64,000 nucleotides of DNA, taken from contig CAMNRO010000010.1 in NCBI GenBank assembly GCA_946553045.1, positions 1-64,000 of the forward strand, in the 5' to 3' direction. The notes beneath the pieces were generated by a model, which was not told where the DNA came from, did not search any database, and worked only from the letters and a program-made list of their open reading frames with translations. The stretch comes from an uncultured Porphyromonadaceae bacterium. GTDB lineage: Bacteria; Bacteroidota; Bacteroidia; Bacteroidales; Muribaculaceae. Both the position numbers and the translations under genes were made by a program. Shown piece after piece: positions 1 through 64,000 of this stretch (positions are counted from its first letter, which is position 1; each line of letters starts with the position of its first letter).

Positions 1-46
1 CTCCGAGTTCTTCAAATTTATTGCCTAATTTTGCACTTGCAGGTAG

Positions 47-403
47 AATCTTTCGGACTTCGAGGGCGAGATACCCGAAAAAGCCACTGTTTATATACAC
101 AACACCGTACCATCGGCTACAGTAGACCTCACAGTTGGCGTTGCTACCAAAAATGCACGCGGCGAACGCAAGAGTATTGTCGCCCGACAGGACGGCCCGA
201 CCACATACTCGGCCATTCTGGTGCCTCAACGACTCGAAAACCGCATGCCGCTCATCGAAGTGGTAATGAACGATGTCTCGTTCCTCTATGAGAGCAAGTT
301 CCTCTTCAAACCCGGCATTCATCATATAGTCAACCTTGTGGTAGATAAGAATCCTGACCAGATAAAGATAGAAATAGGAGGAGAGATTACGAATTGGAAT
401 TGA
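47..403 (+). pseudogene. Fimbrillin-family protein, 3' fragment without a start
   Basis: The reading frame is open for 118 codons and ends in TGA. It resembles the C-terminal half of a Bacteroidales fimbrillin/Mfa-like subunit: beta-strand-rich, with the polar closing residues GGEITNWN typical of the last strand. There is no usable start. In-frame stops lie at 26-28 and 44-46, and the first in-frame ATG (221) is deep inside the fold. No signal peptide, lipobox or N-terminal domain remains. Either the gene is 5'-truncated by rearrangement, it is a silent cassette of a shuffling locus, or the sequence begins at an assembly joint. It lies 16 bp upstream of the next operon, on the same strand. 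The fimbrillin call is by fold pattern and closing sequence only. Confidence 0.6.
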
Positions 404-419
404 TAATCGCTAAAACTTA

Positions 420-1268
420 ATGTCCATAAAAAGAAAGAACCTTAATCTTTTGCTTTTGACCATTAGCGTGCTAATGGGATGGCTGGCTGCCTGTCTTTAC
501 AGGCGGCCGCCTATTATTATAGACCCCGAGCTTACCGTGGCCGACTCAATTACCGCTGCGCCAGATACAATGGTCATGGAGCCACAGCCCGAAAGCGCGC
601 CAAAGGCACCGGCCACAGAATCTGACACAACACCGACAGTCGGCACATCTGAAAAAGAAATGCCCGTGCGGCAACTCGCCACAAGCACTTTCAGCGACAT
701 TGAGCCCCGCAACATTACAGCCGACCACCCTTTCAGAAAGGAAGCGGCCAAACTGCTTAGCGGACGGCTCGAAGAAACCGACTCCGTGAGCCGCCACAAG
801 ATACTGAGCTACTGCGAGCATCTGCGAACATCATATACCACCCGCGACATCGATTTCATACGCCAGGTATTCAGCGACAATGCCCTCATCATAGTCGGCC
901 ATATGGTCAAGACCGGCAATAGACCGGCTGAAGCTATCGGCAACAACAGCAAGGTCATATACCATCTCCGCTCCAAACGCGAATATCTCGATAAACTGTC
1001 GCGTATATTTGATTCCGGCAAACCGATAGACGTCGGCTTCTCCGAATTCAGAATCCTGCGCCACCCTACTATGGAAGGTATATATGGCGTCACACTGCGA
1101 CAGAAATATTCGTGTGGCACATATAGCGACGACGGGTATCTTTTCCTGCTGTGGGATTTCCGAAATATGTCAATGCCTCTGATTCATGTGCGGACATGGC
1201 AGCCATCGCTGTCGGTCAATCCCGACGATGACGACATAATAGGTATCGGCGACTTTAACCTTGAATAA
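420..1268 (+). CDS. Membrane-anchored protein with NTF2-like C-terminal domain
   Basis: 282 aa. Residues 8-27 form one hydrophobic helix after a short basic N-terminus, which predicts a single-pass anchor with the rest outside the cytoplasm. A Pro/Ala/Thr-rich linker follows (about 40-95). The folded domain is about 100-275 and contains stretches such as YCEHLRTSYTTRDIDF and GYLFLLWDFRN, which I associate with Bacteroidales proteins annotated as nuclear transport factor 2 family. No catalytic residues can be named; NTF2-like folds commonly bind small ligands or mediate dimerization. It is first in a five-gene run whose gaps are 8-14 bp, together with a secreted barrel-like protein, a surface LRR lipoprotein and a Ser/Thr kinase. 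The biochemical role is unknown; the family call is from memory of similar sequences. Confidence 0.7.
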   Translation: MSIKRKNLNLLLLTISVLMGWLAACLYRRPPIIIDPELTVADSITAAPDTMVMEPQPESAPKAPATESDTTPTVGTSEKEMPVRQLATSTFSDIEPRNITADHPFRKEAAKLLSGRLEETDSVSRHKILSYCEHLRTSYTTRDIDFIRQVFSDNALIIVGHMVKTGNRPAEAIGNNSKVIYHLRSKREYLDKLSRIFDSGKPIDVGFSEFRILRHPTMEGIYGVTLRQKYSCGTYSDDGYLFLLWDFRNMSMPLIHVRTWQPSLSVNPDDDDIIGIGDFNLE

Positions 1269-1281
1269 CAACTGTATCGCT

Positions 1282-2262
1282 ATGACAAGTCTCAGATTAG
1301 TCCGTCTTCTACTTGTGCCGCTGATAATTTTAGCCGGAGGGGCCGACGCGTTCGCCCAACGGTTCTCTGTGTCCTCCTTTCGGCAACTGCCGAGCGATGT
1401 GTCGGCTTTCATAAATCCTGTGCGCGACCTCAACGACGAAGACTGCGGCCTTCTTAAGATAATAGCGTCCGAGGATTTCGCATTCTCCACGCCACTCGGC
1501 ATTGTGAAACGCGAGGACAAAGTCGGCGAAATATGGCTCTATCTGCCTCGCGGTTCAAAAAAAATAACAATAAAGCACCCCGAATGGGGTGTGATGCGCG
1601 ACTATCGCTTCCCAGAGCGTATAGTCAGCCACATGACTTATGAAATACGCATCGACGAACCAGTGACTCCGGCAATCATAGCGTCTGCGCCCCCTGTAGT
1701 GACAACCGTGACCGACACGCTTGTTGTGACCCGGGTTGACACGCTTGTTGTCGCTCCTGTAAAGAAACAGATTCCGCTCAATGTCTCCCTGCTCGCCACC
1801 GTAGGCTATGGAGGCCGAACAAAGAGCGTTTCGGGAGGCATAATGGCCGTGGCCTTGAAGCGTCACGGAGCATTCGTCCATGTAGCGTCAGACTTTGGCC
1901 GAGCCGGAACTGCGATTGGCGAATGCGACAAAACCGGCAACATCGCCGGCTCGACTCCGTTCTATAGCGGGCGCACACGGCAAAGCACACTGATGGCCAA
2001 TGCCGGACTGGCCCACCGTCTTACCGACAGACTGACGGTCTTTGAAGGCTTAGGCTACTCAGAAACCACTCTATTATGGGAACTGGCACCGTCCGAGGGC
2101 GGCGGATATGTAAAAAACATCCACTACAGCATCCGCGGAATTTCATTCGAGGCCGGCATGATGTTCAACTGCGGTAAAATTGCGGTATCCGCTTCAGTGA
2201 TAAGTATAAGAGGCTCCGAATGGTTTGGAACAATCGGTGTCGGAATAAAATTTGGAAAATAA
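1282..2262 (+). CDS. Secreted PEGA-like / outer-membrane barrel-like protein
   Basis: 326 aa from ATG 1282. This start is preferred over the upstream TTG at 1261 because it opens directly with a signal peptide (about residues 1-25, cleavage near AFA-Q). The N-terminal half (about 26-125) resembles the PEGA-like domain of Bacteroidales envelope proteins: SAFINPVRDLND, then STPLGIVKR, a GEIWLYLPRGSKKITIKHP segment and a closing TYEIRI strand. After a Thr/Val-rich linker (about 130-165), residues 170-326 alternate hydrophobic and polar residues with many Gly and Tyr and end in GVGIKFGK, consistent with a small beta-barrel or sheet in the outer membrane. It is second in the kinase-containing operon, 13 bp after its neighbour. 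No enzymatic motif is visible. Confidence 0.7.
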   Translation: MTSLRLVRLLLVPLIILAGGADAFAQRFSVSSFRQLPSDVSAFINPVRDLNDEDCGLLKIIASEDFAFSTPLGIVKREDKVGEIWLYLPRGSKKITIKHPEWGVMRDYRFPERIVSHMTYEIRIDEPVTPAIIASAPPVVTTVTDTLVVTRVDTLVVAPVKKQIPLNVSLLATVGYGGRTKSVSGGIMAVALKRHGAFVHVASDFGRAGTAIGECDKTGNIAGSTPFYSGRTRQSTLMANAGLAHRLTDRLTVFEGLGYSETTLLWELAPSEGGGYVKNIHYSIRGISFEAGMMFNCGKIAVSASVISIRGSEWFGTIGVGIKFGK

Positions 2263-2276
2263 TCGGTTTGCTTTCT

Positions 2277-3914
2277 ATGACTGACAGTCGCCTTCATATA
2301 ATTCTTTGGATAATCATTTCGGCCTTTTTGACCGGATGCTCCGGTTCCGTGGAGCCGGACAATCTCGAGCCTGTGCTGGAAATGCTCCCGGCACACGATA
2401 TCACAAGAAACGAAGCCATCGTTTCTGCCCGTATCCATAAGCGCGGTACCGGCTCACTGACCTATGCCATATTCAGATATGGAGAAACAGACGGCATCGA
2501 ACTGCAGACGGAGCCGGAAGACCCGACAGCAGATATCGCAACAGTTCGTCTTCGCGACCTTAAGCCCGGCACGTCCTATTTCTGCTGCCTCGAGGCCGGA
2601 ACAGCAACCGCCAGACTAAAATCCAATACAATCACTTTCACAACTCAACCCAACGAAGTGCCTACGGTATCCGCGCCTACAGCCTTGTCGACAGGGCCTC
2701 TCGGTATTATCGTAGAATTCGAAATTATAAGCGACGGCGGCGAGCAGGTGGCAGAAGCAGGTTGCGAAGTGACACAAGTCAACAGCGGAACTGCTTCGAC
2801 TCGTGTATATCTGTCTTCGAACAATATCACCGCAGGCTTACACCGGCTTACAATCGGCGGACTGCAACCTATGACCTCTTATTCCATTACCACCTTTGCA
2901 ACCAACTCGATAGGCGAAGCAAAGGGACAGCCGCTCGAATATACGACATCGAACAGTATCGTTCTCAGAGAGGCCGGCACTCTGGCGGCAGTCTTTGAAG
3001 GAAGCTCCAGGATAGAAATTCCGCGCCTGTCGATTGCCGGACCCGTCAACGGCGACGACTTTCGATTCCTCCGGAGTCTGCTTGGCGTACCCGGAGAAGA
3101 ATCGGCAATAGAAAGTGCCGTGAACGAACTCGACCTTACAGACGCACATATCGTAGAAGGAGGAAACAGCTACGACGGCAGCCGCTTTACAGAAACCGAT
3201 ATAGTATCTACCGGATTGTTCGCCGACTGTGTGGCTCTGCGCGAAATTATACTTCCTGCTACAGCAACAGTCCTGGCCCGAAACGCCTTTGCCCGTTGCA
3301 GTTCTCTTGAAAAGCTGACAGTTTCGGCCTCTGTCGCATCTGTCTATCCGTCTGAGGAATGTATTTCACTCAGTAATATCATGGTATCAGCTGCCAACAG
3401 CAATTTTGCAGCCATAGATGGAGTGTTATACAACCAGAACATTACACAAATAATATGGTTTCCTCTCGGAAAAACCGGCCAATACACCCTGCCATCTACT
3501 GTTACTTCCATAGGCGAGAATGCTTTCTACGGCACAGGAATCACAAGCCTCGAAATACCGCCGTCTGTAACATCTATCAGCCGTGGAGCCTTTGCAGGCT
3601 CGGCACTCCGAGAAATATCATTTCCCGACAATATCGCAAACATCGCCGAAAGCCTGTTCCAGAACTGCAAGGCTCTTTCTGTGGTCCGTTTAGGAAAAGG
3701 CACCCGATATATCGGCAACTATGCCTTCGACGGCACTTCTGTCAAAGATATTTATGTAGGAGCGACAACGCCGCCGTTCGTTGCCGACCAGGCTTTCGTC
3801 AACGGCAGCTCGACTATCTGCGGCAGCTGCACTCTGCACGTTCCCGCCGGATGCCGGCAAACATACAGACTACACAAGAAATGGGGTCTCTTCGACAGAA
3901 TCGAAGAATTTTAA
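2277..3914 (+). CDS. Surface lipoprotein with FN3-like and BspA-type leucine-rich repeats
   Basis: 545 aa from ATG 2277, chosen because it gives a clean lipoprotein signal (hydrophobic 6-18, lipobox FLTGC with Cys21). Upstream in-frame starts lie inside the preceding gene. Residues about 30-115 and 118-220 look like two fibronectin-III-type domains (GTSYFCCLEAGTA and TSYSITTFATNSIGEA strands). Residues about 285-520 are BspA/LRR_5 repeats with the usual pattern of NAFxxCSSLEKLTV and AFAGSALREISFP units. The chain ends in a beta-rich cap. BspA-type repeats usually mediate binding to host or bacterial surfaces. It sits between the barrel-like protein and the Ser/Thr kinase with gaps of 14 and 9 bp, so co-expression is very likely. 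The ligand is unknown. Confidence 0.85.
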   Translation: MTDSRLHIILWIIISAFLTGCSGSVEPDNLEPVLEMLPAHDITRNEAIVSARIHKRGTGSLTYAIFRYGETDGIELQTEPEDPTADIATVRLRDLKPGTSYFCCLEAGTATARLKSNTITFTTQPNEVPTVSAPTALSTGPLGIIVEFEIISDGGEQVAEAGCEVTQVNSGTASTRVYLSSNNITAGLHRLTIGGLQPMTSYSITTFATNSIGEAKGQPLEYTTSNSIVLREAGTLAAVFEGSSRIEIPRLSIAGPVNGDDFRFLRSLLGVPGEESAIESAVNELDLTDAHIVEGGNSYDGSRFTETDIVSTGLFADCVALREIILPATATVLARNAFARCSSLEKLTVSASVASVYPSEECISLSNIMVSAANSNFAAIDGVLYNQNITQIIWFPLGKTGQYTLPSTVTSIGENAFYGTGITSLEIPPSVTSISRGAFAGSALREISFPDNIANIAESLFQNCKALSVVRLGKGTRYIGNYAFDGTSVKDIYVGATTPPFVADQAFVNGSSTICGSCTLHVPAGCRQTYRLHKKWGLFDRIEEF

Positions 3915-3923
3915 AATAAAACC

Positions 3924-4847
3924 ATGATGGATAAGCGCATCAACCATACGACAGGACAGCATCTCCCGGATGATACCGATTCGGAGTACCTCGGCACAAA
4001 TGATTCTGCGCCGCAACTGGATTTCGGCGAACTGTTCTCCAATGAATTCACCAATATCCAGCCTATCTATAGCTCGGCAAACGGGCCCATAGAAATATAT
4101 ACCGCCACCCGCTACGGCAAGCGCTTTATTCTAAAGGGCCTTAAGGAGCAGTACCGCAATGACCCAATCTATACCATGAATCTTGCCAAGGAGTTTGAGA
4201 TAGGAATTCAGCTCGACCATCCGAACATCAGACGAACCATAGGCCTCGAGAGTGTCGAAGGCATAGGCAAGGTCATCGTTCTCGAATATGTTGACGGGTG
4301 CATGCTCGAAAGTTTGCTTGACCCGAAATATATGACATCTTCAGCGGCCAGATCTATCGCGACACAGATAGCCGACGCGTTGCGGTATATACACAGCAAG
4401 CAGATTTTTCACCGCGACCTCAAGCCTTCCAATATCCTTGTATCACACCAGGGCGGAGTCGTAAAAATCATAGATTTCAATCTTTCCGACAGCAACGATT
4501 TCATAATCCTCAAGAATCCTGCCGGCTCAAGAAAATACATGGCCCCGGAACAACTCAATCCCAGTGCCCGCCCGACAGCTGTGGCCGACATATATTCATT
4601 CGGAGTGGTTATCGACGAACTTGCCGCAGTATGCGGCGACGAACCATTGTCGCAACTCGCTGAAAAATGCCGGAAACAGAACCCCAGAAAGCGCCCGCAG
4701 TCCGTATCAATGCTCCGCATACCCGGGTCGTCGGTTACTGATAGGTTTTCGCGTTTTCTGTCGTCGAAAACGCTGACCGGCATATTGCTCTGCGTCATCG
4801 CAGCTCTTGCGGCAATTATCACATTCTTATTGATTGCAAACGCCTGA
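3924..4847 (+). CDS. Tail-anchored eukaryote-like Ser/Thr protein kinase (DFN variant)
   Basis: 307 aa. A Hanks-type kinase domain spans about 45-265: candidate VAIK-equivalent Lys71 (RFILKGLK), alpha-C Glu near 90, catalytic loop HRDLKPSN at 163-170, APE at 207-209. The metal-binding motif is DFN (184-186) rather than DFG, and the glycine-rich loop is degenerate (SSANGPIEIYTA). Asp, Lys and HRD are present, so activity is plausible but not assured. The activation segment is short. Residues 284-304 form one membrane helix at the extreme C-terminus, with no PASTA or other extracellular sensor, so the kinase should face the cytoplasm as a tail-anchored protein. Fourth of five genes in an operon of surface proteins; the next gene starts 8 bp downstream. 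Confidence 0.9.
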   Translation: MMDKRINHTTGQHLPDDTDSEYLGTNDSAPQLDFGELFSNEFTNIQPIYSSANGPIEIYTATRYGKRFILKGLKEQYRNDPIYTMNLAKEFEIGIQLDHPNIRRTIGLESVEGIGKVIVLEYVDGCMLESLLDPKYMTSSAARSIATQIADALRYIHSKQIFHRDLKPSNILVSHQGGVVKIIDFNLSDSNDFIILKNPAGSRKYMAPEQLNPSARPTAVADIYSFGVVIDELAAVCGDEPLSQLAEKCRKQNPRKRPQSVSMLRIPGSSVTDRFSRFLSSKTLTGILLCVIAALAAIITFLLIANA

Positions 4848-4854
4848 AACACTT

Positions 4855-5436
4855 ATGGAAAAGAATATCGCTTTAGAAGCACTTGTCGAAATCACAAACA
4901 ATAATCTTGGATATGTTCCAGCCACTCCTACAGAATTCAACGAGCTGAGTCTTATGATAAAGAAGAAAACCGGACGCTCGCTCAGTCTGTCGTCAATAAA
5001 GCGCATATGGGGATATGTCGAATACAAAGGTTTTCCCTCTGTCACCACACTTAACACACTCGCACAGTACAATGAATTCAAAGACTGGGAATCATTTATG
5101 GTAAACAGGAACGCCATAAGCGCCGACGACTCGTCTTTCATCGAAAAAACGCTGATTAATACTGACACACTCCAAACCGGCGACAGGATATTGCTCGGCT
5201 GGGGCAATGGTAAATCATGCGAAATAGAATGTGTGGCATACATGAGATTTCGTGTCAACGATTCGAAAAACATCAAACTGCAGCCTGGCGACACCTTCAC
5301 TCTGCATGCCGTATGCGTGAGCCATCCCATATATGTAAGTGATATCGAACGTGGCGACATTCATATTCCGGCTTATATCGGCGCAAAAAAAGGCGGAATC
5401 ACCACTATATCCATTCTACCGGCACGAAAGGCTTGA
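4855..5436 (+). CDS. Putative regulatory protein, kinase-operon partner
   Basis: 193 aa from ATG 4855; the in-frame TTG at 4834 lies inside the kinase gene and is less likely. The N-terminal third (about 10-80) has a helical pattern I recognise from many small Bacteroidales proteins: EFNELSLMIKKKTGRSLS, SSIKRIWGYVEY, LNTLAQYNEFKDWESF. It resembles a winged-helix or HTH-like module, though DNA binding is inferred, not shown. The C-terminal part (about 100-193) is beta-rich (TGDRILLGW, IKLQPGDTFTLHAVCV) and could be a ligand or protein-binding sheet. No signal peptide, so cytoplasmic, the same side as the kinase catalytic domain. Being last in the operon, directly after the kinase, makes it a candidate substrate or transcriptional output. 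Confidence 0.6.
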   Translation: MEKNIALEALVEITNNNLGYVPATPTEFNELSLMIKKKTGRSLSLSSIKRIWGYVEYKGFPSVTTLNTLAQYNEFKDWESFMVNRNAISADDSSFIEKTLINTDTLQTGDRILLGWGNGKSCEIECVAYMRFRVNDSKNIKLQPGDTFTLHAVCVSHPIYVSDIERGDIHIPAYIGAKKGGITTISILPARKA

Positions 5437-5575
5437 TACGGGGATTCATCGAAAAGTTCGTGAACGTCGGAATCAATATCCATAAAAAAAATTAAATCTA
5501 CACACTATATATAAGAAAAACATATAACATAGATTAAAAAGACTTGCGAGATAGCTGTGCGTCGGTTTTTTTTGC

Positions 5576-5583
5576 TATTTTTG
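5576..5583 (+). promoter_or_regulatory. Possible -7 element upstream of the 5619 gene
   Basis: TATTTTTG fits the Bacteroidetes -7 consensus TAnnTTTG and lies 36 bp before the ATG at 5619. No TTTG-like -33 element is at the usual 19-21 bp distance. The rest of the gap 5437-5618 is AT-rich with no hairpin that I can see. Confidence 0.35.
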
Positions 5584-5618
5584 GAAAAAATAAACCTCAT
5601 CCTTCCCCGATTCTAACT

Positions 5619-5858
5619 ATGGAAGACATCGAAGACTTTTTTATATCGATTATCAAGCAATCGCATAGTGCCGATCTTGCTGAAGCTGAATTTAAAAGAT
5701 GCCTCGTGGACGACGAAGAACTCAGGCAGCGATACAAGGAATACTGCCGGGAAATAGGCACTTCCGAACGAAACGGCTTCATGGATTTCTGCGACGAATA
5801 TATGGCCGGACAGGATGAAGTCTGGAACACACTAAGTGACTTCGACAATCAGGAATGA
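5619..5858 (+). CDS. Small acidic protein of unknown function
   Basis: 79 aa from ATG 5619. Longer in-frame starts back to 5544 would run through the putative promoter and give an unlikely N-terminus. The protein is mostly predicted helix and strongly acidic (MEDIEDFF at the start, DDEELRQRYKEYCREIG in the middle, a final DFDNQE), with no signal peptide or membrane segment. The last codons overlap the agmatine deiminase start (ATGA-type overlap, 5855-5858), so the two are translationally coupled. I do not recognise a family. Its position suggests a role with the polyamine enzymes, but it may simply be the first gene of a general operon. Confidence 0.65.
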   Translation: MEDIEDFFISIIKQSHSADLAEAEFKRCLVDDEELRQRYKEYCREIGTSERNGFMDFCDEYMAGQDEVWNTLSDFDNQE

Positions 5859-6928
5859 ACAGATTCGAAACACCTCAAGATTTCCGTCTGCCAGCCGAAT
5901 GGGAGCCGGCAGACGCCATTCTGATGGCATGGCCGAATGAAAACACCGACTGGGCCTATATGCTCGATGATGTCAGAAAGACTTATATCGACATCATAAC
6001 GGCTATCTCAGAACGCGCAAAAGTCGTTCTTATAGGCCCGGAGCTGCCCTCAACGACGGTTTTCCCGCCCGAATGCCGACGCGAAAACCTCATTTTGGTG
6101 CAAATGCCAATCAACGACACATGGACTCGTGATTACGGCCCTATAATAGTGACAAACCAGGACGGAACGCAAATCCTTCAGGATTTCATATTCAACGGCT
6201 GGGGCATGAAATTTGCCGCCAACAACGACAATCTCGCTGCCGGCCGCCTTCATTCGTCAGGCCTGCTGACATGCCGGTATAGTGGCCCGGCTCAGATAGT
6301 GCTTGAAGGCGGTTCTATCGAAAGCGACGGCAAAGGCACGATTCTCACAACCGAACACTGCCTGCTCGCTCCAAACCGCAACGACTGCCTCGACCAGTAT
6401 GAAATCGAGTCGAAACTTCTCGAGCAGCTTGGCGCAAAAAAAATTCTCTGGCTGAAACACGGTCAGCTCGCCGGTGACGACACCGACGGCCATATCGACA
6501 CTCTTGCCAGAATAGCGCCTCCGGGAGACATCATTATATATACTGGCTGCGACAATCCCGACGATGAGCATTTTGCCGAACTCGAAGCCATGCGCGACGA
6601 ACTAAGCAAGATGACCAATGCAATTGGCGCACCATTCCATCTAATAGAGCTTCCCCTGCCCGACCCTATTTATGACCCGGAAGACGGAACACGCCTTCCG
6701 GCGACATACGCCAACTATCTCATTGTTAACGGAGCAGTGCTAATGCCGACCTACGGACAGCCTCGAAAGGACAAACTGGCCGCAATGATTCTTGAATCCG
6801 CAATGCCCGAATACGAAATAATACCCATTGACTGCCGCAGCCTTATACGGCAGCACGGCTCGCTTCACTGTGCGACCATGCAACTGCCATTAGGTGTATT
6901 GTCAGACAACTATGAAACGAACAATTAA
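5855..6928 (+). CDS. aguA: Agmatine deiminase
   Basis: 357 aa, the usual size. It hydrolyses agmatine to N-carbamoylputrescine and ammonia in the cytoplasm. Guanidino-modifying fold features: WPNENTDW near 26-33, NDTWTRDYGP at 87-96, EGGSIESDGKGTILTTEHCLL in the middle, the TDGHID segment with a catalytic His, and the nucleophile Cys339 in HGSLHCATMQLP. Family members often read GGGNIHC at this last site, so the context differs slightly but the Cys is in place. Its end overlaps the next gene, N-carbamoylputrescine amidase, by 17 bp; together they form the two-step agmatine route to putrescine. Some Bacteroidales members are annotated peptidylarginine deiminase; the neighbour argues for agmatine. 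Confidence 0.93.
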   Translation: MNRFETPQDFRLPAEWEPADAILMAWPNENTDWAYMLDDVRKTYIDIITAISERAKVVLIGPELPSTTVFPPECRRENLILVQMPINDTWTRDYGPIIVTNQDGTQILQDFIFNGWGMKFAANNDNLAAGRLHSSGLLTCRYSGPAQIVLEGGSIESDGKGTILTTEHCLLAPNRNDCLDQYEIESKLLEQLGAKKILWLKHGQLAGDDTDGHIDTLARIAPPGDIIIYTGCDNPDDEHFAELEAMRDELSKMTNAIGAPFHLIELPLPDPIYDPEDGTRLPATYANYLIVNGAVLMPTYGQPRKDKLAAMILESAMPEYEIIPIDCRSLIRQHGSLHCATMQLPLGVLSDNYETNN

Positions 6929-7799
6929 AACCGCAATCATACAACAGACGGCCAGCTCAGATGCGGCCGAAAACCGCCGGAAAATAGCCGAAAAAGTACA
7001 CGCCCTCGCCAAAGAAGGCGCTCAGCTTATCGTCAACCAGGAACTGCACGATTCGCTCTATTTCTGTCAGACCGAGAATGTGGATTTATGCTCTCTGGCT
7101 GTCGAAATTCCCGGCGAGGCTACTGATTTTTATTCTGCACTTGCCCGCGAAACCGGCACCGTCATCGTCACATCACTGTTCGAACGACGCGCCCCGGGCC
7201 TATACCACAATACCGCCGTTGTATTCGACGCCGACGGCTCCATCGCTGGCAAATATCGCAAAATGCATATACCCGATGATCCGGCCTATTACGAAAAATT
7301 CTACTTTACACCCGGCGACCTCGGTTTTGAGCCTGTCGACACCTCGTTGGGACGAATAGGAGTACTCGTATGTTGGGATCAATGGTACCCGGAGGCTGCC
7401 CGTATGATGGCTCTGGCCGGTGCCGAACTGCTTGTCTACCCTACGGCAATCGGCTGGGAAAGCACCGACACCGACGACGAAAAAGAGCGTCAGCGCGAAG
7501 CCTGGATAACAATCCAGCGTGCCCACGCCATTGCCAACGGCATTCCCGTTGTCGCAGTAAACCGCGTCGGACACGAACCTGATCCCTCTGGCGCCACCAA
7601 TGGTATCCTCTTCTGGGGCTCAAGTTTCGTAGCCGGCCCTCAGGGCGAATTCCTGCACAGGTCGCCGCACGATGCCGAAGACACTGCCATTGTCGAAATC
7701 GACATGCAGCGCTCCGAACAAGTGCGCCGATGGTGGCCATTCCTTCGCGACCGAAGAATTGACGCATACGGAGATCTTACTCTACGCTATCGCAAATAA
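6912..7799 (+). CDS. aguB: N-carbamoylputrescine amidase
   Basis: 295 aa from ATG 6912. Nitrilase-superfamily hydrolase that cleaves N-carbamoylputrescine to putrescine, CO2 and ammonia. The Glu-Lys-Cys triad is visible: Glu44 (NQELHDSLYF), Lys117 (KYRKMHIPDDP) and Cys154 (LVCWDQWYPEAARMM). The segment AHAIANGIPVVAVNRVG and the late WGSSFVAGPQGE are typical of the plant and bacterial AguB group. The start lies inside the aguA end, so the pair is translationally coupled. A strong bidirectional hairpin follows directly. Confidence 0.95.
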   Translation: MKRTIKTAIIQQTASSDAAENRRKIAEKVHALAKEGAQLIVNQELHDSLYFCQTENVDLCSLAVEIPGEATDFYSALARETGTVIVTSLFERRAPGLYHNTAVVFDADGSIAGKYRKMHIPDDPAYYEKFYFTPGDLGFEPVDTSLGRIGVLVCWDQWYPEAARMMALAGAELLVYPTAIGWESTDTDDEKERQREAWITIQRAHAIANGIPVVAVNRVGHEPDPSGATNGILFWGSSFVAGPQGEFLHRSPHDAEDTAIVEIDMQRSEQVRRWWPFLRDRRIDAYGDLTLRYRK

Positions 7800-7800
7800 A

Positions 7801-7827
7801 AAAAGCCGGTTACCCGGCTTTTTTTTA
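7801..7827. terminator. Bidirectional intrinsic terminator between aguB and murF-alr
   Basis: Stem AAAAGCCGG (7801-7809) pairs with CCGGCTTTT (7814-7822) around a four-base loop, followed by more T residues. It starts one base after the aguB stop. On the minus strand it overlaps the last codons of the converging murF-alr gene. Confidence 0.85.
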
Positions 7828-10158
7828 TTTGCGGTAATATATGCGGCGCACACGTGGCGACACCCATGTGAACAATTCATATGGGATAGTGCCAAGTGTT
7901 TCTGCAAGAGACTCTACAGAAGCCGACGGGCCGAAAATTTCGACCTCATCTCCGACCGTCACATCTTTCGCGTCCGTAACATCAACCATACATAGATCCA
8001 TGCATATGTTGCCTATCGTAGGACATGCCACACCACGCACCATAAAAGAAGCATTTCCACGCCCAAGACGCCGGTTGACACCATCGGCATACCCGACGGG
8101 CACAGTAGCCACTATGCTGTCGCGCGATGTGACACCCCGACAGCCATAGCCTATAGGAGTTCCGGCCGGCCAATGCTTCAGCGATATTATACGCGACTTG
8201 AACGTGGCTACAGTCTGAAGGTCTACAGACACAGAAGGTGGCAATGGCGATACTCCGTAAAGTCCGAGACCAAGACGCGTCATATCGTACGGACCACAAG
8301 AGGCAAAACGCATCATGCCCGCCGTATTCAATATATGACGCTTGAAACCATGTCCGAGCCCCTTCTCAAGCCTGTCGGCCATGGCATAAAAGCGCTGTAG
8401 CTGTAAATGTGTATAATCGTCAAGGTCCAGACAATCGGCAGTAGCAAGATGAGAGAAAACAGAAGCTACAACGAGAGATGTCTGAGAAGCAAGACACTCG
8501 ATAAGCCCGTCGAGCTGTTCCTCTATGAAGCCGACACGATGCATGCCGGTGTCAAGCTTGATATGAATCGGGAAGCCCGAAACGCCTTCGCGTATAGCCG
8601 TATTGACAAGCAATCTGAGTTCATCAAGCGAAAAAACGGCAGGTTCAATATTGTATGCAAACAAAGCCGGCGACTGGTTTGTGACCGGATTCAGCACCAT
8701 TACAGGCATTGTGATGCCGGCATTTCTCAAAGCGACAGCCTCATCGACAACAGCCACTGCAAGATAAGCCGCGCCCTGACTCTGGAGTGTACGGCCAATT
8801 TCGACAGCCCCCATTCCGTATGCCGACGCCTTAACCATGCCGATAATATCTGTACCCGCCGGAAGAAGACGCCTGTAGTAATTATAATTGTGAATTATTG
8901 CGTCGAGATTCACTTCAAGCACAGTATCGTGGCCGGCACCACAAAGAGCATCGGCAAAATTACGGTCTGCGCCAAAAAGAAGAATGCGGGAATCGCGATA
9001 CAGATTGCCGGAGTGATAACGGTCGAGGACCGAATAGGCCTTCTCGGGAGTCTCTTCCGATATGAGCATCACGTCTGTAATGCCATATTCGGCAGCCATA
9101 GCTAACGCTTCTTCATATACCTGGCGTGAGTTATCACTTCCGCTCATGAGATGTCCGAGCATAAGCACCGAATTATCCATCGATCCAGACTGGCGTCGCA
9201 TGAAATCGAGAGCCTCCCGCAATGATGTAAGATCTGGCGTAAAGAAATCGCTGATAATGGTGTTGCCAAAAATGCCAGTCTGAATTTCACGGCGTGTATC
9301 CACGATAGATTTTGCGTCCGAGTCGATTCCATCATATCCGAGTTCGTGCAGAGCAGTGTGAACAAGGGCATGGAAAACCGTCGGATGAGTACCCTTCGCA
9401 ACAGATACAGCCCGCAAACCCGGACGCACGGACTTCAGCCGGGCAATTTCGTCGCCAAGCACCGTGTCGGAATCGGCATATACAATCAGATTGCACCCCT
9501 CGACAATTCTCAGTTTTTCGCGCACCTTATCGGTGTGAGAAGCAAACTCGCTGTCATGCTCGTCTGTAATAGGGGTGATTATCGCAACCTTATGCGATTC
9601 GCCCAACATTTCATAAAAACAAGCACCCTGTCCGGGTCCGTCAATACCGACTTCGGTTATAATGTGGTCTGGAAAAACACCATCAGTCATACTCCAGACA
9701 GCCAGCGGAACACCGATACTCGAATTCCAGCTGCGCGGACTGCGGCGAACATCGCACACACCGTAGAGCGATGTATAAAGGAGCTCCTTGACCGTGGTCT
9801 TGCCCTTGCTTCCGGTTATAATGATTCCATTTTCATAGCCTTCGAGGCGCGCCTTTGCAAGCTTCATGATTGCCTCATTGACCGATTTTACAACAATAAA
9901 AGCGGCTCCGGGCAGAAGCGACGTATCAATATCTCTGTCTATTATAAATGCGCGCACCCCTTTGGCATATAGCTCTCCTATATACTTATGTCCGTCGCCG
10001 ACGCGGGTTCTTATAGCCGCAAAAACAGTTTCCTCTGCCTTTAGCACCGAACGGCTGTCGGTGACAAGATTTTTTATCGGCTTCGATTTAAAATCGTCCG
10101 GATATATGAGTTTGTCGGCATCTACGGCGCCGGCAATAGCTTCGACAGTATCAATCAT
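7825..10158 (-). CDS. murF-alr: MurF / alanine racemase fusion with divergent MurF half
   Basis: 777 aa. Start 10158 follows the GSCFA gene with an 8-bp overlap. Residues 1-405 are a Mur-ligase-like half (UDP-MurNAc-tripeptide:D-Ala-D-Ala ligase in the family); residues 412-777 are a fold-type III PLP alanine racemase with the PLP Lys at 443 (MVKASAYGMG) and HIKLDTGMHRVGF. The racemase half looks intact. The MurF half is recognisable (RSPRSWNSSIGVPL, DEHDSEFAS) but odd: the P-loop reads GSKGKTT instead of GSNGKTT, the usual DxYNxD motif is replaced by SDFFTPD, and the stretch between about 250 and 290 is shorter than I expect by some 30 residues. Ligase activity is therefore uncertain. Bacteroidales normally carry this fusion, so the architecture is expected. 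Confidence 0.88.
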   Translation of the reverse strand: MIDTVEAIAGAVDADKLIYPDDFKSKPIKNLVTDSRSVLKAEETVFAAIRTRVGDGHKYIGELYAKGVRAFIIDRDIDTSLLPGAAFIVVKSVNEAIMKLAKARLEGYENGIIITGSKGKTTVKELLYTSLYGVCDVRRSPRSWNSSIGVPLAVWSMTDGVFPDHIITEVGIDGPGQGACFYEMLGESHKVAIITPITDEHDSEFASHTDKVREKLRIVEGCNLIVYADSDTVLGDEIARLKSVRPGLRAVSVAKGTHPTVFHALVHTALHELGYDGIDSDAKSIVDTRREIQTGIFGNTIISDFFTPDLTSLREALDFMRRQSGSMDNSVLMLGHLMSGSDNSRQVYEEALAMAAEYGITDVMLISEETPEKAYSVLDRYHSGNLYRDSRILLFGADRNFADALCGAGHDTVLEVNLDAIIHNYNYYRRLLPAGTDIIGMVKASAYGMGAVEIGRTLQSQGAAYLAVAVVDEAVALRNAGITMPVMVLNPVTNQSPALFAYNIEPAVFSLDELRLLVNTAIREGVSGFPIHIKLDTGMHRVGFIEEQLDGLIECLASQTSLVVASVFSHLATADCLDLDDYTHLQLQRFYAMADRLEKGLGHGFKRHILNTAGMMRFASCGPYDMTRLGLGLYGVSPLPPSVSVDLQTVATFKSRIISLKHWPAGTPIGYGCRGVTSRDSIVATVPVGYADGVNRRLGRGNASFMVRGVACPTIGNICMDLCMVDVTDAKDVTVGDEVEIFGPSASVESLAETLGTIPYELFTWVSPRVRRIYYRK

Positions 10159-11026
10159 TTTTTTCAAGAATTTGTCTGTGCTGCGATGACAGATATTTTT
10201 TTCTGGCCAAGGCAGCCGTATTGCGGGTATCTGCTGTAAAGAAACTCTCTTCGAATTTCTCATAAATATAAGCCACAGCCAGTGACGATATATGAAGGAG
10301 GTCATCGGCATAGGCCCGATAATCGCGCAAATCGTCCATAACAATCTCGTAAGAAGGAAAATAGCCTACAAAATCGGGATTCTCGGCGCACACATTCTCT
10401 ATGGCAAGATGTAGAATCGCTTTGCTCAGCGTATTCTCATGAAATCCGTCGGAAAGATGGCGTATGGGGCTCACGGTAAAAACAACTTTTCGGGCTCCAT
10501 GGTTTTTCAGAAGAGAAACCAGTCCGGCCAATGCATCGGACGCTTCTGCCACATCAATTCTGCGACGAAGAAACATGGACGCCGGAAATTTATGGCAATT
10601 GCCTACCAGACGTCCATTGTCGGCAAGTTCATAAATATAAGATGTGCCAAGCGTCACAAAAACTACGGCGCCCTCCCCTATCCTTTTCTTAAGCCCGGCA
10701 AGCTGGCTGTTTATTACGTCAAGAATCGCTTTGGGGTCATCACCGCTGTAGCGGGTAGCATAGTCGAGACAATGATAGCCGCGAGGACCCGGCGTCAGAT
10801 CGGTCTCAACATATTCGCGTCCTTCAAGCGCACGCCGGAAGCAATTGGCTATTGAAAGCGGATTATAAAGCGGACCGAACGGATTGACCGATATATCAAA
10901 ACCTCGCTCGGCAAGACAACGGCCAATCTCATCGGAAAAACATGAGCCGATGAAAAGTAACTTTTCATCGGCCGATATTCTCCAGCCGCAGTTGGCACAG
11001 GATATTTCGGTTCTTAATTTCACCAT
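10151..11026 (-). CDS. GSCFA domain-containing protein
   Basis: 291 aa from ATG 11026, one base after the previous gene's stop. The family signature is near the N-terminus: LLFIGSCFSDEIG followed by NPFGPLYNPLSIANCFRRAL. The GSCFA family is a SGNH/GDSL-like hydrolase group common in Bacteroidetes; the Ser of GSCFSDEIG is the candidate nucleophile and later motifs VTLGTSYIYEL and VFTVSPIRHLSDGFHEN supply the oxyanion and Asp/His region. The substrate is not established; acyl-ester hydrolysis on envelope polysaccharide is a reasonable guess. No signal peptide. It sits between the PorE-like gene and murF-alr, which suggests envelope work. Confidence 0.88.
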   Translation of the reverse strand: MVKLRTEISCANCGWRISADEKLLFIGSCFSDEIGRCLAERGFDISVNPFGPLYNPLSIANCFRRALEGREYVETDLTPGPRGYHCLDYATRYSGDDPKAILDVINSQLAGLKKRIGEGAVVFVTLGTSYIYELADNGRLVGNCHKFPASMFLRRRIDVAEASDALAGLVSLLKNHGARKVVFTVSPIRHLSDGFHENTLSKAILHLAIENVCAENPDFVGYFPSYEIVMDDLRDYRAYADDLLHISSLAVAYIYEKFEESFFTADTRNTAALARKKYLSSQHRQILEKND

Positions 11027-11027
11027 A

Positions 11028-13001
11028 TCAGAACATTCGATAGTCAATTGACAACACCTGAAACTCAGTGCGTCGGTTTATCTGGTCGGCCACTTCCTGG
11101 TCAGCCTCGGGGAGAGTGAGTATAAACTCTTCTGTCAATGTCTGGCCTTCCTGAAACTGAGGATATTCGCGCGCAAGCTTCTTTGTGATTGTCTTGGGGC
11201 GTGATTCTCCATATCCCTGGCTTTGAAGCCGCTCCGGTGCTATGCCGACAGAAATGAGATAGTCTATTACCGATTGAGCCCGTCGCGAGGAAAGACGGAT
11301 ATTATATTCATCGGTTCCTTTTCGGTCGGTATGCGAAGCCATCTCGATGGTTACGTTCGGATTATCGCGGAGGACCTGTGCCATTTCGTCGAGGGCTGCT
11401 TTGGATTCCGGCCTCAGACTTGCCTTGTCGAAATCATAAAATATATTGTCGATAACAACAGGCTTTGTAATGGACGCAAGTATGAAATCGACGCCATATT
11501 CAGCGTCTTCCTCAGCTATGTCGCTGGTAAATTCCTGTTTGGCATTAAGATAGCCTTTAGCGCCTGCCATCATGACATAGCTGACACCGCGGTCAAGCGG
11601 AAATGAGAAAGAACCGTCTGGTCTCGCCAGCTGCTTCTGATTGGAACCGTCGTTACCGACAATACGTATCACGGCATTCGGCACCGGCTCTTCGTCGCGG
11701 TCGAGCACCCAGCCGCTGATAAGTATCTTAAGTTCGGGCAATTCAAACGAAAACAAATGGTCATAACCACGGTTGTCGCCACGGTTCGATGTAAAGAATC
11801 CGCTTTCACCTTCGCCGAAAGTCATGCCGAAATCATCGGAAGGAGAGTTGACAGGCGTTCCCATATTTGTCACTTTCCAGCCACCCGAAGGAGTCAGCTC
11901 TGCTCGAAAAATATCAAGGCCGCCATAACCCGGATGCCCGTTTGACGAAAAATAAAACACGGAATCCGAGCGGAATGTAGGAAACATTTCATCGCCGGGA
12001 GTATTAATCCACTCCCCGAGATTTTCAAGAGAACCCGCACGTTCCTTAAGATTTATGCGCCATATATCGCGGCCACCAGAGCCTCCCGGCATATCACTGC
12101 TGAAATATAACCACTGTCCATCAGGCGAAACAGCCGGATGGGCATAATTGGAAAGTGTATCGGCCGTGATTTCAAACTTAACCGGTGCGCTCCATTTTGC
12201 GTCGGACCGCTGCGAGGTGTATATTTCAACTCCTGTATTCGCATTCGGCTCACGACGCGCCCGGCTCAGATACATTGTAGAACCATCGGGTGTGAATGCA
12301 GGCGTGCCTTCATCGAACTCGGTGTTAAGTTCGCCTTCGACAGGTTCGGGGCGCTTCCATTCGCCACGCTCATTCTTGGTCGCGAACCAGATGTCGCCTT
12401 TCTTCATGCCGGTTATCTCGCTTTTATTCGTACCCGTCGATTTCTCTGTCGTTGAAGTAAAATAAATCTGGTCGAGAGAACGGTCGAGGTACATAGGCGA
12501 ATAATCGGCTCGCCGACTGTTGAATAGTTTGGTGTTTTTAACCACATAGCGCGTCGCACCTTTCTTTTCCTGCCCCATTCTGGCGCCAATCAGACCATTC
12601 TGAGCGAGAACATCGCCGGGTTTCCAGGCAAGATACTCGCTGTAGTTCTTCACTGCAGGCGCATACTGGCCCTGAGCATGCTGCATTCGGGCCAGAGATA
12701 GATAAAGAGTCGAGTCGCCATATCCGTAGCGTATGGCATTCTGATATGCTGCTGCCGCACGAGCGTACTGGTTAAGACGCCTGTGGCACTCAGCCATCTT
12801 GTATGCAACTTCACCGCGCAAAGCTCGTTCTTCGCGCTTGGTAAGCTTATTATATATCTTGCGATAAGTCTTCGAAGCGTCGAAATACTCGCCGCGTTCC
12901 ATCTGTTCGTTAGCCGTGCTCAGTTTGGCGCCACCGCACGAACCAAGCATAAACGACGCAAGCACCGTCGCTGTCAGCAGAATATTTTTGAATGAATTCA
13001 T
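11028..13001 (-). CDS. PorE-like OmpA-family lipoprotein (TPR, beta-propeller, CRD, OmpA)
   Basis: 657 aa from ATG 13001, selected because it opens a lipoprotein signal with Cys22 (LGSC). Domain order: TPR-like helices about 30-135 (GEYFDASKTYRKIYNKL and repeats), WD40/PD40-type propeller about 165-430 (repeated DGSTMYLSR, DGQWLYFSSDMPG, YFSSNGHPGYGG), carboxypeptidase-regulatory-like domain about 440-520 (PVPNAVIRIVGNDGS), OmpA peptidoglycan-binding domain about 545-657 (EMASHTDRKGTDEYNIRLS). This order matches Porphyromonas PorE, a type IX secretion component, but similar proteins also occur outside T9SS. It probably tethers an outer-membrane complex to peptidoglycan. Transcribed with the GSCFA and murF-alr genes. 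Confidence 0.85.
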   Translation of the reverse strand: MNSFKNILLTATVLASFMLGSCGGAKLSTANEQMERGEYFDASKTYRKIYNKLTKREERALRGEVAYKMAECHRRLNQYARAAAAYQNAIRYGYGDSTLYLSLARMQHAQGQYAPAVKNYSEYLAWKPGDVLAQNGLIGARMGQEKKGATRYVVKNTKLFNSRRADYSPMYLDRSLDQIYFTSTTEKSTGTNKSEITGMKKGDIWFATKNERGEWKRPEPVEGELNTEFDEGTPAFTPDGSTMYLSRARREPNANTGVEIYTSQRSDAKWSAPVKFEITADTLSNYAHPAVSPDGQWLYFSSDMPGGSGGRDIWRINLKERAGSLENLGEWINTPGDEMFPTFRSDSVFYFSSNGHPGYGGLDIFRAELTPSGGWKVTNMGTPVNSPSDDFGMTFGEGESGFFTSNRGDNRGYDHLFSFELPELKILISGWVLDRDEEPVPNAVIRIVGNDGSNQKQLARPDGSFSFPLDRGVSYVMMAGAKGYLNAKQEFTSDIAEEDAEYGVDFILASITKPVVIDNIFYDFDKASLRPESKAALDEMAQVLRDNPNVTIEMASHTDRKGTDEYNIRLSSRRAQSVIDYLISVGIAPERLQSQGYGESRPKTITKKLAREYPQFQEGQTLTEEFILTLPEADQEVADQINRRTEFQVLSIDYRMF

Positions 13002-13041
13002 ATTGAAAAAACGGAATCGCGTGCGCTTTATTGCCGACGGT

Positions 13042-13623
13042 TCATGCGATTTTAATGCCCGAGAATCCCATGAAGGCCATTGCAAGTATTCCGGCAACAA
13101 TCAGAGCTATAGGCACACCTCGCATCGAACGCGGCACATCGGCGAGAGCCAATTGTGTGCGGATCCCGGCAAAAATAGTCAGAGCGAGAGCAAAACCTAC
13201 TGCCGTCGCCACCGCATAGACCACAGAATAGAGAAATCCGAAGTTCTTCTGCGCCACGATAATTGCCACGCCAAGAACAGCACAGTTTGTTGTGATAAGC
13301 GGCAGAAAGACGCCCAGAGCTGCATAAAGCGACGGCGATACTTTCTTCATCATAATCTCGAGCATCTGCACCAACACAGCAATCACAAGGATAAAACTGA
13401 TTGTCTGCACATATACAAGGCCGAAGGGCTCCAGCACATAGTGCTGAAGAAGCCATGTGACAGCAGTGGCGACAGCCATGACAAAAGTAACAGCCATACC
13501 CATGCCGAATGCCGACTCAAGATTTTTTGAGACGCCGATAAACGGACATATGCCCAGAAACTGGGAAAAAACTATATTATTTACCAGAATGGCCGAAAAA
13601 ATGATTGCAATATATTCAAGCAT
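13042..13623 (-). CDS. rnfA: Rnf electron transport complex subunit A
   Basis: 193 aa integral membrane protein with six predicted helices; MLEYIAIIFSAILVNNIVFSQFLGICPF and the LITTNCAVLGVAI segment (membrane Cys for the intramembrane iron-sulfur centre) are characteristic of RnfA/NqrE. Part of the ion-pumping ferredoxin:NAD oxidoreductase. Last gene of the operon; start overlaps the rnfE end by 8 bp. Confidence 0.95.
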   Translation of the reverse strand: MLEYIAIIFSAILVNNIVFSQFLGICPFIGVSKNLESAFGMGMAVTFVMAVATAVTWLLQHYVLEPFGLVYVQTISFILVIAVLVQMLEIMMKKVSPSLYAALGVFLPLITTNCAVLGVAIIVAQKNFGFLYSVVYAVATAVGFALALTIFAGIRTQLALADVPRSMRGVPIALIVAGILAMAFMGFSGIKIA

Positions 13624-14203
13624 GGCTATACAGACGGTTATAAAGTGCTATCAAAAGACCCAAAACGATAAACGCACCCGGGGCGAGAACGAAAAGAAGT
13701 GCTCCGAAATCAGCACTGTAAAGCTGCAGACCAAATACAGCACCTGTACCGAGCAGTTCGCGTACAGCCCCGAGCAGAGTCAAGGCAAGTGTGAAACCGA
13801 CACCAACGCCAAGACCGTCGCAAAGCGAGGCAAAGACTGTGTTTTTCGATGCAAAAGCCTCCGCGCGGCCCAGCAGAATACAGTTTACCACAATAAGAGG
13901 TATGAATATGCCAAGGCTGGCATACAATGCCGGAACATAAGCCTGCATAAGCATCTGCAATATTGTGACAAACGATGCGATGACAACAATATATACAGGA
14001 ATGCGGACTTTATCAGGAACTATATTCTTGATTGCCGAAATAGCCATGTTGGAGCACATGAGCACAAATAGTGTAGCAAGCCCCATCGACATGCCTGTCA
14101 TGGCCGATGATGTCGTGCCCAGAGTCGGACACATGCCGAGTATCAGTACGAAAGTCGGATTTCGTTTTACGATTCCGTCAAAAATTATTCTGAGTGCGTT
14201 CAT
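13616..14203 (-). CDS. rnfE: Rnf electron transport complex subunit E
   Basis: 195 aa, polytopic. The N-terminal FDGIVKRNPTFVLILGMCPTLGTT and central IPLIVVNCILLGRAEAFA segments are typical of RnfE/NqrD, including the conserved membrane cysteines that pair with RnfA across the bilayer. It overlaps rnfG at its start (4 bp) and rnfA at its end. Confidence 0.95.
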   Translation of the reverse strand: MNALRIIFDGIVKRNPTFVLILGMCPTLGTTSSAMTGMSMGLATLFVLMCSNMAISAIKNIVPDKVRIPVYIVVIASFVTILQMLMQAYVPALYASLGIFIPLIVVNCILLGRAEAFASKNTVFASLCDGLGVGVGFTLALTLLGAVRELLGTGAVFGLQLYSADFGALLFVLAPGAFIVLGLLIALYNRLYSHA

Positions 14204-14757
14204 CTGTCAGTCGTCGAATTAGCGCAGGCTTCGGCTGCCTTGTTAAGAGCTTCCATAAATGCCCGCGATGTAATTGTTGCTCCGGTAATTGCATCGATAT
14301 CGCCTCCGTCGGCACGTACTCCAAAAGGAGTTGTATGGCCAATAAGGTCATGTGATGTGCCCGATTCAGAGAACCAATCGCTCATGCGCGCTCCAAGCCC
14401 CGGAGTCTCGGCATGGCTCAGCACACGGTAGCCCGTAAGCCGCCCCTCCGTATCGAAGCCCGCAAGAATTGTGAAACGGCCTGAGAAACCGTTGTCGCTG
14501 TAAGTCTCTACTGCCATGCCGACGTCCGTACCCGACATTTTGGCAGGGAAAAGAGTCAGTCCGTCTTGCTCGAAGGCCTCATCGGCTGGATTGTTGTCAA
14601 ACTGCGGCAGCACCTCGGCTATAGCCTGACGTCGTGCCGAAGCCTGAGCCTCGGCTATCGGCTCTTCCGTAAGGATATTGACACCGGCCAAGGCCGCTCC
14701 CGCCACAAGGGCGATACCACAAAGTCCGGCAGTCATTGTCAATAATGTTGATTTCAT
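14200..14757 (-). CDS. rnfG: Rnf complex subunit G, covalent-FMN protein
   Basis: 185 aa with one N-terminal helix (about 5-28) and a periplasmic FMN-binding domain. The flavinylation motif is TGATIT at 158-163 with Thr161 as the phosphoester-linked residue; AETPGLGAR precedes it as usual. It carries electrons from RnfD/C within the complex. Starts and ends overlap rnfD and rnfE by 4 bp. An ApbE flavin transferase is needed for this modification and is not in the window. Confidence 0.95.
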   Translation of the reverse strand: MKSTLLTMTAGLCGIALVAGAALAGVNILTEEPIAEAQASARRQAIAEVLPQFDNNPADEAFEQDGLTLFPAKMSGTDVGMAVETYSDNGFSGRFTILAGFDTEGRLTGYRVLSHAETPGLGARMSDWFSESGTSHDLIGHTTPFGVRADGGDIDAITGATITSRAFMEALNKAAEACANSTTDR

Positions 14758-15716
14758 GCCAAAGCCTCCTTTTTCTTTTTAGGCGAGAATCGATGTGGCT
14801 TCATATATCTGTTTATAAGCGGTGTAAAGCCATTCATTATAAGAATTGCAAACGACATTCCTTCGGGATAAGCTCCCCAGCGGCGGATTGCAGCCGTGAT
14901 TATGCCGATGAAGAGACCATAGACAATCATGCCGCGACGTGTCATCGGTGAGGTCACATAATCGGTAGCCATGAAAATAGCACCGAGCAACAGTCCTCCT
15001 GAGAAAATATCGTAAAGCACAGGATAGCCGGCCAAAACATCGACTATGGCAAGACCGGCAACGACTGCCACCGGAATCTGCCATTTAATGACACGTAAAA
15101 ACAGCAGATATACAAATCCGGCCAGCAAGGCGAGCGCACTTACTTCGCCCATGGAACCGCCCATGGAGCCCCACAGCATATCGCTCTCAGGCAATAATGA
15201 CGGGTTAAGCTGCCCAAGCTTGACAAGCGACAGCACCGTAGCGCCTGTAGCGCCGTCGGCATCGCCGAAGCCGGCCTCTGGCAAAGGCCAGCATGTCATG
15301 GCGACAGGAAACGAAATAAGAAGGAATACACGTCCGACCAAAGCCGGATTAAAAATATTGCAGCCCAGACCTCCGAATGCCATTTTACCGATACCTAATG
15401 CCATGACAGCACCGGCTGCGACCATCCATAACGGTAGATTGGCCGGCAGATTAAGAGCAAGCAAAATGCCCGTAAGAACAGCCGAAAAATCGCCTACCGT
15501 AGAAGGCCTGCGGAGCATGTAGCGAGTGATGAACCATTCTGTAAAAACACAAACGGCGACAGACACGCACAAAACCGCCAATGCCGGCAAGCCGAAAAAA
15601 TAAAGCGAACAGAAAACAGCCGGCAACAATGCCAGAACGACATGCAGCATCGCTCCGCGCACGGTGCGCGAAGTGTGAATATGGGGAGTCGTAGATAAAA
15701 TCAGTTTCTCGGTCAT
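14754..15716 (-). CDS. rnfD: Rnf complex subunit D
   Basis: 320 aa polytopic subunit of the NqrB/RnfD family. Covalent FMN attachment is predicted at Thr160 in DGATGATVLS (154-163). Conserved FGGLGCNIFNPALVGRVFLL (115-134) and the late MATDYVTSPMTRRGM segment are present. It forms much of the ion channel of the complex. Coupled by 4-bp overlaps to rnfC and rnfG. Confidence 0.95.
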   Translation of the reverse strand: MTEKLILSTTPHIHTSRTVRGAMLHVVLALLPAVFCSLYFFGLPALAVLCVSVAVCVFTEWFITRYMLRRPSTVGDFSAVLTGILLALNLPANLPLWMVAAGAVMALGIGKMAFGGLGCNIFNPALVGRVFLLISFPVAMTCWPLPEAGFGDADGATGATVLSLVKLGQLNPSLLPESDMLWGSMGGSMGEVSALALLAGFVYLLFLRVIKWQIPVAVVAGLAIVDVLAGYPVLYDIFSGGLLLGAIFMATDYVTSPMTRRGMIVYGLFIGIITAAIRRWGAYPEGMSFAILIMNGFTPLINRYMKPHRFSPKKKKEALA

Positions 15717-17038
15717 AGTTTGGCTCTTTGTTTAGCAACTCTTATATAATCCAGAATCGGGCGATCAGACGGGCACGAATAGCTGCATGCTCCGCATTCG
15801 AGACAGTCGAAAACATCGTTTTCACGAGCTTCATCCCACATTCTCAATCGGCCGTATGTAGACAGCAGATACGGTTCAAGCCCCATCGGGCAAGCGTCTA
15901 CACACGCCCCGCAACGCACACAGGCAAGCGGTTGGCGACGCTCGGGCCGCTTAAGCACTGTGAGACCTGACGTTCCTTTCATGACAGGTGCATCAAGGCG
16001 CACGGCCGACCTACCCATCATAGGTCCTCCGACAATGGCAATAGCCTCGCCTGGCAGCGTCAGAGGCAAGGAAGAAAACGGTGTACCGATTGCCACCATA
16101 TAATTCTTGCGTTCACCGGCAGCAATATCTCCGGTAACAGTAATAACCCTCTCAATAAGCGCCTGCGACGTTGCCACAGCCTGCCATACGGCAAACGCAG
16201 TTGCGACATTATTGACAACCACGCCCACCGACAATGGCAACTTGCCAGACTCTATACGACGGCCGGTAACAGCCTCCACAAGCTGTTTTTCACCGCCTTG
16301 CGGATATTTTGTCTTCAATATTCTAAGACTGATATCCTTATTTTCCTGTAATGCCTCGCGCATGGCAGCAGCCGCCTCGGGCTTGTTGTCCTCCATTGCA
16401 ATGACAGCGCGGGGTATTCCACCCGCCTTCATCATCAGCTCGACGCCTTCGGCAATACGGCCCGGATATGTGCACATCAGAGCATCGTCACACATAAGAT
16501 ACGGCTCACACTCGCATGCATTTATTATAAGAACCTCCGGTTTCTGTTCCGGCTTTATCGAAAGTTTGACATGCGATGGAAATGTGGCACCGCCGAGCCC
16601 GACAATACCGGCCTGAAGTATTTTAGTTCTGATTTCGTCTGCCGTAAGGCGCTCTGACAAAGACCGGTCGCATATGCTCGGAATCATATCGCACCAATAT
16701 TTCTCGCGGTCATGACTGTCTTCAAGATGCTCTTCTTCTGTGGCGGATATGACGATTGACCTGGACGACTTGCCCCAGGGCATTACAATATCTTCCACTC
16801 CAACGACCGTGCCCGACACCGGTGCATGAAGACCGGCCGAAACAAAACTGGAATTCTCGGCTATGAGCTGCCCGCGCTTCACTTTATCCCCCTTGCCGAC
16901 AATAGCTTTGGAGGGCGCGCCGATATGCTGCGTCAACGGCAGACTGGCGCGCATAGGCAAGGGAAATATCTCTATCCTCCTCGACGCAATCTTATTCGGC
17001 GCAGGATGAATGCCGCCAATTTTAAATGAATATCTCAT
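15713..17038 (-). CDS. rnfC: Rnf complex subunit C (NADH- and FMN-binding)
   Basis: 441 aa from ATG 17038, which overlaps the rnfB stop; longer upstream in-frame starts fall inside rnfB. The N-terminal RnfC barrel (HAPVSGTVVGVED) is followed by a Rossmann-like flavin/NAD domain (AGIVGLGGATFPSHVK, INACECEPYLMCDD) and two [4Fe-4S] motifs at the C-terminus (CVRCGACVDACPMG and CLECGACSYSCPSD). It exchanges electrons with NAD at the cytoplasmic face. Confidence 0.95.
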   Translation of the reverse strand: MRYSFKIGGIHPAPNKIASRRIEIFPLPMRASLPLTQHIGAPSKAIVGKGDKVKRGQLIAENSSFVSAGLHAPVSGTVVGVEDIVMPWGKSSRSIVISATEEEHLEDSHDREKYWCDMIPSICDRSLSERLTADEIRTKILQAGIVGLGGATFPSHVKLSIKPEQKPEVLIINACECEPYLMCDDALMCTYPGRIAEGVELMMKAGGIPRAVIAMEDNKPEAAAAMREALQENKDISLRILKTKYPQGGEKQLVEAVTGRRIESGKLPLSVGVVVNNVATAFAVWQAVATSQALIERVITVTGDIAAGERKNYMVAIGTPFSSLPLTLPGEAIAIVGGPMMGRSAVRLDAPVMKGTSGLTVLKRPERRQPLACVRCGACVDACPMGLEPYLLSTYGRLRMWDEARENDVFDCLECGACSYSCPSDRPILDYIRVAKQRAKL

Positions 17039-17883
17039 TCCGTTGCTTTGTCTTTGGTTATATTTTCGAAAGTAGCACATATAGAACCTGTCGGGCAGAC
17101 TCCAAGACACTTACCGCATGCCTTGCACAAATCAGGGTTTATATACGACAGATTGTCTGTAACCTCTATAGCTCCGAACGGGCAGACTTTGGCGCATTTG
17201 CCGCATCCGATACAGGCTGCCGAGCATATTTTGCGGGCGACAGCGCCCTTATCGCGACTCGAACATGCCACCCACACACGACGGTTCCGTCGTCCTTCCG
17301 GACGAAGCTCAATAAGATGCCGCGGACATTCACGGACGCAGACTCCACAGCCTGTGCAAGTCTTTTCATCGACTACCGGCAATTTCGACGACTCATCAAT
17401 CCGCAATGCGCCGAAACGGCACACCGAAACACAGTCGCCACACCCCAGACAGCCGTATGAGCAAGCACTCGTGCCACACCCGACAGCGTCCATGACAGCA
17501 CATGAAGACGCACCGTCATATTCATATGTCAGCGGTCTGGCGCCACAGCTGCCATTGCATTTGAGAACTGCGATATTTCTTGCTGCGTCTACAGAATCAA
17601 CTCCAAGTATAGACGCAATGTTCTTCATCGCGGCAGCCCCGGCACCCGGGCAAGTCAGCCCGTCGAGATTTCCACGTCTCACACACTCACATGCAAAATC
17701 ACGGCAACCCTTACAACCGCATGCGCCGCAGTTGGCACCCGGCAGCAAACCCTCAATCTGATCGATACGCGGGTCTTCAACTACCTTAAATTTCTTGGCA
17801 GTCAGATACAAGACAATAGCTCCAACAAGACCCAGGAGCCCCATCAGTACAAGAGTATAAATAAAAATGTGTTCAGAACTCAT
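17035..17883 (-). CDS. rnfB: Rnf complex subunit B, multi-cluster ferredoxin-like protein
   Basis: 282 aa. An N-terminal membrane helix (about 8-28) is followed by the Fe-S domain PGANCGACGCKGCRDFAC and then several ferredoxin CxxCxxCxxxC motifs (CLGCGDCVSVC, CTGCGVCVRECP, CIGCGKCAKVCP, CKACGKCLGVCP). It accepts electrons from reduced ferredoxin in the cytoplasm and passes them into the complex. First structural gene of rnfBCDGEA; the rseC-like gene is 3 bp upstream. Confidence 0.95.
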   Translation of the reverse strand: MSSEHIFIYTLVLMGLLGLVGAIVLYLTAKKFKVVEDPRIDQIEGLLPGANCGACGCKGCRDFACECVRRGNLDGLTCPGAGAAAMKNIASILGVDSVDAARNIAVLKCNGSCGARPLTYEYDGASSCAVMDAVGCGTSACSYGCLGCGDCVSVCRFGALRIDESSKLPVVDEKTCTGCGVCVRECPRHLIELRPEGRRNRRVWVACSSRDKGAVARKICSAACIGCGKCAKVCPFGAIEVTDNLSYINPDLCKACGKCLGVCPTGSICATFENITKDKATE

Positions 17884-17886
17884 ATT

Positions 17887-18348
17887 TTATCTATTGTCAG
17901 AAATCAATATCCAAGGAGAAGGTCTATATTTAGAAACCAGATAAATAATCATATAACATACACACGCACCAGCTATGGCATATAGAGCCAGAGGTCCGTC
18001 ATCAAGGCCTGCCACAGTACCGATGCAGGCAATTGCAAGAAAAACAGCCAATGGCAATACAAGCATTGTCAAAATAGCACGCATAGAACGCCCTTTTGGC
18101 AAACCGACAGAGACAATGCCGCCAATATCCGGCAATTCAACCCCGGAGGGAATCCTGGCGCATAATACCACAGATGCAGACTGTGCTTTTTTGTTATCCT
18201 GCCCGCACGAAGCCGACAGCGCACACCCGGCGCATGAATGGCCGGCAGCACCGACATCGACACTGACATGAGCCTTCCCGGACTCTACGGAAACGACCGT
18301 TCCGCTATGAATCAAAGCATACAATTCTGAATGCTTCATACGCCCCAT
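17887..18348 (-). CDS. RseC/MucC-like membrane protein
   Basis: 153 aa, starting at ATG 18348 or 18339. The N-terminal part is a cysteine-bearing domain (SCAGCALSASCGQ, two CxxC-like pairs) with a beta-rich SVDVG framework; two helices follow (about 88-110 and 118-140). This is the RseC/MucC family. In Bacteroidetes an rseC-like gene commonly heads the rnf operon, and in enterobacteria RseC acts with Rsx (the Rnf homologue) in reducing SoxR, so a role in assembly or redox control of Rnf is likely here. Confidence 0.88.
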   Translation of the reverse strand: MGRMKHSELYALIHSGTVVSVESGKAHVSVDVGAAGHSCAGCALSASCGQDNKKAQSASVVLCARIPSGVELPDIGGIVSVGLPKGRSMRAILTMLVLPLAVFLAIACIGTVAGLDDGPLALYAIAGACVCYMIIYLVSKYRPSPWILISDNR

Positions 18349-18362
18349 CTGCTTCCTATGTT

Positions 18363-19016
18363 TTACAAACCTACCAAATCCTTTATTTGCGATGGTGTAG
18401 ATATAATATGGTCGGCATACGCTTCCTTGAGCTCATGAATAGAACGGAAGCCCCAGCCTACGCCCACAGATTCCACACACGCACGTCGGGCAGTCTCCAT
18501 GTCAACGCCAGAATCGCCAACATACAGGACATCGGCCTTCGGAGTCGGACACATGGAAAGCGCCTTGAATACAATCGAAGGATCCGGCTTACGCGGAATG
18601 CCCTCTTCGTTCCCGAGAATAGCACGAAAATTTGCTGTAGGAAAAAAATGATGAATCAGTTTAGTGACCGCCTCCTGATACTTATTGGACGTAACAGCCA
18701 GATTGACGCCTCGGGCACTTAACTCCTCGAGCAATTCGGGAATGCCGGGATACGGTTTGGTGGCATCACAGCAATGGTCGTCATAATATCGCTTGAATGC
18801 GGCAAGCATTTCATTGACATTCTTTTCGCTACGGGCGTCTTCAGGCAAAGCCCGCTCCATCAGCCGGCTCACTCCGTTTCCGACCATGTCGGGGTAAACC
18901 CACAGGCCATGCTGCGGGAAACCAAGCTCGCGAAGAGCATAGTTAGTAGCTGTCGCAAGGTCATCAATGGTATTCAGAAGAGTACCATCAAGGTCAAAAA
19001 TGACATACGTTTTCAT
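18363..19016 (-). CDS. gph: HAD-superfamily phosphatase, phosphoglycolate phosphatase-like
   Basis: 217 aa from ATG 19016; upstream in-frame codons run through the dnaK promoter region and look non-coding. HAD motif I FDLDGTLLNT (nucleophile Asp8), motif II VTSNK, motif III Lys in RKPDPS and motif IV GDSGVDMETARRA are all present. The four-helix cap (about 15-85) is of the Gph type. It likely hydrolyses 2-phosphoglycolate or a related small phosphomonoester; specificity cannot be read. It ends 14 bp upstream of the rseC-like gene, so it may be the first gene of the rnf transcript. Confidence 0.85.
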   Translation of the reverse strand: MKTYVIFDLDGTLLNTIDDLATATNYALRELGFPQHGLWVYPDMVGNGVSRLMERALPEDARSEKNVNEMLAAFKRYYDDHCCDATKPYPGIPELLEELSARGVNLAVTSNKYQEAVTKLIHHFFPTANFRAILGNEEGIPRKPDPSIVFKALSMCPTPKADVLYVGDSGVDMETARRACVESVGVGWGFRSIHELKEAYADHIISTPSQIKDLVGL

Positions 19017-19184
19017 CTCACAAAATCTTTTTGCAAAAATACAGAAATTTTTCCATAATACATCGGAACGTGTCTTTTTCAATGCAATTATTTTTTCATG
19101 AAAGCCGACATCGGGGGCTGACAAAGTGTCAGTCGGCATGACGGAACAAGGACATGCACGCGCCATATTCGGCACAAAACCTTT

Positions 19185-19201
19185 TTGGCACGGCTTTTGT
19201 T
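19185..19201 (+). promoter_or_regulatory. Sigma-54-like promoter upstream of dnaK
   Basis: TTGGCACG (19185-19192), four bases, then TTGTT (19197-19201). This matches the -24/-12 consensus TTGGCACGnnnnTTGCW at all but one position (GC reads GT), with GG and the -12 dinucleotide exactly 10 bases apart. The dnaK ATG is 83 bp downstream. A weak TTTATTTG overlaps the -12 part, so a standard Bacteroidetes promoter is also possible. The rest of 19017-19283 shows no gene or hairpin. Confidence 0.5.
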
Positions 19202-19283
19202 TATTTGATAGCGAACCGAGGCAATCAGACCTCAGTAATATTAAATAGAATAATAATAACAACAAAAATAAACACTAACAACT

Positions 19284-21188
19284 ATGGGAAAAATTATCGG
19301 TATTGACTTAGGAACCACCAACTCCTGCGTAGCAGTACTTGAAGGCAACAATCCTGTTGTAATTCCTAACAGCGAGGGACGCAACACAACACCCTCTGTA
19401 GTCGCATTCGTCGACGGAGGCGAGCGTAAAGTCGGTGACCCCGCAAAACGTCAGGCTATCACAAACCCGAAGCGTACCATCTACTCGATAAAGCGCTTCA
19501 TGGGCGAAACATACGACCAGATAAAGAACGAAATCGAACGCGTACCTTATAAAGTTGTACGCGGTGCCAACAACACACCTCGTATCGACATCGACGGTCG
19601 CGAATACACTCCCCAGGAAATCTCGGCCATGATTCTTCAGAAAATGAAGAAAACAGCCGAAGACTATCTCGGCCAGTCTGTGAACGAAGCCGTAATCACC
19701 GTTCCCGCCTACTTCAACGACTCGCAGCGCCAGGCAACCAAAGAAGCCGGCGAAATCGCAGGCCTTAAAGTAGCCCGTATCGTGAACGAGCCTACTGCGG
19801 CAGCACTTGCATACGGTCTCGACAAAACCAACAAGGACCAGAAGATTGCCGTATTCGACCTTGGCGGCGGCACATTCGATATCTCTATCCTCGAACTCGG
19901 CGACGGCGTTTTCGAAGTAAAATCGACCAACGGCGACACTCACCTCGGCGGCGATGACTTCGACCACGTTATCATCGACTGGCTTGCCGATGAATTCATG
20001 AAGCAGGAAGGTGTAGACCTCCGTCAGGACCCCATGGCTCTCCAGCGCCTTAAAGAAGCAGCAGAAAAAGCCAAGATTGAACTTTCGAGCGCAACAAGCA
20101 CCGAAATCAATCTTCCCTACATCATGCCCGTCAACGGTATTCCCAAGCACCTCGTCACCACCCTCACCCGCGCCAAATTCGAGCAGCTCGCCGACAAGCT
20201 CATACAGGCAACCGTGAAGCCCTGCGAAGACGCCCTCCGCGACGCCGGCCTCAAGGCTTCCGAAATCGACGAAGTTATCCTCGTAGGCGGTTCAACCCGT
20301 ATTCCCGCAATCCAGCAGATTGTAGAAAAAATCTTCGGCAAAGCACCTTCGAAGGGTGTTAACCCCGACGAAGTAGTAGCCGTAGGCGCAGCTATCCAGG
20401 GCGGTGTCCTCTCGGGTGATGTGAAAGACGTCCTCCTTCTCGACGTTGTTCCTCTGTCGGTAGGTATCGAAACCCTCGGCGGTGTAATGACCAAACTTAT
20501 CGAAGCGAACACCACCATCCCTACCCGTAAGAGCGAAACATTCTCAACCGCAGCCGACAACCAGCCTTCGGTAGAAATCAACGTTCTCCAGGGTGAACGC
20601 CCCATGGCCAAGGACGACAAACTTCTCGGCAAATTCCACCTCGACGGAATCGCACCCGCACCCCGTGGCATTCCTCAGATTGAAGTTACATTCGAAATCG
20701 ATGCCAACGGTATCCTCAACGTATCGGCAAAAGACAAAGCCACCGGCAAGGAACAGAGCATCCGTATCGAAGCTTCGAGCGGTCTTACCGACGCTGAAAT
20801 CAAACGTATGAAAGACGAGGCTGCTGCCAACGCAGATGCTGATGCCCGCGAAAAAGAGCGCATTGACAAACTCAACCAGGCCGACGCCATCATCTTCCAG
20901 ACCGAAAAGCAGCTCGGCGAATTCGGCGACAAGATTCCCGCCGACAAACGTTCGGCCATCGAGGCAGCTGTTGCCAAGCTTAAGGAAGCCCACAAGGCTC
21001 AGGATATTGCCGGCATTGACGCAGCCATCAAGGAAATCGAAACAACCTTTGGCGCCGCCCAGCAGGATATCCTCAACGCCCAGGCTCAGGCACAGCAGGC
21101 AGCCCAGAACCCCGGTGCAGGCGCCCCCAACCAGGGCGGAGACAACGGCGACCAGGTAACCGACGTCGACTTCGAGGAAGTGAAGTAA
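19284..21188 (+). CDS. dnaK: Chaperone DnaK (Hsp70)
   Basis: 634 aa, full length. ATPase domain 1-385 opens with [20 protein letters not shown] and contains the [16 protein letters not shown] phosphate-binding segment and [11 protein letters not shown]. The interdomain linker [19 protein letters not shown] is followed by the peptide-binding sheet ([20 protein letters not shown]-like) and a helical lid; a Gln/Ala/Gly-rich tail ends in the charged DVDFEEVK. It folds cytoplasmic proteins with DnaJ/GrpE, neither of which is in the window. Monocistronic: a strong terminator follows. Confidence 0.98.
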
Positions 21189-21215
21189 TTTGAACTATAT
21201 TAGACTATATAGGGA

Positions 21216-21245
21216 AGAGCCCGGTTTTGCGCCGGGCTCTTTTAT
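21216..21245 (+). terminator. Intrinsic terminator after dnaK
   Basis: Perfect 9-bp stem AGAGCCCGG (21216-21224) with CCGGGCTCT (21232-21240), seven-base loop, then TTTTATT. It is 27 bp past the dnaK stop. Confidence 0.92.
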
Positions 21246-21342
21246 TATATTTAGATTAATGGTGTGTTGACTGAAAGGGAGCGAAAATTGGAAAAAGACG
21301 GAAAGGAGTTTTTTTGAGGCTACACTGTTACGGGAATTTTCG

Positions 21343-21350
21343 TATCTTTG
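21343..21350 (+). promoter_or_regulatory. -7 element for the mlaE operon
   Basis: TATCTTTG followed by CAC matches the Bacteroidetes -7 consensus TAnnTTTG. It lies 63 bp before the mlaE ATG. The nearest TTTG upstream (21313-21316) is 26 bp away, longer than the usual spacer, so only the -7 half is well supported. Confidence 0.6.
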
Positions 21351-21413
21351 CACTTCGGCGGCCAAGCGATTGCCCGTCTTAAATCAAATTAGAGGTTGTT
21401 TAATATTATAACA

Positions 21414-22163
21414 ATGATAATAACATCTGCTATCGGCACATTCGGCCGCTATTGCATGTTTGTAAAACGTGTTTTTTCATTACCAGACAGATGGGGGGTA
21501 TTCTTTCGCCGCACCATAGCCGAAATGAGCAAACTCGGCGTAGACTCAATTCCGCTGGTGATGATTATTTCGGTGTTCATCGGCGCCGTGATTGCTATCC
21601 AGATGCAGCTCAACATCGCGTCGCCTCTTATTCCGGCATACTCTGTCGGTCTGGCTACCCGCGACATCGTCCTACTCGAATTTTCCAACTCCATTCTCTG
21701 CCTTATTCTGGCGGGCAAGGTCGGGTCAAATATAGCATCTGAAATCGGCACCATGCGTGTCACCGAGCAAATCGATGCCCTCGAGATTATGGGTGTTAAT
21801 TCCGCCAACTTCCTTGTGCTCCCCAAAATAGTGGCATTCGTCCTCTTCATGCCCGTGCTCGGCGCACTGTGTATCGGCACATCTATGGTCGGCGGCTATT
21901 CCGTCGCTGTGTTCACCGACCTTATCACGGTTTCGCGTTTTGTCTATGGCCTGCAGGCCTTCTTCCAGGAATGGTATGTATGGTACGGACTTATCAAATC
22001 TCTCGTCTTCGCATTCATAATAGCCTCCACATCATCGTTTTTCGGCTATTATGTCAAGGGTGGAGCCCTCCAGGTTGGTAAAGCGAGCACCGACGGAGTC
22101 GTGTGCAGCAGTATTTTCATTCTATTGTTCGACGTCATTCTCACTAAACTTCTGCTGCAATGA
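21414..22163 (+). CDS. mlaE: MlaE-family lipid ABC transporter permease
   Basis: 249 aa from ATG 21414 (a TTG at 21396 is in frame but has no advantage). MlaE/YrbE permease fold: an amphipathic N-terminus, then five to six helices with the conserved cytoplasmic loop around ASEIGTMRVTEQIDALEIMGVN, the Glu-rich coupling segment for the ATPase. The family moves phospholipids between inner and outer membrane to keep outer-leaflet asymmetry. It overlaps mlaF by 4 bp. An MCE-domain MlaD is not in the next positions and must be elsewhere. Confidence 0.93.
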   Translation: MIITSAIGTFGRYCMFVKRVFSLPDRWGVFFRRTIAEMSKLGVDSIPLVMIISVFIGAVIAIQMQLNIASPLIPAYSVGLATRDIVLLEFSNSILCLILAGKVGSNIASEIGTMRVTEQIDALEIMGVNSANFLVLPKIVAFVLFMPVLGALCIGTSMVGGYSVAVFTDLITVSRFVYGLQAFFQEWYVWYGLIKSLVFAFIIASTSSFFGYYVKGGALQVGKASTDGVVCSSIFILLFDVILTKLLLQ

Positions 22164-22942
22164 TAGAGGTAAAGGACGTAGTAAAGGCCTTCGACGGCCG
22201 CACCGTGCTTCATGGCATAGATGCAACATTCTATACCGGCAAGACCAATCTGATTATCGGCCAGAGCGGTTCCGGCAAAACAGTGCTTATGAAATCGCTT
22301 GTCGGATTGCTCCGACCCGATAAAGGGCAGATACTGTTCGACGGACGCAATCTGCTGTCCATGAACACCGAAGAGGTCAAAAATCTCCGTAAGGAAATCG
22401 GAATGCTCTTCCAGGGCTCTGCGCTGTTCGACTCGGAGACGGTGCTGGGCAATGTCATGTTCCCGTTGGTCATGTTTACCGACATGAGCAAAGAAGAGAT
22501 GACCGAACGGGCGCTTTTCTGTCTGGAGCGTGTCAACCTTAAAGGAGCAGAAAACAAGTATCCGGCAGAAATATCGGGTGGTATGCAGAAACGTGTGGCT
22601 ATCGCCCGTGCCATAGCACTAAACCCCAAATATCTGTTTTGCGACGAACCCAACTCGGGTCTCGACCCCAAGACATCGATTCTCATCGACGAGTTGCTTA
22701 GCGACATCACCCATGAATATAATATAACGACTGTCATAAATACCCACGACATGAACAGCGTGCTCGGAATAGGCGAAAATATTATATTCATCAACAAAGG
22801 TCACCGCGAATGGGTCGGAGACATGAGCAAGATATATAATACGACAAACGAGGCTCTTAACGACTTCGTATTTGCCACACGCCTGTTTCAGGAAGTGCGC
22901 GAATATGTGGCCGAGCATGGCACTATCCAGCAAAGAAAATGA
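22160..22942 (+). CDS. mlaF: MlaF-family lipid ABC transporter ATPase
   Basis: 260 aa. Walker A GQSGSGKT (about 34-41), Q-loop LFQGSALFDSETV, signature ISGGMQKRVAIARA, Walker B LFCDEPNSGLDP and switch His in NTHDMNSV are all intact. The EPNSGLDP wording and the QGSALFDS Q-loop are typical of the Mla group. Forms the cytoplasmic engine with MlaE; both ends overlap neighbouring genes by 4 bp. Confidence 0.94.
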   Translation: MIEVKDVVKAFDGRTVLHGIDATFYTGKTNLIIGQSGSGKTVLMKSLVGLLRPDKGQILFDGRNLLSMNTEEVKNLRKEIGMLFQGSALFDSETVLGNVMFPLVMFTDMSKEEMTERALFCLERVNLKGAENKYPAEISGGMQKRVAIARAIALNPKYLFCDEPNSGLDPKTSILIDELLSDITHEYNITTVINTHDMNSVLGIGENIIFINKGHREWVGDMSKIYNTTNEALNDFVFATRLFQEVREYVAEHGTIQQRK

Positions 22943-24060
22943 GATTCCGCGACATACCGGGCCACGAAAGAGAAAAAGCTTTGCTGCGCGAAATGGCCGA
23001 CAACGACCGTATTCCCCATGCATTGCTTCTCGAGGGACCGGCCGGCACAGGCAAATTCATGCTTGCAAGAGCTTTTGCTCAATACATACATTGCACTGCC
23101 CGCACCCCCGACGGCGACAGTTGCGGTCAATGCCCTTCGTGCCGGCAGCACGAGTCTTTCAACCATATCGATACTGTCTTCACGTTTCCGGTTGTCAAAA
23201 AGAGCGGACGCCCTACACTTTCAGACGACTACATCGCCGATTTCCGCGACTACATGACAGCCAATCCGTTTATGGATTTGAAAAAATGGGTCCTTACTCT
23301 CGACAATATAAACGCCCAGCCACAGATTTACGTAGAAGAAGGCAACGAACTCCTGCGGCGCCTCACGTTCATGTCGCGTCGCTCAAAATATAAGGTTGCC
23401 ATTCTCTGGCTGCCGGAAAGGCTGAAGACCGATACCGCCAACAAGCTCCTTAAACTCGTTGAAGAACCATTTGCCGATACCAAATTCATAATGGTAAGCA
23501 ACGAGCCGCGCAAGATTCTTCCGACAATATATTCGAGAACACAGCGTATAGCCGTGATTCGATACTCCGATGCCGAAGTCGCAGCCATTCTTGAAAGCAG
23601 AGGCATAGATGCCGACACCGCTGCCGATGCGGCTATCGTAGCCGAAGGCGACGTCAATCAGGCCATATCGCTTGCCGAAGCCGGCAGTGAGCGCCTGAAA
23701 CTGCTCGAACTCTTCAAGACACTGATGCGCGCGGCATACGCGCGCCAGGTCGGAAAACTGCGTGAATGGTCGAAAGAAGTAGCCGAAATGGGCCGCGAAC
23801 CAGCCATGGACTTTCTCGATTACTGCTGTCGCCTTTTCCGCGAAAGTTTTCTGATGCATCTAAACATCGATACTCTTCAGACACTCAACGCAGGCGAACG
23901 TGAATTTACGGTTAAATTTTTCCCGTTCATAAACAACCGCAATGTCATCGACCTGATTGAGCTCTTCGACCGTTCGCGCCGCGACATTGCCGGAAACGGA
24001 AATGCCAAGATTGTTTTCTTCGACATGGCCGTACGCACCATCATGCTCATTCGACGCTAA
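22939..24060 (+). CDS. holB: DNA polymerase III subunit delta'
   Basis: 373 aa. AAA+ clamp-loader subunit: N-terminal RFRDIPGHEREKALL, Walker A-like GPAGTGK (about 33-39), a zinc module CGQCPSCRQHESFNH, and the SRC-related segment SRTQR (arginine finger region). The zinc knuckle and lack of a long C-terminus distinguish it from DnaX. It helps load the sliding clamp. Starts within the mlaF stop and ends in TAATG overlap with the next gene. Confidence 0.9.
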   Translation: MRFRDIPGHEREKALLREMADNDRIPHALLLEGPAGTGKFMLARAFAQYIHCTARTPDGDSCGQCPSCRQHESFNHIDTVFTFPVVKKSGRPTLSDDYIADFRDYMTANPFMDLKKWVLTLDNINAQPQIYVEEGNELLRRLTFMSRRSKYKVAILWLPERLKTDTANKLLKLVEEPFADTKFIMVSNEPRKILPTIYSRTQRIAVIRYSDAEVAAILESRGIDADTAADAAIVAEGDVNQAISLAEAGSERLKLLELFKTLMRAAYARQVGKLREWSKEVAEMGREPAMDFLDYCCRLFRESFLMHLNIDTLQTLNAGEREFTVKFFPFINNRNVIDLIELFDRSRRDIAGNGNAKIVFFDMAVRTIMLIRR

Positions 24061-27056
24061 TGAAAGAACACAAAGGTGGATTTCTCGCCGACATAGCCCG
24101 ATATTACACCTCCGCAAGAGAAAGCGGCCCGACGCTTGCCTCTGTGTGCTTCGTGCTTCCAAACAAGCGAAGCGCTATGTTTCTGAAACAGCATGTGCGC
24201 TCATGTCTGCAAGATGTGGCTGTAATGCCGCGGTTCATGACCATGCGCACTTTCGTGAGCATGCATGCCCGCTATCCCGAAGCGCCGCACGACGAGCTGA
24301 TGTTTATTCTCTACGATGCCTACCGTGCCGCCCTCCATGCCCGCGGCCGCAAGGAGAGTGCCCGGGAATTCGACAGTTTCATTTTCTGGGGAGACATTAT
24401 CCTGTCAGATTTCGACGACATTGACCGCTCCATGGCTAATGCCGCCGATTTATTCAAAAATCTCAGAAACGTCAAAGAAATACAGGCCAACTACCTCGAC
24501 GACGACCAGAAAGAGGTAGTGCGCCGCATATGGGGCGACAGCGCACTGGCCCGCCCCGCCGAAGAATTCTGGCTTCATCTTGCCGACATAGAAGACGAAA
24601 ACTCCGAGACTCTTGCCGGAAAGTTTGTTTACCTATGGGAAATACTCGGCGACGTCTACACTTTTTTTCATAAAGCACTCGAAGCAAAAAAAATGTCGGC
24701 GCCAGGCGCCCAGTACCGCCAAGCAGTCGAATATTTCAGAAAAATGTCGGTTTTAGACGTCAATCCCGACGAACATTTCGTATTTGTCGGGTTCAATGAC
24801 CTCTCCACAGCCGAAACACTTATATTCAAACGCCTCAAAGACCTCGGGGCTGCATCATTCTTCTGGGACACGGCGCCTCTTGAACTGATTGGAGCTGATA
24901 CTCCAAGTTCGGCCATAGCAAGACCTCTTAAGCATATACGCGATTTATGCAGGGAATTTCCCATGCCCGAAGACTTCGCCCTGACACCCTCCTCGGCCAC
25001 CCCGCAAATCGAAGTGCTGGCCATGCCGTCGAATGTAGGACAGGCAAAAGCTCTTGGCTCCACATTGCAACACTGGACAGAAGAAAACTGGCTCGAACCC
25101 GACTCTCCTCTTTCGGGAGCGGTTGTAATGCCAGACCCGTCGCTTCTCATGCCGGTTCTTTTCTCTATCCCCGAAAGTATTTCCTCTATAAATATATCGC
25201 TCGGACTGCCCTACCGCTCCACTAATTTCGCCTCTCTTCTCCGCTCGATTGTAAGCATGCAGTTGCGCGCGCGGGTCATACGCGGAATCCCCCATTTTTA
25301 TTTCGAGGACGTAATGGGAATACTGCTGCACCCACACATACAGCTCATCGTTCCCGAAGCCGCGCAAAAGCTGTCGGAATACATCTCGTCTGAAAAAATA
25401 TACAATCTTTCCTCCTCGACAATTTCAGCCATCGCCCCGGAATTAACCCTCGTCTTCACATCTGTCAAAGGCCTTTCCGAGGCTGCTGATGTAGCGAAAT
25501 ACCTCATAGACATGCTTGACTGGCTGAAAGAAAAAATAGAGAACACCGACGATCACCGTGGGCGACGATTTGAATCTCTGGCTATAAAATATTTCAAAGA
25601 AGAGACTGTCGCCGCTGCCGCTCTGATTGAAAAATACGGTGTATCGATGAGCGAGCGCACATTCCTGCATCTGTTCGAGCGGCTGTTCAGCAGCCGCGCT
25701 CTGACCGTCAATGGCACTCCGTTGCGCGGTCTTCAGGTGCTCGGAGTGCTTGAAACACGAGCCCTCGACTTCGATAATATCGCTATCCTGTCGATGAACG
25801 AAGGCATTTTCCCGCGAAAGCAATACTCGAAAACCATGATTCCGGGCGTGCTGCGCCGAGCCTTCGGTCTTCCTGACTTCGACAGCCTCGAGGCCACATA
25901 TGCCTATTGCTTCTACCGTCTGCTCGCCAGGGCCAGACGTATATCCCTTTACTACGATTCACGGTCTGAGGCTCTCGGCGGAGGCGAAATTTCACGCTAC
26001 GTATCGCAGATGAGATACCTTATGCCAGGCCTTGATGTGAATATGAGGAGTCTGTCGCCCGGCGCCGTTCCCGAAGAAGCGAGCACAATATGTGTGCCTA
26101 AAACCGACAAGGTACTAGCACGCCTCGAACAGCTTAAAGCCGGTGGCCCCTACCGTTTTTCTGCAACCGCTCTGAAATCCTACCGACGCTGTCCTCTTCA
26201 GTTCTATCTGCAATATGTAGGCCGAATGCGCGGAAGCGACGAACTTGCCGATTTCATTTCGGCCGCAGACTACGGCGATATTGTCCACAAGTCCATTCAG
26301 GAGCTATTCGCCGCCAGAAAAGGCGGATATATAGATTCGGCCTTCATAGAGTCTCTGCTTCAAGAAGGCAACAGCGTGATAGAGCGCACCATACGAAGCA
26401 CCGTCGCCGCACAGTGCTATCCTCAGTATGTTTCGGCCGATGTCTATGCCCCGCTGCCGGCAGAAGGAGAGTTATGCTGCGAAATTGTAGATTCAATCGT
26501 CAGGAGCGACCTTCGGGCCGAAATCGAGGCCTACTGCACTCCGGGCTTTACTTTCATCGAAAATGAAAAGAAATACGACTCCCCGCCATGGGTGATAGAC
26601 AATAATCTTGCCATAAACTTCTACATGTCGATAGACCGTGTCGACAGCATTTCGGCCGACACACTACGCTTCATAGACTTCAAGACTGGCAATGAGGCAA
26701 CTTCGGCGAAACTGGACGAACTGTTCGACGGAGATTCTACGGACACCGACGGCATTTTTCAGTTGCTCGTCTATTGCGAGGCATACGCAGCCATGATTGA
26801 CCCGCGGCCCGACATCGTGCCTATGATACACCCAATGAAAGAGCTGTCGAAAGAAGCGCATCTCTCCCCCATCGAAATCGACGGAGTTACTATCGATTCT
26901 TATAAACGAATCAGCGAAGCTTTCCTTTCTCGGCTCAAAAGCATGATAAAAGAAATTTTCAATCCTGAGGTGCCGTTCCGACAGTGCGATGAGCCGTCGC
27001 GTTGTGCATTCTGCCCATTCCTGAGCCTTTGCGGCCGCATTGTTCCCAAATACTGA
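24060..27056 (+). CDS. AddB-like PD-(D/E)XK nuclease
   Basis: 998 aa. The N-terminal two-thirds has a superfamily-I helicase-like layout without a Walker A motif (VCFVLPNKRSAMFLK in its place), as in inactive-helicase AddB proteins. The nuclease lies at the C-terminus: GDIVHKSIQELF, then the catalytic RFIDFKTGN. Four cysteines form an AddB-type iron-sulfur staple: one in YRRCPLQFYLQYV and three in CAFCPFLSLC (C-x2-C-x5-C). It likely processes double-strand breaks with an AddA helicase-nuclease, which is not adjacent here. Sits between holB and hemW in one transcript. Confidence 0.85.
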   Translation: MKEHKGGFLADIARYYTSARESGPTLASVCFVLPNKRSAMFLKQHVRSCLQDVAVMPRFMTMRTFVSMHARYPEAPHDELMFILYDAYRAALHARGRKESAREFDSFIFWGDIILSDFDDIDRSMANAADLFKNLRNVKEIQANYLDDDQKEVVRRIWGDSALARPAEEFWLHLADIEDENSETLAGKFVYLWEILGDVYTFFHKALEAKKMSAPGAQYRQAVEYFRKMSVLDVNPDEHFVFVGFNDLSTAETLIFKRLKDLGAASFFWDTAPLELIGADTPSSAIARPLKHIRDLCREFPMPEDFALTPSSATPQIEVLAMPSNVGQAKALGSTLQHWTEENWLEPDSPLSGAVVMPDPSLLMPVLFSIPESISSINISLGLPYRSTNFASLLRSIVSMQLRARVIRGIPHFYFEDVMGILLHPHIQLIVPEAAQKLSEYISSEKIYNLSSSTISAIAPELTLVFTSVKGLSEAADVAKYLIDMLDWLKEKIENTDDHRGRRFESLAIKYFKEETVAAAALIEKYGVSMSERTFLHLFERLFSSRALTVNGTPLRGLQVLGVLETRALDFDNIAILSMNEGIFPRKQYSKTMIPGVLRRAFGLPDFDSLEATYAYCFYRLLARARRISLYYDSRSEALGGGEISRYVSQMRYLMPGLDVNMRSLSPGAVPEEASTICVPKTDKVLARLEQLKAGGPYRFSATALKSYRRCPLQFYLQYVGRMRGSDELADFISAADYGDIVHKSIQELFAARKGGYIDSAFIESLLQEGNSVIERTIRSTVAAQCYPQYVSADVYAPLPAEGELCCEIVDSIVRSDLRAEIEAYCTPGFTFIENEKKYDSPPWVIDNNLAINFYMSIDRVDSISADTLRFIDFKTGNEATSAKLDELFDGDSTDTDGIFQLLVYCEAYAAMIDPRPDIVPMIHPMKELSKEAHLSPIEIDGVTIDSYKRISEAFLSRLKSMIKEIFNPEVPFRQCDEPSRCAFCPFLSLCGRIVPKY

Positions 27057-27057
27057 T

Positions 27058-28155
27058 ATGGCCGGCATATACGTTCACGTTCCTTTCTGCCATTCCAAAT
27101 GCGCATATTGCGATTTTTACTCGCGCGCAGGCCTTGGGGCGGCAAATGCCTATATAAGAGCGCTTACAAATGAATTCGCCGAGCGAATCGGCGAACTTGG
27201 CTCACACGCGGTCTCGACAATATATCTCGGCGGCGGCACACCTTCGATTCTGTCGGCTGAGCAGTTCCTCGAACTTACAGCTATCTTCAAGGATTTCAGC
27301 CCCGAAGAATTTACCATCGAGACCAATCCCGAAGACATCGAAAGCCAACGACTCGAAACATGGCTAAAAAGCGGAGTAAACCGCGTTAGCATGGGCATTC
27401 AGTCTCTTGTAGATTCAGAACTCAAAGCCGTCGGACGCCGACATTCGGCAGAACAGGCCATAGCTTCTTTCAGAAAAATAAGGGAAGCCGGATTCAGCAA
27501 CATCAGTTGCGACCTGATATACGGCCTTCCCGGTCAGACTCATGAATCGTGGCGCTATAGCGTCGACACCCTTATTGCCCTGAGGCCGGAACATCTGTCG
27601 GCCTACAGTCTCACCATAGAACCTCATACAGCTTTAGGAGTCAGACTGCGGAAGGGTGAATTTTCTGAAACAGACGACGAAACGATAGCCACATTCTATG
27701 ATTACCTATGCAAAGCCGCTTCCAGTGCCGGATATGAGCACTACGAAATATCAAACTTCGCACTTCCAGGCCTCTACTCGCGCCATAATTCCGCCTATTG
27801 GAACTCGACGCCATATCTGGGCCTCGGTCCGGGAGCTCACAGCCTTGGTGCGGACGGCATTCGGCGTTACGTCGAGCCCGACATAAGGCAGTACACTTCC
27901 AATCCAAGTCAATGTCTGAAAACAGACTACGAAACCGAAACAGAGAAGGTGAATGATGTCATTTTCACAGCTCTCCGCACTGCAAAGGGCCTCGACTTAT
28001 CATCGATTCCGCCTGAACACCTGGCAGAATTAAGAAAAAACGCTGCTCCGCTTGCAGAAGCCGGACAGCTTCACTACGATGGCTCAAGACTGTACATTTC
28101 CGAAGAGGACTGGCTAATGTCCGACGCCATTATCCGCGAACTCCTTATCGACTGA
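27058..28155 (+). CDS. hemW: HemW-like radical SAM protein
   Basis: 365 aa from ATG 27058, one base after the preceding stop; this start places HVPFCHSKCAYCDFY at residues 6-20. The CxxxCxxC radical SAM motif is followed by Phe, not the fourth Cys of HemN, and YLGGGTPS and IYGLPGQT are present, as is HNxxYW (RHNSAYWNSTPYLGLGPGAHS). HemW is a heme chaperone related to coproporphyrinogen III dehydrogenase rather than the enzyme itself, although many databases name it as such. Confidence 0.92.
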   Translation: MAGIYVHVPFCHSKCAYCDFYSRAGLGAANAYIRALTNEFAERIGELGSHAVSTIYLGGGTPSILSAEQFLELTAIFKDFSPEEFTIETNPEDIESQRLETWLKSGVNRVSMGIQSLVDSELKAVGRRHSAEQAIASFRKIREAGFSNISCDLIYGLPGQTHESWRYSVDTLIALRPEHLSAYSLTIEPHTALGVRLRKGEFSETDDETIATFYDYLCKAASSAGYEHYEISNFALPGLYSRHNSAYWNSTPYLGLGPGAHSLGADGIRRYVEPDIRQYTSNPSQCLKTDYETETEKVNDVIFTALRTAKGLDLSSIPPEHLAELRKNAAPLAEAGQLHYDGSRLYISEEDWLMSDAIIRELLID

Positions 28156-28173
28156 TTATAAGAATATAGCTAT

Positions 28174-28213
28174 AAAAGCGGCATGCACATCGGAATGTAC
28201 ATGCCGCTTTTTA
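28174..28213. terminator. Bidirectional terminator between hemW and PPi-PFK
   Basis: AAAAGCGGCATG (28174-28185) pairs with CATGCCGCTTTT (28200-28211) around a 14-base loop; A-rich on one side and T-rich on the other, so it can serve both converging genes. Confidence 0.9.
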
Positions 28214-28232
28214 TCGATTCAGAGCGCTGAGA

Positions 28233-29882
28233 TTATTTGTTCTCGTGCTCGTATTTGAGAGTCATAGAAGGCTGGTCGCATACTTCTGCCGGGCCGAAGT
28301 ACTGAATGGGGCCGGGATAGATGTAGCAGGTATTGTGCGCCCAGTCGTCGCGCTGAGCGGCGAATTTCTGGAAGGGTTTACCGTCGAGACGGACAAGAGC
28401 CTTCTGGATAACGGGCTTGTCTTCGGCGTTGCGGCGCTCTACGTTCATCATCATTGTGATAGGAATACCGCCGGCAATCCACTGCACTGCGGGCTTCACG
28501 AGGTTGCGCACCGACGACATGTAGCCGGTCACACCGGCATTGATGAGAGCAGATGCATTGTAGCCGAGCGAGTAGCAGTAGTCTGCGTCGAAGTTGGAGG
28601 GATCGGCGCAACGGCCTTCATAGCCGAAGAAGTGGTGAAGCGAAGAGAATTTACCCTTGGCTGCCTTGAATGCGTCAGATTTCGCAACATACTCGGCAAC
28701 AAGACCGCTGAGCAGTTTTTCTGTCTCGATGAGGGATACCTGAACATTGCCGTGGGGGTCGCGGTCGAGCATGAGCTGACGCGATACTTCCTCGGGGAGT
28801 TTCTTCAGTGCTGCCACATTTTCAGCGGCAAGATTACCGAGAATGAAGGCAGTGAGTTCTTCCTCGTTCATGCCCTTGACAGTGTCTTTGTTGGCACCGA
28901 GAAGTTCGTTGAGCTCGCTGATGAGGCGCTTGTATTCGGGAATGAACTCGATAAGACCTTCGGGAACGAGAACTGTACCGAAGTTGTTGCCGTCAACGGC
29001 ACGGGCGATTACGATGTCGCCGATGTAGCTTACGATTTCTTCGAGGTTCATGCCGCGCTGCTCAATTTCCTCGGAAATAAGGCAGACGTTAGGCTGAGTC
29101 TGAAGAGCGCACTCGAGTGCGATGTGGCTTGCAGAACGGCCCATCAGCTTGATGAAGTGCCAGTATTTCTTGGCCGAGTTGCAGTCGCGCTGGATATTGC
29201 CGATAACTTCGGAATATACCTTAGTGGCAGTGTCGAAACCGAACGAAGTCTCGATTACATCGTTCTTGAGGTCGCCGTCGATTGTCTTGGGGCAACCGAT
29301 TACCTGTACACCGGCGTTGATAGCCTTGTAGTATTCGGCAAGAACAGCAGCGTTGGTGTTGGAGTCGTCGCCGCCGATAATTACGACTGCGGTGATGCCG
29401 AGTTCCTTGAGGATTTCAAGACCTTTGTCGAACTGGTCTTTGTGTTCGAGTTTGGTACGACCGGATCCAATGATGTCGAAACCGCCGGTATTGCGGTATT
29501 CGTCAATGATAGGAGCTGTCAGCTCGATATATTTGTGGTCAACGAGACCGCCGGGGCCCATGAGGAAGCCGAAGAGGCGGCTGTCGCGATGTATTTTCTT
29601 GATACCGTCAAAAAGGCCGCTGATCACATTGTGACCGCCGGGAGCCTGACCGCCCGACAGAATAACACCTACATTGACAGGCTTGCCCTGACCGGGATTA
29701 GGATTTTTTTCAAAGCGAATTTCGGGAAGGCCGTAGGTGTTGGGGAAGAGATTACGGATTGCTTCCTGGTCTGCTACCGATTCGGTAGGACGACCTTCTA
29801 CAACTTTAACGGCGCTGGTGAGCACTACGGGCAATTTGGGCTTATAGGCTGCACGAGCTTTTTGCAAGGCGCTCTTTTTCAT
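28233..29882 (-). CDS. pfp: Diphosphate-dependent 6-phosphofructokinase
   Basis: 549 aa, the size of the long PPi-PFK group. It reversibly phosphorylates fructose 6-phosphate with pyrophosphate in glycolysis. Key signatures: LSGGQAPGGHNVISG near 75, the PPi-discriminating GGDDSNTNA (Asp where ATP enzymes have Gly), catalytic PKTIDGDLKN, and MGRSASHIALECALQ. The locus is monocistronic with its own -7 element upstream and a terminator downstream. The opposite strand holds a 548-codon open frame that I treat as a codon-bias shadow. Confidence 0.96.
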   Translation of the reverse strand: MKKSALQKARAAYKPKLPVVLTSAVKVVEGRPTESVADQEAIRNLFPNTYGLPEIRFEKNPNPGQGKPVNVGVILSGGQAPGGHNVISGLFDGIKKIHRDSRLFGFLMGPGGLVDHKYIELTAPIIDEYRNTGGFDIIGSGRTKLEHKDQFDKGLEILKELGITAVVIIGGDDSNTNAAVLAEYYKAINAGVQVIGCPKTIDGDLKNDVIETSFGFDTATKVYSEVIGNIQRDCNSAKKYWHFIKLMGRSASHIALECALQTQPNVCLISEEIEQRGMNLEEIVSYIGDIVIARAVDGNNFGTVLVPEGLIEFIPEYKRLISELNELLGANKDTVKGMNEEELTAFILGNLAAENVAALKKLPEEVSRQLMLDRDPHGNVQVSLIETEKLLSGLVAEYVAKSDAFKAAKGKFSSLHHFFGYEGRCADPSNFDADYCYSLGYNASALINAGVTGYMSSVRNLVKPAVQWIAGGIPITMMMNVERRNAEDKPVIQKALVRLDGKPFQKFAAQRDDWAHNTCYIYPGPIQYFGPAEVCDQPSMTLKYEHENK

Positions 29883-29919
29883 CTTGAGTAACTATTGTGT
29901 TTTGAATATGTTCTGACTG

Positions 29920-29927
29920 CAAAATTA
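29920..29927 (-). promoter_or_regulatory. -7 element upstream of pfp
   Basis: Read on the minus strand, TAATTTTG followed by CAG matches TAnnTTTG, 38 bp before the pfp ATG. No TTTG lies at the expected upstream distance. Confidence 0.5.
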
Positions 29928-29981
29928 ACAAAAATTTTCCTGGTCTGTGGTCTTGGAAATGTGAATAAGTGTTTAATTACA

Positions 29982-31265
29982 CTATTTCTTTTTACGACCG
30001 GCGACAACTACCGACAGATTGTCGGACAAAAGATATTTTGAAGCCATTTCAGCGATGATTTCTCCCGTTAAAGTATTGATAACTTCCTGCTGACGTTCAA
30101 AGTATTCATCCGGGGTGCCGACATAGAGCCGATTTGCGTAATAACCCATGATTGAAGCCGGGGTGTCGAGAATCTCGGCAAGACTGGTGGCAGCATGAAG
30201 CTGAAGCCTCCGCAACTCATCTCCCTGAGGAGGGTTTTCGGCAAGACGGCGCATCTCAGCCTTGATTTCATCTATGACAACGGCAGTACTGTCGCAGTCG
30301 CACTGGGCCGCAACAGCTACATATGAACCTTCGCGGCTTCCAAGCAGATATGCCGAGATTCCATATGTAAGGCCTTTTTCCTCGCGCACATTCATCATCA
30401 GACGGCTCCCGAAGTAGCCGCCCAGAGCCATCACTGCAAGTCTGAGAGGAATATAATCGACATGCTCGCGACCGGGAGCGGCAATGCCGGCCATGACAGC
30501 ATCCTGAAATGCATTTTCTTTCTCCACAAATCGGCTGGCCGGAACCGACGGACTATCCATCAACTGTATGTCTGCGGTAAAGCCCGCTCCCGAAACCGGC
30601 AATGATTCGAGCATTGCTACCACACTGCGCCTTACTGTTTCGTCTTCCTTTCCCGACAGGAACGCATGAATGCCGGCTGGATTCAGAATACGGTTGTGAA
30701 TCGTTCTTAACTGTTCTGCACATATCGAAGATATTCCTTCCTCTGTAAGCGGCTTTCCGAGAATATGACCGCTGCCGTACATCATTTCTGTAAATGCTTC
30801 ATCGGCAAGCGCCGCCACATCCTGCCTCGACGACATATATGATGACAGGGCACGCAGTTTCGCTGTCTCGAGCGGCCCGTCGGGATACGAAGCATTTGCT
30901 ATACAATCGGCCCAGACGGGCATAAGCGCTCCGGCACGGTCGTTAAGAAACCAAATATCAGTCACACTGTGATGAGCCTGCGGCCGCACACTTATTCTTG
31001 CTCCGTTGTAGTCCAGAATATCGGCTATCTGAGTTGCGTTTCTGGTCAGTGTGCCCTCGGAAAACTGCGACATGAGCAGGCTCGACAAAGTCTCCGAGCC
31101 CAGCTCCGCTGCACCGCCCGTAAAAGCTATACTGAGGCGGCTCACAGGCTGGTCGCCACCGGCGACACTATGCAGAGTAATGCCGTTGGAAAGGATTTCC
31201 ACCCTTTCAGGGGGCACCGTCAGATGTCCGAAGGGTCTAACTTCTGGCGCTATGCTGCGGTTCAT
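29982..31265 (-). CDS. M16-family peptidase-like protein lacking the zinc motif
   Basis: 427 aa with two M16 half-domains; the C-terminal half is clear (GGYFGSRLMMNVREEKGLTYGISAYLLG). The N-terminal half should carry HxxEH for zinc, but the aligned segment reads AAELGSETLSSLLMSQFSEG, with no HxxEH and no inverted motif. It therefore resembles the non-catalytic partner subunit of bacterial two-component M16 proteases (like the alpha subunit of mitochondrial processing peptidase). A catalytic partner is not in the window. Last gene of the run thiE-like to kdsB, overlapping kdsB by 4 bp. No signal peptide is evident. Confidence 0.85.
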   Translation of the reverse strand: MNRSIAPEVRPFGHLTVPPERVEILSNGITLHSVAGGDQPVSRLSIAFTGGAAELGSETLSSLLMSQFSEGTLTRNATQIADILDYNGARISVRPQAHHSVTDIWFLNDRAGALMPVWADCIANASYPDGPLETAKLRALSSYMSSRQDVAALADEAFTEMMYGSGHILGKPLTEEGISSICAEQLRTIHNRILNPAGIHAFLSGKEDETVRRSVVAMLESLPVSGAGFTADIQLMDSPSVPASRFVEKENAFQDAVMAGIAAPGREHVDYIPLRLAVMALGGYFGSRLMMNVREEKGLTYGISAYLLGSREGSYVAVAAQCDCDSTAVVIDEIKAEMRRLAENPPQGDELRRLQLHAATSLAEILDTPASIMGYYANRLYVGTPDEYFERQQEVINTLTGEIIAEMASKYLLSDNLSVVVAGRKKK

Positions 31266-32023
31266 AGGGTTGACAGATATTTTTCGGCAGCCTCGAGGTC
31301 GGCCGGTGTGTCAATGCCTATGGTCGGTTCGTCGGTAAGAGCCATTTTTATCCTGTAGCCATTCTGCAGCCATCGCAACTGCTCGAGCGATTCGGCAATT
31401 TCGAGACTGCTCTGAGGCAGATTTCCCAGTTCTTTAAGAACATCGGCCCGATAGCCGTACAGGCCGACATGAGTATAATAAGCCGCCTTTTCAGGCCACT
31501 GAGATTCCTCACAGCCGCGAACAAAAGGAACGACAGACCGCGAAAAATACATAGCATACATGTCGTTGCTCATCACAACCTTCGGAGTATTCGGATTAGC
31601 GAGCGCCTCGAAACCGCGCCCGGCATCGAACGGACGCGCAAGAGAAGCAATCCCGACGGCCTCGTCTGCAAAACATGCCTTGAGAGCCTCAAGCTGGGAA
31701 AGTGCTATAAACGGTTCGTCGCCTTGAATATTTACTACAACATCGGCCGACGAGCCAAGTTTTTCATATGCCTCGCGGCAACGGTCCGTGCCGCTACGGT
31801 GGCTGTCGGAGGTCATCACGGCCCGGCCGCCAAAAGCCTCCACGGCCGACACTATTCTCGCGTCGTCGGTAGCCACGGCAATTCCCTCGAAACACTGCGC
31901 CGCGCGCCTGTACACACGTTCTATCATTGCGACACCGCCAATCTTGGCAAGCGGTTTGCCCGGGAATCGCGTAGAAGCGTATCGGGCCGGTATTATTGCT
32001 ATAAAAGTAGGATTATTCTTCAT
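31262..32023 (-). CDS. kdsB: 3-deoxy-manno-octulosonate cytidylyltransferase
   Basis: 253 aa. Activates Kdo as CMP-Kdo for lipid A core assembly. The N-terminal IAIIPARYASTRFPGKPLAKIGG is the nucleotide-binding signature of the family, followed by VVNIQGDEPFI and the C-terminal GIDTPADLEAAEKYL. Cytoplasmic. Overlaps the NfeD gene by 11 bp at its start and the M16 gene by 4 bp at its end. Confidence 0.97.
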   Translation of the reverse strand: MKNNPTFIAIIPARYASTRFPGKPLAKIGGVAMIERVYRRAAQCFEGIAVATDDARIVSAVEAFGGRAVMTSDSHRSGTDRCREAYEKLGSSADVVVNIQGDEPFIALSQLEALKACFADEAVGIASLARPFDAGRGFEALANPNTPKVVMSNDMYAMYFSRSVVPFVRGCEESQWPEKAAYYTHVGLYGYRADVLKELGNLPQSSLEIAESLEQLRWLQNGYRIKMALTDEPTIGIDTPADLEAAEKYLSTL

Positions 32024-33347
32024 TTTCTTCTACATAGAGTTGAGCATTCTCATATTTCTTTATCTTCACACGCCTGCGGGCAAGAATGAATGCTCCGGTC
32101 GACACCGCGTCGAACACATTCGAGCCCACCTCGATTTTTCCGGCAGGGCGCATTTCCGTAACCGTAGTGGCAATCTGGCCTATATATTTCGCCGGGCCCA
32201 TATCCACTCCGACGAATCCGTCGGAATTCTTCAACTCAGTCATGAGTTCGGAATGTTTACGCACAAATTTCGGGCCATATTTAGAGGTCAGCAGCAGAAT
32301 TGCCGTCAATGCGAGAGCCGCACCGATTCCGACTATAATAAGAGCGTTTCCGACCGCCTCGAAATCGACACCAGTCACAGAATCGCTGTTTACCATGGCT
32401 CCGATTATAGATACGAGAATCGCTATGATACCCGATATGCCGCATACTCCGAATCCGGGAATCACAAATATCTCAAGAGCAATCAGAATCACACCGGCAA
32501 TGAAAGCCAGCAACACCCAGCCCGGCATGCCTCCCGAAACGAGCATCGGCAGGAAATACAATATCGCGGCCACAACAGATACCGCGGCCGCAAATCCAAG
32601 CCCGGGCGTATGCATTTCCATATAAATACCACCGAGAATGAGCATTATAAGCACCGCACGGACGGCAGCATTCGACAGAAAACCGAGAATGTCGTCGCCA
32701 AGAGTGCTTTTATAATACTGCACATCGGCATCAGTCATATCAAGGGCCGCAAGCACATCGGGAATATTTGCAGCCACACCATCGGCATAGCCACATTCGA
32801 CAGCCTGCTCCGATGTGAGCGAAACAGAAACTTCGGGATTGACCATCGAAGCTGCTATTTCAGGATTCCGACGCCACTCAAGCGAATCTCCGACAAGAAC
32901 TTTGCCATGATGTTCGGCTGTTGCACGCATCATCGTGCTCATATACGACTGATATTTCTCGGGCATTGGCTCGCCGGCTCCGTTTACCACCGTTGCCGAG
33001 CCCATGCTCGAACCCGGCGCCATATAGACGCTGTCGCAGGCAAGAGCTATGAGAGCGCCAGCCGAAGCGGCGTTAACATCGACAAAAGCCACTGTCGGAA
33101 GGTGCTCGCGCATTATTGCGGTCCTGATTGAGTCGGCTGCGTCGAGCGCACCGCCAAATGTGTTTAATTTGACTATAATCAACCGGCTTTCATTTTCGTG
33201 AGCTTCACCGAGTGCCTTCTTGAAATGGTGAAAAGCACTGAGGTCAATCTCGGTCTCGACAGGAATGACGAAAACCGATGCAATGCTGTTGAAAGCCGCC
33301 GCAAGGACAAGCGATACCACTGCGATAAATCGAAGAAGAGATGTCAT
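32013..33347 (-). CDS. NfeD-family membrane serine protease
   Basis: 444 aa, the long NfeD form. A signal sequence (about 1-23) leads to a ClpP-class serine protease domain (about 25-225) with LNTFGGALDAADSIR and the nucleophile region DVNAASAGALIALACD; about four membrane helices follow (235-365) and an OB-fold NfeD tail (GPAKYIGQIATTVTEMRPAGKIEV). Such proteins are linked to membrane protein quality control and often pair with a stomatin/SPFH protein, which is not next to it here. Coupled to its neighbours by overlaps. Confidence 0.92.
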   Translation of the reverse strand: MTSLLRFIAVVSLVLAAAFNSIASVFVIPVETEIDLSAFHHFKKALGEAHENESRLIIVKLNTFGGALDAADSIRTAIMREHLPTVAFVDVNAASAGALIALACDSVYMAPGSSMGSATVVNGAGEPMPEKYQSYMSTMMRATAEHHGKVLVGDSLEWRRNPEIAASMVNPEVSVSLTSEQAVECGYADGVAANIPDVLAALDMTDADVQYYKSTLGDDILGFLSNAAVRAVLIMLILGGIYMEMHTPGLGFAAAVSVVAAILYFLPMLVSGGMPGWVLLAFIAGVILIALEIFVIPGFGVCGISGIIAILVSIIGAMVNSDSVTGVDFEAVGNALIIVGIGAALALTAILLLTSKYGPKFVRKHSELMTELKNSDGFVGVDMGPAKYIGQIATTVTEMRPAGKIEVGSNVFDAVSTGAFILARRRVKIKKYENAQLYVEENEE

Positions 33348-34390
33348 GAATTTGTGTTTTTATTCTCGCCGAAATATCCAGGCAGAAGAGAACATCCGGC
33401 TATAAGATAGATATAATAACAGAGCAGGCGCCATACCAGAGCTATCACCGCAGCCATTCCGGCATTTCCGATAAGGTCGCCGTAATATGTGGCGAAAAGC
33501 CATTCACTTATACCGCTTCCCCCCGGGGTCGGGCTGACCATAAGAACAACCCATACCACAAACTGACGGGCAAACACAAGTGTCTGCGAAGCAGATGGAA
33601 CAAAGGCCAGAAAAAGAAAGCACACCACAAAATAGCGCGAAAACCACGACAATACCGTAGAGCCAAACACATTAAGCCACCACCGCACAGACCGGCCTTT
33701 CACCCACTGCGACGTAGAGGCCATATTGCGTGCCGTAGTCGTGATTTTATCGGAAAAGCGGCGGAGAATACGCCACTGCGATATTCTCTGAAGCACACGG
33801 CTCGTAGCCTCGGGCTTTGCGATAATGGCCACATACAATATTGCAGTCCATACGACAATGCCGGCATAAACAAGCCAGAATACAATCTCGACACCGCCGA
33901 GAAAGGCACTCACACCCTCACTCTCGAAACCTCCAGAACTGAATAGATCCGACAGAGGAATCAGAAGCACTATTATCGGACAGAATATCACAAAAAACAG
34001 TTCATCGAGAAACAATGTCGTCAATGTAAGTGCCGTAGCGCGTCCGATACCGATTCCCTCGCGGTTGAGATAAAATATAGCCAGCGCACTGCCCCCGACA
34101 ACCGAAGGCGTGATGGCCGAAGTGAACGCACACATAATATCTGTGCGAAACGAGCGCTTCCAGGTCAGGTCGCCGGCTGCGATAGTGTGAAAGCGCCACG
34201 CAAGGCCAAAATCGCGGCCGAATACAGCAAGAAGAGCAAGCCCGACACACAACAAAGTATGGCCATCGAGAGGAATGCTCCTCAACGTAGCCATATCTAT
34301 ATCTTTCTCTATGAGCCATACCGCAACCGCCACTCCGAACAGAAGAGGCAATGCAGCTTTCCACAAAGTCTTCGACAGCTCTTTGGCCAT
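33344..34390 (-). CDS. Flippase-like / LPG synthase TM-region family protein
   Basis: 348 aa with about eight membrane helices and no soluble catalytic domain. The pattern of the UPF0104/AglD2 family is visible: FRTDIMCAFTSAITPSVVGGSALAIFYLNREG in the first half and WVVLMVSPTPGGSGISEWLFATYYGDL in the second. The family includes the membrane part of lysylphosphatidylglycerol synthase and predicted lipid translocases; which lipid is moved is unknown. Overlaps the NfeD gene by 4 bp. Confidence 0.85.
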   Translation of the reverse strand: MAKELSKTLWKAALPLLFGVAVAVWLIEKDIDMATLRSIPLDGHTLLCVGLALLAVFGRDFGLAWRFHTIAAGDLTWKRSFRTDIMCAFTSAITPSVVGGSALAIFYLNREGIGIGRATALTLTTLFLDELFFVIFCPIIVLLIPLSDLFSSGGFESEGVSAFLGGVEIVFWLVYAGIVVWTAILYVAIIAKPEATSRVLQRISQWRILRRFSDKITTTARNMASTSQWVKGRSVRWWLNVFGSTVLSWFSRYFVVCFLFLAFVPSASQTLVFARQFVVWVVLMVSPTPGGSGISEWLFATYYGDLIGNAGMAAVIALVWRLLCYYIYLIAGCSLLPGYFGENKNTNS

Positions 34391-34394
34391 TTTT

Positions 34395-34967
34395 CTATTT
34401 CATCAGAAACTCCCTCAACTGCACTATGCGTTCAATCGGGTCGGCAAGTTCGAACAAGGCTTTCCCACAGCAGATACCCGAATAGCCGGTCTCCTTAAGG
34501 ATGGCGGCTTCCTCTAACGAGGCATCTTCGGCATAAGCCACAATAGGGAAATTAGAACCAGCCCCCCTCACATCGGCAATAATCAAGGCAGCCTTCGCAT
34601 CGGGCCTGACGGCAACATAGTCGATATCGGCCCGCTCGAGTTCAAGAATAACACTACCCTCGCCCGCTTCAGCTCCTATCACAGCCTCGGCACCGAGTTC
34701 TTCGCGCACCTTAAGAGGCGAAGCTGCGCCCAGCGGCAGGAATACGCCATGAAGACCATACTCTTTCGCGGCCTCCACGTCGGCAGTCGCTGTGAGCATT
34801 ACGCCGCTCTCTCGGCACAATTCGACGATGGCCGGATAATGCTCGCGCTTCTCAGCCTCGGAAATACCGCCGCCAAGAACAATCCAGCCACAGCCGGCCT
34901 CGACAGCCATCTGCGCCATTTCGGGAAGCGAATATCTGTCGTTTATTTCAATCAATACCTGTAACAT
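34395..34967 (-). CDS. ThiE-like TIM-barrel protein
   Basis: 190 aa. It resembles thiamine-phosphate synthase: GCGWIVLGGGISE, the ATADVEAAKEYGLHGVFLP region (ThiE has a DR/DVDLA-like active segment), and SGICCGKALFELADP near the end as in the phosphate-gripping loop. It is shorter than typical ThiE (about 210) and several pyrophosphate-binding residues are not obvious, so another phosphate-binding barrel role is possible. No other thiamine gene is nearby; it heads an envelope-type operon. First gene of that run. Confidence 0.6.
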   Translation of the reverse strand: MLQVLIEINDRYSLPEMAQMAVEAGCGWIVLGGGISEAEKREHYPAIVELCRESGVMLTATADVEAAKEYGLHGVFLPLGAASPLKVREELGAEAVIGAEAGEGSVILELERADIDYVAVRPDAKAALIIADVRGAGSNFPIVAYAEDASLEEAAILKETGYSGICCGKALFELADPIERIVQLREFLMK

Positions 34968-34975
34968 TTCTTTTT

Positions 34976-35067
34976 GAATTAATGATTATGAATTATGCAC
35001 TGTACAGTTTGAACGTTATGAATGTAGCACTTGTTTGACAATCAACTCATAATCCATTATTCATTTA
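34976..35067. repeat. AT-rich inverted heptad repeat
   Basis: Left arm: heptads GAATTAA, TGATTAT, GAATTAT (34976-34996). Right arm: TCATAAT, CCATTAT, TCATTTA (35047-35067), roughly complementary in reverse. The right arm ends in the lptB stop codon and the left arm stops nine bases before the ThiE-like start. A similar array lies at 61242-61319. Confidence 0.6.
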
Positions 35068-35976
35068 GCTTTCGCCGAGGCGTTTGCGGTAGAATACGAA
35101 TTCACGTCCAAGATATTTTTCGCGCACGACAGGATTTTCGGCAAGTTCTTCCGAGGTGCCCTGGAACAGAATACGGCCTTCGAAAAGGAGATATGCGCGG
35201 TCTGTGATTCGCAGAGTCTCCTGCGCGTTATGGTCTGTGATAAGAATGCCTATATTCTTATCCTTAAGCTTATATACTATCGACTGAATATCTTCGACAG
35301 CAATGGGGTCCACACCGGCAAAAGGCTCGTCGAGCATGATGAAACTCGGATTGATGGCAAGACAACGGGCAATCTCCGTTCGACGGCGTTCGCCGCCCGA
35401 AAGCTGGTCGCCGAGGTTCTTGCGCACTTTCTGCAGGCGAAATTCCGAGATAAGACTCTCAAGCTTGTCGCGCTGCTCCTCCTTGGTCATTTTAGTCATC
35501 TGCAACACGGCTCGTATATTGTCTTCCACGCTTAGTTTGCGGAATACAGATGCTTCCTGCGCAAGATAGCCGATACCGTTCTGTGCCCGTTTATAAACGG
35601 GATATTCGGTAATATTAAGATCGTTCAGAAATATCTGACCCTCATTTGGCTGAATAAGACCTACGGTCATATAGAACGTCGTGGTCTTACCGGCGCCGTT
35701 CGGCCCGAGAAGACCTACGATTTCGCCCTGGGTGACATCTATAGAAACATGATTAACGACAGTTCGCTTACCATATTTCTTCACCAGGTTGTCTGTGCGG
35801 AGCACACATCGGCCGTTCTCGATATCGTCTGCAATCTTTTCGGCATCGGCCATAGCCTGAGACTCCGGCAATGCATCGACCTGACGCACCTCCGCCTCAT
35901 TTACCGGAAGTTCAAACGGATTCGGAGTTTCTGAAGTCTCGCGCTCGCTGTTGCGGAATTTAGAAATCAGTCCCAT
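35065..35976 (-). CDS. lptB: LPS export ABC transporter ATPase with N-terminal extension
   Basis: 303 aa from ATG 35976, which shares its A with the udk TGA (TGATG coupling); an ATG 15 bp further up is possible. Walker [17 protein letters not shown]-loop [14 protein letters not shown], signature [14 protein letters not shown] and Walker [13 protein letters not shown] follow LptB closely. LptB is normally near 240 aa; this one carries about 60 extra acidic residues at the N-terminus before the ATPase core, similar to extensions I recall in other Bacteroidales. It powers lipopolysaccharide extraction from the inner membrane with LptFG, not in the window. Confidence 0.92.
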
Positions 35977-36623
35977 CACTCTGTTGCGCAAGATTCTTCC
36001 AGACGGCCGTTGCCATGCCGGAGACGACTTTCGATATAATCTGTCAGGAGATTTATAGCTACGGTATTGCTGCCACCCTGCGGCACTATCAGATCTGCAT
36101 AGCGCTTCGACGGCTCGATATACTGGCAGTGCATAGGCTTGAGGACATCGGCATATCTGTCTATGACAATCTGCGGCGTGCGGCCTCGCTCAATACAATC
36201 GCGGGCTATGACACGGATAAGGCGGTCGTCGGCATCAGCGTCGACAAACACCTTCACATCGAGCATACTGCGGAGCACCGGGTCGGTGAGCACAAGAATG
36301 CCCTCTACTATCACCACTTCAGCCGGCTTCACAGTCACTGTCTCTTCCTGACGGGTACATGTCAGATAGGAATACGTCGGCATTTCAATAGCCTTGCCTT
36401 GCTTCAGAAGTTTCAGCTGCTCGACCAAAAGAGACCATTCGATAGCGGCCGGTTCGTCGAAATTGATTTTCGACCGTTCTTCAGGCGGGATATGGCTCGA
36501 GTCCTTGTAATATGAGTCCTGAGGCATCACGGCAACCTCGCCAGGAGGAAGACTCGCTATAATTTTGTTTACCACGGTGGTTTTACCAGAACCGGTTCCA
36601 CCGGCGATTCCTATAATAAGCAT
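35976..36623 (-). CDS. udk: Uridine kinase
   Basis: 215 aa. P-loop [16 protein letters not shown] near the N-terminus, QDSYYKD and the [10 protein letters not shown] segment that contacts the nucleoside, then VEGILVL and the RDCIERGR lid arginine. It phosphorylates uridine and cytidine in salvage. Coupled to lptB by a one-base stop/start overlap. Confidence 0.96.
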
Positions 36624-36746
36624 TGTTGTGCGTTTTCAGTTTTATAGCCGCGAATTTACAAAAAAATATTTTAACAGCCGCGACTATCTATATGGTAATT
36701 TCATAGGTCAAGAAACACCACAATTGCACATGCGCGAAAGCAACTG

Positions 36747-37640
36747 TCAGACTGCGACGCCTTCCTGCTGATTCATCACAGCCACAACATCGGCTTCGGT
36801 GCCGTTGAACGGGCCTGTGTGCTTAAGTTTAAGCGTGCACATGGCGGCGGCAAACTTGCCTGCATCCTCGTAGCCGGCACCGCGACTGCGGCTATAGAGA
36901 TAGCCGGCCATATAAGTATCGCCACACCCTGTGGCATCTACAACATCGGTGAGACGGAACGCCGGAATCTCATAGAATTGCCCGTCGGCATAAATGATCG
37001 AGCCGTGGTCGCCGAGTGTCAGCAGAACCTCGCGGCAGCCCCAGCCGGCCAGAATCCTGGCAGCCTCGTAGGGGTCGGAAGAGCCTGTAAGGGTCTCCAT
37101 CTCCTTTTCGTTGGCTTTGAGAATGTCTATGTATTTCAACGCCTCGAATTTATCGGCCCAGTCTATGGCATATACCTTTTCACCGCGGACCTCGCGGAGA
37201 TAACCCTGCGCATCTACCGACACAATACCTTTGGTCGAAAGAAGCTTTATGGCCTCAAGCGAGAAATCGTCGGCAAGGAGAGTGCCCAGATGGAATATGC
37301 GGGCTTCTACATCGCGAAGATTATCGACCGTAAACGGATCGGCCTTGGCAAGGACTCGCTGCGTGCGGTCGTTGAGATTCTCGCCATACTTGTTTTCAAA
37401 AAAAACAGACTTTTTTGATGGAATCACATCTACATCGATTCCTTTGGCCCGAATGTCCTCTACAGCGTCCATCTCAGTCTCTCCGACTGAGGTCAACAGC
37501 CGGAAGCCCGAATGGTCCAGCCCTTCGAGTGCATGCGCAACATAGAACGCCGTGCCGCCGGGCATATATGCCTCAAGTTTGGGTGTAATAATCTTATCGA
37601 GCGTAATATGGCCGATACAGCATATATCTGGTTTCTTCAT
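36747..37640 (-). CDS. PfkB-family carbohydrate kinase
   Basis: 297 aa from ATG 37640 (the codon two positions earlier is TTG). Ribokinase fold: N-terminal ICCIGHITLDKI, PGGTAFYVAHAL substrate loop, and the anion hole with catalytic Asp in DATGCGDTYMAGYL. The substrate is not certain; the wording IGHITLDKII and the adjacent MFS sugar permease suggest a sugar or sugar-alcohol taken up as the free compound. Starts 2 bp after the permease stop. Confidence 0.88.
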   Translation of the reverse strand: MKKPDICCIGHITLDKIITPKLEAYMPGGTAFYVAHALEGLDHSGFRLLTSVGETEMDAVEDIRAKGIDVDVIPSKKSVFFENKYGENLNDRTQRVLAKADPFTVDNLRDVEARIFHLGTLLADDFSLEAIKLLSTKGIVSVDAQGYLREVRGEKVYAIDWADKFEALKYIDILKANEKEMETLTGSSDPYEAARILAGWGCREVLLTLGDHGSIIYADGQFYEIPAFRLTDVVDATGCGDTYMAGYLYSRSRGAGYEDAGKFAAAMCTLKLKHTGPFNGTEADVVAVMNQQEGVAV

Positions 37641-37642
37641 TT

Positions 37643-38854
37643 TCAAAGTTTTTTATTTAGTGCCATATAAGCATATACAAATACAGCCGCATAGGCTACA
37701 GTCGGCACGATGAATGCGGTCGACATAGATGTCATTCCGGCAATCCAACCCATCAGAGAGGTACCGACAGCTCCGCCAAGCGGAGTCATCATCAGGAAGG
37801 AAGAGGCAATCTTTGTCGATGAGCCGCTACCGCTGATTGTTATCGCAAATATGGTCGGGAACATGATGGCCTCGAACGCATAGCAAGCGAACAGGCCAAT
37901 CTTTGATATCATACCGAGGTTGAGGGCTACAAGACCGGCACCCAGCACCGTCATGACGGCGCATACCGTAAGTACTTTCTCTGCCTTTACATATTTCATC
38001 ACCGAACTGCCGACAACTCTGGCAATCATGAAAAGACCAAGGGCTCCGAACGACAGTACCCATGTCGCTGTCATCTTATCCATCCAGCCGTCGTCCGTAA
38101 CATAATTGATAAACAGACTATTGATTGAAATTTCGGCGATTTCATAGCAGAAAAGGGCAAAAACTCCTGTTTTAAAACGCCGCGAACGCCACAGTTGTCT
38201 TATCGAAGAGGCTACTCCGGGATTATCTCCGGCCTGCTCTCCGCTCTTTATTTCGGGAAGTTTTACACGTGTAAATATCAGAGCCACAGCAAGGACCACA
38301 ACACCCATTATAGAGTATGGAAGAGCGACCGAACCTTCGCCGTCTCCGGAAAAGAGGAAACTGCCTACAAGAACAGGCCCCAGAATACAGCCAAGACCGT
38401 TGAACGATTGCGCAAGATTAAGGCGGCTCGCAGCTGTCTCAGGGCTTCCGAGTTCTGTCGCATAGGGGTTGGCTGCCGTTTCAAGTACGGCAAGACCGCA
38501 ACCGATTATAAACAAAGCCGTAAGAAATACTCCAAACGAGCCGAGCATGTCGCCGGGTATAAACGCAAGCGCACCGAGCCCGAAAAGCAGCAAGCCTAAA
38601 ACCACTCCGCGACGATAACCGTAGCGAGTAATGAAAATACCTGCCGGAAGTGCCATAAGGGCGTAAGCCACATATGTTGTGGCCTGAATCATCGTGCTGT
38701 GTACTATCGAAATATCGAGCGATTCCTGAAAATGCTTGTTGAGCACATCAAGAATGGCACGGGCAAAACCCCACATAAAGAATAGTGAAGTTATCAGAAT
38801 AAAAGGCAGAAGATAGTTCCGCCCTATCAGGCTTGGTTTATTTTGCATAATCAT
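37643..38854 (-). CDS. MFS sugar permease, FucP-like
   Basis: 403 aa with twelve predicted helices. N-terminal LLPFILITSLFFMWGFARAILDVLNKHFQ and ETAANPYATELGSPETAASRLNLAQSFNGLG are hallmarks of the FucP/GluP proton-sugar symporter family. Paired with a PfkB kinase, the likely logic is uptake of a monosaccharide followed by phosphorylation. The sugar cannot be read. Transcribed divergently from the GH28 gene. Confidence 0.88.
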   Translation of the reverse strand: MIMQNKPSLIGRNYLLPFILITSLFFMWGFARAILDVLNKHFQESLDISIVHSTMIQATTYVAYALMALPAGIFITRYGYRRGVVLGLLLFGLGALAFIPGDMLGSFGVFLTALFIIGCGLAVLETAANPYATELGSPETAASRLNLAQSFNGLGCILGPVLVGSFLFSGDGEGSVALPYSIMGVVVLAVALIFTRVKLPEIKSGEQAGDNPGVASSIRQLWRSRRFKTGVFALFCYEIAEISINSLFINYVTDDGWMDKMTATWVLSFGALGLFMIARVVGSSVMKYVKAEKVLTVCAVMTVLGAGLVALNLGMISKIGLFACYAFEAIMFPTIFAITISGSGSSTKIASSFLMMTPLGGAVGTSLMGWIAGMTSMSTAFIVPTVAYAAVFVYAYMALNKKL

Positions 38855-39161
38855 AGTTTTCGGCCCAAGGCATAGGTTTTCAGCACATTAAAGCGAATCA
38901 TTACTTGGCAGGGCCACTTTTCCATGGCAAATTTATAAAAAAAGGATGATATGCTCAGTTAATTTTTTTTAACACGTGGCTCTTATCAGCCTTATTCGCC
39001 CTGCCCATTTAGCGTTTTTTAACAAACATTTCTTTTAATCAATTATACCTCAGGTAAATAGAATTTTGTGATTATTTCACATTTCAATTCATCATACCAT
39101 CACGACACCTATATCACTTTTTTTTGCTAATTTTGCCCTGCTTCTAACCATAATATAGCCT
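38855..39161. promoter_or_regulatory. Divergent promoter region, MFS permease versus GH28
   Basis: AT-rich 307-bp gap. A plus-strand TAATTTTG at 39128-39135 is 27 bp before the GH28 start region, and a minus-strand TAAATTTG lies at 38935-38928 for the permease. Neither has a good -33 partner, as is common for regulated promoters. No ORF or strong hairpin is seen. Confidence 0.45.
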
Positions 39162-40574
39162 ATGACCATGAAACAGAATTTGTGCGCATATCTATTCATC
39201 ATATTTGCATTAGGATTCCTTTCTGCCTGCAAAAACCATTCGGCACGTTCTGAATACAACATTTCAGACTTCGGGGCAAAAGCCTCGGAAACCATCGACA
39301 ACTCAGCCGCAATCCAGCAGGCCATCGATGCATGCGCCGACAACGGGGGCGGAACTGTAATCTTCCCCGCAGGAAAGACCTTCATGTCAGGTCCGTTACA
39401 TCTCCGTTCCAACGTCAATCTGCATTTAGAACCCGGCTCGCGACTGCTCGCCAACCCCGACGAGAACATCTATCACGAAAGCGCTTTCGGCGAAAATGAA
39501 GGCGAAGGTATGATGTGGCTCATCGGACGCGACCTCGAGAATATTTCCATCACCGGCACCGGAACAATCGACGGCAACGGCGTGGCGTTCATGGGTGCCG
39601 AACTCGACGATTCCTACGAACTCAAGCCGGTGACCACATTCGACCCGCGACCGCATGTGCTGACCCTTATAAACTGCAAAAAAATAAATATTTCGGATAT
39701 AACCATAACCGGAAGCGCTTACTGGACCGTACATCTTGTAGGCTGCTACGACGCTGCCATCTCCGACATTTCCCTTCTCAACAATCTTAAAATCCGCAAT
39801 GGCGACGGCATAGACCTGGACCACTCCAGAAAAGTGCGTATCACCGGCTGCTTCATCGAAAGCGGCGACGACTGCATATGCCTCAAAAACCGACGTGAAT
39901 ACGAGCAATATGGCCCTTGCCGCGATATTGTGGTGACTAACTGCATCATGACATCGCGCTCCTGCGCCGTCAAGATAGGCTCGGAAAACATGGACAGCAT
40001 AGACCATGTCCTGTTCGACAACTGCATCATACGCAACAGCAACCGCGGTATCGGTATCCAGAACCGCGACGAAGGCACCGTGTCCGACGTCACTTTCGCA
40101 AACATGAGCGTGGAATGTCTATATCACAGCGATGTCTGGTGGGGCAAAGCCGAGCCCATCTATGTGACATCTTACCGCCGAGCTCCCGGCAATCATAAAG
40201 ACGCCGGCTGGAGATTCCCCAAAGGTGCTAAAGAGGGCTCTTGCGGAGTCGTTAGCCGCATCAATTTCATAAATGTGACCTGCACAAGCGAGAACGGCTG
40301 CTTCATCGGAGGCGAAACCCCGGATAAAGTGACCGACCTGACTTTCCGCAACGTAGACCTCCGTCTCGCCCGCACCACCTCATGGCCGGGCGGAGTCTAC
40401 GACAAACGCCCCTGCGACGGCGAAGGATTCGTGCATGCACCCGTTTATGGCTTCTATATCGACGGCGCCAGCGACATCACATTCGCCGACTGCCGCGTGA
40501 ACGCAAGCCGTCTCGAACCCTCCCAGTTCGGAGGCGAATTCAAAATCATCAATGCGAGCGATATAAAGAAATGA
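39162..40574 (+). CDS. GH28-family lipoprotein, pectinase-like
   Basis: 470 aa, lipoprotein signal with Cys23 (LSAC). A right-handed beta-helix glycosidase: ISDFGAKASETIDNSAAIQQAIDA at the start, then the catalytic aspartates in NGDGID (213-218) and GDD (235-237). The usual GHG is replaced by a SRSCAVKIGSE segment (265-275) and the RIK region reads GIQNR, so this is a divergent GH28, perhaps acting on decorated galacturonans. Located at the outer membrane or periplasm. Its stop overlaps the next gene by 4 bp. Confidence 0.88.
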   Translation: MTMKQNLCAYLFIIFALGFLSACKNHSARSEYNISDFGAKASETIDNSAAIQQAIDACADNGGGTVIFPAGKTFMSGPLHLRSNVNLHLEPGSRLLANPDENIYHESAFGENEGEGMMWLIGRDLENISITGTGTIDGNGVAFMGAELDDSYELKPVTTFDPRPHVLTLINCKKINISDITITGSAYWTVHLVGCYDAAISDISLLNNLKIRNGDGIDLDHSRKVRITGCFIESGDDCICLKNRREYEQYGPCRDIVVTNCIMTSRSCAVKIGSENMDSIDHVLFDNCIIRNSNRGIGIQNRDEGTVSDVTFANMSVECLYHSDVWWGKAEPIYVTSYRRAPGNHKDAGWRFPKGAKEGSCGVVSRINFINVTCTSENGCFIGGETPDKVTDLTFRNVDLRLARTTSWPGGVYDKRPCDGEGFVHAPVYGFYIDGASDITFADCRVNASRLEPSQFGGEFKIINASDIKK

Positions 40575-41833
40575 ACTTTATCTCTTGTTTTTTATGGGCA
40601 GCCTTGGCCGTATCAGCAGTACCGGCTTTAGCCGCCGAGAAAACGCCACGCCAACTCATTGCCGAGATTCCGGAACGCTCGGGGGGAATTTACTATGCGT
40701 ATCCCCATGAAGACGACATAATGCCAGAAATACCCAAGGGCTATGAAGTGGCCTTCATAAGTCATTACGGACGTCACGGCTCCCGGTGGATTATAAAGAC
40801 ATGGGAATACCACGAATCAATCGCAGCTCTCGATAGCGCTGCGCAGCATAATGGTCTGACCCCTCTTGGCAACGATGTGCTGCGCCGCCTGAGAATCATC
40901 GAAGCTCAAGCCCGCGGAAACGAAGGCGCGCTTTCGCCGAAAGGCGAAGCCCAGCATCGAGGAATTGCCGAACGTCTGTTGCTCCGTTTCCCTGACGTTC
41001 TCAACGACTCTGCACAGATTGAGGCCTATAGTTCGACCGAACCTCGCTGCATAATGAGTATGGCCGCCTTCTGCGAACGCATGAAAGAACTTAAACCCGG
41101 ATTGACAATAAAGAGACATGCCTCGCCGGGCGATATGGCATTCATTTCATGGTCTAACCCGGAAATCAAGGCCGTCAACAAGCCCGACTCGCCATGGTGG
41201 AAAGACCTGGAAGACTGGCGCGACTCCGTGCTGAAGCCCCAAAGACTTATGGCAGCACTGTTTACAGACCCTCTTGGCGTTGAAAATCCTACGCGCCTCA
41301 TGTGGATGCTCCATGATGTGGCAGTCGATGTGCAGGACGTCGACCCTGGAGTTGAAATGCTCGATATATTTACTACCGACGAGCTCTACAACCTCTGGCA
41401 GGCACTCAACTACAAGATGTATTATCTGCACGGCAACAATCCGACAACCAAAGCAGCAGGCCCGCGCAGCGCCCGCAGCCTCCTCAACCATATAGTTGCC
41501 GACATAGACAGCGCAGCCGCAGGCAGCCGCCCGCACAGAGCCGCCACCTTGCGTTTCGGACACGACACTGCCCTGCTCCGCCTCCTGGCCCTTGCAAAAA
41601 TCGAGGGGGCTGCTGAAGTTGTGGATAATCCGGCAGAATACGCCGACCATTGGCAGGATTTTGCTCTTACACCAATGGCGGCCAACCTCCAGATAATACT
41701 CCTGACTTCATGCGAGGGGAAAGAACCCCTGATTCACATACGACACAACGAACGTCCGGCCGTACTGCCTATCAAAAACGCCTACAGATATTTCTATCCC
41801 TGGGCTGCGGTCCGCTCGCTTTGGAAAGAATAG
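40571..41833 (+). CDS. Histidine acid phosphatase, MINPP-like
   Basis: 420 aa from ATG 40571, overlapping the GH28 stop (ATGA). A signal peptide (about 1-22) predicts periplasmic export. The histidine-phosphatase signature RHGSR sits at 68-72 with nucleophile His69, and the proton donor HD at 331-332 (RFGHDTALLR). The wording SHYGRHGSRW and the overall length suit bacterial multiple inositol polyphosphate phosphatase-type phytases. Substrate is inferred. Translational coupling to a GH28 suggests joint use of plant cell material. Confidence 0.85.
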   Translation: MNFISCFLWAALAVSAVPALAAEKTPRQLIAEIPERSGGIYYAYPHEDDIMPEIPKGYEVAFISHYGRHGSRWIIKTWEYHESIAALDSAAQHNGLTPLGNDVLRRLRIIEAQARGNEGALSPKGEAQHRGIAERLLLRFPDVLNDSAQIEAYSSTEPRCIMSMAAFCERMKELKPGLTIKRHASPGDMAFISWSNPEIKAVNKPDSPWWKDLEDWRDSVLKPQRLMAALFTDPLGVENPTRLMWMLHDVAVDVQDVDPGVEMLDIFTTDELYNLWQALNYKMYYLHGNNPTTKAAGPRSARSLLNHIVADIDSAAAGSRPHRAATLRFGHDTALLRLLALAKIEGAAEVVDNPAEYADHWQDFALTPMAANLQIILLTSCEGKEPLIHIRHNERPAVLPIKNAYRYFYPWAAVRSLWKE

Positions 41834-41844
41834 AATAAATATTA

Positions 41845-41875
41845 AGCAGGAGCACGACGGATGCGTGCTCCTGCT
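41845..41875. terminator. Hairpin between converging phosphatase and fructokinase genes
   Basis: Perfect 12-bp stem AGCAGGAGCACG (41845-41856) with CGTGCTCCTGCT (41864-41875), seven-base loop. There is no long T run, so termination strength is uncertain, but the position between converging genes fits. Confidence 0.75.
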
Positions 41876-41902
41876 GCTTGTATATATACTGGTTATGAAT
41901 AT

Positions 41903-42784
41903 TTATGCTTCTGTAAATTCAGCGGGCAAGATAGGCATTGCGCCCTTCTTGGTACAAACGAAAGCCGAGGTCTGCACAGCCAAGGCATGAGCTTCGGCAA
42001 CCGATTTGCCCTTGAGGATACTGGCAATGAAAGCAGCCGTAAACGAATCGCCGGCTCCGACTGTATCCGCAACCTCTACTTTAGGAGTAGGCTGGAACGA
42101 AACACAACCAGGAGTGAATACATAGCTACCATTGATTCCGCACGTAAGAATGAGCATCTTGAGATTATATTTGCCCAGAAGAATCCAGCACTTGTCCTGC
42201 AGGTCGATGCCCGGATAACCGAACATGCGGCTTACAGTCACAAGTTCTTCATCGTTTATTTTGAGGATATTACACCGAGTCATGGAATTACAGAGAATTT
42301 CTTTATTATAGAATCCCTGTCTGAGATTGACATCGAAAACCACCAGACGGTCATCGCCCTGAGGCATTGCGTCTAAAAAGCGGTTGATTGTATTGCGCGA
42401 CACAACATTACGCTGGGCAAGCGAACCGAAGCATACAGCCCGCGTGCGTTCGGCAAGTTGCTCCAGATGTGCGGTATAGGGAATATTGTCCCATGCCACA
42501 TTCTCTTTTATTTCATATTGCGGAATACCTGCCTGATCTATCTCCACCTGTACTGTTCCTGTGGGATAAGGAACTTCGGCTATAAGCTGGTTGAGCCCCT
42601 TTGAGGTGAAATTTTCAACTATTTCATTTCCGAGAGAGTCACTTCCGACGGCACTTACCACACAACTGGGTAAACCGAACTGCGACACATGATATGCGAA
42701 ATTTGCAGGCGCACCACCAATCTTCTTGCCTTCGGGCAGCACATCCCAAAGGGCCTCGCCCATTCCGACAACAACATCTTTCAT
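41903..42784 (-). CDS. Fructokinase (PfkB family)
   Basis: 293 aa. GMGEALWDVLPEGKKIGGAPANFAYHVSQFG at the N-terminus is the classic bacterial fructokinase opening; catalytic Asp in DTVGAGDSFTAAF. Phosphorylates fructose released by the GH32 enzymes. Third gene of a minus-strand run GH32 - MFS permease - kinase, 8 bp after the permease; the same three functions are grouped in the B. thetaiotaomicron levan locus. Confidence 0.94.
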   Translation of the reverse strand: MKDVVVGMGEALWDVLPEGKKIGGAPANFAYHVSQFGLPSCVVSAVGSDSLGNEIVENFTSKGLNQLIAEVPYPTGTVQVEIDQAGIPQYEIKENVAWDNIPYTAHLEQLAERTRAVCFGSLAQRNVVSRNTINRFLDAMPQGDDRLVVFDVNLRQGFYNKEILCNSMTRCNILKINDEELVTVSRMFGYPGIDLQDKCWILLGKYNLKMLILTCGINGSYVFTPGCVSFQPTPKVEVADTVGAGDSFTAAFIASILKGKSVAEAHALAVQTSAFVCTKKGAMPILPAEFTEA

Positions 42785-42792
42785 GATTAATT

Positions 42793-43974
42793 CTATTTAA
42801 TGGTTTTGATTTTCAATGTATAGTACATGAGATATGCGACACCGACCGTCATCACGGCCACTGCGCCGGCCTGACCTATGGCGTCGGCTGCAAAGCCCAT
42901 GGCAAGAGGGAAAACAGTACCTCCGAAAAGGCCCATAATCATAAGACCTGAGACCTCATTCTTCTCATCAGGGGTTGACAATATGGCCTGAGAGAACACG
43001 ACCGAGAAGATATTGGAGTTTCCGAAACCAATAAGCGCCAGAGCCACATATATGGAGCTGAGAGTTCCACATACAAAAAGCATGCACATCGCAGCAAGCA
43101 TCATAAGCACACTGATTCCAAAAAAGATTTTGGGTGACATCGAGCGAAGGATAAAGGCACCGAGGAAGCAGCCGGCAGTACGGAATATAAAATACACACT
43201 TGTTGCGAAACCGGCTTCTTCGAGAGGCAAGCCCAGGCGCTCCATGATGATTTTGGGAGCAGTGGTATTTGTGCCCACGTCGATACCGACATGGCACATA
43301 ATACCGATGAAACAAAGTAATATAAATGGTCTCCCGAGCAATTTGAGACATTCGCCGATGCCCGAGGCCTTGTCGGGGCGTTCTTCATCGATAGGCGTCG
43401 CAGCAAGCGCAGACACGGAAAGCACACATATCACAGCATAAATCACGAAAAGCGCGCGCCAGCCAAGTCCGAATGTCGGGAAATATGTGGTTGCACCCCA
43501 CGCGGCAAGAATGGGAGCAAGGAAGGAAGCTATTGCTTTCACAAACTGGCCAAAAGTAAGAGTCGACGCGAGTTTGTCAGGGCTGATGAGGTTGGCGACG
43601 AGAGGATTGAGCGATGTCTGCATTACAGCATTGCCAATGCCAAGTAGAGAGAACGATATGAGCATTATCATATAGCTGTCGCCAAAGACAGGAAATACAA
43701 GCGACACAGCCGTGATGACCAGACTGAAAAGAACGGTTTTTTTACGTCCTATTTTATTCATCAGCATGCCCGTGGGCACAGAGAAAATAAGAAACCAGAA
43801 AAACACCAGAGAGGGAAAAAGATTTGCCTGCGAATCGGTAAGTCCCAAATCTTTCTGGACATAGTTAGACGCTGTTCCCACCAGGTCTACGAAACCCATG
43901 GCGAAAAAGCACAGCATTACAGGTATAATCTGCAAGAGAAACGACTTTCTGTCGGTAGTTATAGACTGAGCCAT
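42793..43974 (-). CDS. MFS permease, probable fructose importer
   Basis: 393 aa, twelve helices. The N-terminus (FLLQIIPVMLCFFAMGFVDLVGTASNYVQKDL) and GNAVMQTSLNPLVANLISP place it in the FucP-related sugar symporter group. Its position between a fructokinase and a periplasmic GH32 points to fructose as substrate; specificity is inferred from context only. Starts 5 bp from the GH32 stop. Confidence 0.88.
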   Translation of the reverse strand: MAQSITTDRKSFLLQIIPVMLCFFAMGFVDLVGTASNYVQKDLGLTDSQANLFPSLVFFWFLIFSVPTGMLMNKIGRKKTVLFSLVITAVSLVFPVFGDSYMIMLISFSLLGIGNAVMQTSLNPLVANLISPDKLASTLTFGQFVKAIASFLAPILAAWGATTYFPTFGLGWRALFVIYAVICVLSVSALAATPIDEERPDKASGIGECLKLLGRPFILLCFIGIMCHVGIDVGTNTTAPKIIMERLGLPLEEAGFATSVYFIFRTAGCFLGAFILRSMSPKIFFGISVLMMLAAMCMLFVCGTLSSIYVALALIGFGNSNIFSVVFSQAILSTPDEKNEVSGLMIMGLFGGTVFPLAMGFAADAIGQAGAVAVMTVGVAYLMYYTLKIKTIK

Positions 43975-43979
43975 AATTT

Positions 43980-45824
43980 TTATTTAACTTTCAATGAATA
44001 TACTTTCAGATTGCTTATTCTGGCACTGCCTCCGTCGGCATTCAGAGTAAGAGTGGAATACGGCTCTGTCGGGAAAACCAGATTTGTCATCACAAACCGG
44101 CCGTCGGTGCCGAAGAGCTCAATACTCGAACGGTCTACAAAAATGCGGAGCGATACCTTGCCGTTCTCTTCGAATGTGGGCGATACTGTGACTGCCGGGA
44201 AACCTTCGCTGAAATCCACCAGACCACTCCGACGACGGTCGAACGAAACCGTATGTGCCGCATTATCATAGCACATCACTACTTCGTCACCGGCATTATT
44301 GGCAAGTGTAATCATTACAGAATCGGCTTTCTGGGCATCTATATCAAGCAGAATTTCGCAAATTCCACCATTGGCTGCAGGCAACTGATAGCTGCGTCCT
44401 TTTCGCCCTACAGTCGCTTTAGCTGCATTAACCACAAGTTTGTCGCGTAGTCCGGTCAGCTCGGGCGATGGTTTGCTCGAAGCATAGACAGCGCCATCGG
44501 CGGCACGGAACAGTCCTATTTCTCTGGGAAGCGTATTGGCGCTACGATATTGCATTGTCGGTACTTCGGCCGCATACTGCCAGTTGCTCATCCAGCCCAG
44601 TGCCGTCCGACGACCGTCGGGTGCATCGCTCCAGCTTACGAGTGCATAATTATCCTTACCGTAATCAAGCCACTTTACCGCAATCTTTCCGTCCTTATCG
44701 GTATCCGCCGTAAATGTTTTTCCATCCCAGTCGCCAATGAAATATTGTATTGCAGAACCGCCGAACGGTCCTCCGGGATTAATATTGCATATCAGCACCC
44801 ATTTCTTTTCGTCTGAGCCCTCGACCGGCAGTTCGAAAAGGTCCGGGCATTCCCACACACCATCCTGACATCCGATACCCTTGCCGAAACCACTCTGCAA
44901 TGTCCATTTCTTCAAATCGGCCGAACTGAAAAATAGCATTTCGCGGTCAAGCGCATGGGCCAGTACCATATTCCATTCGCCAGTCTCATCATTCCAAAAC
45001 ATGTTCGGGTCTCGCGCCTCACTTTCGAGCGTCAGGACAGGATTGGCGGCATGGACTTTAAACGTATTTCCATTGTCGGAACTTGCAGCGAGGCTCTGCA
45101 TTTGGCTTGTACCGGCCGAGGTATAAAGCGCTATAACCGCATCCTTACCGAAACCGGCCGTATTATTATGGTCGATAACACAACTGCCACTGAAAATAGA
45201 GCCCAGACCGTCAGGACGGATAGCCGGTTCCAAATGCTTCCAGTCGACAAGATTATCCGATACCGAATGGCCCCAGGTCATATTCTGCCACTTGGAGCCG
45301 TATGGATTCCACTGATAGCAGAGGTGCCATTCGCCGTCTTTATAAAACATGCCGTTGGGGTCGTTCATCCATCCGTAAAGCGGAGTGTGGTGATAGGCAG
45401 GACGGTATTTCTCACGGTCGGAGACATCAAATGTATCTGACAGTTCAATACCTCGCCAGCACACATCGTCCTTAGCCTCCCTGACCGAGCCTCTGCCCTG
45501 AGGAGTAACTATATCGAGGACCATATTATGTCCTTCATACGAGCTAAGATCAAAAGGAACCATATAGTCTGTCTTGGATCTGGCAAGACGCACATATATG
45601 GTTTCGGCAATCTTACCGTCGACAAGCACGTTTATGCGCGCGTCGTCATTTGCCTCCTGTACGGGAAGCAGCAGATACTTGCCCGCTCCGGTGACTCGTA
45701 CCAATGTATTGCTAACACCGAGATGATTGACTTCAACACCTTCGGTAGCCGAAACGACTCCGGCCGACAGGGCCAGAGTCACAGCGGCAACCATGGTTCG
45801 CATACTTTTTTTAATCGTCGTCAT
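43980..45824 (-). CDS. GH32 fructan hydrolase, exo-acting type
   Basis: 614 aa from ATG 45824, which gives a type I signal peptide (about 1-26); likely periplasmic. An N-terminal beta domain (about 28-135, DUF4980-like) precedes a five-bladed GH32 propeller with all three catalytic motifs: WMNDPNG with nucleophile Asp155, RDP at 271-273, and ECP with acid/base Glu325. A C-terminal beta-sandwich follows (FVDRSSIELFGTDGRFVMTNLVFP). It should release fructose from levan or inulin oligosaccharides for the permease and kinase downstream in the same run. Confidence 0.93.
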   Translation of the reverse strand: MTTIKKSMRTMVAAVTLALSAGVVSATEGVEVNHLGVSNTLVRVTGAGKYLLLPVQEANDDARINVLVDGKIAETIYVRLARSKTDYMVPFDLSSYEGHNMVLDIVTPQGRGSVREAKDDVCWRGIELSDTFDVSDREKYRPAYHHTPLYGWMNDPNGMFYKDGEWHLCYQWNPYGSKWQNMTWGHSVSDNLVDWKHLEPAIRPDGLGSIFSGSCVIDHNNTAGFGKDAVIALYTSAGTSQMQSLAASSDNGNTFKVHAANPVLTLESEARDPNMFWNDETGEWNMVLAHALDREMLFFSSADLKKWTLQSGFGKGIGCQDGVWECPDLFELPVEGSDEKKWVLICNINPGGPFGGSAIQYFIGDWDGKTFTADTDKDGKIAVKWLDYGKDNYALVSWSDAPDGRRTALGWMSNWQYAAEVPTMQYRSANTLPREIGLFRAADGAVYASSKPSPELTGLRDKLVVNAAKATVGRKGRSYQLPAANGGICEILLDIDAQKADSVMITLANNAGDEVVMCYDNAAHTVSFDRRRSGLVDFSEGFPAVTVSPTFEENGKVSLRIFVDRSSIELFGTDGRFVMTNLVFPTEPYSTLTLNADGGSARISNLKVYSLKVK

Positions 45825-45932
45825 ATATATCAAATATTTTTCTGTACAATAAAAAACCAAACAATCCTTTCACCTTAGCTATTGCCCCTTTTGGATAATT
45901 CTATCCATAATTCAATCTGCGAATCAACATTG

Positions 45933-45940
45933 CAAAACTA
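45933..45940 (-). promoter_or_regulatory. -7 element for the GH32-permease-kinase run
   Basis: On the minus strand TAGTTTTG followed by CAATG matches TAnnTTTG; it is 108 bp upstream of the GH32 ATG. No -33 TTTG at the expected distance, consistent with activator dependence. Confidence 0.5.
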
Positions 45941-46004
45941 ATATAACGAGGAACATACGACCTATTAATAATCGTGCATATGCTATCAAAAATGTTGTAT
46001 AAGC

Positions 46005-46039
46005 CTAAATTTCATAGGTTTTGCACTATTTTTCATAGG
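46005..46039 (+). promoter_or_regulatory. 21-bp-spaced direct repeat, candidate regulator operator
   Basis: CTAAATTTCATAGG (46005-46018) and CTATTTTTCATAGG (46026-46039) agree at 12 of 14 positions, with the core TTTCATAGG repeated exactly 21 bp apart, two helical turns. The second copy ends 8 bp before the -7 element of the hybrid regulator gene. AraC-type activators typically bind such same-face direct repeats. Confidence 0.55.
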
Positions 46040-46047
46040 AATATCAC

Positions 46048-46055
46048 TATCTTTG
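46048..46055 (+). promoter_or_regulatory. -7 element of the hybrid regulator gene
   Basis: TATCTTTG matches the consensus TAnnTTTG and lies 28 bp before the ATG at 46084. The direct repeat occupies the -33 region. Confidence 0.6.
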
Positions 46056-46083
46056 TAATGCCTAATCAACAGGACTTCCTGCA

Positions 46084-48813
46084 ATGAGAAGATTCAACAT
46101 ACTAATACCATTTATTTTACTTCTTCTACTACCCGCCTGCTCCGATGACAAAGTGTACAGAATCGGAGTGTCGCAATGCAGCCAGGACGACTGGCGTGCT
46201 AAAATGAACGAAGAAATCAACCGTGAGATAATGTTCCATGAAGACGCCGTTGTCGAAATTCGTTCTGCCGACGATAACAACGCACGCCAGATAGAAGATA
46301 TACGGTATTTTGCCGAAAACGGATTTGATATCATAATTGTGTCGCCAAACGAAGCGGCCGAATTAACACCGGTCATAAAAGATGTATATGAAAGCGGAAT
46401 GCCCGTTATAATCTTTGACCGCAATATTCTCGAAAGCACATACACCGCCCGTATTGGCGTGAACGACAAAGGTCTTGGCAGCTCAGCCGCACACTACGCA
46501 TCGCACCTCCTCGGTTCGGGAGCAAAAGCAATAGAAATTTTCGGTCTGCGCGGCTCCACGCCGGCCGAAGACCGCCATGAGGGATTCGCCACCGAATTTG
46601 CTGCCGATGGAGGCACAATCCTTGCAAGCGGCGACGGAGAGTGGAACAAGGAAGATGCTATCAGGGTTGCTGATTCTCTCCTTTCCTTATATAAAGATGT
46701 CGACCTTATATTCGCCCACAACGACCGTATGGCCATTGGTGCGTCAGAGGTTGCAGCAAGACGCAAACTCGACAATATAAGAATCATAGGAATCGATGCC
46801 GCCCCGAACATCGGTATAAAGGCGGTAGCCGACAGCATAATCGACGCAACATTTCTCTATCCGACAGAAGGACACCGTCTTATCCGTACCGCTCTTGCCA
46901 TTCTCAAAGGCGAGCCGTACGAAAAAGAACAGATATTACCGGTCTCATCAGCCGTTGACCTCAGCAATGCCGATATTCTTCTGTTGCAGAATGAAACCCT
47001 GAAAGAAGAAACAGGCAAAATGAAGATACTCAAAGCCCGGATAGACGATTATTGGGCTCAGCACTCTTCGCAGACATCGCTTTTTTATGCAAGCATAGCC
47101 ATTATATTGCTTCTTTTCGGAGTAGTTTTTCTGGTATTGCGGGCATTCTGGCAGCACAAACGGCATCAGGCAACCCTCATTGAACAGAATAAAATACTTG
47201 AGGAAGAGCGTGACAAACAAAAATCGCTCAACGAAAAACTCCAGGAGGCCACACAGTCGAAGCTCATGTTCTTCACCAACGTTTCTCATGACCTCCGGAC
47301 TCCTCTCACCCTCATATCCGAACCGGTTGCCCAATTGGCCAATGCAACCAATCTGACGCCTCAGCAACATACTCTAATCAAACTGGCCGACAAAAATGTG
47401 CGCATACTTCGACGGCTTATCAATCAGATTCTCGATTTCAGGAAGTATGAAAACGACAAACTCGCAATCAGACTCACCGAAACCGATTTATGCAATGCCG
47501 TAGAAGAGTGGACGGAATCATTCAGGGCTCATGCGACGAAACGCGGCATCCGTCTGATTAACAATGTCCACACCGAAAAATCAGGCTCAACACTGGCAGT
47601 AGATGTCGAGAAAATAGAACGTGTATTTTTCAATCTGATATCCAACGCGTTCAAATACACTCCTGTCGGAGGGCAAATCACCATATCATACTCCGCCGAT
47701 AACGAAAACGCCGTCATCCACGTAGCAGACAACGGCGAGGGAATCAACGAGCGTGATCTCGGCAATATTTTCGACCGATTCTATCAGGTAGACCGTATAC
47801 ACCCCAACGGCTCCGGCATCGGTCTCTCAGTATCCAAGGCATTTGTCGAACTACACGGAGGCTCGATAACGGTAGAAAGCACATTAAATAAAGGATCGGT
47901 ATTCACTGTCACCCTCCCCGTAAGGCACGTCAGTGCTGATGCCGACACTCCGCACCCGGCTCTCATAAACAGTTCTGATGTCGAAGCCGAACTCGGCGCC
48001 GTCGAATCAGAAATCACATTCGATTCAGATAAACCGGTCATACTGATTATCGACGACAACCGCGACATACAACGGCTCGTAGGAACACTTCTTGAAGACT
48101 CCTACAACATTATCTTCGCCTCAAACGGCAGTGACGGAATCCGCAAAGCCATGAAATATGTCCCGGACCTGATAATTTGCGATGTAATGATGCCTGGAAT
48201 CGACGGTTTGGAATGCTGCCGCCGTCTCAAAGCGGAAATGACGACATCGCACATTCCCGTTCTCATGCTCACCGCCTGCTCTATGGACGAACAACGCGTG
48301 CAAGGCTATGACAGCGGCGCCGACGGCTATATCGCCAAGCCTTTCGACAACGCAGTGCTTCGCGCCCGCTGTATGTCGCTTATCGCCAACCGCAAACGAA
48401 TAAAGGAGCTGTGGGGAAATCCGCATGTGCAAGCTACTGCCGCCGGTCCTAAAGAAGGCGACACCCCGGCGACAACATCTGACATAGACAGCGATTTTTA
48501 CCGCAGATTCCTCGACATATTCCGCCGGCACATGGGTTCTGCCGATATCGGCGTTGACGGACTCGCGAGCGCCATGGGCCTCGAACGCTCTCAGTTCTAC
48601 CGCAAGATAAAAGCTCTCACCGGCTTCGCTCCTGTAGAACTGATGCGACGACTACGTCTTGATCATGCGCGAGTATTGCTGGCAACAACAGACAGCACTA
48701 TCGCCGAAATTGCATATGAAATCGGATTCTCAACTCCGGCTTACTTCACCAAGTGTTTCCGCGACAACTTCGGCGAAACACCGTCGGAGTTCCGCGAAAA
48801 AAAGCGCTCATAA
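46084..48813 (+). CDS. Hybrid two-component system regulator with sugar-binding sensor (BT1754-like)
   Basis: 909 aa. N-terminal signal with a lipobox-like LPAC; a periplasmic-binding-protein type 1 domain (about 24-310, ribose-binding fold: RIGVSQCSQDDWR, FDIIIVSPNEA, IFDRN, AHNDRMAIGA, IIGIDAAP); one membrane helix about 331-354; coiled segment; HisKA with His402 (NVSHDLRTPL); HATPase with N-box, DNGEGI and GSGIGLSVSKAFVELHGG; receiver with Asp700 (LIICDVMMPG); C-terminal AraC HTH. This architecture is that of B. thetaiotaomicron BT1754, whose sensor binds fructose. It should activate the fructan genes on both sides. Confidence 0.95.
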   Translation: MRRFNILIPFILLLLLPACSDDKVYRIGVSQCSQDDWRAKMNEEINREIMFHEDAVVEIRSADDNNARQIEDIRYFAENGFDIIIVSPNEAAELTPVIKDVYESGMPVIIFDRNILESTYTARIGVNDKGLGSSAAHYASHLLGSGAKAIEIFGLRGSTPAEDRHEGFATEFAADGGTILASGDGEWNKEDAIRVADSLLSLYKDVDLIFAHNDRMAIGASEVAARRKLDNIRIIGIDAAPNIGIKAVADSIIDATFLYPTEGHRLIRTALAILKGEPYEKEQILPVSSAVDLSNADILLLQNETLKEETGKMKILKARIDDYWAQHSSQTSLFYASIAIILLLFGVVFLVLRAFWQHKRHQATLIEQNKILEEERDKQKSLNEKLQEATQSKLMFFTNVSHDLRTPLTLISEPVAQLANATNLTPQQHTLIKLADKNVRILRRLINQILDFRKYENDKLAIRLTETDLCNAVEEWTESFRAHATKRGIRLINNVHTEKSGSTLAVDVEKIERVFFNLISNAFKYTPVGGQITISYSADNENAVIHVADNGEGINERDLGNIFDRFYQVDRIHPNGSGIGLSVSKAFVELHGGSITVESTLNKGSVFTVTLPVRHVSADADTPHPALINSSDVEAELGAVESEITFDSDKPVILIIDDNRDIQRLVGTLLEDSYNIIFASNGSDGIRKAMKYVPDLIICDVMMPGIDGLECCRRLKAEMTTSHIPVLMLTACSMDEQRVQGYDSGADGYIAKPFDNAVLRARCMSLIANRKRIKELWGNPHVQATAAGPKEGDTPATTSDIDSDFYRRFLDIFRRHMGSADIGVDGLASAMGLERSQFYRKIKALTGFAPVELMRRLRLDHARVLLATTDSTIAEIAYEIGFSTPAYFTKCFRDNFGETPSEFREKKRS

Positions 48814-48838
48814 CGTAATACTTTGAATATGACATATG

Positions 48839-48886
48839 AAAAATCGGGCTATCACTTATAAAAAACGTGCATTGCCCGATTTTTTA
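48839..48886 (+). terminator. Intrinsic terminator after the hybrid regulator
   Basis: AAAAATCGGGC (48839-48849) pairs with GCCCGATTTTT (48874-48884) around a 24-base loop, followed by further T residues. It separates the regulator from the susC transcript. Confidence 0.85.
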
Positions 48887-48930
48887 TACATGTCGCAACA
48901 TGCTTTATATTTCATGCAGGCTACATGATA

Positions 48931-48938
48931 TAAATTTG
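48931..48938 (+). promoter_or_regulatory. -7 element for the susC operon
   Basis: TAAATTTG followed by CGG, 31 bp before the susC ATG. A TTTCAT half-match to the 46005-46039 repeat occurs at 48910-48915, but the full repeat is not present. Confidence 0.5.
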
Positions 48939-48969
48939 CGGCATAAATACCTAACAACTGTAATCCATC

Positions 48970-51900
48970 ATGAAAAGAACATTTCTCAGTGCAATCATGT
49001 TGCTGATTCTGGCAATTGTTGCACAAGCACGGAACATCACCGTGCACGGGACTGTGCTCTCCAAAAACGACAGCGAACCCTTGATAGGCGCCTCTGTTGT
49101 TTGTGAAGAGCCTAAGGCCGCCGCGGCCACAGACATCGACGGTAACTTTGAAATCTCCGTACCCGAAGGTGCCACTCTCAAAATATCGTATGTCGGTTTC
49201 ATCTCGACCGAACTTCCGGCAAAGGACCATATGACAGTTTATCTCGAAGAAAATTCAGAAATACTCGATGAAGTTGTCGTAGTCGGATACCAGACCGTAC
49301 GCAAGGCCGACCTTACCGGAGCCGTGGCTGTGATGAATATGAAAGAACCCTTGAGCGAAAACTCCGGCAACATCATGAACTCCATGGCCGGCAAGCTTCC
49401 CGGCGTGAATGTTGTGCCCGACGCCGCTCCCGGCGGCACCGGTTCTATCCGCGTCCGAGGCATGTCTACTGCCAATTCCAGCAACGACCCTCTCTATATA
49501 ATCGACGGTGTGCCTACCGACAACATCAATTGCATCAATCCCTCCGACATCGAGACCATGCAAGTGCTCAAAGACGCAGCCTCGGCTTCGATCTACGGCT
49601 CGCGCGCGGCCAACGGCGTCGTTGTCATAACTACCAAACAAGGTAAAGGCGACCGCATGTCGATTAACATCAACTATGCCGCAAGCGCACAGACCATAGC
49701 AAAACGCTATGACATGCTCGACGCCCAGCAGTGGGGTGTCGCATACTGGGCAGCTTCGCGCAACTCCAACATCACACCATCGCATGTGCTTTACGGCTCG
49801 GGAGAAACACCGGTTCTGCAACCATTCGTAGGTGGCAACACAAATTTCCCTACAGCCAATACAGACTGGCAGGATCAGGTATATCGCACCGCATGGACCA
49901 ATAACCTTACCGCGTCCGTTTCCAACAATACCGAGAAAGGCTCTGTGATGCTTTCGCTCAACTATATCAATCAGAACGGCAACATCAACGATACTTTCTA
50001 TGAAAGATACTCGGCCCGTGTCAATTCCCGCTACGACTTCAACAAGTACATCACCATCGGCGAAAATCTCATGGTCGCAAGATGGAAAAACCGCGGTGTT
50101 GACGTAGCAGGCGACCGTGGTATCCCCTTCACAGCCATGAGCCAGCATCCGGCGCTTCCCGTGCGCGGCATCGACGGACAGTGGACACGTCCATTGGCTC
50201 TTATTGCCTCAGACCTTGCCAACCCTGTTCAGCTCATATCAAACGCCCGCGACAATGACCTCTCGTCCTGGCGTATCCTCGGCAATGCCTACCTCGAAGT
50301 GAAACCGGTAGACGGGCTCACCCTCAAGACCAATATCGGCATCGAGCACAGCCAGTTCTTCAACGTCACTCTCGGCCGCGCAGTAAATCCCGGCGATGTA
50401 AACAGTGTGTCGAGTGTCTACGGACAGGGCGATACCTGGACCTGGACCAACACAGCCAACTACAACAAGACCTTCGCCGACAAACACCATCTTACAGTCC
50501 TGTTAGGCACAGAAGCCATAGGATATACATTCAAAGACCTCTCGGCATCTCGCGAAGGATATGCATTCGAAGATTCCGACTACATGCAGATTGGTTCCGG
50601 CACAGGAACCCGAAACAACGGCGGCGGCAAAACCCAGTGGGCCGTATTCTCACTCTTCGGAAAAGTAGACTACAACTATGCCGACCGCTATCTTGCCTCA
50701 TTCACCATACGCCGCGACGAAAACTCGCGTTTCGCCAAAGGACACCGCGCAGGCGTCTTCCCCGCATTCTCGGTAGCATGGCGTCCTTCGCAAGAGGATT
50801 TCTTCCCCCGCAACGAAGTGCTTACAGACCTTAAAATACGCTATTCATGGGGCCAGAACGGTAATGCCAACATTCCGTCGCTCTACCCTGCTTATTCCAC
50901 ATATATCTTCAACACAGGCAACGGCGCCTACGACATCAACGGCACCAATTCCTCCACTACTTCCGGCATAACACTGGCAAGCACAGGCAATCCTGATCTC
51001 CGTTGGGAAACGACATACCAGAACAATATCGGTGTCGACCTTCAGTTCTTCAGCGGAGCCCTCAACCTGAGCGCTGATTACTATATCAAAAAGACCAAAG
51101 ACATGCTCACTATCCCGCCAGCTCTCGATGTGGCAGGCGAAAACGCCGCCATATGGCTCAACACCGGCGATATGAAAAACACCGGCTGGGAAGTATCACT
51201 CAGCTATATCAGCCCTAACTACGGCGATTTTTCATGGAACGGTTCACTCAACGTATCTCAATACAAAAACAAGCTTATCAATCTCAACTCTCGCCAGAAA
51301 TTCATAGGCGGTGACCAACGTCTTATTCCCGGACAGCCAATGGGCGTTTATTACGGATACGTATGCGACGGTATCTTCCAGAACGCCGCCGAAGTAGCAA
51401 ACCACGCCACACAGACCGGCGCCGCTCCCGGACGACTCATATACCGCGACCTCGACGGAAACGGTGTGATAAATGATAATGACCGCTGCATAATCGGCGA
51501 CCCGAACCCCGACCTTTCGCTTGGCCTCAATCTTGCGTTCAAGTACAAGGCTTTCACTCTCGACATGTTCTTCTCCGGCGATTTCGGATTTGATATTCAG
51601 AACCACATGAAACGCCAGCTTCTGTCGATGAACTACGGCAACCTCGCCACAAACCGTGGCGCCGATATCCTCAATGCCTGGTCTCCCACAAACACCGGCA
51701 GTGATATTCCGGCACTCTCGCTGACCGACGACAACAACGAAAGCCGCTTCTCGACCTACTATGTGGAAAACGGTTCGTACATGAAGATGAAGTATCTCAA
51801 ACTCTCCTACTCTCTTCCCAAAAACATCATCAGCAAGATAGGAGCCACTAATCTCGACGTCTACGGCCAGGCTGAAAATGTATTCACAATAACAGGTTAC

Positions 51901-52008
51901 AAGGGTCTTGACCCCGAACTGCTGCCCGCAGAATATGGCGCACGCATCGACAACGGTGCTTATCCCCGTCCGCGCACATTTACAATAGGCCTCAACCTTC
52001 AGTTCTAA
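48970..52008 (+). CDS. SusC/RagA-type TonB-dependent outer-membrane transporter
   Basis: 1012 aa. Signal peptide about 1-20; carboxypeptidase-regulatory-like domain about 23-100 (VHGTVLSKNDSEPLIGASVVC, DIDGNFEISVPEGATLKISYVGF); TonB box and plug (EVVVVGYQTVRKADLTGAV, RVRGMSTANSSNDPLYIIDGVP, IYGSRAANGVVVITTKQGKG); then a 22-strand barrel ending in RTFTIGLNLQF, a proper C-terminal Phe. It imports fructan oligosaccharides with the SusD lid encoded 21 bp downstream; the substrate is inferred from the regulator and GH32 genes. Confidence 0.95.
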   Translation: MKRTFLSAIMLLILAIVAQARNITVHGTVLSKNDSEPLIGASVVCEEPKAAAATDIDGNFEISVPEGATLKISYVGFISTELPAKDHMTVYLEENSEILDEVVVVGYQTVRKADLTGAVAVMNMKEPLSENSGNIMNSMAGKLPGVNVVPDAAPGGTGSIRVRGMSTANSSNDPLYIIDGVPTDNINCINPSDIETMQVLKDAASASIYGSRAANGVVVITTKQGKGDRMSININYAASAQTIAKRYDMLDAQQWGVAYWAASRNSNITPSHVLYGSGETPVLQPFVGGNTNFPTANTDWQDQVYRTAWTNNLTASVSNNTEKGSVMLSLNYINQNGNINDTFYERYSARVNSRYDFNKYITIGENLMVARWKNRGVDVAGDRGIPFTAMSQHPALPVRGIDGQWTRPLALIASDLANPVQLISNARDNDLSSWRILGNAYLEVKPVDGLTLKTNIGIEHSQFFNVTLGRAVNPGDVNSVSSVYGQGDTWTWTNTANYNKTFADKHHLTVLLGTEAIGYTFKDLSASREGYAFEDSDYMQIGSGTGTRNNGGGKTQWAVFSLFGKVDYNYADRYLASFTIRRDENSRFAKGHRAGVFPAFSVAWRPSQEDFFPRNEVLTDLKIRYSWGQNGNANIPSLYPAYSTYIFNTGNGAYDINGTNSSTTSGITLASTGNPDLRWETTYQNNIGVDLQFFSGALNLSADYYIKKTKDMLTIPPALDVAGENAAIWLNTGDMKNTGWEVSLSYISPNYGDFSWNGSLNVSQYKNKLINLNSRQKFIGGDQRLIPGQPMGVYYGYVCDGIFQNAAEVANHATQTGAAPGRLIYRDLDGNGVINDNDRCIIGDPNPDLSLGLNLAFKYKAFTLDMFFSGDFGFDIQNHMKRQLLSMNYGNLATNRGADILNAWSPTNTGSDIPALSLTDDNNESRFSTYYVENGSYMKMKYLKLSYSLPKNIISKIGATNLDVYGQAENVFTITGYKGLDPELLPAEYGARIDNGAYPRPRTFTIGLNLQF

Positions 52009-52029
52009 CCATCATCAACACGCACAACA

Positions 52030-53706
52030 ATGAATAATCTAAAAAATATACTTAGAAAGACTCTCTGCGCGGCCACAGTATGCGCGGCAGGTGTATGCTC
52101 AGTATCGTGCGACGATTTGCTCGACACCAAGCCGCAGGGAGTGTTCACCGACAGTCAGATAAGCGGCGAAGAAGCCATAGACCTCATGACAGCGGCCTAC
52201 GCGACCTTGCTTAACCATTATTTCGGGAACAACGAATCATTCGCCGGCCCGATAAACAACTGGGTATTCGACGTACGCTCCGACGACGCTCTCAAAGGGG
52301 GCGACGGTGTGACCATGGAAGGATATATGCACCAGCTCGAAGTTGGAAACGTGCAGAGCGACAACGATGTCGCCAACTTCAAATGGCGTAACAACTATTT
52401 CTCCATAAGCCGCTGCAACACCGCTATCCGTGGTATCGCTGCCTCTGCGTCGATTTCAGACTCCGACAAGGCTTCATTCATTGCCGAGATGAAGACGCTG
52501 CGAGCATACTATTACTTCGATATGCTTCGGATTTTCAAAAAATTCCCGTACTTCGACGAAACTGTAACAAATCCCAGCGAATGCCGTGCCGACCAATATA
52601 CCCGCGATGAAATGGCAGGCTTTATCAAACAGGACCTTCGCGACAGTTACGCAGCTCTTCCCGAAAGCCAGACTCAGGCAGGCCGCTTCAACAAATATGT
52701 GGCCGCTGCACTTCTGGCCCGTGTAGACCTGTTCACCTCCGACTGGGCCGAAGCCGAAGAATATGCCGGATACGTCATCAGCAGCAACAAATATGAACTT
52801 TATCCGAATTTCCTCGATATGTCGAAGCCGGAGTACAACAATATGTATGAATCTGTGATGGCCATACAGTTCTCTTCGGCAAACTCTCCCGACCAGTATA
52901 ACTTCAACAACTGTCTCAACTGTACATGGTCTGAAGGTAATCTTTACGGCAACGGCGATGATTTCTATCTTGCCTCTCAAAACCTTGTGGATGCTTTCCG
53001 GGCAGACGCCAACGGACTTCCGTTCCTTAACGGCTCATCTGACGGCAAACATATCGAAAGCGCTGATTTCGACGGCAATGTAGACCCACGCCTCGACTTC
53101 ACTCTCGGCCGCATAGGCATGCCCTGGCGCTCGCACATGTACAACGAAAAATGGTGCCGCAATCTTGAGCTATACGGCCAGTATTCCGGCAAAAAGCCTT
53201 ATCCCGCTCCTGAATCGCCTTATGTCAAACCCGGTATCGTTCCCTGGGGCGCATCCTCGCTCAACTGCATTCTCATACGCTATGCCGATGTCATGCTGAT
53301 GAAAGCCGAGGCTCTTATCGAACAAAATAAAAATCTCGAAGAAGCCCGCGCGCTCATAAACGACATCCGTTCCAAAGCCGACCGCTCTGTCGATCCTGCT
53401 TATGAACCGCTCGACTGTAATCCAATGGTAGCGAGCTACTACGTAGGCCAATATCCGGCCACAGCCTGGAATCAGGAGTATGCCCGCCGTGCCGTGCGCA
53501 TGGAGCGCCGCCTCGAACTTGCCATGGAAGGACTCAGATGGTTCGACCTCGTCCGCTGGGGCACTGCCGTAGAGACTGTCAACGCCTATTACGTTTCAGA
53601 ATCCAAATTCCGTTCCTATTATCAGGGCGCCAATCTGTCGGAAGACGAAATCTATTTCCCGATACCCGTAAATCAAGTCGATAACGCGGGCGACCTCTAT
53701 AAATAA
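52030..53706 (+). CDS. SusD/RagB-type surface glycan-binding lipoprotein
   Basis: 558 aa lipoprotein with Cys27 (CSVSCDDLLDTKPQG), the classic SusD opening. TPR-like helices and the C-terminal segment VRMERRLELAMEGLRWFDLVRWGTA and EIYFPIPVNQVDNAG are family marks. It forms the lid of the SusC barrel and captures oligosaccharide at the cell surface. Same transcript as susC. Confidence 0.95.
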   Translation: MNNLKNILRKTLCAATVCAAGVCSVSCDDLLDTKPQGVFTDSQISGEEAIDLMTAAYATLLNHYFGNNESFAGPINNWVFDVRSDDALKGGDGVTMEGYMHQLEVGNVQSDNDVANFKWRNNYFSISRCNTAIRGIAASASISDSDKASFIAEMKTLRAYYYFDMLRIFKKFPYFDETVTNPSECRADQYTRDEMAGFIKQDLRDSYAALPESQTQAGRFNKYVAAALLARVDLFTSDWAEAEEYAGYVISSNKYELYPNFLDMSKPEYNNMYESVMAIQFSSANSPDQYNFNNCLNCTWSEGNLYGNGDDFYLASQNLVDAFRADANGLPFLNGSSDGKHIESADFDGNVDPRLDFTLGRIGMPWRSHMYNEKWCRNLELYGQYSGKKPYPAPESPYVKPGIVPWGASSLNCILIRYADVMLMKAEALIEQNKNLEEARALINDIRSKADRSVDPAYEPLDCNPMVASYYVGQYPATAWNQEYARRAVRMERRLELAMEGLRWFDLVRWGTAVETVNAYYVSESKFRSYYQGANLSEDEIYFPIPVNQVDNAGDLYK

Positions 53707-53726
53707 TCAACCCGAAAAACATCATC

Positions 53727-55196
53727 ATGAAAAAAATACTATCCTGCACGCTGGGCTTATTTCTTATGCTGATATGCGGTACGCTCAGTTCCTGCTCTGA
53801 TTTCGAACCGACCGGTTGCCCAGATGTCCCCGCTCTGCAAAAGGCAAGCGATCTCAAAGCCGAAATAAACGGCTATACTGTAAATCTGTCCTGGACTCTT
53901 CCACAGAGCAACGACATCGAAGGCGTTCTGCTGATACAGAACGGCAACATGTCAAACCCAATTCGTCTCGAAGGCCAGGCAACCGGCTATTCAGTGTTAG
54001 GACAGCCTATGGACGAAGAATACCTTTACACCGTAAAAGTGATGTATGACGGTGGATATGTGTCAGAAGGCATTTCCACGACAGCCACTATCCCCTACGT
54101 AGAACTGGCTGATGCGACAGATCTCCGAGCTTCTATTTCGGGCCGTACAGTCACCCTCGACTGGAAACTTCCGTCAGCCTCAGGCATAACCGGTGTCAAA
54201 GTTATACGCAATGGCGACACCGATGCCGCCACTCTGATTGAAGGAACCCCCACAAGCTGCGAGCTCAAGGGCCAGCCGATGAATCAGGAAATAAGCTATA
54301 CAGTATCTGTTGTATATGACACCTACTATACATCGAAAGGCGTTTCCGTGAAAACTTTGATACCCTATATCACTCCTAAGATGGGCTATCTGATGACAGC
54401 GCCCACCATTCAGCAGCTCCCTGACGATGACGAACGCGCCGCAGCCTCATGGTTTGTAGCCCAGGAAAACGCCGAACTTCTCCAACCCTCTCAGCTCGCC
54501 GACCTCGACGCAGATATTTATCCTGTCATCTGGATTGAGATTGACCGTGTAGGCCTACCCCTCGGCTGGCAGAACCTCCCTCAGGAAATAAGCAACGACG
54601 AAACGATAAAAGCCCTTAAACAATACTCAGCCAACGGCGGCAGCCTATATCTTGCCAACATGGCTACCCAGCTCACAGTGCCGCTCGGAATTGTTCCGGC
54701 CGATATGGCACCGACGGTATATGGCAACGGCGACGGCGGCACAGGCTCCGATGTATGGGTGATTAATCCATATCTCGGATGGGATTTCCGCAATGGCAGC
54801 GACCAGGGATTCTATGATCGCACTGCGCATGCAATATACAAAGGTCTCACACTCGAAGACCCCAATAACTACGGCTATGCAAATCTGCCACTTATCGGTC
54901 CGGGCCAGCGCGAAGACCACAATTGCCTATGGGATTGCAACATCTATGGCCGTGGTAATCAGCCCGACGTAATCCGCAACTTTGAAGTGACCACGAATTC
55001 ACTCGTGCTCGCCACATGGGGCCATGTCCGCGACCATTGTGTGGCCGGTCTGGTTGAATTCCATGCAAACGCCGAACACGGCCGCTGTATCGCCAACGGT
55101 CTGGCTGCCTACGAATGGAATCAGAATTCTGGAGTAAATCCCTATCAGCACAATGTCGAACAGCTTACAAAGAATATACTCGACTATCTGAAATAA
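53727..55196 (+). CDS. DUF4960-type surface fructan-binding lipoprotein
   Basis: 489 aa lipoprotein with Cys23 (LSSCSDFEP). Two fibronectin/Ig-like repeats lie at about 36-120 and 125-210 and are similar to each other (NGYTVNLSWTLP versus SGRTVTLDWKLP; GQPMDEEYLYTV versus GQPMNQEISYTV), followed by a domain from about 215 to the end containing WIEIDRVGLPLGWQNLP and ATWGHVRDHCVAGLVEF, which I recognise as DUF4960. The protein in this position of the B. thetaiotaomicron levan locus (BT1761) is a levan-binding surface protein, so levan is the likely ligand. The tandem repeats suggest internal duplication. Confidence 0.85.
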   Translation: MKKILSCTLGLFLMLICGTLSSCSDFEPTGCPDVPALQKASDLKAEINGYTVNLSWTLPQSNDIEGVLLIQNGNMSNPIRLEGQATGYSVLGQPMDEEYLYTVKVMYDGGYVSEGISTTATIPYVELADATDLRASISGRTVTLDWKLPSASGITGVKVIRNGDTDAATLIEGTPTSCELKGQPMNQEISYTVSVVYDTYYTSKGVSVKTLIPYITPKMGYLMTAPTIQQLPDDDERAAASWFVAQENAELLQPSQLADLDADIYPVIWIEIDRVGLPLGWQNLPQEISNDETIKALKQYSANGGSLYLANMATQLTVPLGIVPADMAPTVYGNGDGGTGSDVWVINPYLGWDFRNGSDQGFYDRTAHAIYKGLTLEDPNNYGYANLPLIGPGQREDHNCLWDCNIYGRGNQPDVIRNFEVTTNSLVLATWGHVRDHCVAGLVEFHANAEHGRCIANGLAAYEWNQNSGVNPYQHNVEQLTKNILDYLK

Positions 55197-55210
55197 ATAT
55201 CACAAACACA

Positions 55211-55258
55211 GTATTCCGGACACCGGGTTTCCTCATAGAAACCCGATGCCCGGAATAC
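55211..55258 (+). other. Large hairpin between the DUF4960 and GH32 genes
   Basis: GTATTCCGG (55211-55219) pairs with CCGGAATAC (55250-55258), and inside it CGGGTTTC (55224-55231) pairs with GAAACCCG (55238-55245) around a six-base loop. Seventeen paired positions with a small internal loop. No T run follows and the GH32 ATG is 15 bp downstream, so mRNA processing, stability or translation control is more likely than simple termination. Confidence 0.75.
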
Positions 55259-55272
55259 ATGGTTAATCAGCT

Positions 55273-57645
55273 ATGAAAAATAAAACAATAACTGCCATCA
55301 TCGCTGCACTGACAGCCACAGCCGCCAATGCAGAACTCGTAGCCCACTTCGACATGGAAGCGCGCGGCGGCAGCATAACCGAGAGCGTAAGCGGCGCAAA
55401 ATTTGCCGTAGAAGGTAATTTCGCACCCGAGAATGTGACCGGAGCTGTCGGCAACGCACTGCTATTCGACGGATACACATCGCATATCGAGGCTGCGTTA
55501 GGAAATATCCTGCCGGCCGGAGCCAAACAGCTGACGGTCTCTCTGTGGGTTGCGACTCCCAGCTATCCTATCATCCAGATTGACACAGACACATCCGAAA
55601 AGACGCCTATTGTAAGTTGCCTTAACACAAGCGACAAGACGGGTTTCGGTTTCTATATCGGTTTCGACGGACGCTATTCGTTCAGGACTTATGTTGGAGG
55701 CTGGCCAGTGAACATAGACGTGGAAAGCCCTCTCCCAACATACAAATGGAACAATCTCACTGCTGTCATCGACTGCGATTCCCGTTTTGTAAAACTGTAT
55801 AACAATGGCGTCGAAGTAGGCTCCAGCCGGGCAAACGGAAAACTGACATTCGCTCCATCGACTTTCTATATGGGCCAAGGAACAGAAAGCCGCATGTCCG
55901 GTCCCTTCGAGCTTATGTCGTTCAACGGCCTCATCGACGATATTTCCATATGGGACGAAGCCATATCTGCCGCTACCATACAGACCTGGCATACAGATGC
56001 GACTCCCGATCTCGACATACCGGCCTCTCGCTTCGCCGATGACCTCCTGCGCCCACGATTCCACGGCATGCCGGCTGCCGGCTGGACCAACGAATGCCAC
56101 GGCATGTATCACTCCGACGGTCGATTCCATCTTTTCTTCCAGAAAAATGCCGACGGCCCATATATGGCGCGCCTGCACTGGGGCCATATTTCCAGCGACA
56201 ATCTTTATAACTGGCGCGAAGAACGAATCGCTATAGCTCCCGGCAACCCTTATGACATCAAAGGATGCTGGAGCGGATGTATTTTTGCCGATGAAGCCAT
56301 TACAGGCAATAAACCCAACATTCTGTACACGGCGGTCGACTATGCAAAAGCAACAATAGCGCAGGCCGAGCCGGAAACAGACGCTCTCGACGTATGGTCC
56401 AAATCGAGTCGAAACCCCATCATAAACGGTCGTCCGGCAGGCTTATCCGATGATTTCAGAGATCCATATTTCTTCCGCAACGGCGACAATGCCTACATTA
56501 TCGTCGGTTCATCAAAAGGCGGCCTCGGGACAACCACACTCCATAAATATAATTCAGCAACCGGCAACTGGAGCAACGACGGAAGCCTCTTCTTTACGGG
56601 AACCTCCACTGCTCAGGACGGCTCTTTCTGGGAAATGCCGAACATCACCCGTATGCCCGACGGAAAATGGCTTTTCACAGCAACACCGCTGGGAACACTG
56701 CAGGGCGTACGAACTCTCTACTGGACCGGTAATATCGATGCCGACGGCCACTTCGCACCTGATGCCAACTCGTCTAAGCCACGACTCGTCGAAATGAACT
56801 CCCGCGAAGGTTTCGGCTTGCTCTCGCCGACTGTATATGTACACGAAGGAAAGACTATCGCTCTCGGAATCGTACCCGACAAACTGGCATCGACATCAAA
56901 CTGGAAACTTGGCTGGGCGCACTGTTATTCACTTCCTCGTGAATGGTCGCTGGGTGATGACGGCTCACTTGTTCAACGGCCCTATGAAAGTCTGACCGGT
57001 CTTAGGACGAATACTGCATATTCCCAGTCTGCTTTTACGCTGAACGGCACACTCGATATGACACCCGTATGCGGTCGTGAGGCTGAAATTTCGGCCACAT
57101 TTGTCGTCGGCTCCTCTGCTTTTGGTTTCAATATATTCAAGAACAGCAATGGGGCTGCAAAGATAATCTATAATCCCTCAAGCGGCGAATTGATTGCCGA
57201 CTTCACCGAATTGCCGCGTCTGATAAACGACGCAGGTATTTACGACGGCATATACACCTGCACGCTCCCCGAGCGACCTGCCGCCGGAAACGATTTGAAG
57301 ATTAATCTATTCATAGACCACTCAATAATCGATATATTCGTCAACGACCGATGGGCCACGTCTATACGCGTATTCCCCACCGACGCTGACGCAGACGGCA
57401 TAGAGGCTTTTGCAGAATCAGAAATCACCGTGAAAGAGCTTAAGGCATGGATTCTTAACCACGAAGGCTCCACATCGGGTATCGGTTCCGTCATAGGAAA
57501 TGAGAATGCGGATTCCGACGGTCCTGTAGACATCTATAACCTTTCGGGCGTTAAAATACGCACCTCCCGTTCCCGCGATAACGCGACCGAAGGTCTTCCG
57601 GCCGGCTTCTATATCGTCGGAAACCGTAAAGTGTTCGTGCGTTGA
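55273..57645 (+). CDS. LamG-GH32 fructan hydrolase with altered nucleophile motif and sorting-like tail
   Basis: 790 aa. Signal peptide 1-20; LamG/concanavalin-like domain about 21-240 (LVAHFDMEA, LWVATPSYPI, IDDISIWDEAISAA); GH32 propeller from about 255; beta-sandwich to about 735; C-terminal VDIYNLSGVKIRTS and LPAGFYIVGNRKVFVR (about 752-790), which resembles a type A T9SS sorting domain. Catalytic alignment: RDP is kept (396-398) and the acid/base Glu454 is in WEMPN, but WMNDPNG reads WTNECHG (271-277), putting Glu274 in place of the nucleophile Asp. Related Glu variants may exist in GH32. It occupies the slot of the surface endo-levanase in the known locus. Confidence 0.85.
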   Translation: MKNKTITAIIAALTATAANAELVAHFDMEARGGSITESVSGAKFAVEGNFAPENVTGAVGNALLFDGYTSHIEAALGNILPAGAKQLTVSLWVATPSYPIIQIDTDTSEKTPIVSCLNTSDKTGFGFYIGFDGRYSFRTYVGGWPVNIDVESPLPTYKWNNLTAVIDCDSRFVKLYNNGVEVGSSRANGKLTFAPSTFYMGQGTESRMSGPFELMSFNGLIDDISIWDEAISAATIQTWHTDATPDLDIPASRFADDLLRPRFHGMPAAGWTNECHGMYHSDGRFHLFFQKNADGPYMARLHWGHISSDNLYNWREERIAIAPGNPYDIKGCWSGCIFADEAITGNKPNILYTAVDYAKATIAQAEPETDALDVWSKSSRNPIINGRPAGLSDDFRDPYFFRNGDNAYIIVGSSKGGLGTTTLHKYNSATGNWSNDGSLFFTGTSTAQDGSFWEMPNITRMPDGKWLFTATPLGTLQGVRTLYWTGNIDADGHFAPDANSSKPRLVEMNSREGFGLLSPTVYVHEGKTIALGIVPDKLASTSNWKLGWAHCYSLPREWSLGDDGSLVQRPYESLTGLRTNTAYSQSAFTLNGTLDMTPVCGREAEISATFVVGSSAFGFNIFKNSNGAAKIIYNPSSGELIADFTELPRLINDAGIYDGIYTCTLPERPAAGNDLKINLFIDHSIIDIFVNDRWATSIRVFPTDADADGIEAFAESEITVKELKAWILNHEGSTSGIGSVIGNENADSDGPVDIYNLSGVKIRTSRSRDNATEGLPAGFYIVGNRKVFVR

Positions 57646-57669
57646 CGAGGCGAGAAAAACTATCGCCCG

Positions 57670-58452
57670 TCAAATATCGGATACCGTTGAGATAACGATT
57701 CGGCCTGAATCGTCGAGATTATCCACAATATATTGGTCTGTGCTCATGCCGACAAGAGCCTTCGGACTTTGTATATTTTCGGCGATTATCTGCCTAAGCA
57801 AAAGACCGCGAAGAGTCTTCAGTCTATTGGCGTTAGGTGTCTTATATCTGTTGCCGCCATGCAGCTCGCGAAAATTGGCTTTCCATACATTGGCAGAAGG
57901 AGCAATCCTTTTCCAATCTATCAAGCAGGCTGCATCGGCCGGTAACAGATCAAGAACATCGGTAAAACCATAATGCTTTATATCTGTGACAAGGCAGTCG
58001 GTGACACAATCACGCCAATAGGACGAAAACGAGCAGTTTCCGGGAGCCAGACGCGTATTGAAATCAAAACGATACTGTTTTATGATATCATCGGGGCACA
58101 GACAGCCATATAGCGACGAAATTATCCTGACGCGCTCGGAAAAGTCTTTCCTGGCCGAATCTGTTAACGACGCATAATCAAGCGCCCGGAACACCACTCC
58201 TGTAAAAGAACTTACCGCCCGTCCTCCAAGACCCTTGTTCGGGAACTCATATATCATGCGCTGCAGTCGTGCAGCCAGAGAGAGACTGATTTTGACGGAG
58301 GCTGCCAGTTCGGCTGCCGTACAATCGCGCAGCGACATCATAATGTCATCGGCACGAGCCTCGAAGACCGGTGTATGGGCAATATAGTCGGAGTGTTCCA
58401 CAGCAGCCGAGCATGCTGTCATGGTCTTGGACTCTGCTATCAGTATAAGCAT
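57670..58452 (-). CDS. yaaA: YaaA-family peroxide-stress protein
   Basis: 260 aa from ATG 58452, which gives the family start MLILIAESKTM. Further signatures: SFTGVVFRALDY, SSLYGCLCPDDIIKQYRFD and the late KTLRGLLLRQIIAENIQ. In E. coli YaaA lowers intracellular free iron during peroxide stress, and it binds DNA; the precise reaction is not known. Monocistronic, directly downstream of the valS terminator. Confidence 0.9.
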   Translation of the reverse strand: MLILIAESKTMTACSAAVEHSDYIAHTPVFEARADDIMMSLRDCTAAELAASVKISLSLAARLQRMIYEFPNKGLGGRAVSSFTGVVFRALDYASLTDSARKDFSERVRIISSLYGCLCPDDIIKQYRFDFNTRLAPGNCSFSSYWRDCVTDCLVTDIKHYGFTDVLDLLPADAACLIDWKRIAPSANVWKANFRELHGGNRYKTPNANRLKTLRGLLLRQIIAENIQSPKALVGMSTDQYIVDNLDDSGRIVISTVSDI

Positions 58453-58474
58453 AAAAGAATATCTCAGAAGTGTT

Positions 58475-58520
58475 AAAAAAGGTATCAGCATACTGCCAAC
58501 TGCAATGCTGATACCTTTTT
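58475..58520 (-). terminator. Intrinsic terminator after valS
   Basis: On the minus strand GGTATCAGCAT pairs with ATGCTGATACC (58505-58515 with 58481-58491), 13-base loop, followed by a run of T (complement of 58475-58480). Confidence 0.9.
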
Positions 58521-58543
58521 ATTTAGTATTTATCGAACCTCTT

Positions 58544-61231
58544 TCAGGAAAGAGCCTGCAGAGCCGCACGAAGCACTTCGAGTTTAGCGTCGGCGTCAGC
58601 GAGTTTCTTACGCTCGGCAGCCACTACGGCTTCGGGGGCATTGGATACGAAACGTTCGTTCGACAGTTTCTTATTGACGGAAGCCTTGAAACCTTCGAGA
58701 TAATCGATATCCTTCTTGATACGGGCCTTTTCAGCTTCCACATCAATGTTTTCGCTCTGAGGTACGGCGAATTCAGTGGTTCCTACCATAAACGCCGAGG
58801 CAGCCGGATCTTTCGCTGCATTCTCAACAATTTCGCCGACATTGGCAAGCTTGCCGACGATTGCCTTCACAGCTTCGGAGAGCGAACCCTGAACCAATAG
58901 TCTGACAGCTTCTTTAGCCGGTATATTCTTACGGGCACGGACGCCACGGACACCGTTTACAATCTCAAGCGCATAGTCGACTTCCGAAAGGAGCTCTGTA
59001 TCGGCTGCGCCTGCCTGCGGCATTTCGGCATACATGATGGATGCACCGGGGGCGCGGAGCTCGAGTTCCTGCCATATCTCTTCTGTAATAAACGGCATGA
59101 AAGGATGAAGCATGCGCAGAAGAGCATCGAAAAATCCGACCGCACTGCGATATGTGGCATTGTCGACCGGTTTTCCGTATTCAGGCTTGATCATTTCAAG
59201 ATATGTCGACGAGAAATCATCGCGGAAGAGCTTGTAGACAGCCATGAGAGCTTCGCTCAGGCGGAATTTGCCAAACAAATCCTCAACCTCGGCAAGAGTG
59301 CTGTCGAGTTTGGATTTAAACCACGCATCGGCAACCTTGCAGACTTCCGGCTGCTCTGCTCCGATTTCGGAACTCCATCCCTGCACAAGACGGTAGGCAT
59401 TCCATATCTTGTTGCAGAAATTACGGCCCTGCTCTACAAGCTTGTCGTCGTACATGATATCGTTGCCGGCCGGAGCTGCAAGCATAAGACCCATACGCAC
59501 ACCGTCGGCACCGAACTTGGCAATCAGTTCGAGCGGATCGGGCGAGTTGCCGAGCATTTTCGACATCTTTCGGCCAAGCGAGTCGCGCACGATACCGGTG
59601 AAGTACACATTATTGAACGGCTGCTTGCCGATATATTCATAGCCGGCCATAATCATGCGTGCCACCCAGAAGAAGATAATATCGGGGCCGGTCACGAGAG
59701 TGGCGGTCGGATAGTAATAGTTGATTTCCTCGTTGCCGGGGTTGTTGATACCGTCGAAGAGAGTTATAGGCCACAGCCACGACGAGAACCAGGTGTCAAG
59801 AGCATCGGGATCCTGGTGGAGATCTTCGGCCTTGAGGTCGAGGCCACTCTGCCGACGGGCTTTCTCAAGAGCTTCTTCGGCCGAAAGCGCAACTACATAG
59901 CGCTCTTCGTCGGAGCCGTCGTCATAGAAATATGCAGGTATGCGGTGACCCCACCAGAGCTGACGGCTTATGCACCAGTCCTGGATATTTTCGAGCCACA
60001 GACGATACGTTGTCTTATATTTTTCGGGAACGAAACGGATTATATCGTCCATCACCGGGGCAAGACTCTCCTCGGCGAAGTGCTTCATTTTCACGAACCA
60101 CTGCAGCGACAGGCGGGGCTCCACAGGAACCTTCGTGCGCTCCGACAGACCGATATTGTTGACATAATCCTCTACCTTTTCGAGAAGACCGGCCTCGACA
60201 AGGTCCTTGGCAATCTGCTCGCGGACGGCAAAGCGGTCCATGCCCACATACATTCCGGCAGCCTCCGAAACAGTAGCATCTTCATTGAAGATATCGATGG
60301 TATCGAGTTTGTGATTCTTGCCGAGCATGTAGTCGTTCTTGTCGTGAGCCGGAGTTACCTTCAGACAGCCCGTGCCGAATTCGACATCTACATAGCGGTC
60401 TTCAATCACCGGTATCACGCGGCCGACCAGAGGCACTACTACCTTACGGCCCTTGAGCCAGGCATTCTTGGGGTCCTTGGGATTGATACACATCGCCGTG
60501 TCGCCCATAATGGTCTCGGGGCGTGTGGTTGCCACAAGAGCATAGTGGCGACCGTCTGCATCTGTGTGCACTACCGAGCCTTCGGGAGCTTCAAGCTCAG
60601 CAGGCTCCTCAGCAAGATAATAGCGGAGATAGTAGAGCTTGCTCTGCTCCTGAACGAAGAAAACCTCGTCGTCGCTGATGGCGGTACGGTTCTGGGGGTC
60701 CCAGTTGACCATGCGCAAATCGCGATATATCAAACCTTTGTCATAGAGGTCTACGAACACTTTGAGCACGCTCTCGCTTCGGCTTTCGTCCATTGTAAAA
60801 GCTGTACGTTCCCAATCGCACGAAGCGCCGAGTTTGCGGAGCTGCTGGAGGATAATGCCTCCGTGCTTTTCGGTCCACTCCCACGCGTGCTTGAGGAATT
60901 CTTCGCGTGTAAGGTCTGTTTTCTTGATACCCTCAGACGCAAGTTTGGCAATAACCTTGGTCTCTGTCGAAATAGAGGCATGGTCTGTGCCGGGCACCCA
61001 GAGGGCATTCTTGCCCTGCATGCGGGCACGGCGCACAAGAATGTCCTGAATAGTATTGTTGAGCATATGCCCCATATGGAGCACTCCGGTGACATTCGGC
61101 GGCGGAATAACTATGGTATAAGGCTCACGCTCAGGGTCGGGCTTTGAGCTGAACAAATCGTTTTCCAGCCAATATGCATACCATTTGTCTTCTACATCGG
61201 CAGGATTGTATTTCTGAGGTATCTCGTTCAT
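58544..61231 (-). CDS. valS: Valyl-tRNA synthetase
   Basis: 895 aa, full length. Class I signatures: [15 protein letters not shown] near 43-57 (HMGH), and [13 protein letters not shown] for the KMSKS loop, with the last Ser replaced by Met, which is tolerated in the family. The editing domain ([14 protein letters not shown]) and a C-terminal coiled coil (about 825-890) are present. Charges tRNA-Val. The opposite strand has a 680-codon open frame that I regard as a shadow. Confidence 0.97.
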
Positions 61232-61291
61232 TATATTTATTTGAATTTATAATCAATAATCAAGAATGCATAATCAGCAGCGTCAGCTCCA

Positions 61292-61319
61292 TCAATTCTC
61301 AATTATCAATTCTTAATTA
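61292..61319. repeat. Four heptad repeats with AT-rich inverted partner
   Basis: TCAATTC, TCAATTA, TCAATTC, TTAATTA follow each other without gaps. A looser reverse partner lies at 61242-61275 (ATAATC and CAATAATC units). The last heptad contains the stop codon of the PurF-like gene, and the array lies just upstream of valS. Confidence 0.65.
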
Positions 61320-62755
61320 TTACCATGGTCTTCGGCATAGGCTTCGTCAGGCTGATAGCTCGATCCGTCGAAACAATGGGTGCATACCCGGCATTTAGGC
61401 AAACCGATGGCCCTTACCATATCATCCATCTTGCTGAATTCGAGTGATGTCAGCCCAAGTTGTCGGGCTATTTCCTCAACCATTTTTTTATACTCAGGGG
61501 TTCCGTAGGTGGAGTAACTGTCGAGTTTTGCATCGGCGTCGCCCTCGAAGTCGCGGATAATACGCCGGCTGATGAGCTCGAGATCGCTCTTGGACGATGT
61601 ATAGCCTACAAAAGGACAGCCATAGACCAGAGGCGGACACGATATACGGGCATGGACCTCGCGGGCGCCACAGTCGAAGAATGTGCGCACATTATCGCGG
61701 AGCTGAGTGCCTCGCACAATCGAATCGTCGCAGAAGACTATGCTGTTGCCGTCGAGTATAGCACGGTTGGGTATAAGTTTCATTCTTGCAACCAGGTCGC
61801 GGCGCGACTGCTGACTGGGAGTAAAGCTGCGAGGCCAGGTCGGAGTGTATTTCAGCACGGCACGGCGATAAGGCACGCCTTTGCCTTCGGCATATCCGAG
61901 TGCATGGCCTACACCGGAGTCAGGAATACCACAAACACAATCAGCCTGCACGCCATCTGCCGCACCCATAATACGTCCACTGGTCTCGCGCATGTCCTCG
62001 ACATTGATTCCGTCGAAATCGCTTGCAGGGAATCCGTAATAAACCCATAAGAACGAACAAATCTGCTCGCGCGGCGCAGGTTTCTGGAGCACTTCCATAC
62101 TGTCGGCCTTCAGCTTCACGATTTCACCCGGGCCCAAATCATACACCTTTTCATAGTCAAGGTTAGGGAATGCCGAGGTCTCGCTTGCGGCCGCATACGC
62201 ACACTCTTTCTTGCCGATGGCAATAGGGGTGCGTCCAAGGTAGTCGCGGGCGGCAATAATACCGTCTTCAGTAAGAATGAGCATGGAGCACGAACCCTTG
62301 ATTTTCTTATATACAAGGTTAATGCCTTCCACAAACGACTCTCCCATGTTGATGAGCAAAGCCACCAGCTCGGTCTGATTTATATTGTTGGCCGAAAGCT
62401 CGCTGAAGTGCATTCGCTGATCCAGAAGCTCGGTTGCAATGTCGCGAAGATTGTTGATTTTAGCCACAGTCACCACAGCATAGCGCCCGAGGTGAGAATT
62501 GACTATTATCGGCTGCGGATCTGTATCGCTTATGACACCAAGACCTTGGTTGCCGATAAAGCGGTCGAGCTCATCTTCAAACTTCGAACGAAAGTAATTA
62601 CGCTCGATACTATGGATTACACGGTTGAAACCCTTGTCAGCATCATAGGTTACCATACCGGCACGCTTGGTGCCAAGATGCGAGTGATAATCAGTGCCGT
62701 AGAAAATATCATCGACACATGGCTTTTTGGATATTGAGCCAAAGAAACCTCCCAT
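61313..62755 (-). CDS. PurF-like amidophosphoribosyltransferase paralogue without N-terminal Cys
   Basis: 480 aa. The glutaminase-like half opens MGGFFGSISKKPCVDDIFYG, where active PurF has Cys directly after Met; no Cys occurs before residue 13. HSHLGTKRAGM and the GSCSMLILTEDGIIAARD segments follow PurF. The phosphoribosyltransferase half is intact, with the PRPP loop VFCDDSIVRGTQL, and YTPTWPRSFTPSQQSRRDLV. C-terminal CRVCTHC resembles a metal or iron-sulfur site. Without the nucleophile it should not hydrolyse glutamine, so it may use ammonia or act as a regulator. I recall similar Bacteroidales paralogues beside a canonical PurF. Confidence 0.85.
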   Translation of the reverse strand: MGGFFGSISKKPCVDDIFYGTDYHSHLGTKRAGMVTYDADKGFNRVIHSIERNYFRSKFEDELDRFIGNQGLGVISDTDPQPIIVNSHLGRYAVVTVAKINNLRDIATELLDQRMHFSELSANNINQTELVALLINMGESFVEGINLVYKKIKGSCSMLILTEDGIIAARDYLGRTPIAIGKKECAYAAASETSAFPNLDYEKVYDLGPGEIVKLKADSMEVLQKPAPREQICSFLWVYYGFPASDFDGINVEDMRETSGRIMGAADGVQADCVCGIPDSGVGHALGYAEGKGVPYRRAVLKYTPTWPRSFTPSQQSRRDLVARMKLIPNRAILDGNSIVFCDDSIVRGTQLRDNVRTFFDCGAREVHARISCPPLVYGCPFVGYTSSKSDLELISRRIIRDFEGDADAKLDSYSTYGTPEYKKMVEEIARQLGLTSLEFSKMDDMVRAIGLPKCRVCTHCFDGSSYQPDEAYAEDHGNN

Positions 62756-62792
62756 TGTAGAAACTGCTTAGAAACTATTCTGAATGAATGCG

Positions 62793-62825
62793 CAAAGTTA
62801 CAAAAAATGTTTCGCCTATACCAAA
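62793..62825 (-). promoter_or_regulatory. Promoter of the PurF-like gene
   Basis: Minus strand: TTTG (complement of 62822-62825), 21-bp spacer, TAACTTTG (62800-62793). Matches the Bacteroidetes -33/-7 consensus. The -33 element is one half of the palindrome at 62822-62833. Confidence 0.75.
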
Positions 62826-62829
62826 TTAA

Positions 62830-62861
62830 TTTGCCCAAGTCTGCTTTTAAACGTATTTTTG
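62830..62861 (+). promoter_or_regulatory. Promoter of the GH65-like gene
   Basis: TTTG (62830-62833), 20-bp spacer, TATTTTTG (62854-62861), 25 bp before the ATG at 62887. The -33 element is the other half of the palindrome CAAATTAATTTG (62822-62833). Confidence 0.8.
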
Positions 62862-62886
62862 TGCTCCATCACTATCAAACACGTCC

Positions 62887-64000
62887 ATGAGAAAAATACT
62901 AACCTTAATTATCTGTGCGTTTCTTGCCCTTGACGCGGCCGCGGCAGGCCACACCATAACCGTCGAAGGGAAAATTGCTCCTTCCGAGCTGCCCCTCGCC
63001 GGGAACGGCCTGCTGGGATTCATTCCGTCCATCGACGGGCTGGGAACACAGCGCACATATTCGGCCACCGTGCATGAACGCGGAAACAGAAACAGTGTCA
63101 GCAAAATCAGACCGGTAATGTCGCCTTTTCACCTGACGGTTTCCGCCGACGGGCTCGAGCCCGTCAGACGCACTCTCGACATGGGCCGTGGCTCTTTCAC
63201 AACTACGCTTGAAAACAACCGGATGCGACTAGAGGCCACTCAGCGGGCATTGCGCGGACTGCCATGCATTGCCATGCTCGAAGTTGAAGTTGAAGCTTTG
63301 GCCGACGTCAGCACCGATTTTATAGACCATCCGGCCATTGCATCGAAAGATTCTCTGATATCGACTTCGAAAAAAGTCAAGAATGAAGGCAAATACCATC
63401 TGATGACGCGGCGAGAACTCAGTTACAGCGACGGACGCGACATTGCCGTGTCCACCAGTGCTGTCATCTGTGCACCCGGGGCGACGGCAATCGGCACGGA
63501 CACCATTGCCGTGAATCTGAAAAAGAACCAGAAAACCTGGTTCTGCATCCTCACTGCAATCTGCTCAAGCGCCGATTACGGCGACCCCTGGCAGGAAAGC
63601 GAACGCCAGATTCTGTTTGCCCTCCGCGAAGGACGCGACCGCCTTGTCGCACGCCATGAACAACTATGGAGCGACCTCTGGCAAAGCGACATTGTCATCG
63701 ATGGAAATGAAGAATTGCAGAAAGCCGCCACATCGGCTCTTTACCATCTCTACAGTTCTATCCGGCCTGGAAGCCGACGCAGCATAGCGCCTCTCGGGCA
63801 AAGCGGCCAAGGATACAACGGCCATATTTTCTGGGATGCCGACACCTGGATGCTTCCTGTAATAGCGGTCCTGCATCCCGAGCTGGCCCGCCCGATGGTC
63901 GACTTCCGCATCGACGGTCTGCCCGCCTCCCGCAAGCGTGCGCAAGGCATGGGATATGCCGGCGCCATGTTTCCATGGGAGGCCGACCCGTACGGAGAAG
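62887..64000 (+). CDS. Secreted GH65-like glycoside hydrolase, 3' end cut by window
   Basis: 371 codons are visible and the frame is open at the window end. A signal peptide (about 1-20) precedes an N-terminal beta-sandwich (about 25-255), a short helical linker (ERQILFALREGRDRLVARHEQLWSDLW) and the start of an (alpha/alpha)6 barrel with GYNGHIFWDADTWMLP and GYAGAMFPWEADPYG. This matches GH65-type enzymes such as trehalose or kojibiose hydrolases/phosphorylases and glucosylgalactosyl-hydroxylysine glucosidases. The catalytic acid lies beyond the window, so reaction type and substrate are open. The secretion signal favours hydrolysis over phosphorolysis. Confidence 0.8.
   Translation, partial: MRKILTLIICAFLALDAAAAGHTITVEGKIAPSELPLAGNGLLGFIPSIDGLGTQRTYSATVHERGNRNSVSKIRPVMSPFHLTVSADGLEPVRRTLDMGRGSFTTTLENNRMRLEATQRALRGLPCIAMLEVEVEALADVSTDFIDHPAIASKDSLISTSKKVKNEGKYHLMTRRELSYSDGRDIAVSTSAVICAPGATAIGTDTIAVNLKKNQKTWFCILTAICSSADYGDPWQESERQILFALREGRDRLVARHEQLWSDLWQSDIVIDGNEELQKAATSALYHLYSSIRPGSRRSIAPLGQSGQGYNGHIFWDADTWMLPVIAVLHPELARPMVDFRIDGLPASRKRAQGMGYAGAMFPWEADPYGE

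Follow-up and report, generated by a model that had tools for sequence, protein, structure and literature searches.

The window analysed here comprises 64,000 nucleotides from an uncultured Porphyromonadaceae bacterium (family Muribaculaceae), and its position 1 is base 1 of contig C10. Five plus-strand genes, g1 to g5, occupy positions 420-5436, as the preliminary description had stated; the spacing of 8-14 bp given there was nearly right, with gaps of 13, 14, 9 and 7 bp between g1/g2, g2/g3, g3/g4 and g4/g5, respectively, and 182 bp between the end of g5 and the next chosen ATG. The ATG starts of g2, g3 and g5 were chosen, and the open reading frame list contains earlier starts. The features are as follows.

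1..54, no strand: end of a repeat, probably a mobile element; contig break inside mfa3; copies in contigs C80 and C84.
55..403, plus strand: mfa3, 3' part of the operon's third fimbrillin (Mfa_like_1, PF13149, 7.7e-19).
420..1268, plus strand: g1, membrane-anchored protein with a putative C-terminal NTF2-like domain (weak Cds6_C match; hydrophobic segment at residues 8-26).
1282..2262, plus strand: g2, putative secreted protein whose N-domain of ~110 aa is conserved, followed by a C-terminal region (no Pfam family).
2277..3914, plus strand: g3, lipoprotein with FN3-like and BspA-type LRR parts (Pfam; signal sequence and Cys recognised by eye).
3924..4847, plus strand: g4, Hanks-type Ser/Thr kinase with a C-terminal membrane anchor (Pkinase; catalytic residues; hydrophobic segment).
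4855..5436, plus strand: g5, putative DNA-binding partner of the kinase (helix-rich N-terminal domain and beta-rich C-terminal part; secondary structure by eye).

The five genes are predicted to form the back part of an eight-gene operon, which is common to many gut Bacteroidales and is presumably transcribed as one unit. The whole operon in relatives encodes a fimbrillin (~300 aa), a fimbrillin-LRR-BACON-M64-like lipoprotein (~1180 aa), another fimbrillin (~296 aa), and then g1-g5. The operon front is absent from the window because the window begins at a contig end; contig C20 carries it in this genome, and the fimbrillin profile of mfa3 is split between the two contigs (positions 1-138 on C20, 136-246 on C10). 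Bases 1-54/55 recur identically at the end of C80 and, on C84, 94 bp short of the contig end, and the repeated element at this break inside mfa3 is probably mobile. The fimbrillin fragment noticed earlier is thus real, as its profile match indicates, but it is a gene cut by the contig end at a repeat, and the possibility of a truly broken fimbrillin gene was rejected. In the window strain's own operon mfa3 is interrupted by the repeat, which was counted against the reading preferred below. The upstream genes, including the large fimbrillin-LRR-M64-like protein, had been missed at first because they are on another contig; the conserved upstream repeat described below, also on another contig, had been missed as well.

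All three upstream proteins of locus L082 matched Mfa_like_1 (7.3e-63, 1.1e-54 and 2.5e-59), and the window genome's own upstream fimbrillin copies are found on C20/C10, with lipoprotein signals recognised by eye. With predicted Mfa/FimA-type lipoprotein subunits encoded together, the operon is a likely member of the fimbrillin (type V) group, whose subunits polymerise after processing by an Arg-protease. The large protein scored above the 26-bit cut-off of Pfam Peptidase_M64 (56.6 bits in the L082 copy, 43.6 bits in the window genome's copy) and also gave matches to 3p1v, 4df9, and IgA protease chains. The M64 motif, given as HEXXHXXXGXXD in part of a previous report (PMC12402451), is not present in the large protein, where HExxxH (mostly HEAGGH; 78 of 78 untruncated copies, four truncated copies left out) replaces it; the protein is filed as no more than M64-like. 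HExxH was present in 52 of the 60 M64 loci from two order-wide searches, a set that includes the window genome's own copy and counts some genome places twice. A related sequence, HExxGH, works in M49 dipeptidyl peptidase III, and the M64-like domain may have peptidase activity.

A close g1 was found in 25 of the 397 genomes of the window's family, and g1-g5 stand in the same order at 19 of these 25 loci; five of the other six have a gene uncalled or cut, and one carries g5 before g4. An ORF labelled transposase-like by eye interrupts the kinase of L084, one of the 19 ordered loci. Across Bacteroidales, 79 loci of the large protein were compared, drawn from the best 80 of 274 relatives as picked by likeness to the window-family copies. 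Where at least 8.5 kb were available behind the large protein (52 loci), mfa3 was present at 52, g1, g2 and g3 at 45, g4 at 44, and g5 at 43. Carriers of the operon include cultured commensals such as Xylanibacter rarus (L273), Marseilla massiliensis (L259) and Butyricimonas synergistica (L293). These two counts, which overlap in genomes and hence are not independent (the L181 and L247 kinases are identical, and L252 is the G009 contig), bear out the proposal of one surface system tied to a kinase by the very test of adjacency and co-conservation that had been suggested with it. They also refute the reading that ordinary genes came to lie side by side by chance in one strain, with homologues scattered elsewhere; several of the parts do belong to families found singly in many of these genomes, yet such a reading is now scarcely credible. 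That a kinase of this kind is simply common near fimbrillin genes found no support, as none was found within 10 kb of 11 other fimbrillin loci from four carrier genomes (one locus below the Pfam cut-off; G705 and G627, the other two of six genomes, left out). The kinase and g5 occur at the operon in four arrangements (g5+g4+ at 15 loci, g4+g5+ at 14, g4-g5- at 12, and g5+g4- at 2), indicating that the pair is retained despite its rearranged position.

The g1 protein of the window gave a weak NTF2-like match to Cds6_C (8e-4, 20.1 of 27 bits), and that of L277 reached the cut-off (27 of 27 bits); this Bacteroides version also possesses N-terminal WG repeats (WG_beta_rep, 8.5e-35). The earlier label "PEGA-like/barrel" for g2 found no support, as no Pfam family was matched, and profile searches of PDB returned no match for g2 and no convincing one for g1 or g5. 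The N-domain of g2 is also located near the start of other Bacteroidales proteins, mostly of 500-850 aa, and in L200 it heads a PEGA protein. For g3, described as an FN3-LRR surface lipoprotein, the LRR part is confirmed (LRR_5, 8e-32), and fn3 is just below the cut-off (22.9 of 25 bits). Domains of the g1/g2 type recur near other kinases (L184, L187, and L190; the FHA and caspase-like labels in L184 were given by eye).

The gene g4 encodes, as had been proposed, a tail-anchored Hanks kinase (Pkinase, 7.4e-35) with a single strong hydrophobic segment at residues 287-305, followed by two residues. The catalytic Lys, Glu, HRD Asp, Asn and DFG Asp of Hanks-type Ser/Thr kinases are all present, and K71, E90, H163, D165, K167, N170, D184, and E209 are invariant in 42 kinases, while the Gly of DFG is replaced by Asn in the window g4 and often by Ser in other copies. 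The tail after the anchor measures 96-370 aa in 33 unlinked kinases versus 2-30 in nine operon kinases of the window's family. Among 47 operon kinases with an anchor, the tail has a median of 34 and a maximum of 125, and most Bacteroides kinases have tails of 32-125 aa, which makes it less likely that the sensor is generally supplied in trans. The kinase is not of the PASTA type, with its 2-residue tail and an NCBIfam PknB_PASTA score of 105 of 450 bits. In a tree of 81 rows, including 23 of the 33 unlinked kinases (10 failed the motif filter), 55 operon kinases are united with modest support (89/55), and L303, L312, and L314 stand apart. One kinase, in L081, is fused to LRR; this possible bridge from g3 to g4 was given little weight, since LRR_5 occurs in 2 of 42 kinases and the repeats are common in these genomes.

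The description of g5 as DNA-binding was not supported by family searches, in which no DNA-binding or other family, helix-turn-helix regulators included, was matched. Of 38 related kinases encoded elsewhere than in the operon, 36 have a g5 homologue no more than 10 kb away, against an expected 0.58 (on the assumption of uniform placement in genomes of about 2.5 Mb). The N-domain of g5 also precedes NTPase-like regions in L359 and L361 (weak STAND/NACHT matches below cut-offs), as well as a membrane segment and outer domain, assigned by eye, in L358, L360, and L363 from other genomes of the phylum.

A direct repeat, TGAACY-N4-TGAAC, lies ahead of the operon in 14 of 14 aligned regions, namely those passing filters for the fimbrillin start. 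The exact repeat was detected in 47 of 69 upstream regions (48 of 67 with a better gene-start estimate), and in 6 of 474 random 500-bp stretches. Among loci with enough sequence, it is found at 34 of 40 bearing g1 versus 0 of 7 without g1; three of the six g1-bearing loci without the exact site (L259, L285, and L305) have a one-mismatch version. Sorted by g5, the exact site is present at 30 of 40 loci with g5 and 3 of 9 without (5 of 9 allowing one mismatch), so the site tracks g1-g3 better than g5. In 46 exact cases, the distance to a promoter-like box, TAnnTTTG, is 23-25 bp in 27, 33-34 bp in 11, and another value in five, with no box in three; these distances and the g5-sorted counts take stop-to-stop frames as gene starts, by which the g1 figure is 33 of 42 and the L252 site is missed. 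Among 119 genomes, all five operon genomes carry the repeat at the operon. The whole-genome scan listed 112 sites versus about 101 for the reversed control, i.e. no enrichment, and most of the 106 other sites are therefore background; eight of these 106 are at most 2 kb from a g5 homologue (0.12 expected under the same assumptions), and the repeat is near only 7 of 79 g5 loci. Beside some of the more distant g5 genes, the boxes read TGGACC/T or TGACCC at an unchanged spacing; the counts were 8 of 33 g5 upstream regions versus 16 of 2100 random stretches.

Starting from the observed gene content, co-conservation, catalytic residues, repeat and preferred spacing, we consider it probable that g4 signals to g5, which would control the surface operon through the repeat. 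The operon would produce a surface assembly of two small fimbrillins and the large lipoprotein (fimbrillin domain, BspA-type repeats, BACON, and M64-like peptidase domain), to which the putatively NTF2-like g1, g2, and the FN3-LRR protein g3 may contribute as envelope helpers. As the operon's own regulatory pair, g4 may act on g5 by phosphorylation or other activation, and g5 would control transcription by binding tandem TGAACC boxes, which are separated by one turn of DNA and located shortly before the promoter. Because the operon kinase is without part or all of the extracytoplasmic tail of its unlinked relatives, the sensing part may come from an envelope protein of the operon, with g1 as the first choice. 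Phosphotransfer, DNA binding, activation rather than repression, and sensing through g1 are the steps that we infer here. The preliminary description had envisaged a sensing or adhesion system with its output through the kinase; its kinase-tied surface system stands, and as to direction, the evidence would allow signalling from surface to kinase and kinase control of surface-protein production equally, of which we prefer the latter.

It is unlikely, but worth weighing, that the kinase has a post-translational role, phosphorylating g1, g2 or others for assembly or display of the fimbrillin-peptidase, with g5 as an adaptor and not a transcription factor. Such a role would suit a g5 that has no known DNA-binding family, whose N-domain stands before NTPase-like regions where adaptor roles are possible, as well as the recurrence of g1/g2-type domains near other kinases; however, it leaves unexplained the repeat beside g5 genes both in and out of the operon. 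Slightly less probable still, the repeat could be bound by another, unlinked regulator, g4-g5 being a self-contained pair captured by the operon and only co-transcribed. In keeping with this, L276, L277, and L280 retain g1-g3 and the exact repeat with no g4 or g5 nearby, L303 and L314 possess g4 and g5 while g1 and the site are absent, and the site follows g1-g3 more closely than g5. Also counted against the preferred reading is L285, in which g5 is missing beside g4 and the site has one mismatch. An unlinked regulator is nevertheless difficult to reconcile with the keeping of the pair at the operon in four arrangements, with the repeat beside unlinked g5 genes far above chance, and with the variant repeats of some distant g5 genes, and control through g5 is retained as the best reading.

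Type V fimbriae of Porphyromonas gingivalis (mfa1-5, fimA-E) likewise have several fimbrillin-type proteins per operon and ancillary tip proteins; in contrast, the large subunit described here carries LRR, BACON and an M64-like domain, and the kinase and g5 are in the operon, whereas we know of no kinase in mfa or fim clusters. According to part of a previous report, the ancillary tip protein Mfa5 has a von Willebrand domain (PMC7835359). The Pfam Peptidase_M64 match is shared with ThomasA of Thomasclavelia ramosa and BF3526 of Bacteroides fragilis, as these are presented in part of PMC12402451, from which the large protein differs by HExxxH instead of HExxH and by a domain placed on a fimbrillin-LRR scaffold. 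An M64 "IgA degrading peptidase" was reported in 11 of 30 genomes of S24-7, the same family (Muribaculaceae) as most relatives of the window, and the large protein of this operon may be among them; the portion of that account available to us describes neither an operon nor a kinase or fimbrillin fusion (PMC4936053). Membrane Hanks kinases of the PknB/PASTA type resemble g4 in their cytoplasmic kinase and one membrane segment, but g4 has no room for PASTA domains and is paired with g5 and a DNA repeat. ToxR-like proteins are transmembrane one-component regulators, and the g5 N-domain placed, elsewhere in the phylum, before what by eye looks like a membrane segment and outer domain is similar; here, the putative DNA-side protein is soluble, and a separate kinase provides the membrane part. 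A text search of titles and abstract starts revealed no recognisable description of this system.

More tentatively, g4-g5 may represent a so far unnamed class of bacterial signalling pairs, which would be used many times in Bacteroidales for the control of surface proteins. Each pair would join a Ser/Thr kinase acting as membrane receptor to its own DNA-binding partner, with a site that can be recognised as two TGRACC-type boxes spaced by one DNA turn and standing at favoured distances from the promoter. In the present case, a kinase that has lost its own outer domain would rely on envelope proteins of the operon for sensing, and the product under control would be a surface fimbrillin with an HExxxH M64-like peptidase.

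To our knowledge, few genes have been identified whose transcription depends on Hanks kinases in gut Bacteroidales. The present system offers a named candidate for each of the four elements (kinase, partner, DNA site and target operon), and these are open to ordinary gene deletions and binding assays. What the circuit is predicted to produce is a conserved surface protein of gut bacteria that bears a peptidase-like domain; members of S24-7 have been found in both IgA-coated and uncoated fractions, according to part of a previous study (PMC4936053). If the proposed circuit is true, unlinked kinase-g5 pairs would be predictable regulators, and if the class reading is true, they would form a Ser/Thr counterpart of two-component systems.

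The preliminary description had proposed five plus-strand genes with short gaps, which was borne out by the open reading frames (ORFs) called at 420-5436, separated by gaps of 7-14 bp (in turn 13, 14, 9, and 7 bp):

420-1268, plus strand: g1, putative NTF2-like membrane protein (ORF call)
1282-2262, plus strand: g2, probably secreted protein (ORF call)
2277-3914, plus strand: g3, FN3-like and LRR lipoprotein (ORF call)
3924-4847, plus strand: g4, Hanks kinase (ORF call)
4855-5436, plus strand: g5, putative DNA-binding partner (ORF call)

The window begins at base 1 of contig C10 in a genome of 2.93 Mb and 85 contigs, and the fimbrillin piece before g1 is a 3' part, with the 5' part and two further upstream genes located on contig C20. 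The junction of the two contigs bears a 54-bp repeat (window 1-54), copies of which are present at the end of contig C80, inside an ORF (L355), and also on contig C84, 94 bp before its end; therefore, a multi-copy element probably lies inside the third fimbrillin gene, which is interrupted in this strain. On the 3' side, a 79 aa acidic protein (5619-5858), not an operon member, gave no Pfam or NCBIfam match, and the genes at 5855-7799, which we take to be agmatine deiminase- and carbamoylputrescine amidase-like, are also outside the operon.

Relatives that are unbroken at this place have a ~300 aa fimbrillin first, then a large protein of ~1180 aa and another fimbrillin (~296 aa), followed by g1, g2, g3, g4, and g5. 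The large protein of locus L082 contains Mfa_like_1 (1.1e-54), BspA-type LRR (1.8e-64), BACON (1.1e-6), and Peptidase_M64 (3e-15) domains, and an alignment of 18 copies showed a mean column identity of 77%. Its zinc-site motif is HExxxH in 78/78 untruncated copies (79 loci; four truncated copies apart). Two order-wide searches gave 60 M64 loci, a set which takes in the window genome's own copy and counts some places twice; HExxH is present in 52 of them and HExxxH in eight. All eight rank among the nine loci that match the domain best, and the remaining one of the nine (L327) has HExxH. The motif of dipeptidyl peptidase III is HExxGH, and by this analogy peptidase activity of the M64-like domain is plausible. 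The domain is named M64-like because HExxxH replaces the published motif HEXXHXXXGXXD, which PMC12402451 describes as kept in M64 clusters with few exceptions. The large protein is present twice in one operon at L273, L291, and L295.

Close g1 relatives (E up to 2.3e-75) were found in 25 of 397 genomes of the family, and g1-g5 keep the window's order in 19 of these 25 loci, including L174, where g1 is cut by a contig end; elsewhere a gene is cut or uncalled (5/25) or g5 precedes g4 (L178). A transposase-like ORF recognized by eye (12126-12899, minus strand) interrupts the operon kinase of genome G092 at L084, one of the 19, and the operon of G113 is split within g3 on two contigs (L085, L177). 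Interruptions of the operon may be frequent. Searching the genome collection with the large protein yielded 274 relatives, of which 79 loci were kept, from records labelled Muribaculaceae, Prevotella, Xylanibacter rarus, Marseilla massiliensis, Bacteroides, Phocaeicola, Mediterranea, Butyricimonas synergistica, Alistipes, and others. The preliminary description had suggested that the five genes could form one system, and co-occurrence across Bacteroidales agrees with it: among the 52 loci whose sequence runs at least 8.5 kb past the large protein, the third fimbrillin gene is present in 52, g1, g2, and g3 together in 45 (missing in seven), g4 in 44, and g5 in 43, all 43 with g4. The arrangements are g5+g4+ (15), g4+g5+ (14), g4-g5- (12), and g5+g4- (2), and the retention of the pair through these rearrangements argues for function.

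The catalytic residues showed no variation across 42 kinases. In 119 family genomes, a g5 homologue lies within 10 kb of 36 of the 38 related kinases outside the operon (0.58 expected under uniform placement). In alignment A4, a membrane segment is predicted for each of the 33 unlinked kinases, with 96-370 residues beyond it; the nine operon kinases of this set end 2-30 residues past theirs. In a wider set of 50 operon kinases (membrane segment in 47), tails are short in the window's family (a few of 31-36 residues); Prevotella-type loci mostly have about 25-40 residues there, and Bacteroides-type loci 32-125. The loss of part or all of the outer domain by the operon kinases suggests that sensing may have been taken over by an operon envelope protein, perhaps g1, whose NTF2-like domain is weakly supported and is accompanied by WG repeats in L277 (Bacteroides). 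The kinase tree tracks host families and groups 55 operon kinases on one side with weak support (89/55), with L303, L312, and L314 placed separately. At L081 (7682-9301, minus strand), a paired kinase has a BspA-type LRR outer part, combining kinase and LRR in one protein. Domains of g1 and g2 type recur in 6/18 loci inspected, near Hanks kinases (L184, L187, L190), PP2C (L184), and Tubulin_2 proteins (L188, L189, L195); these loci are predicted to represent a further kind of envelope signalling locus in the family.

The g5 protein matched no curated family. Its profile found matches in 21/257 genomes of the phylum, nearly always to the N-terminal ~90 residues, followed, as judged by eye, by a membrane segment and outer domain or by an NTPase-like region, for which the family matches were weak and fell below the cut-off. 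A direct repeat, TGAACY-N4-TGAAC, is present in 14/14 aligned operon upstream regions; the window's genome has a single TGAACYNNNNTGAACY, which lies at C20:5289-5304, upstream of the first fimbrillin. In the named collection, measured from the estimated gene start, the exact repeat was found in 48/67 upstream regions and, where the sequence continued for 8.5 kb downstream, in 34/40 with g1 and 0/7 without (33/42 and 0/7 with stop-to-stop frames as gene starts). Of 474 random 500-bp stretches taken from these loci, six had it. The distance to TAnnTTTG, the Bacteroidales-type box, is 23-25 bp in 27 of 46 exact cases, 33-34 bp in 11, and other in five (no box in three), the two preferred distances differing by one helical turn. 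Across 119 genomes, 112 sites were counted versus about 101 for the reversed control, so most are background; six lie at the operons of the five carriers, and among the other 106, eight have one of 79 g5 homologues within 2 kb (0.12 expected). Some distant g5 genes have TGGACC/T or TGACCC boxes with unchanged spacing, and perfect TGNNCY-N4-TGNNC was found in 8/33 g5 upstreams, 10/447 upstreams of other genes at the same loci, and 16/2100 random stretches. These repeat data are the best evidence for g5 as a putative DNA binder whose specificity would drift with the family.

According to these patterns, the best supported reading, and a moderately probable one, is that g4 would signal to g5, presumably by phosphotransfer, and g5 would act at the upstream repeat, thereby setting transcription of the surface fimbrillin-peptidase assembly. 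However, L276, L277, and L280 have the operon and repeat without local g4/g5, L303 and L314 have the pair without the repeat, and the repeat follows g1-g3 better than g5 (exact in 30/40 with g5 and 3/9 without). These loci and the better tracking of g1-g3 slightly reduce our confidence in this circuit and in its reading as a new class.

Fimbrillin operons are known, as are M64 peptidases and Hanks kinases, and PMC4936053 gives M64 'IgA degrading' peptidases for 11/30 S24-7 genomes. Text searches of titles and abstract starts recognised no description of the operon, g5, or the repeat. The g4-g5-repeat circuit might represent a new class of signalling pair, a reading that we put forward tentatively, at close to even chances.
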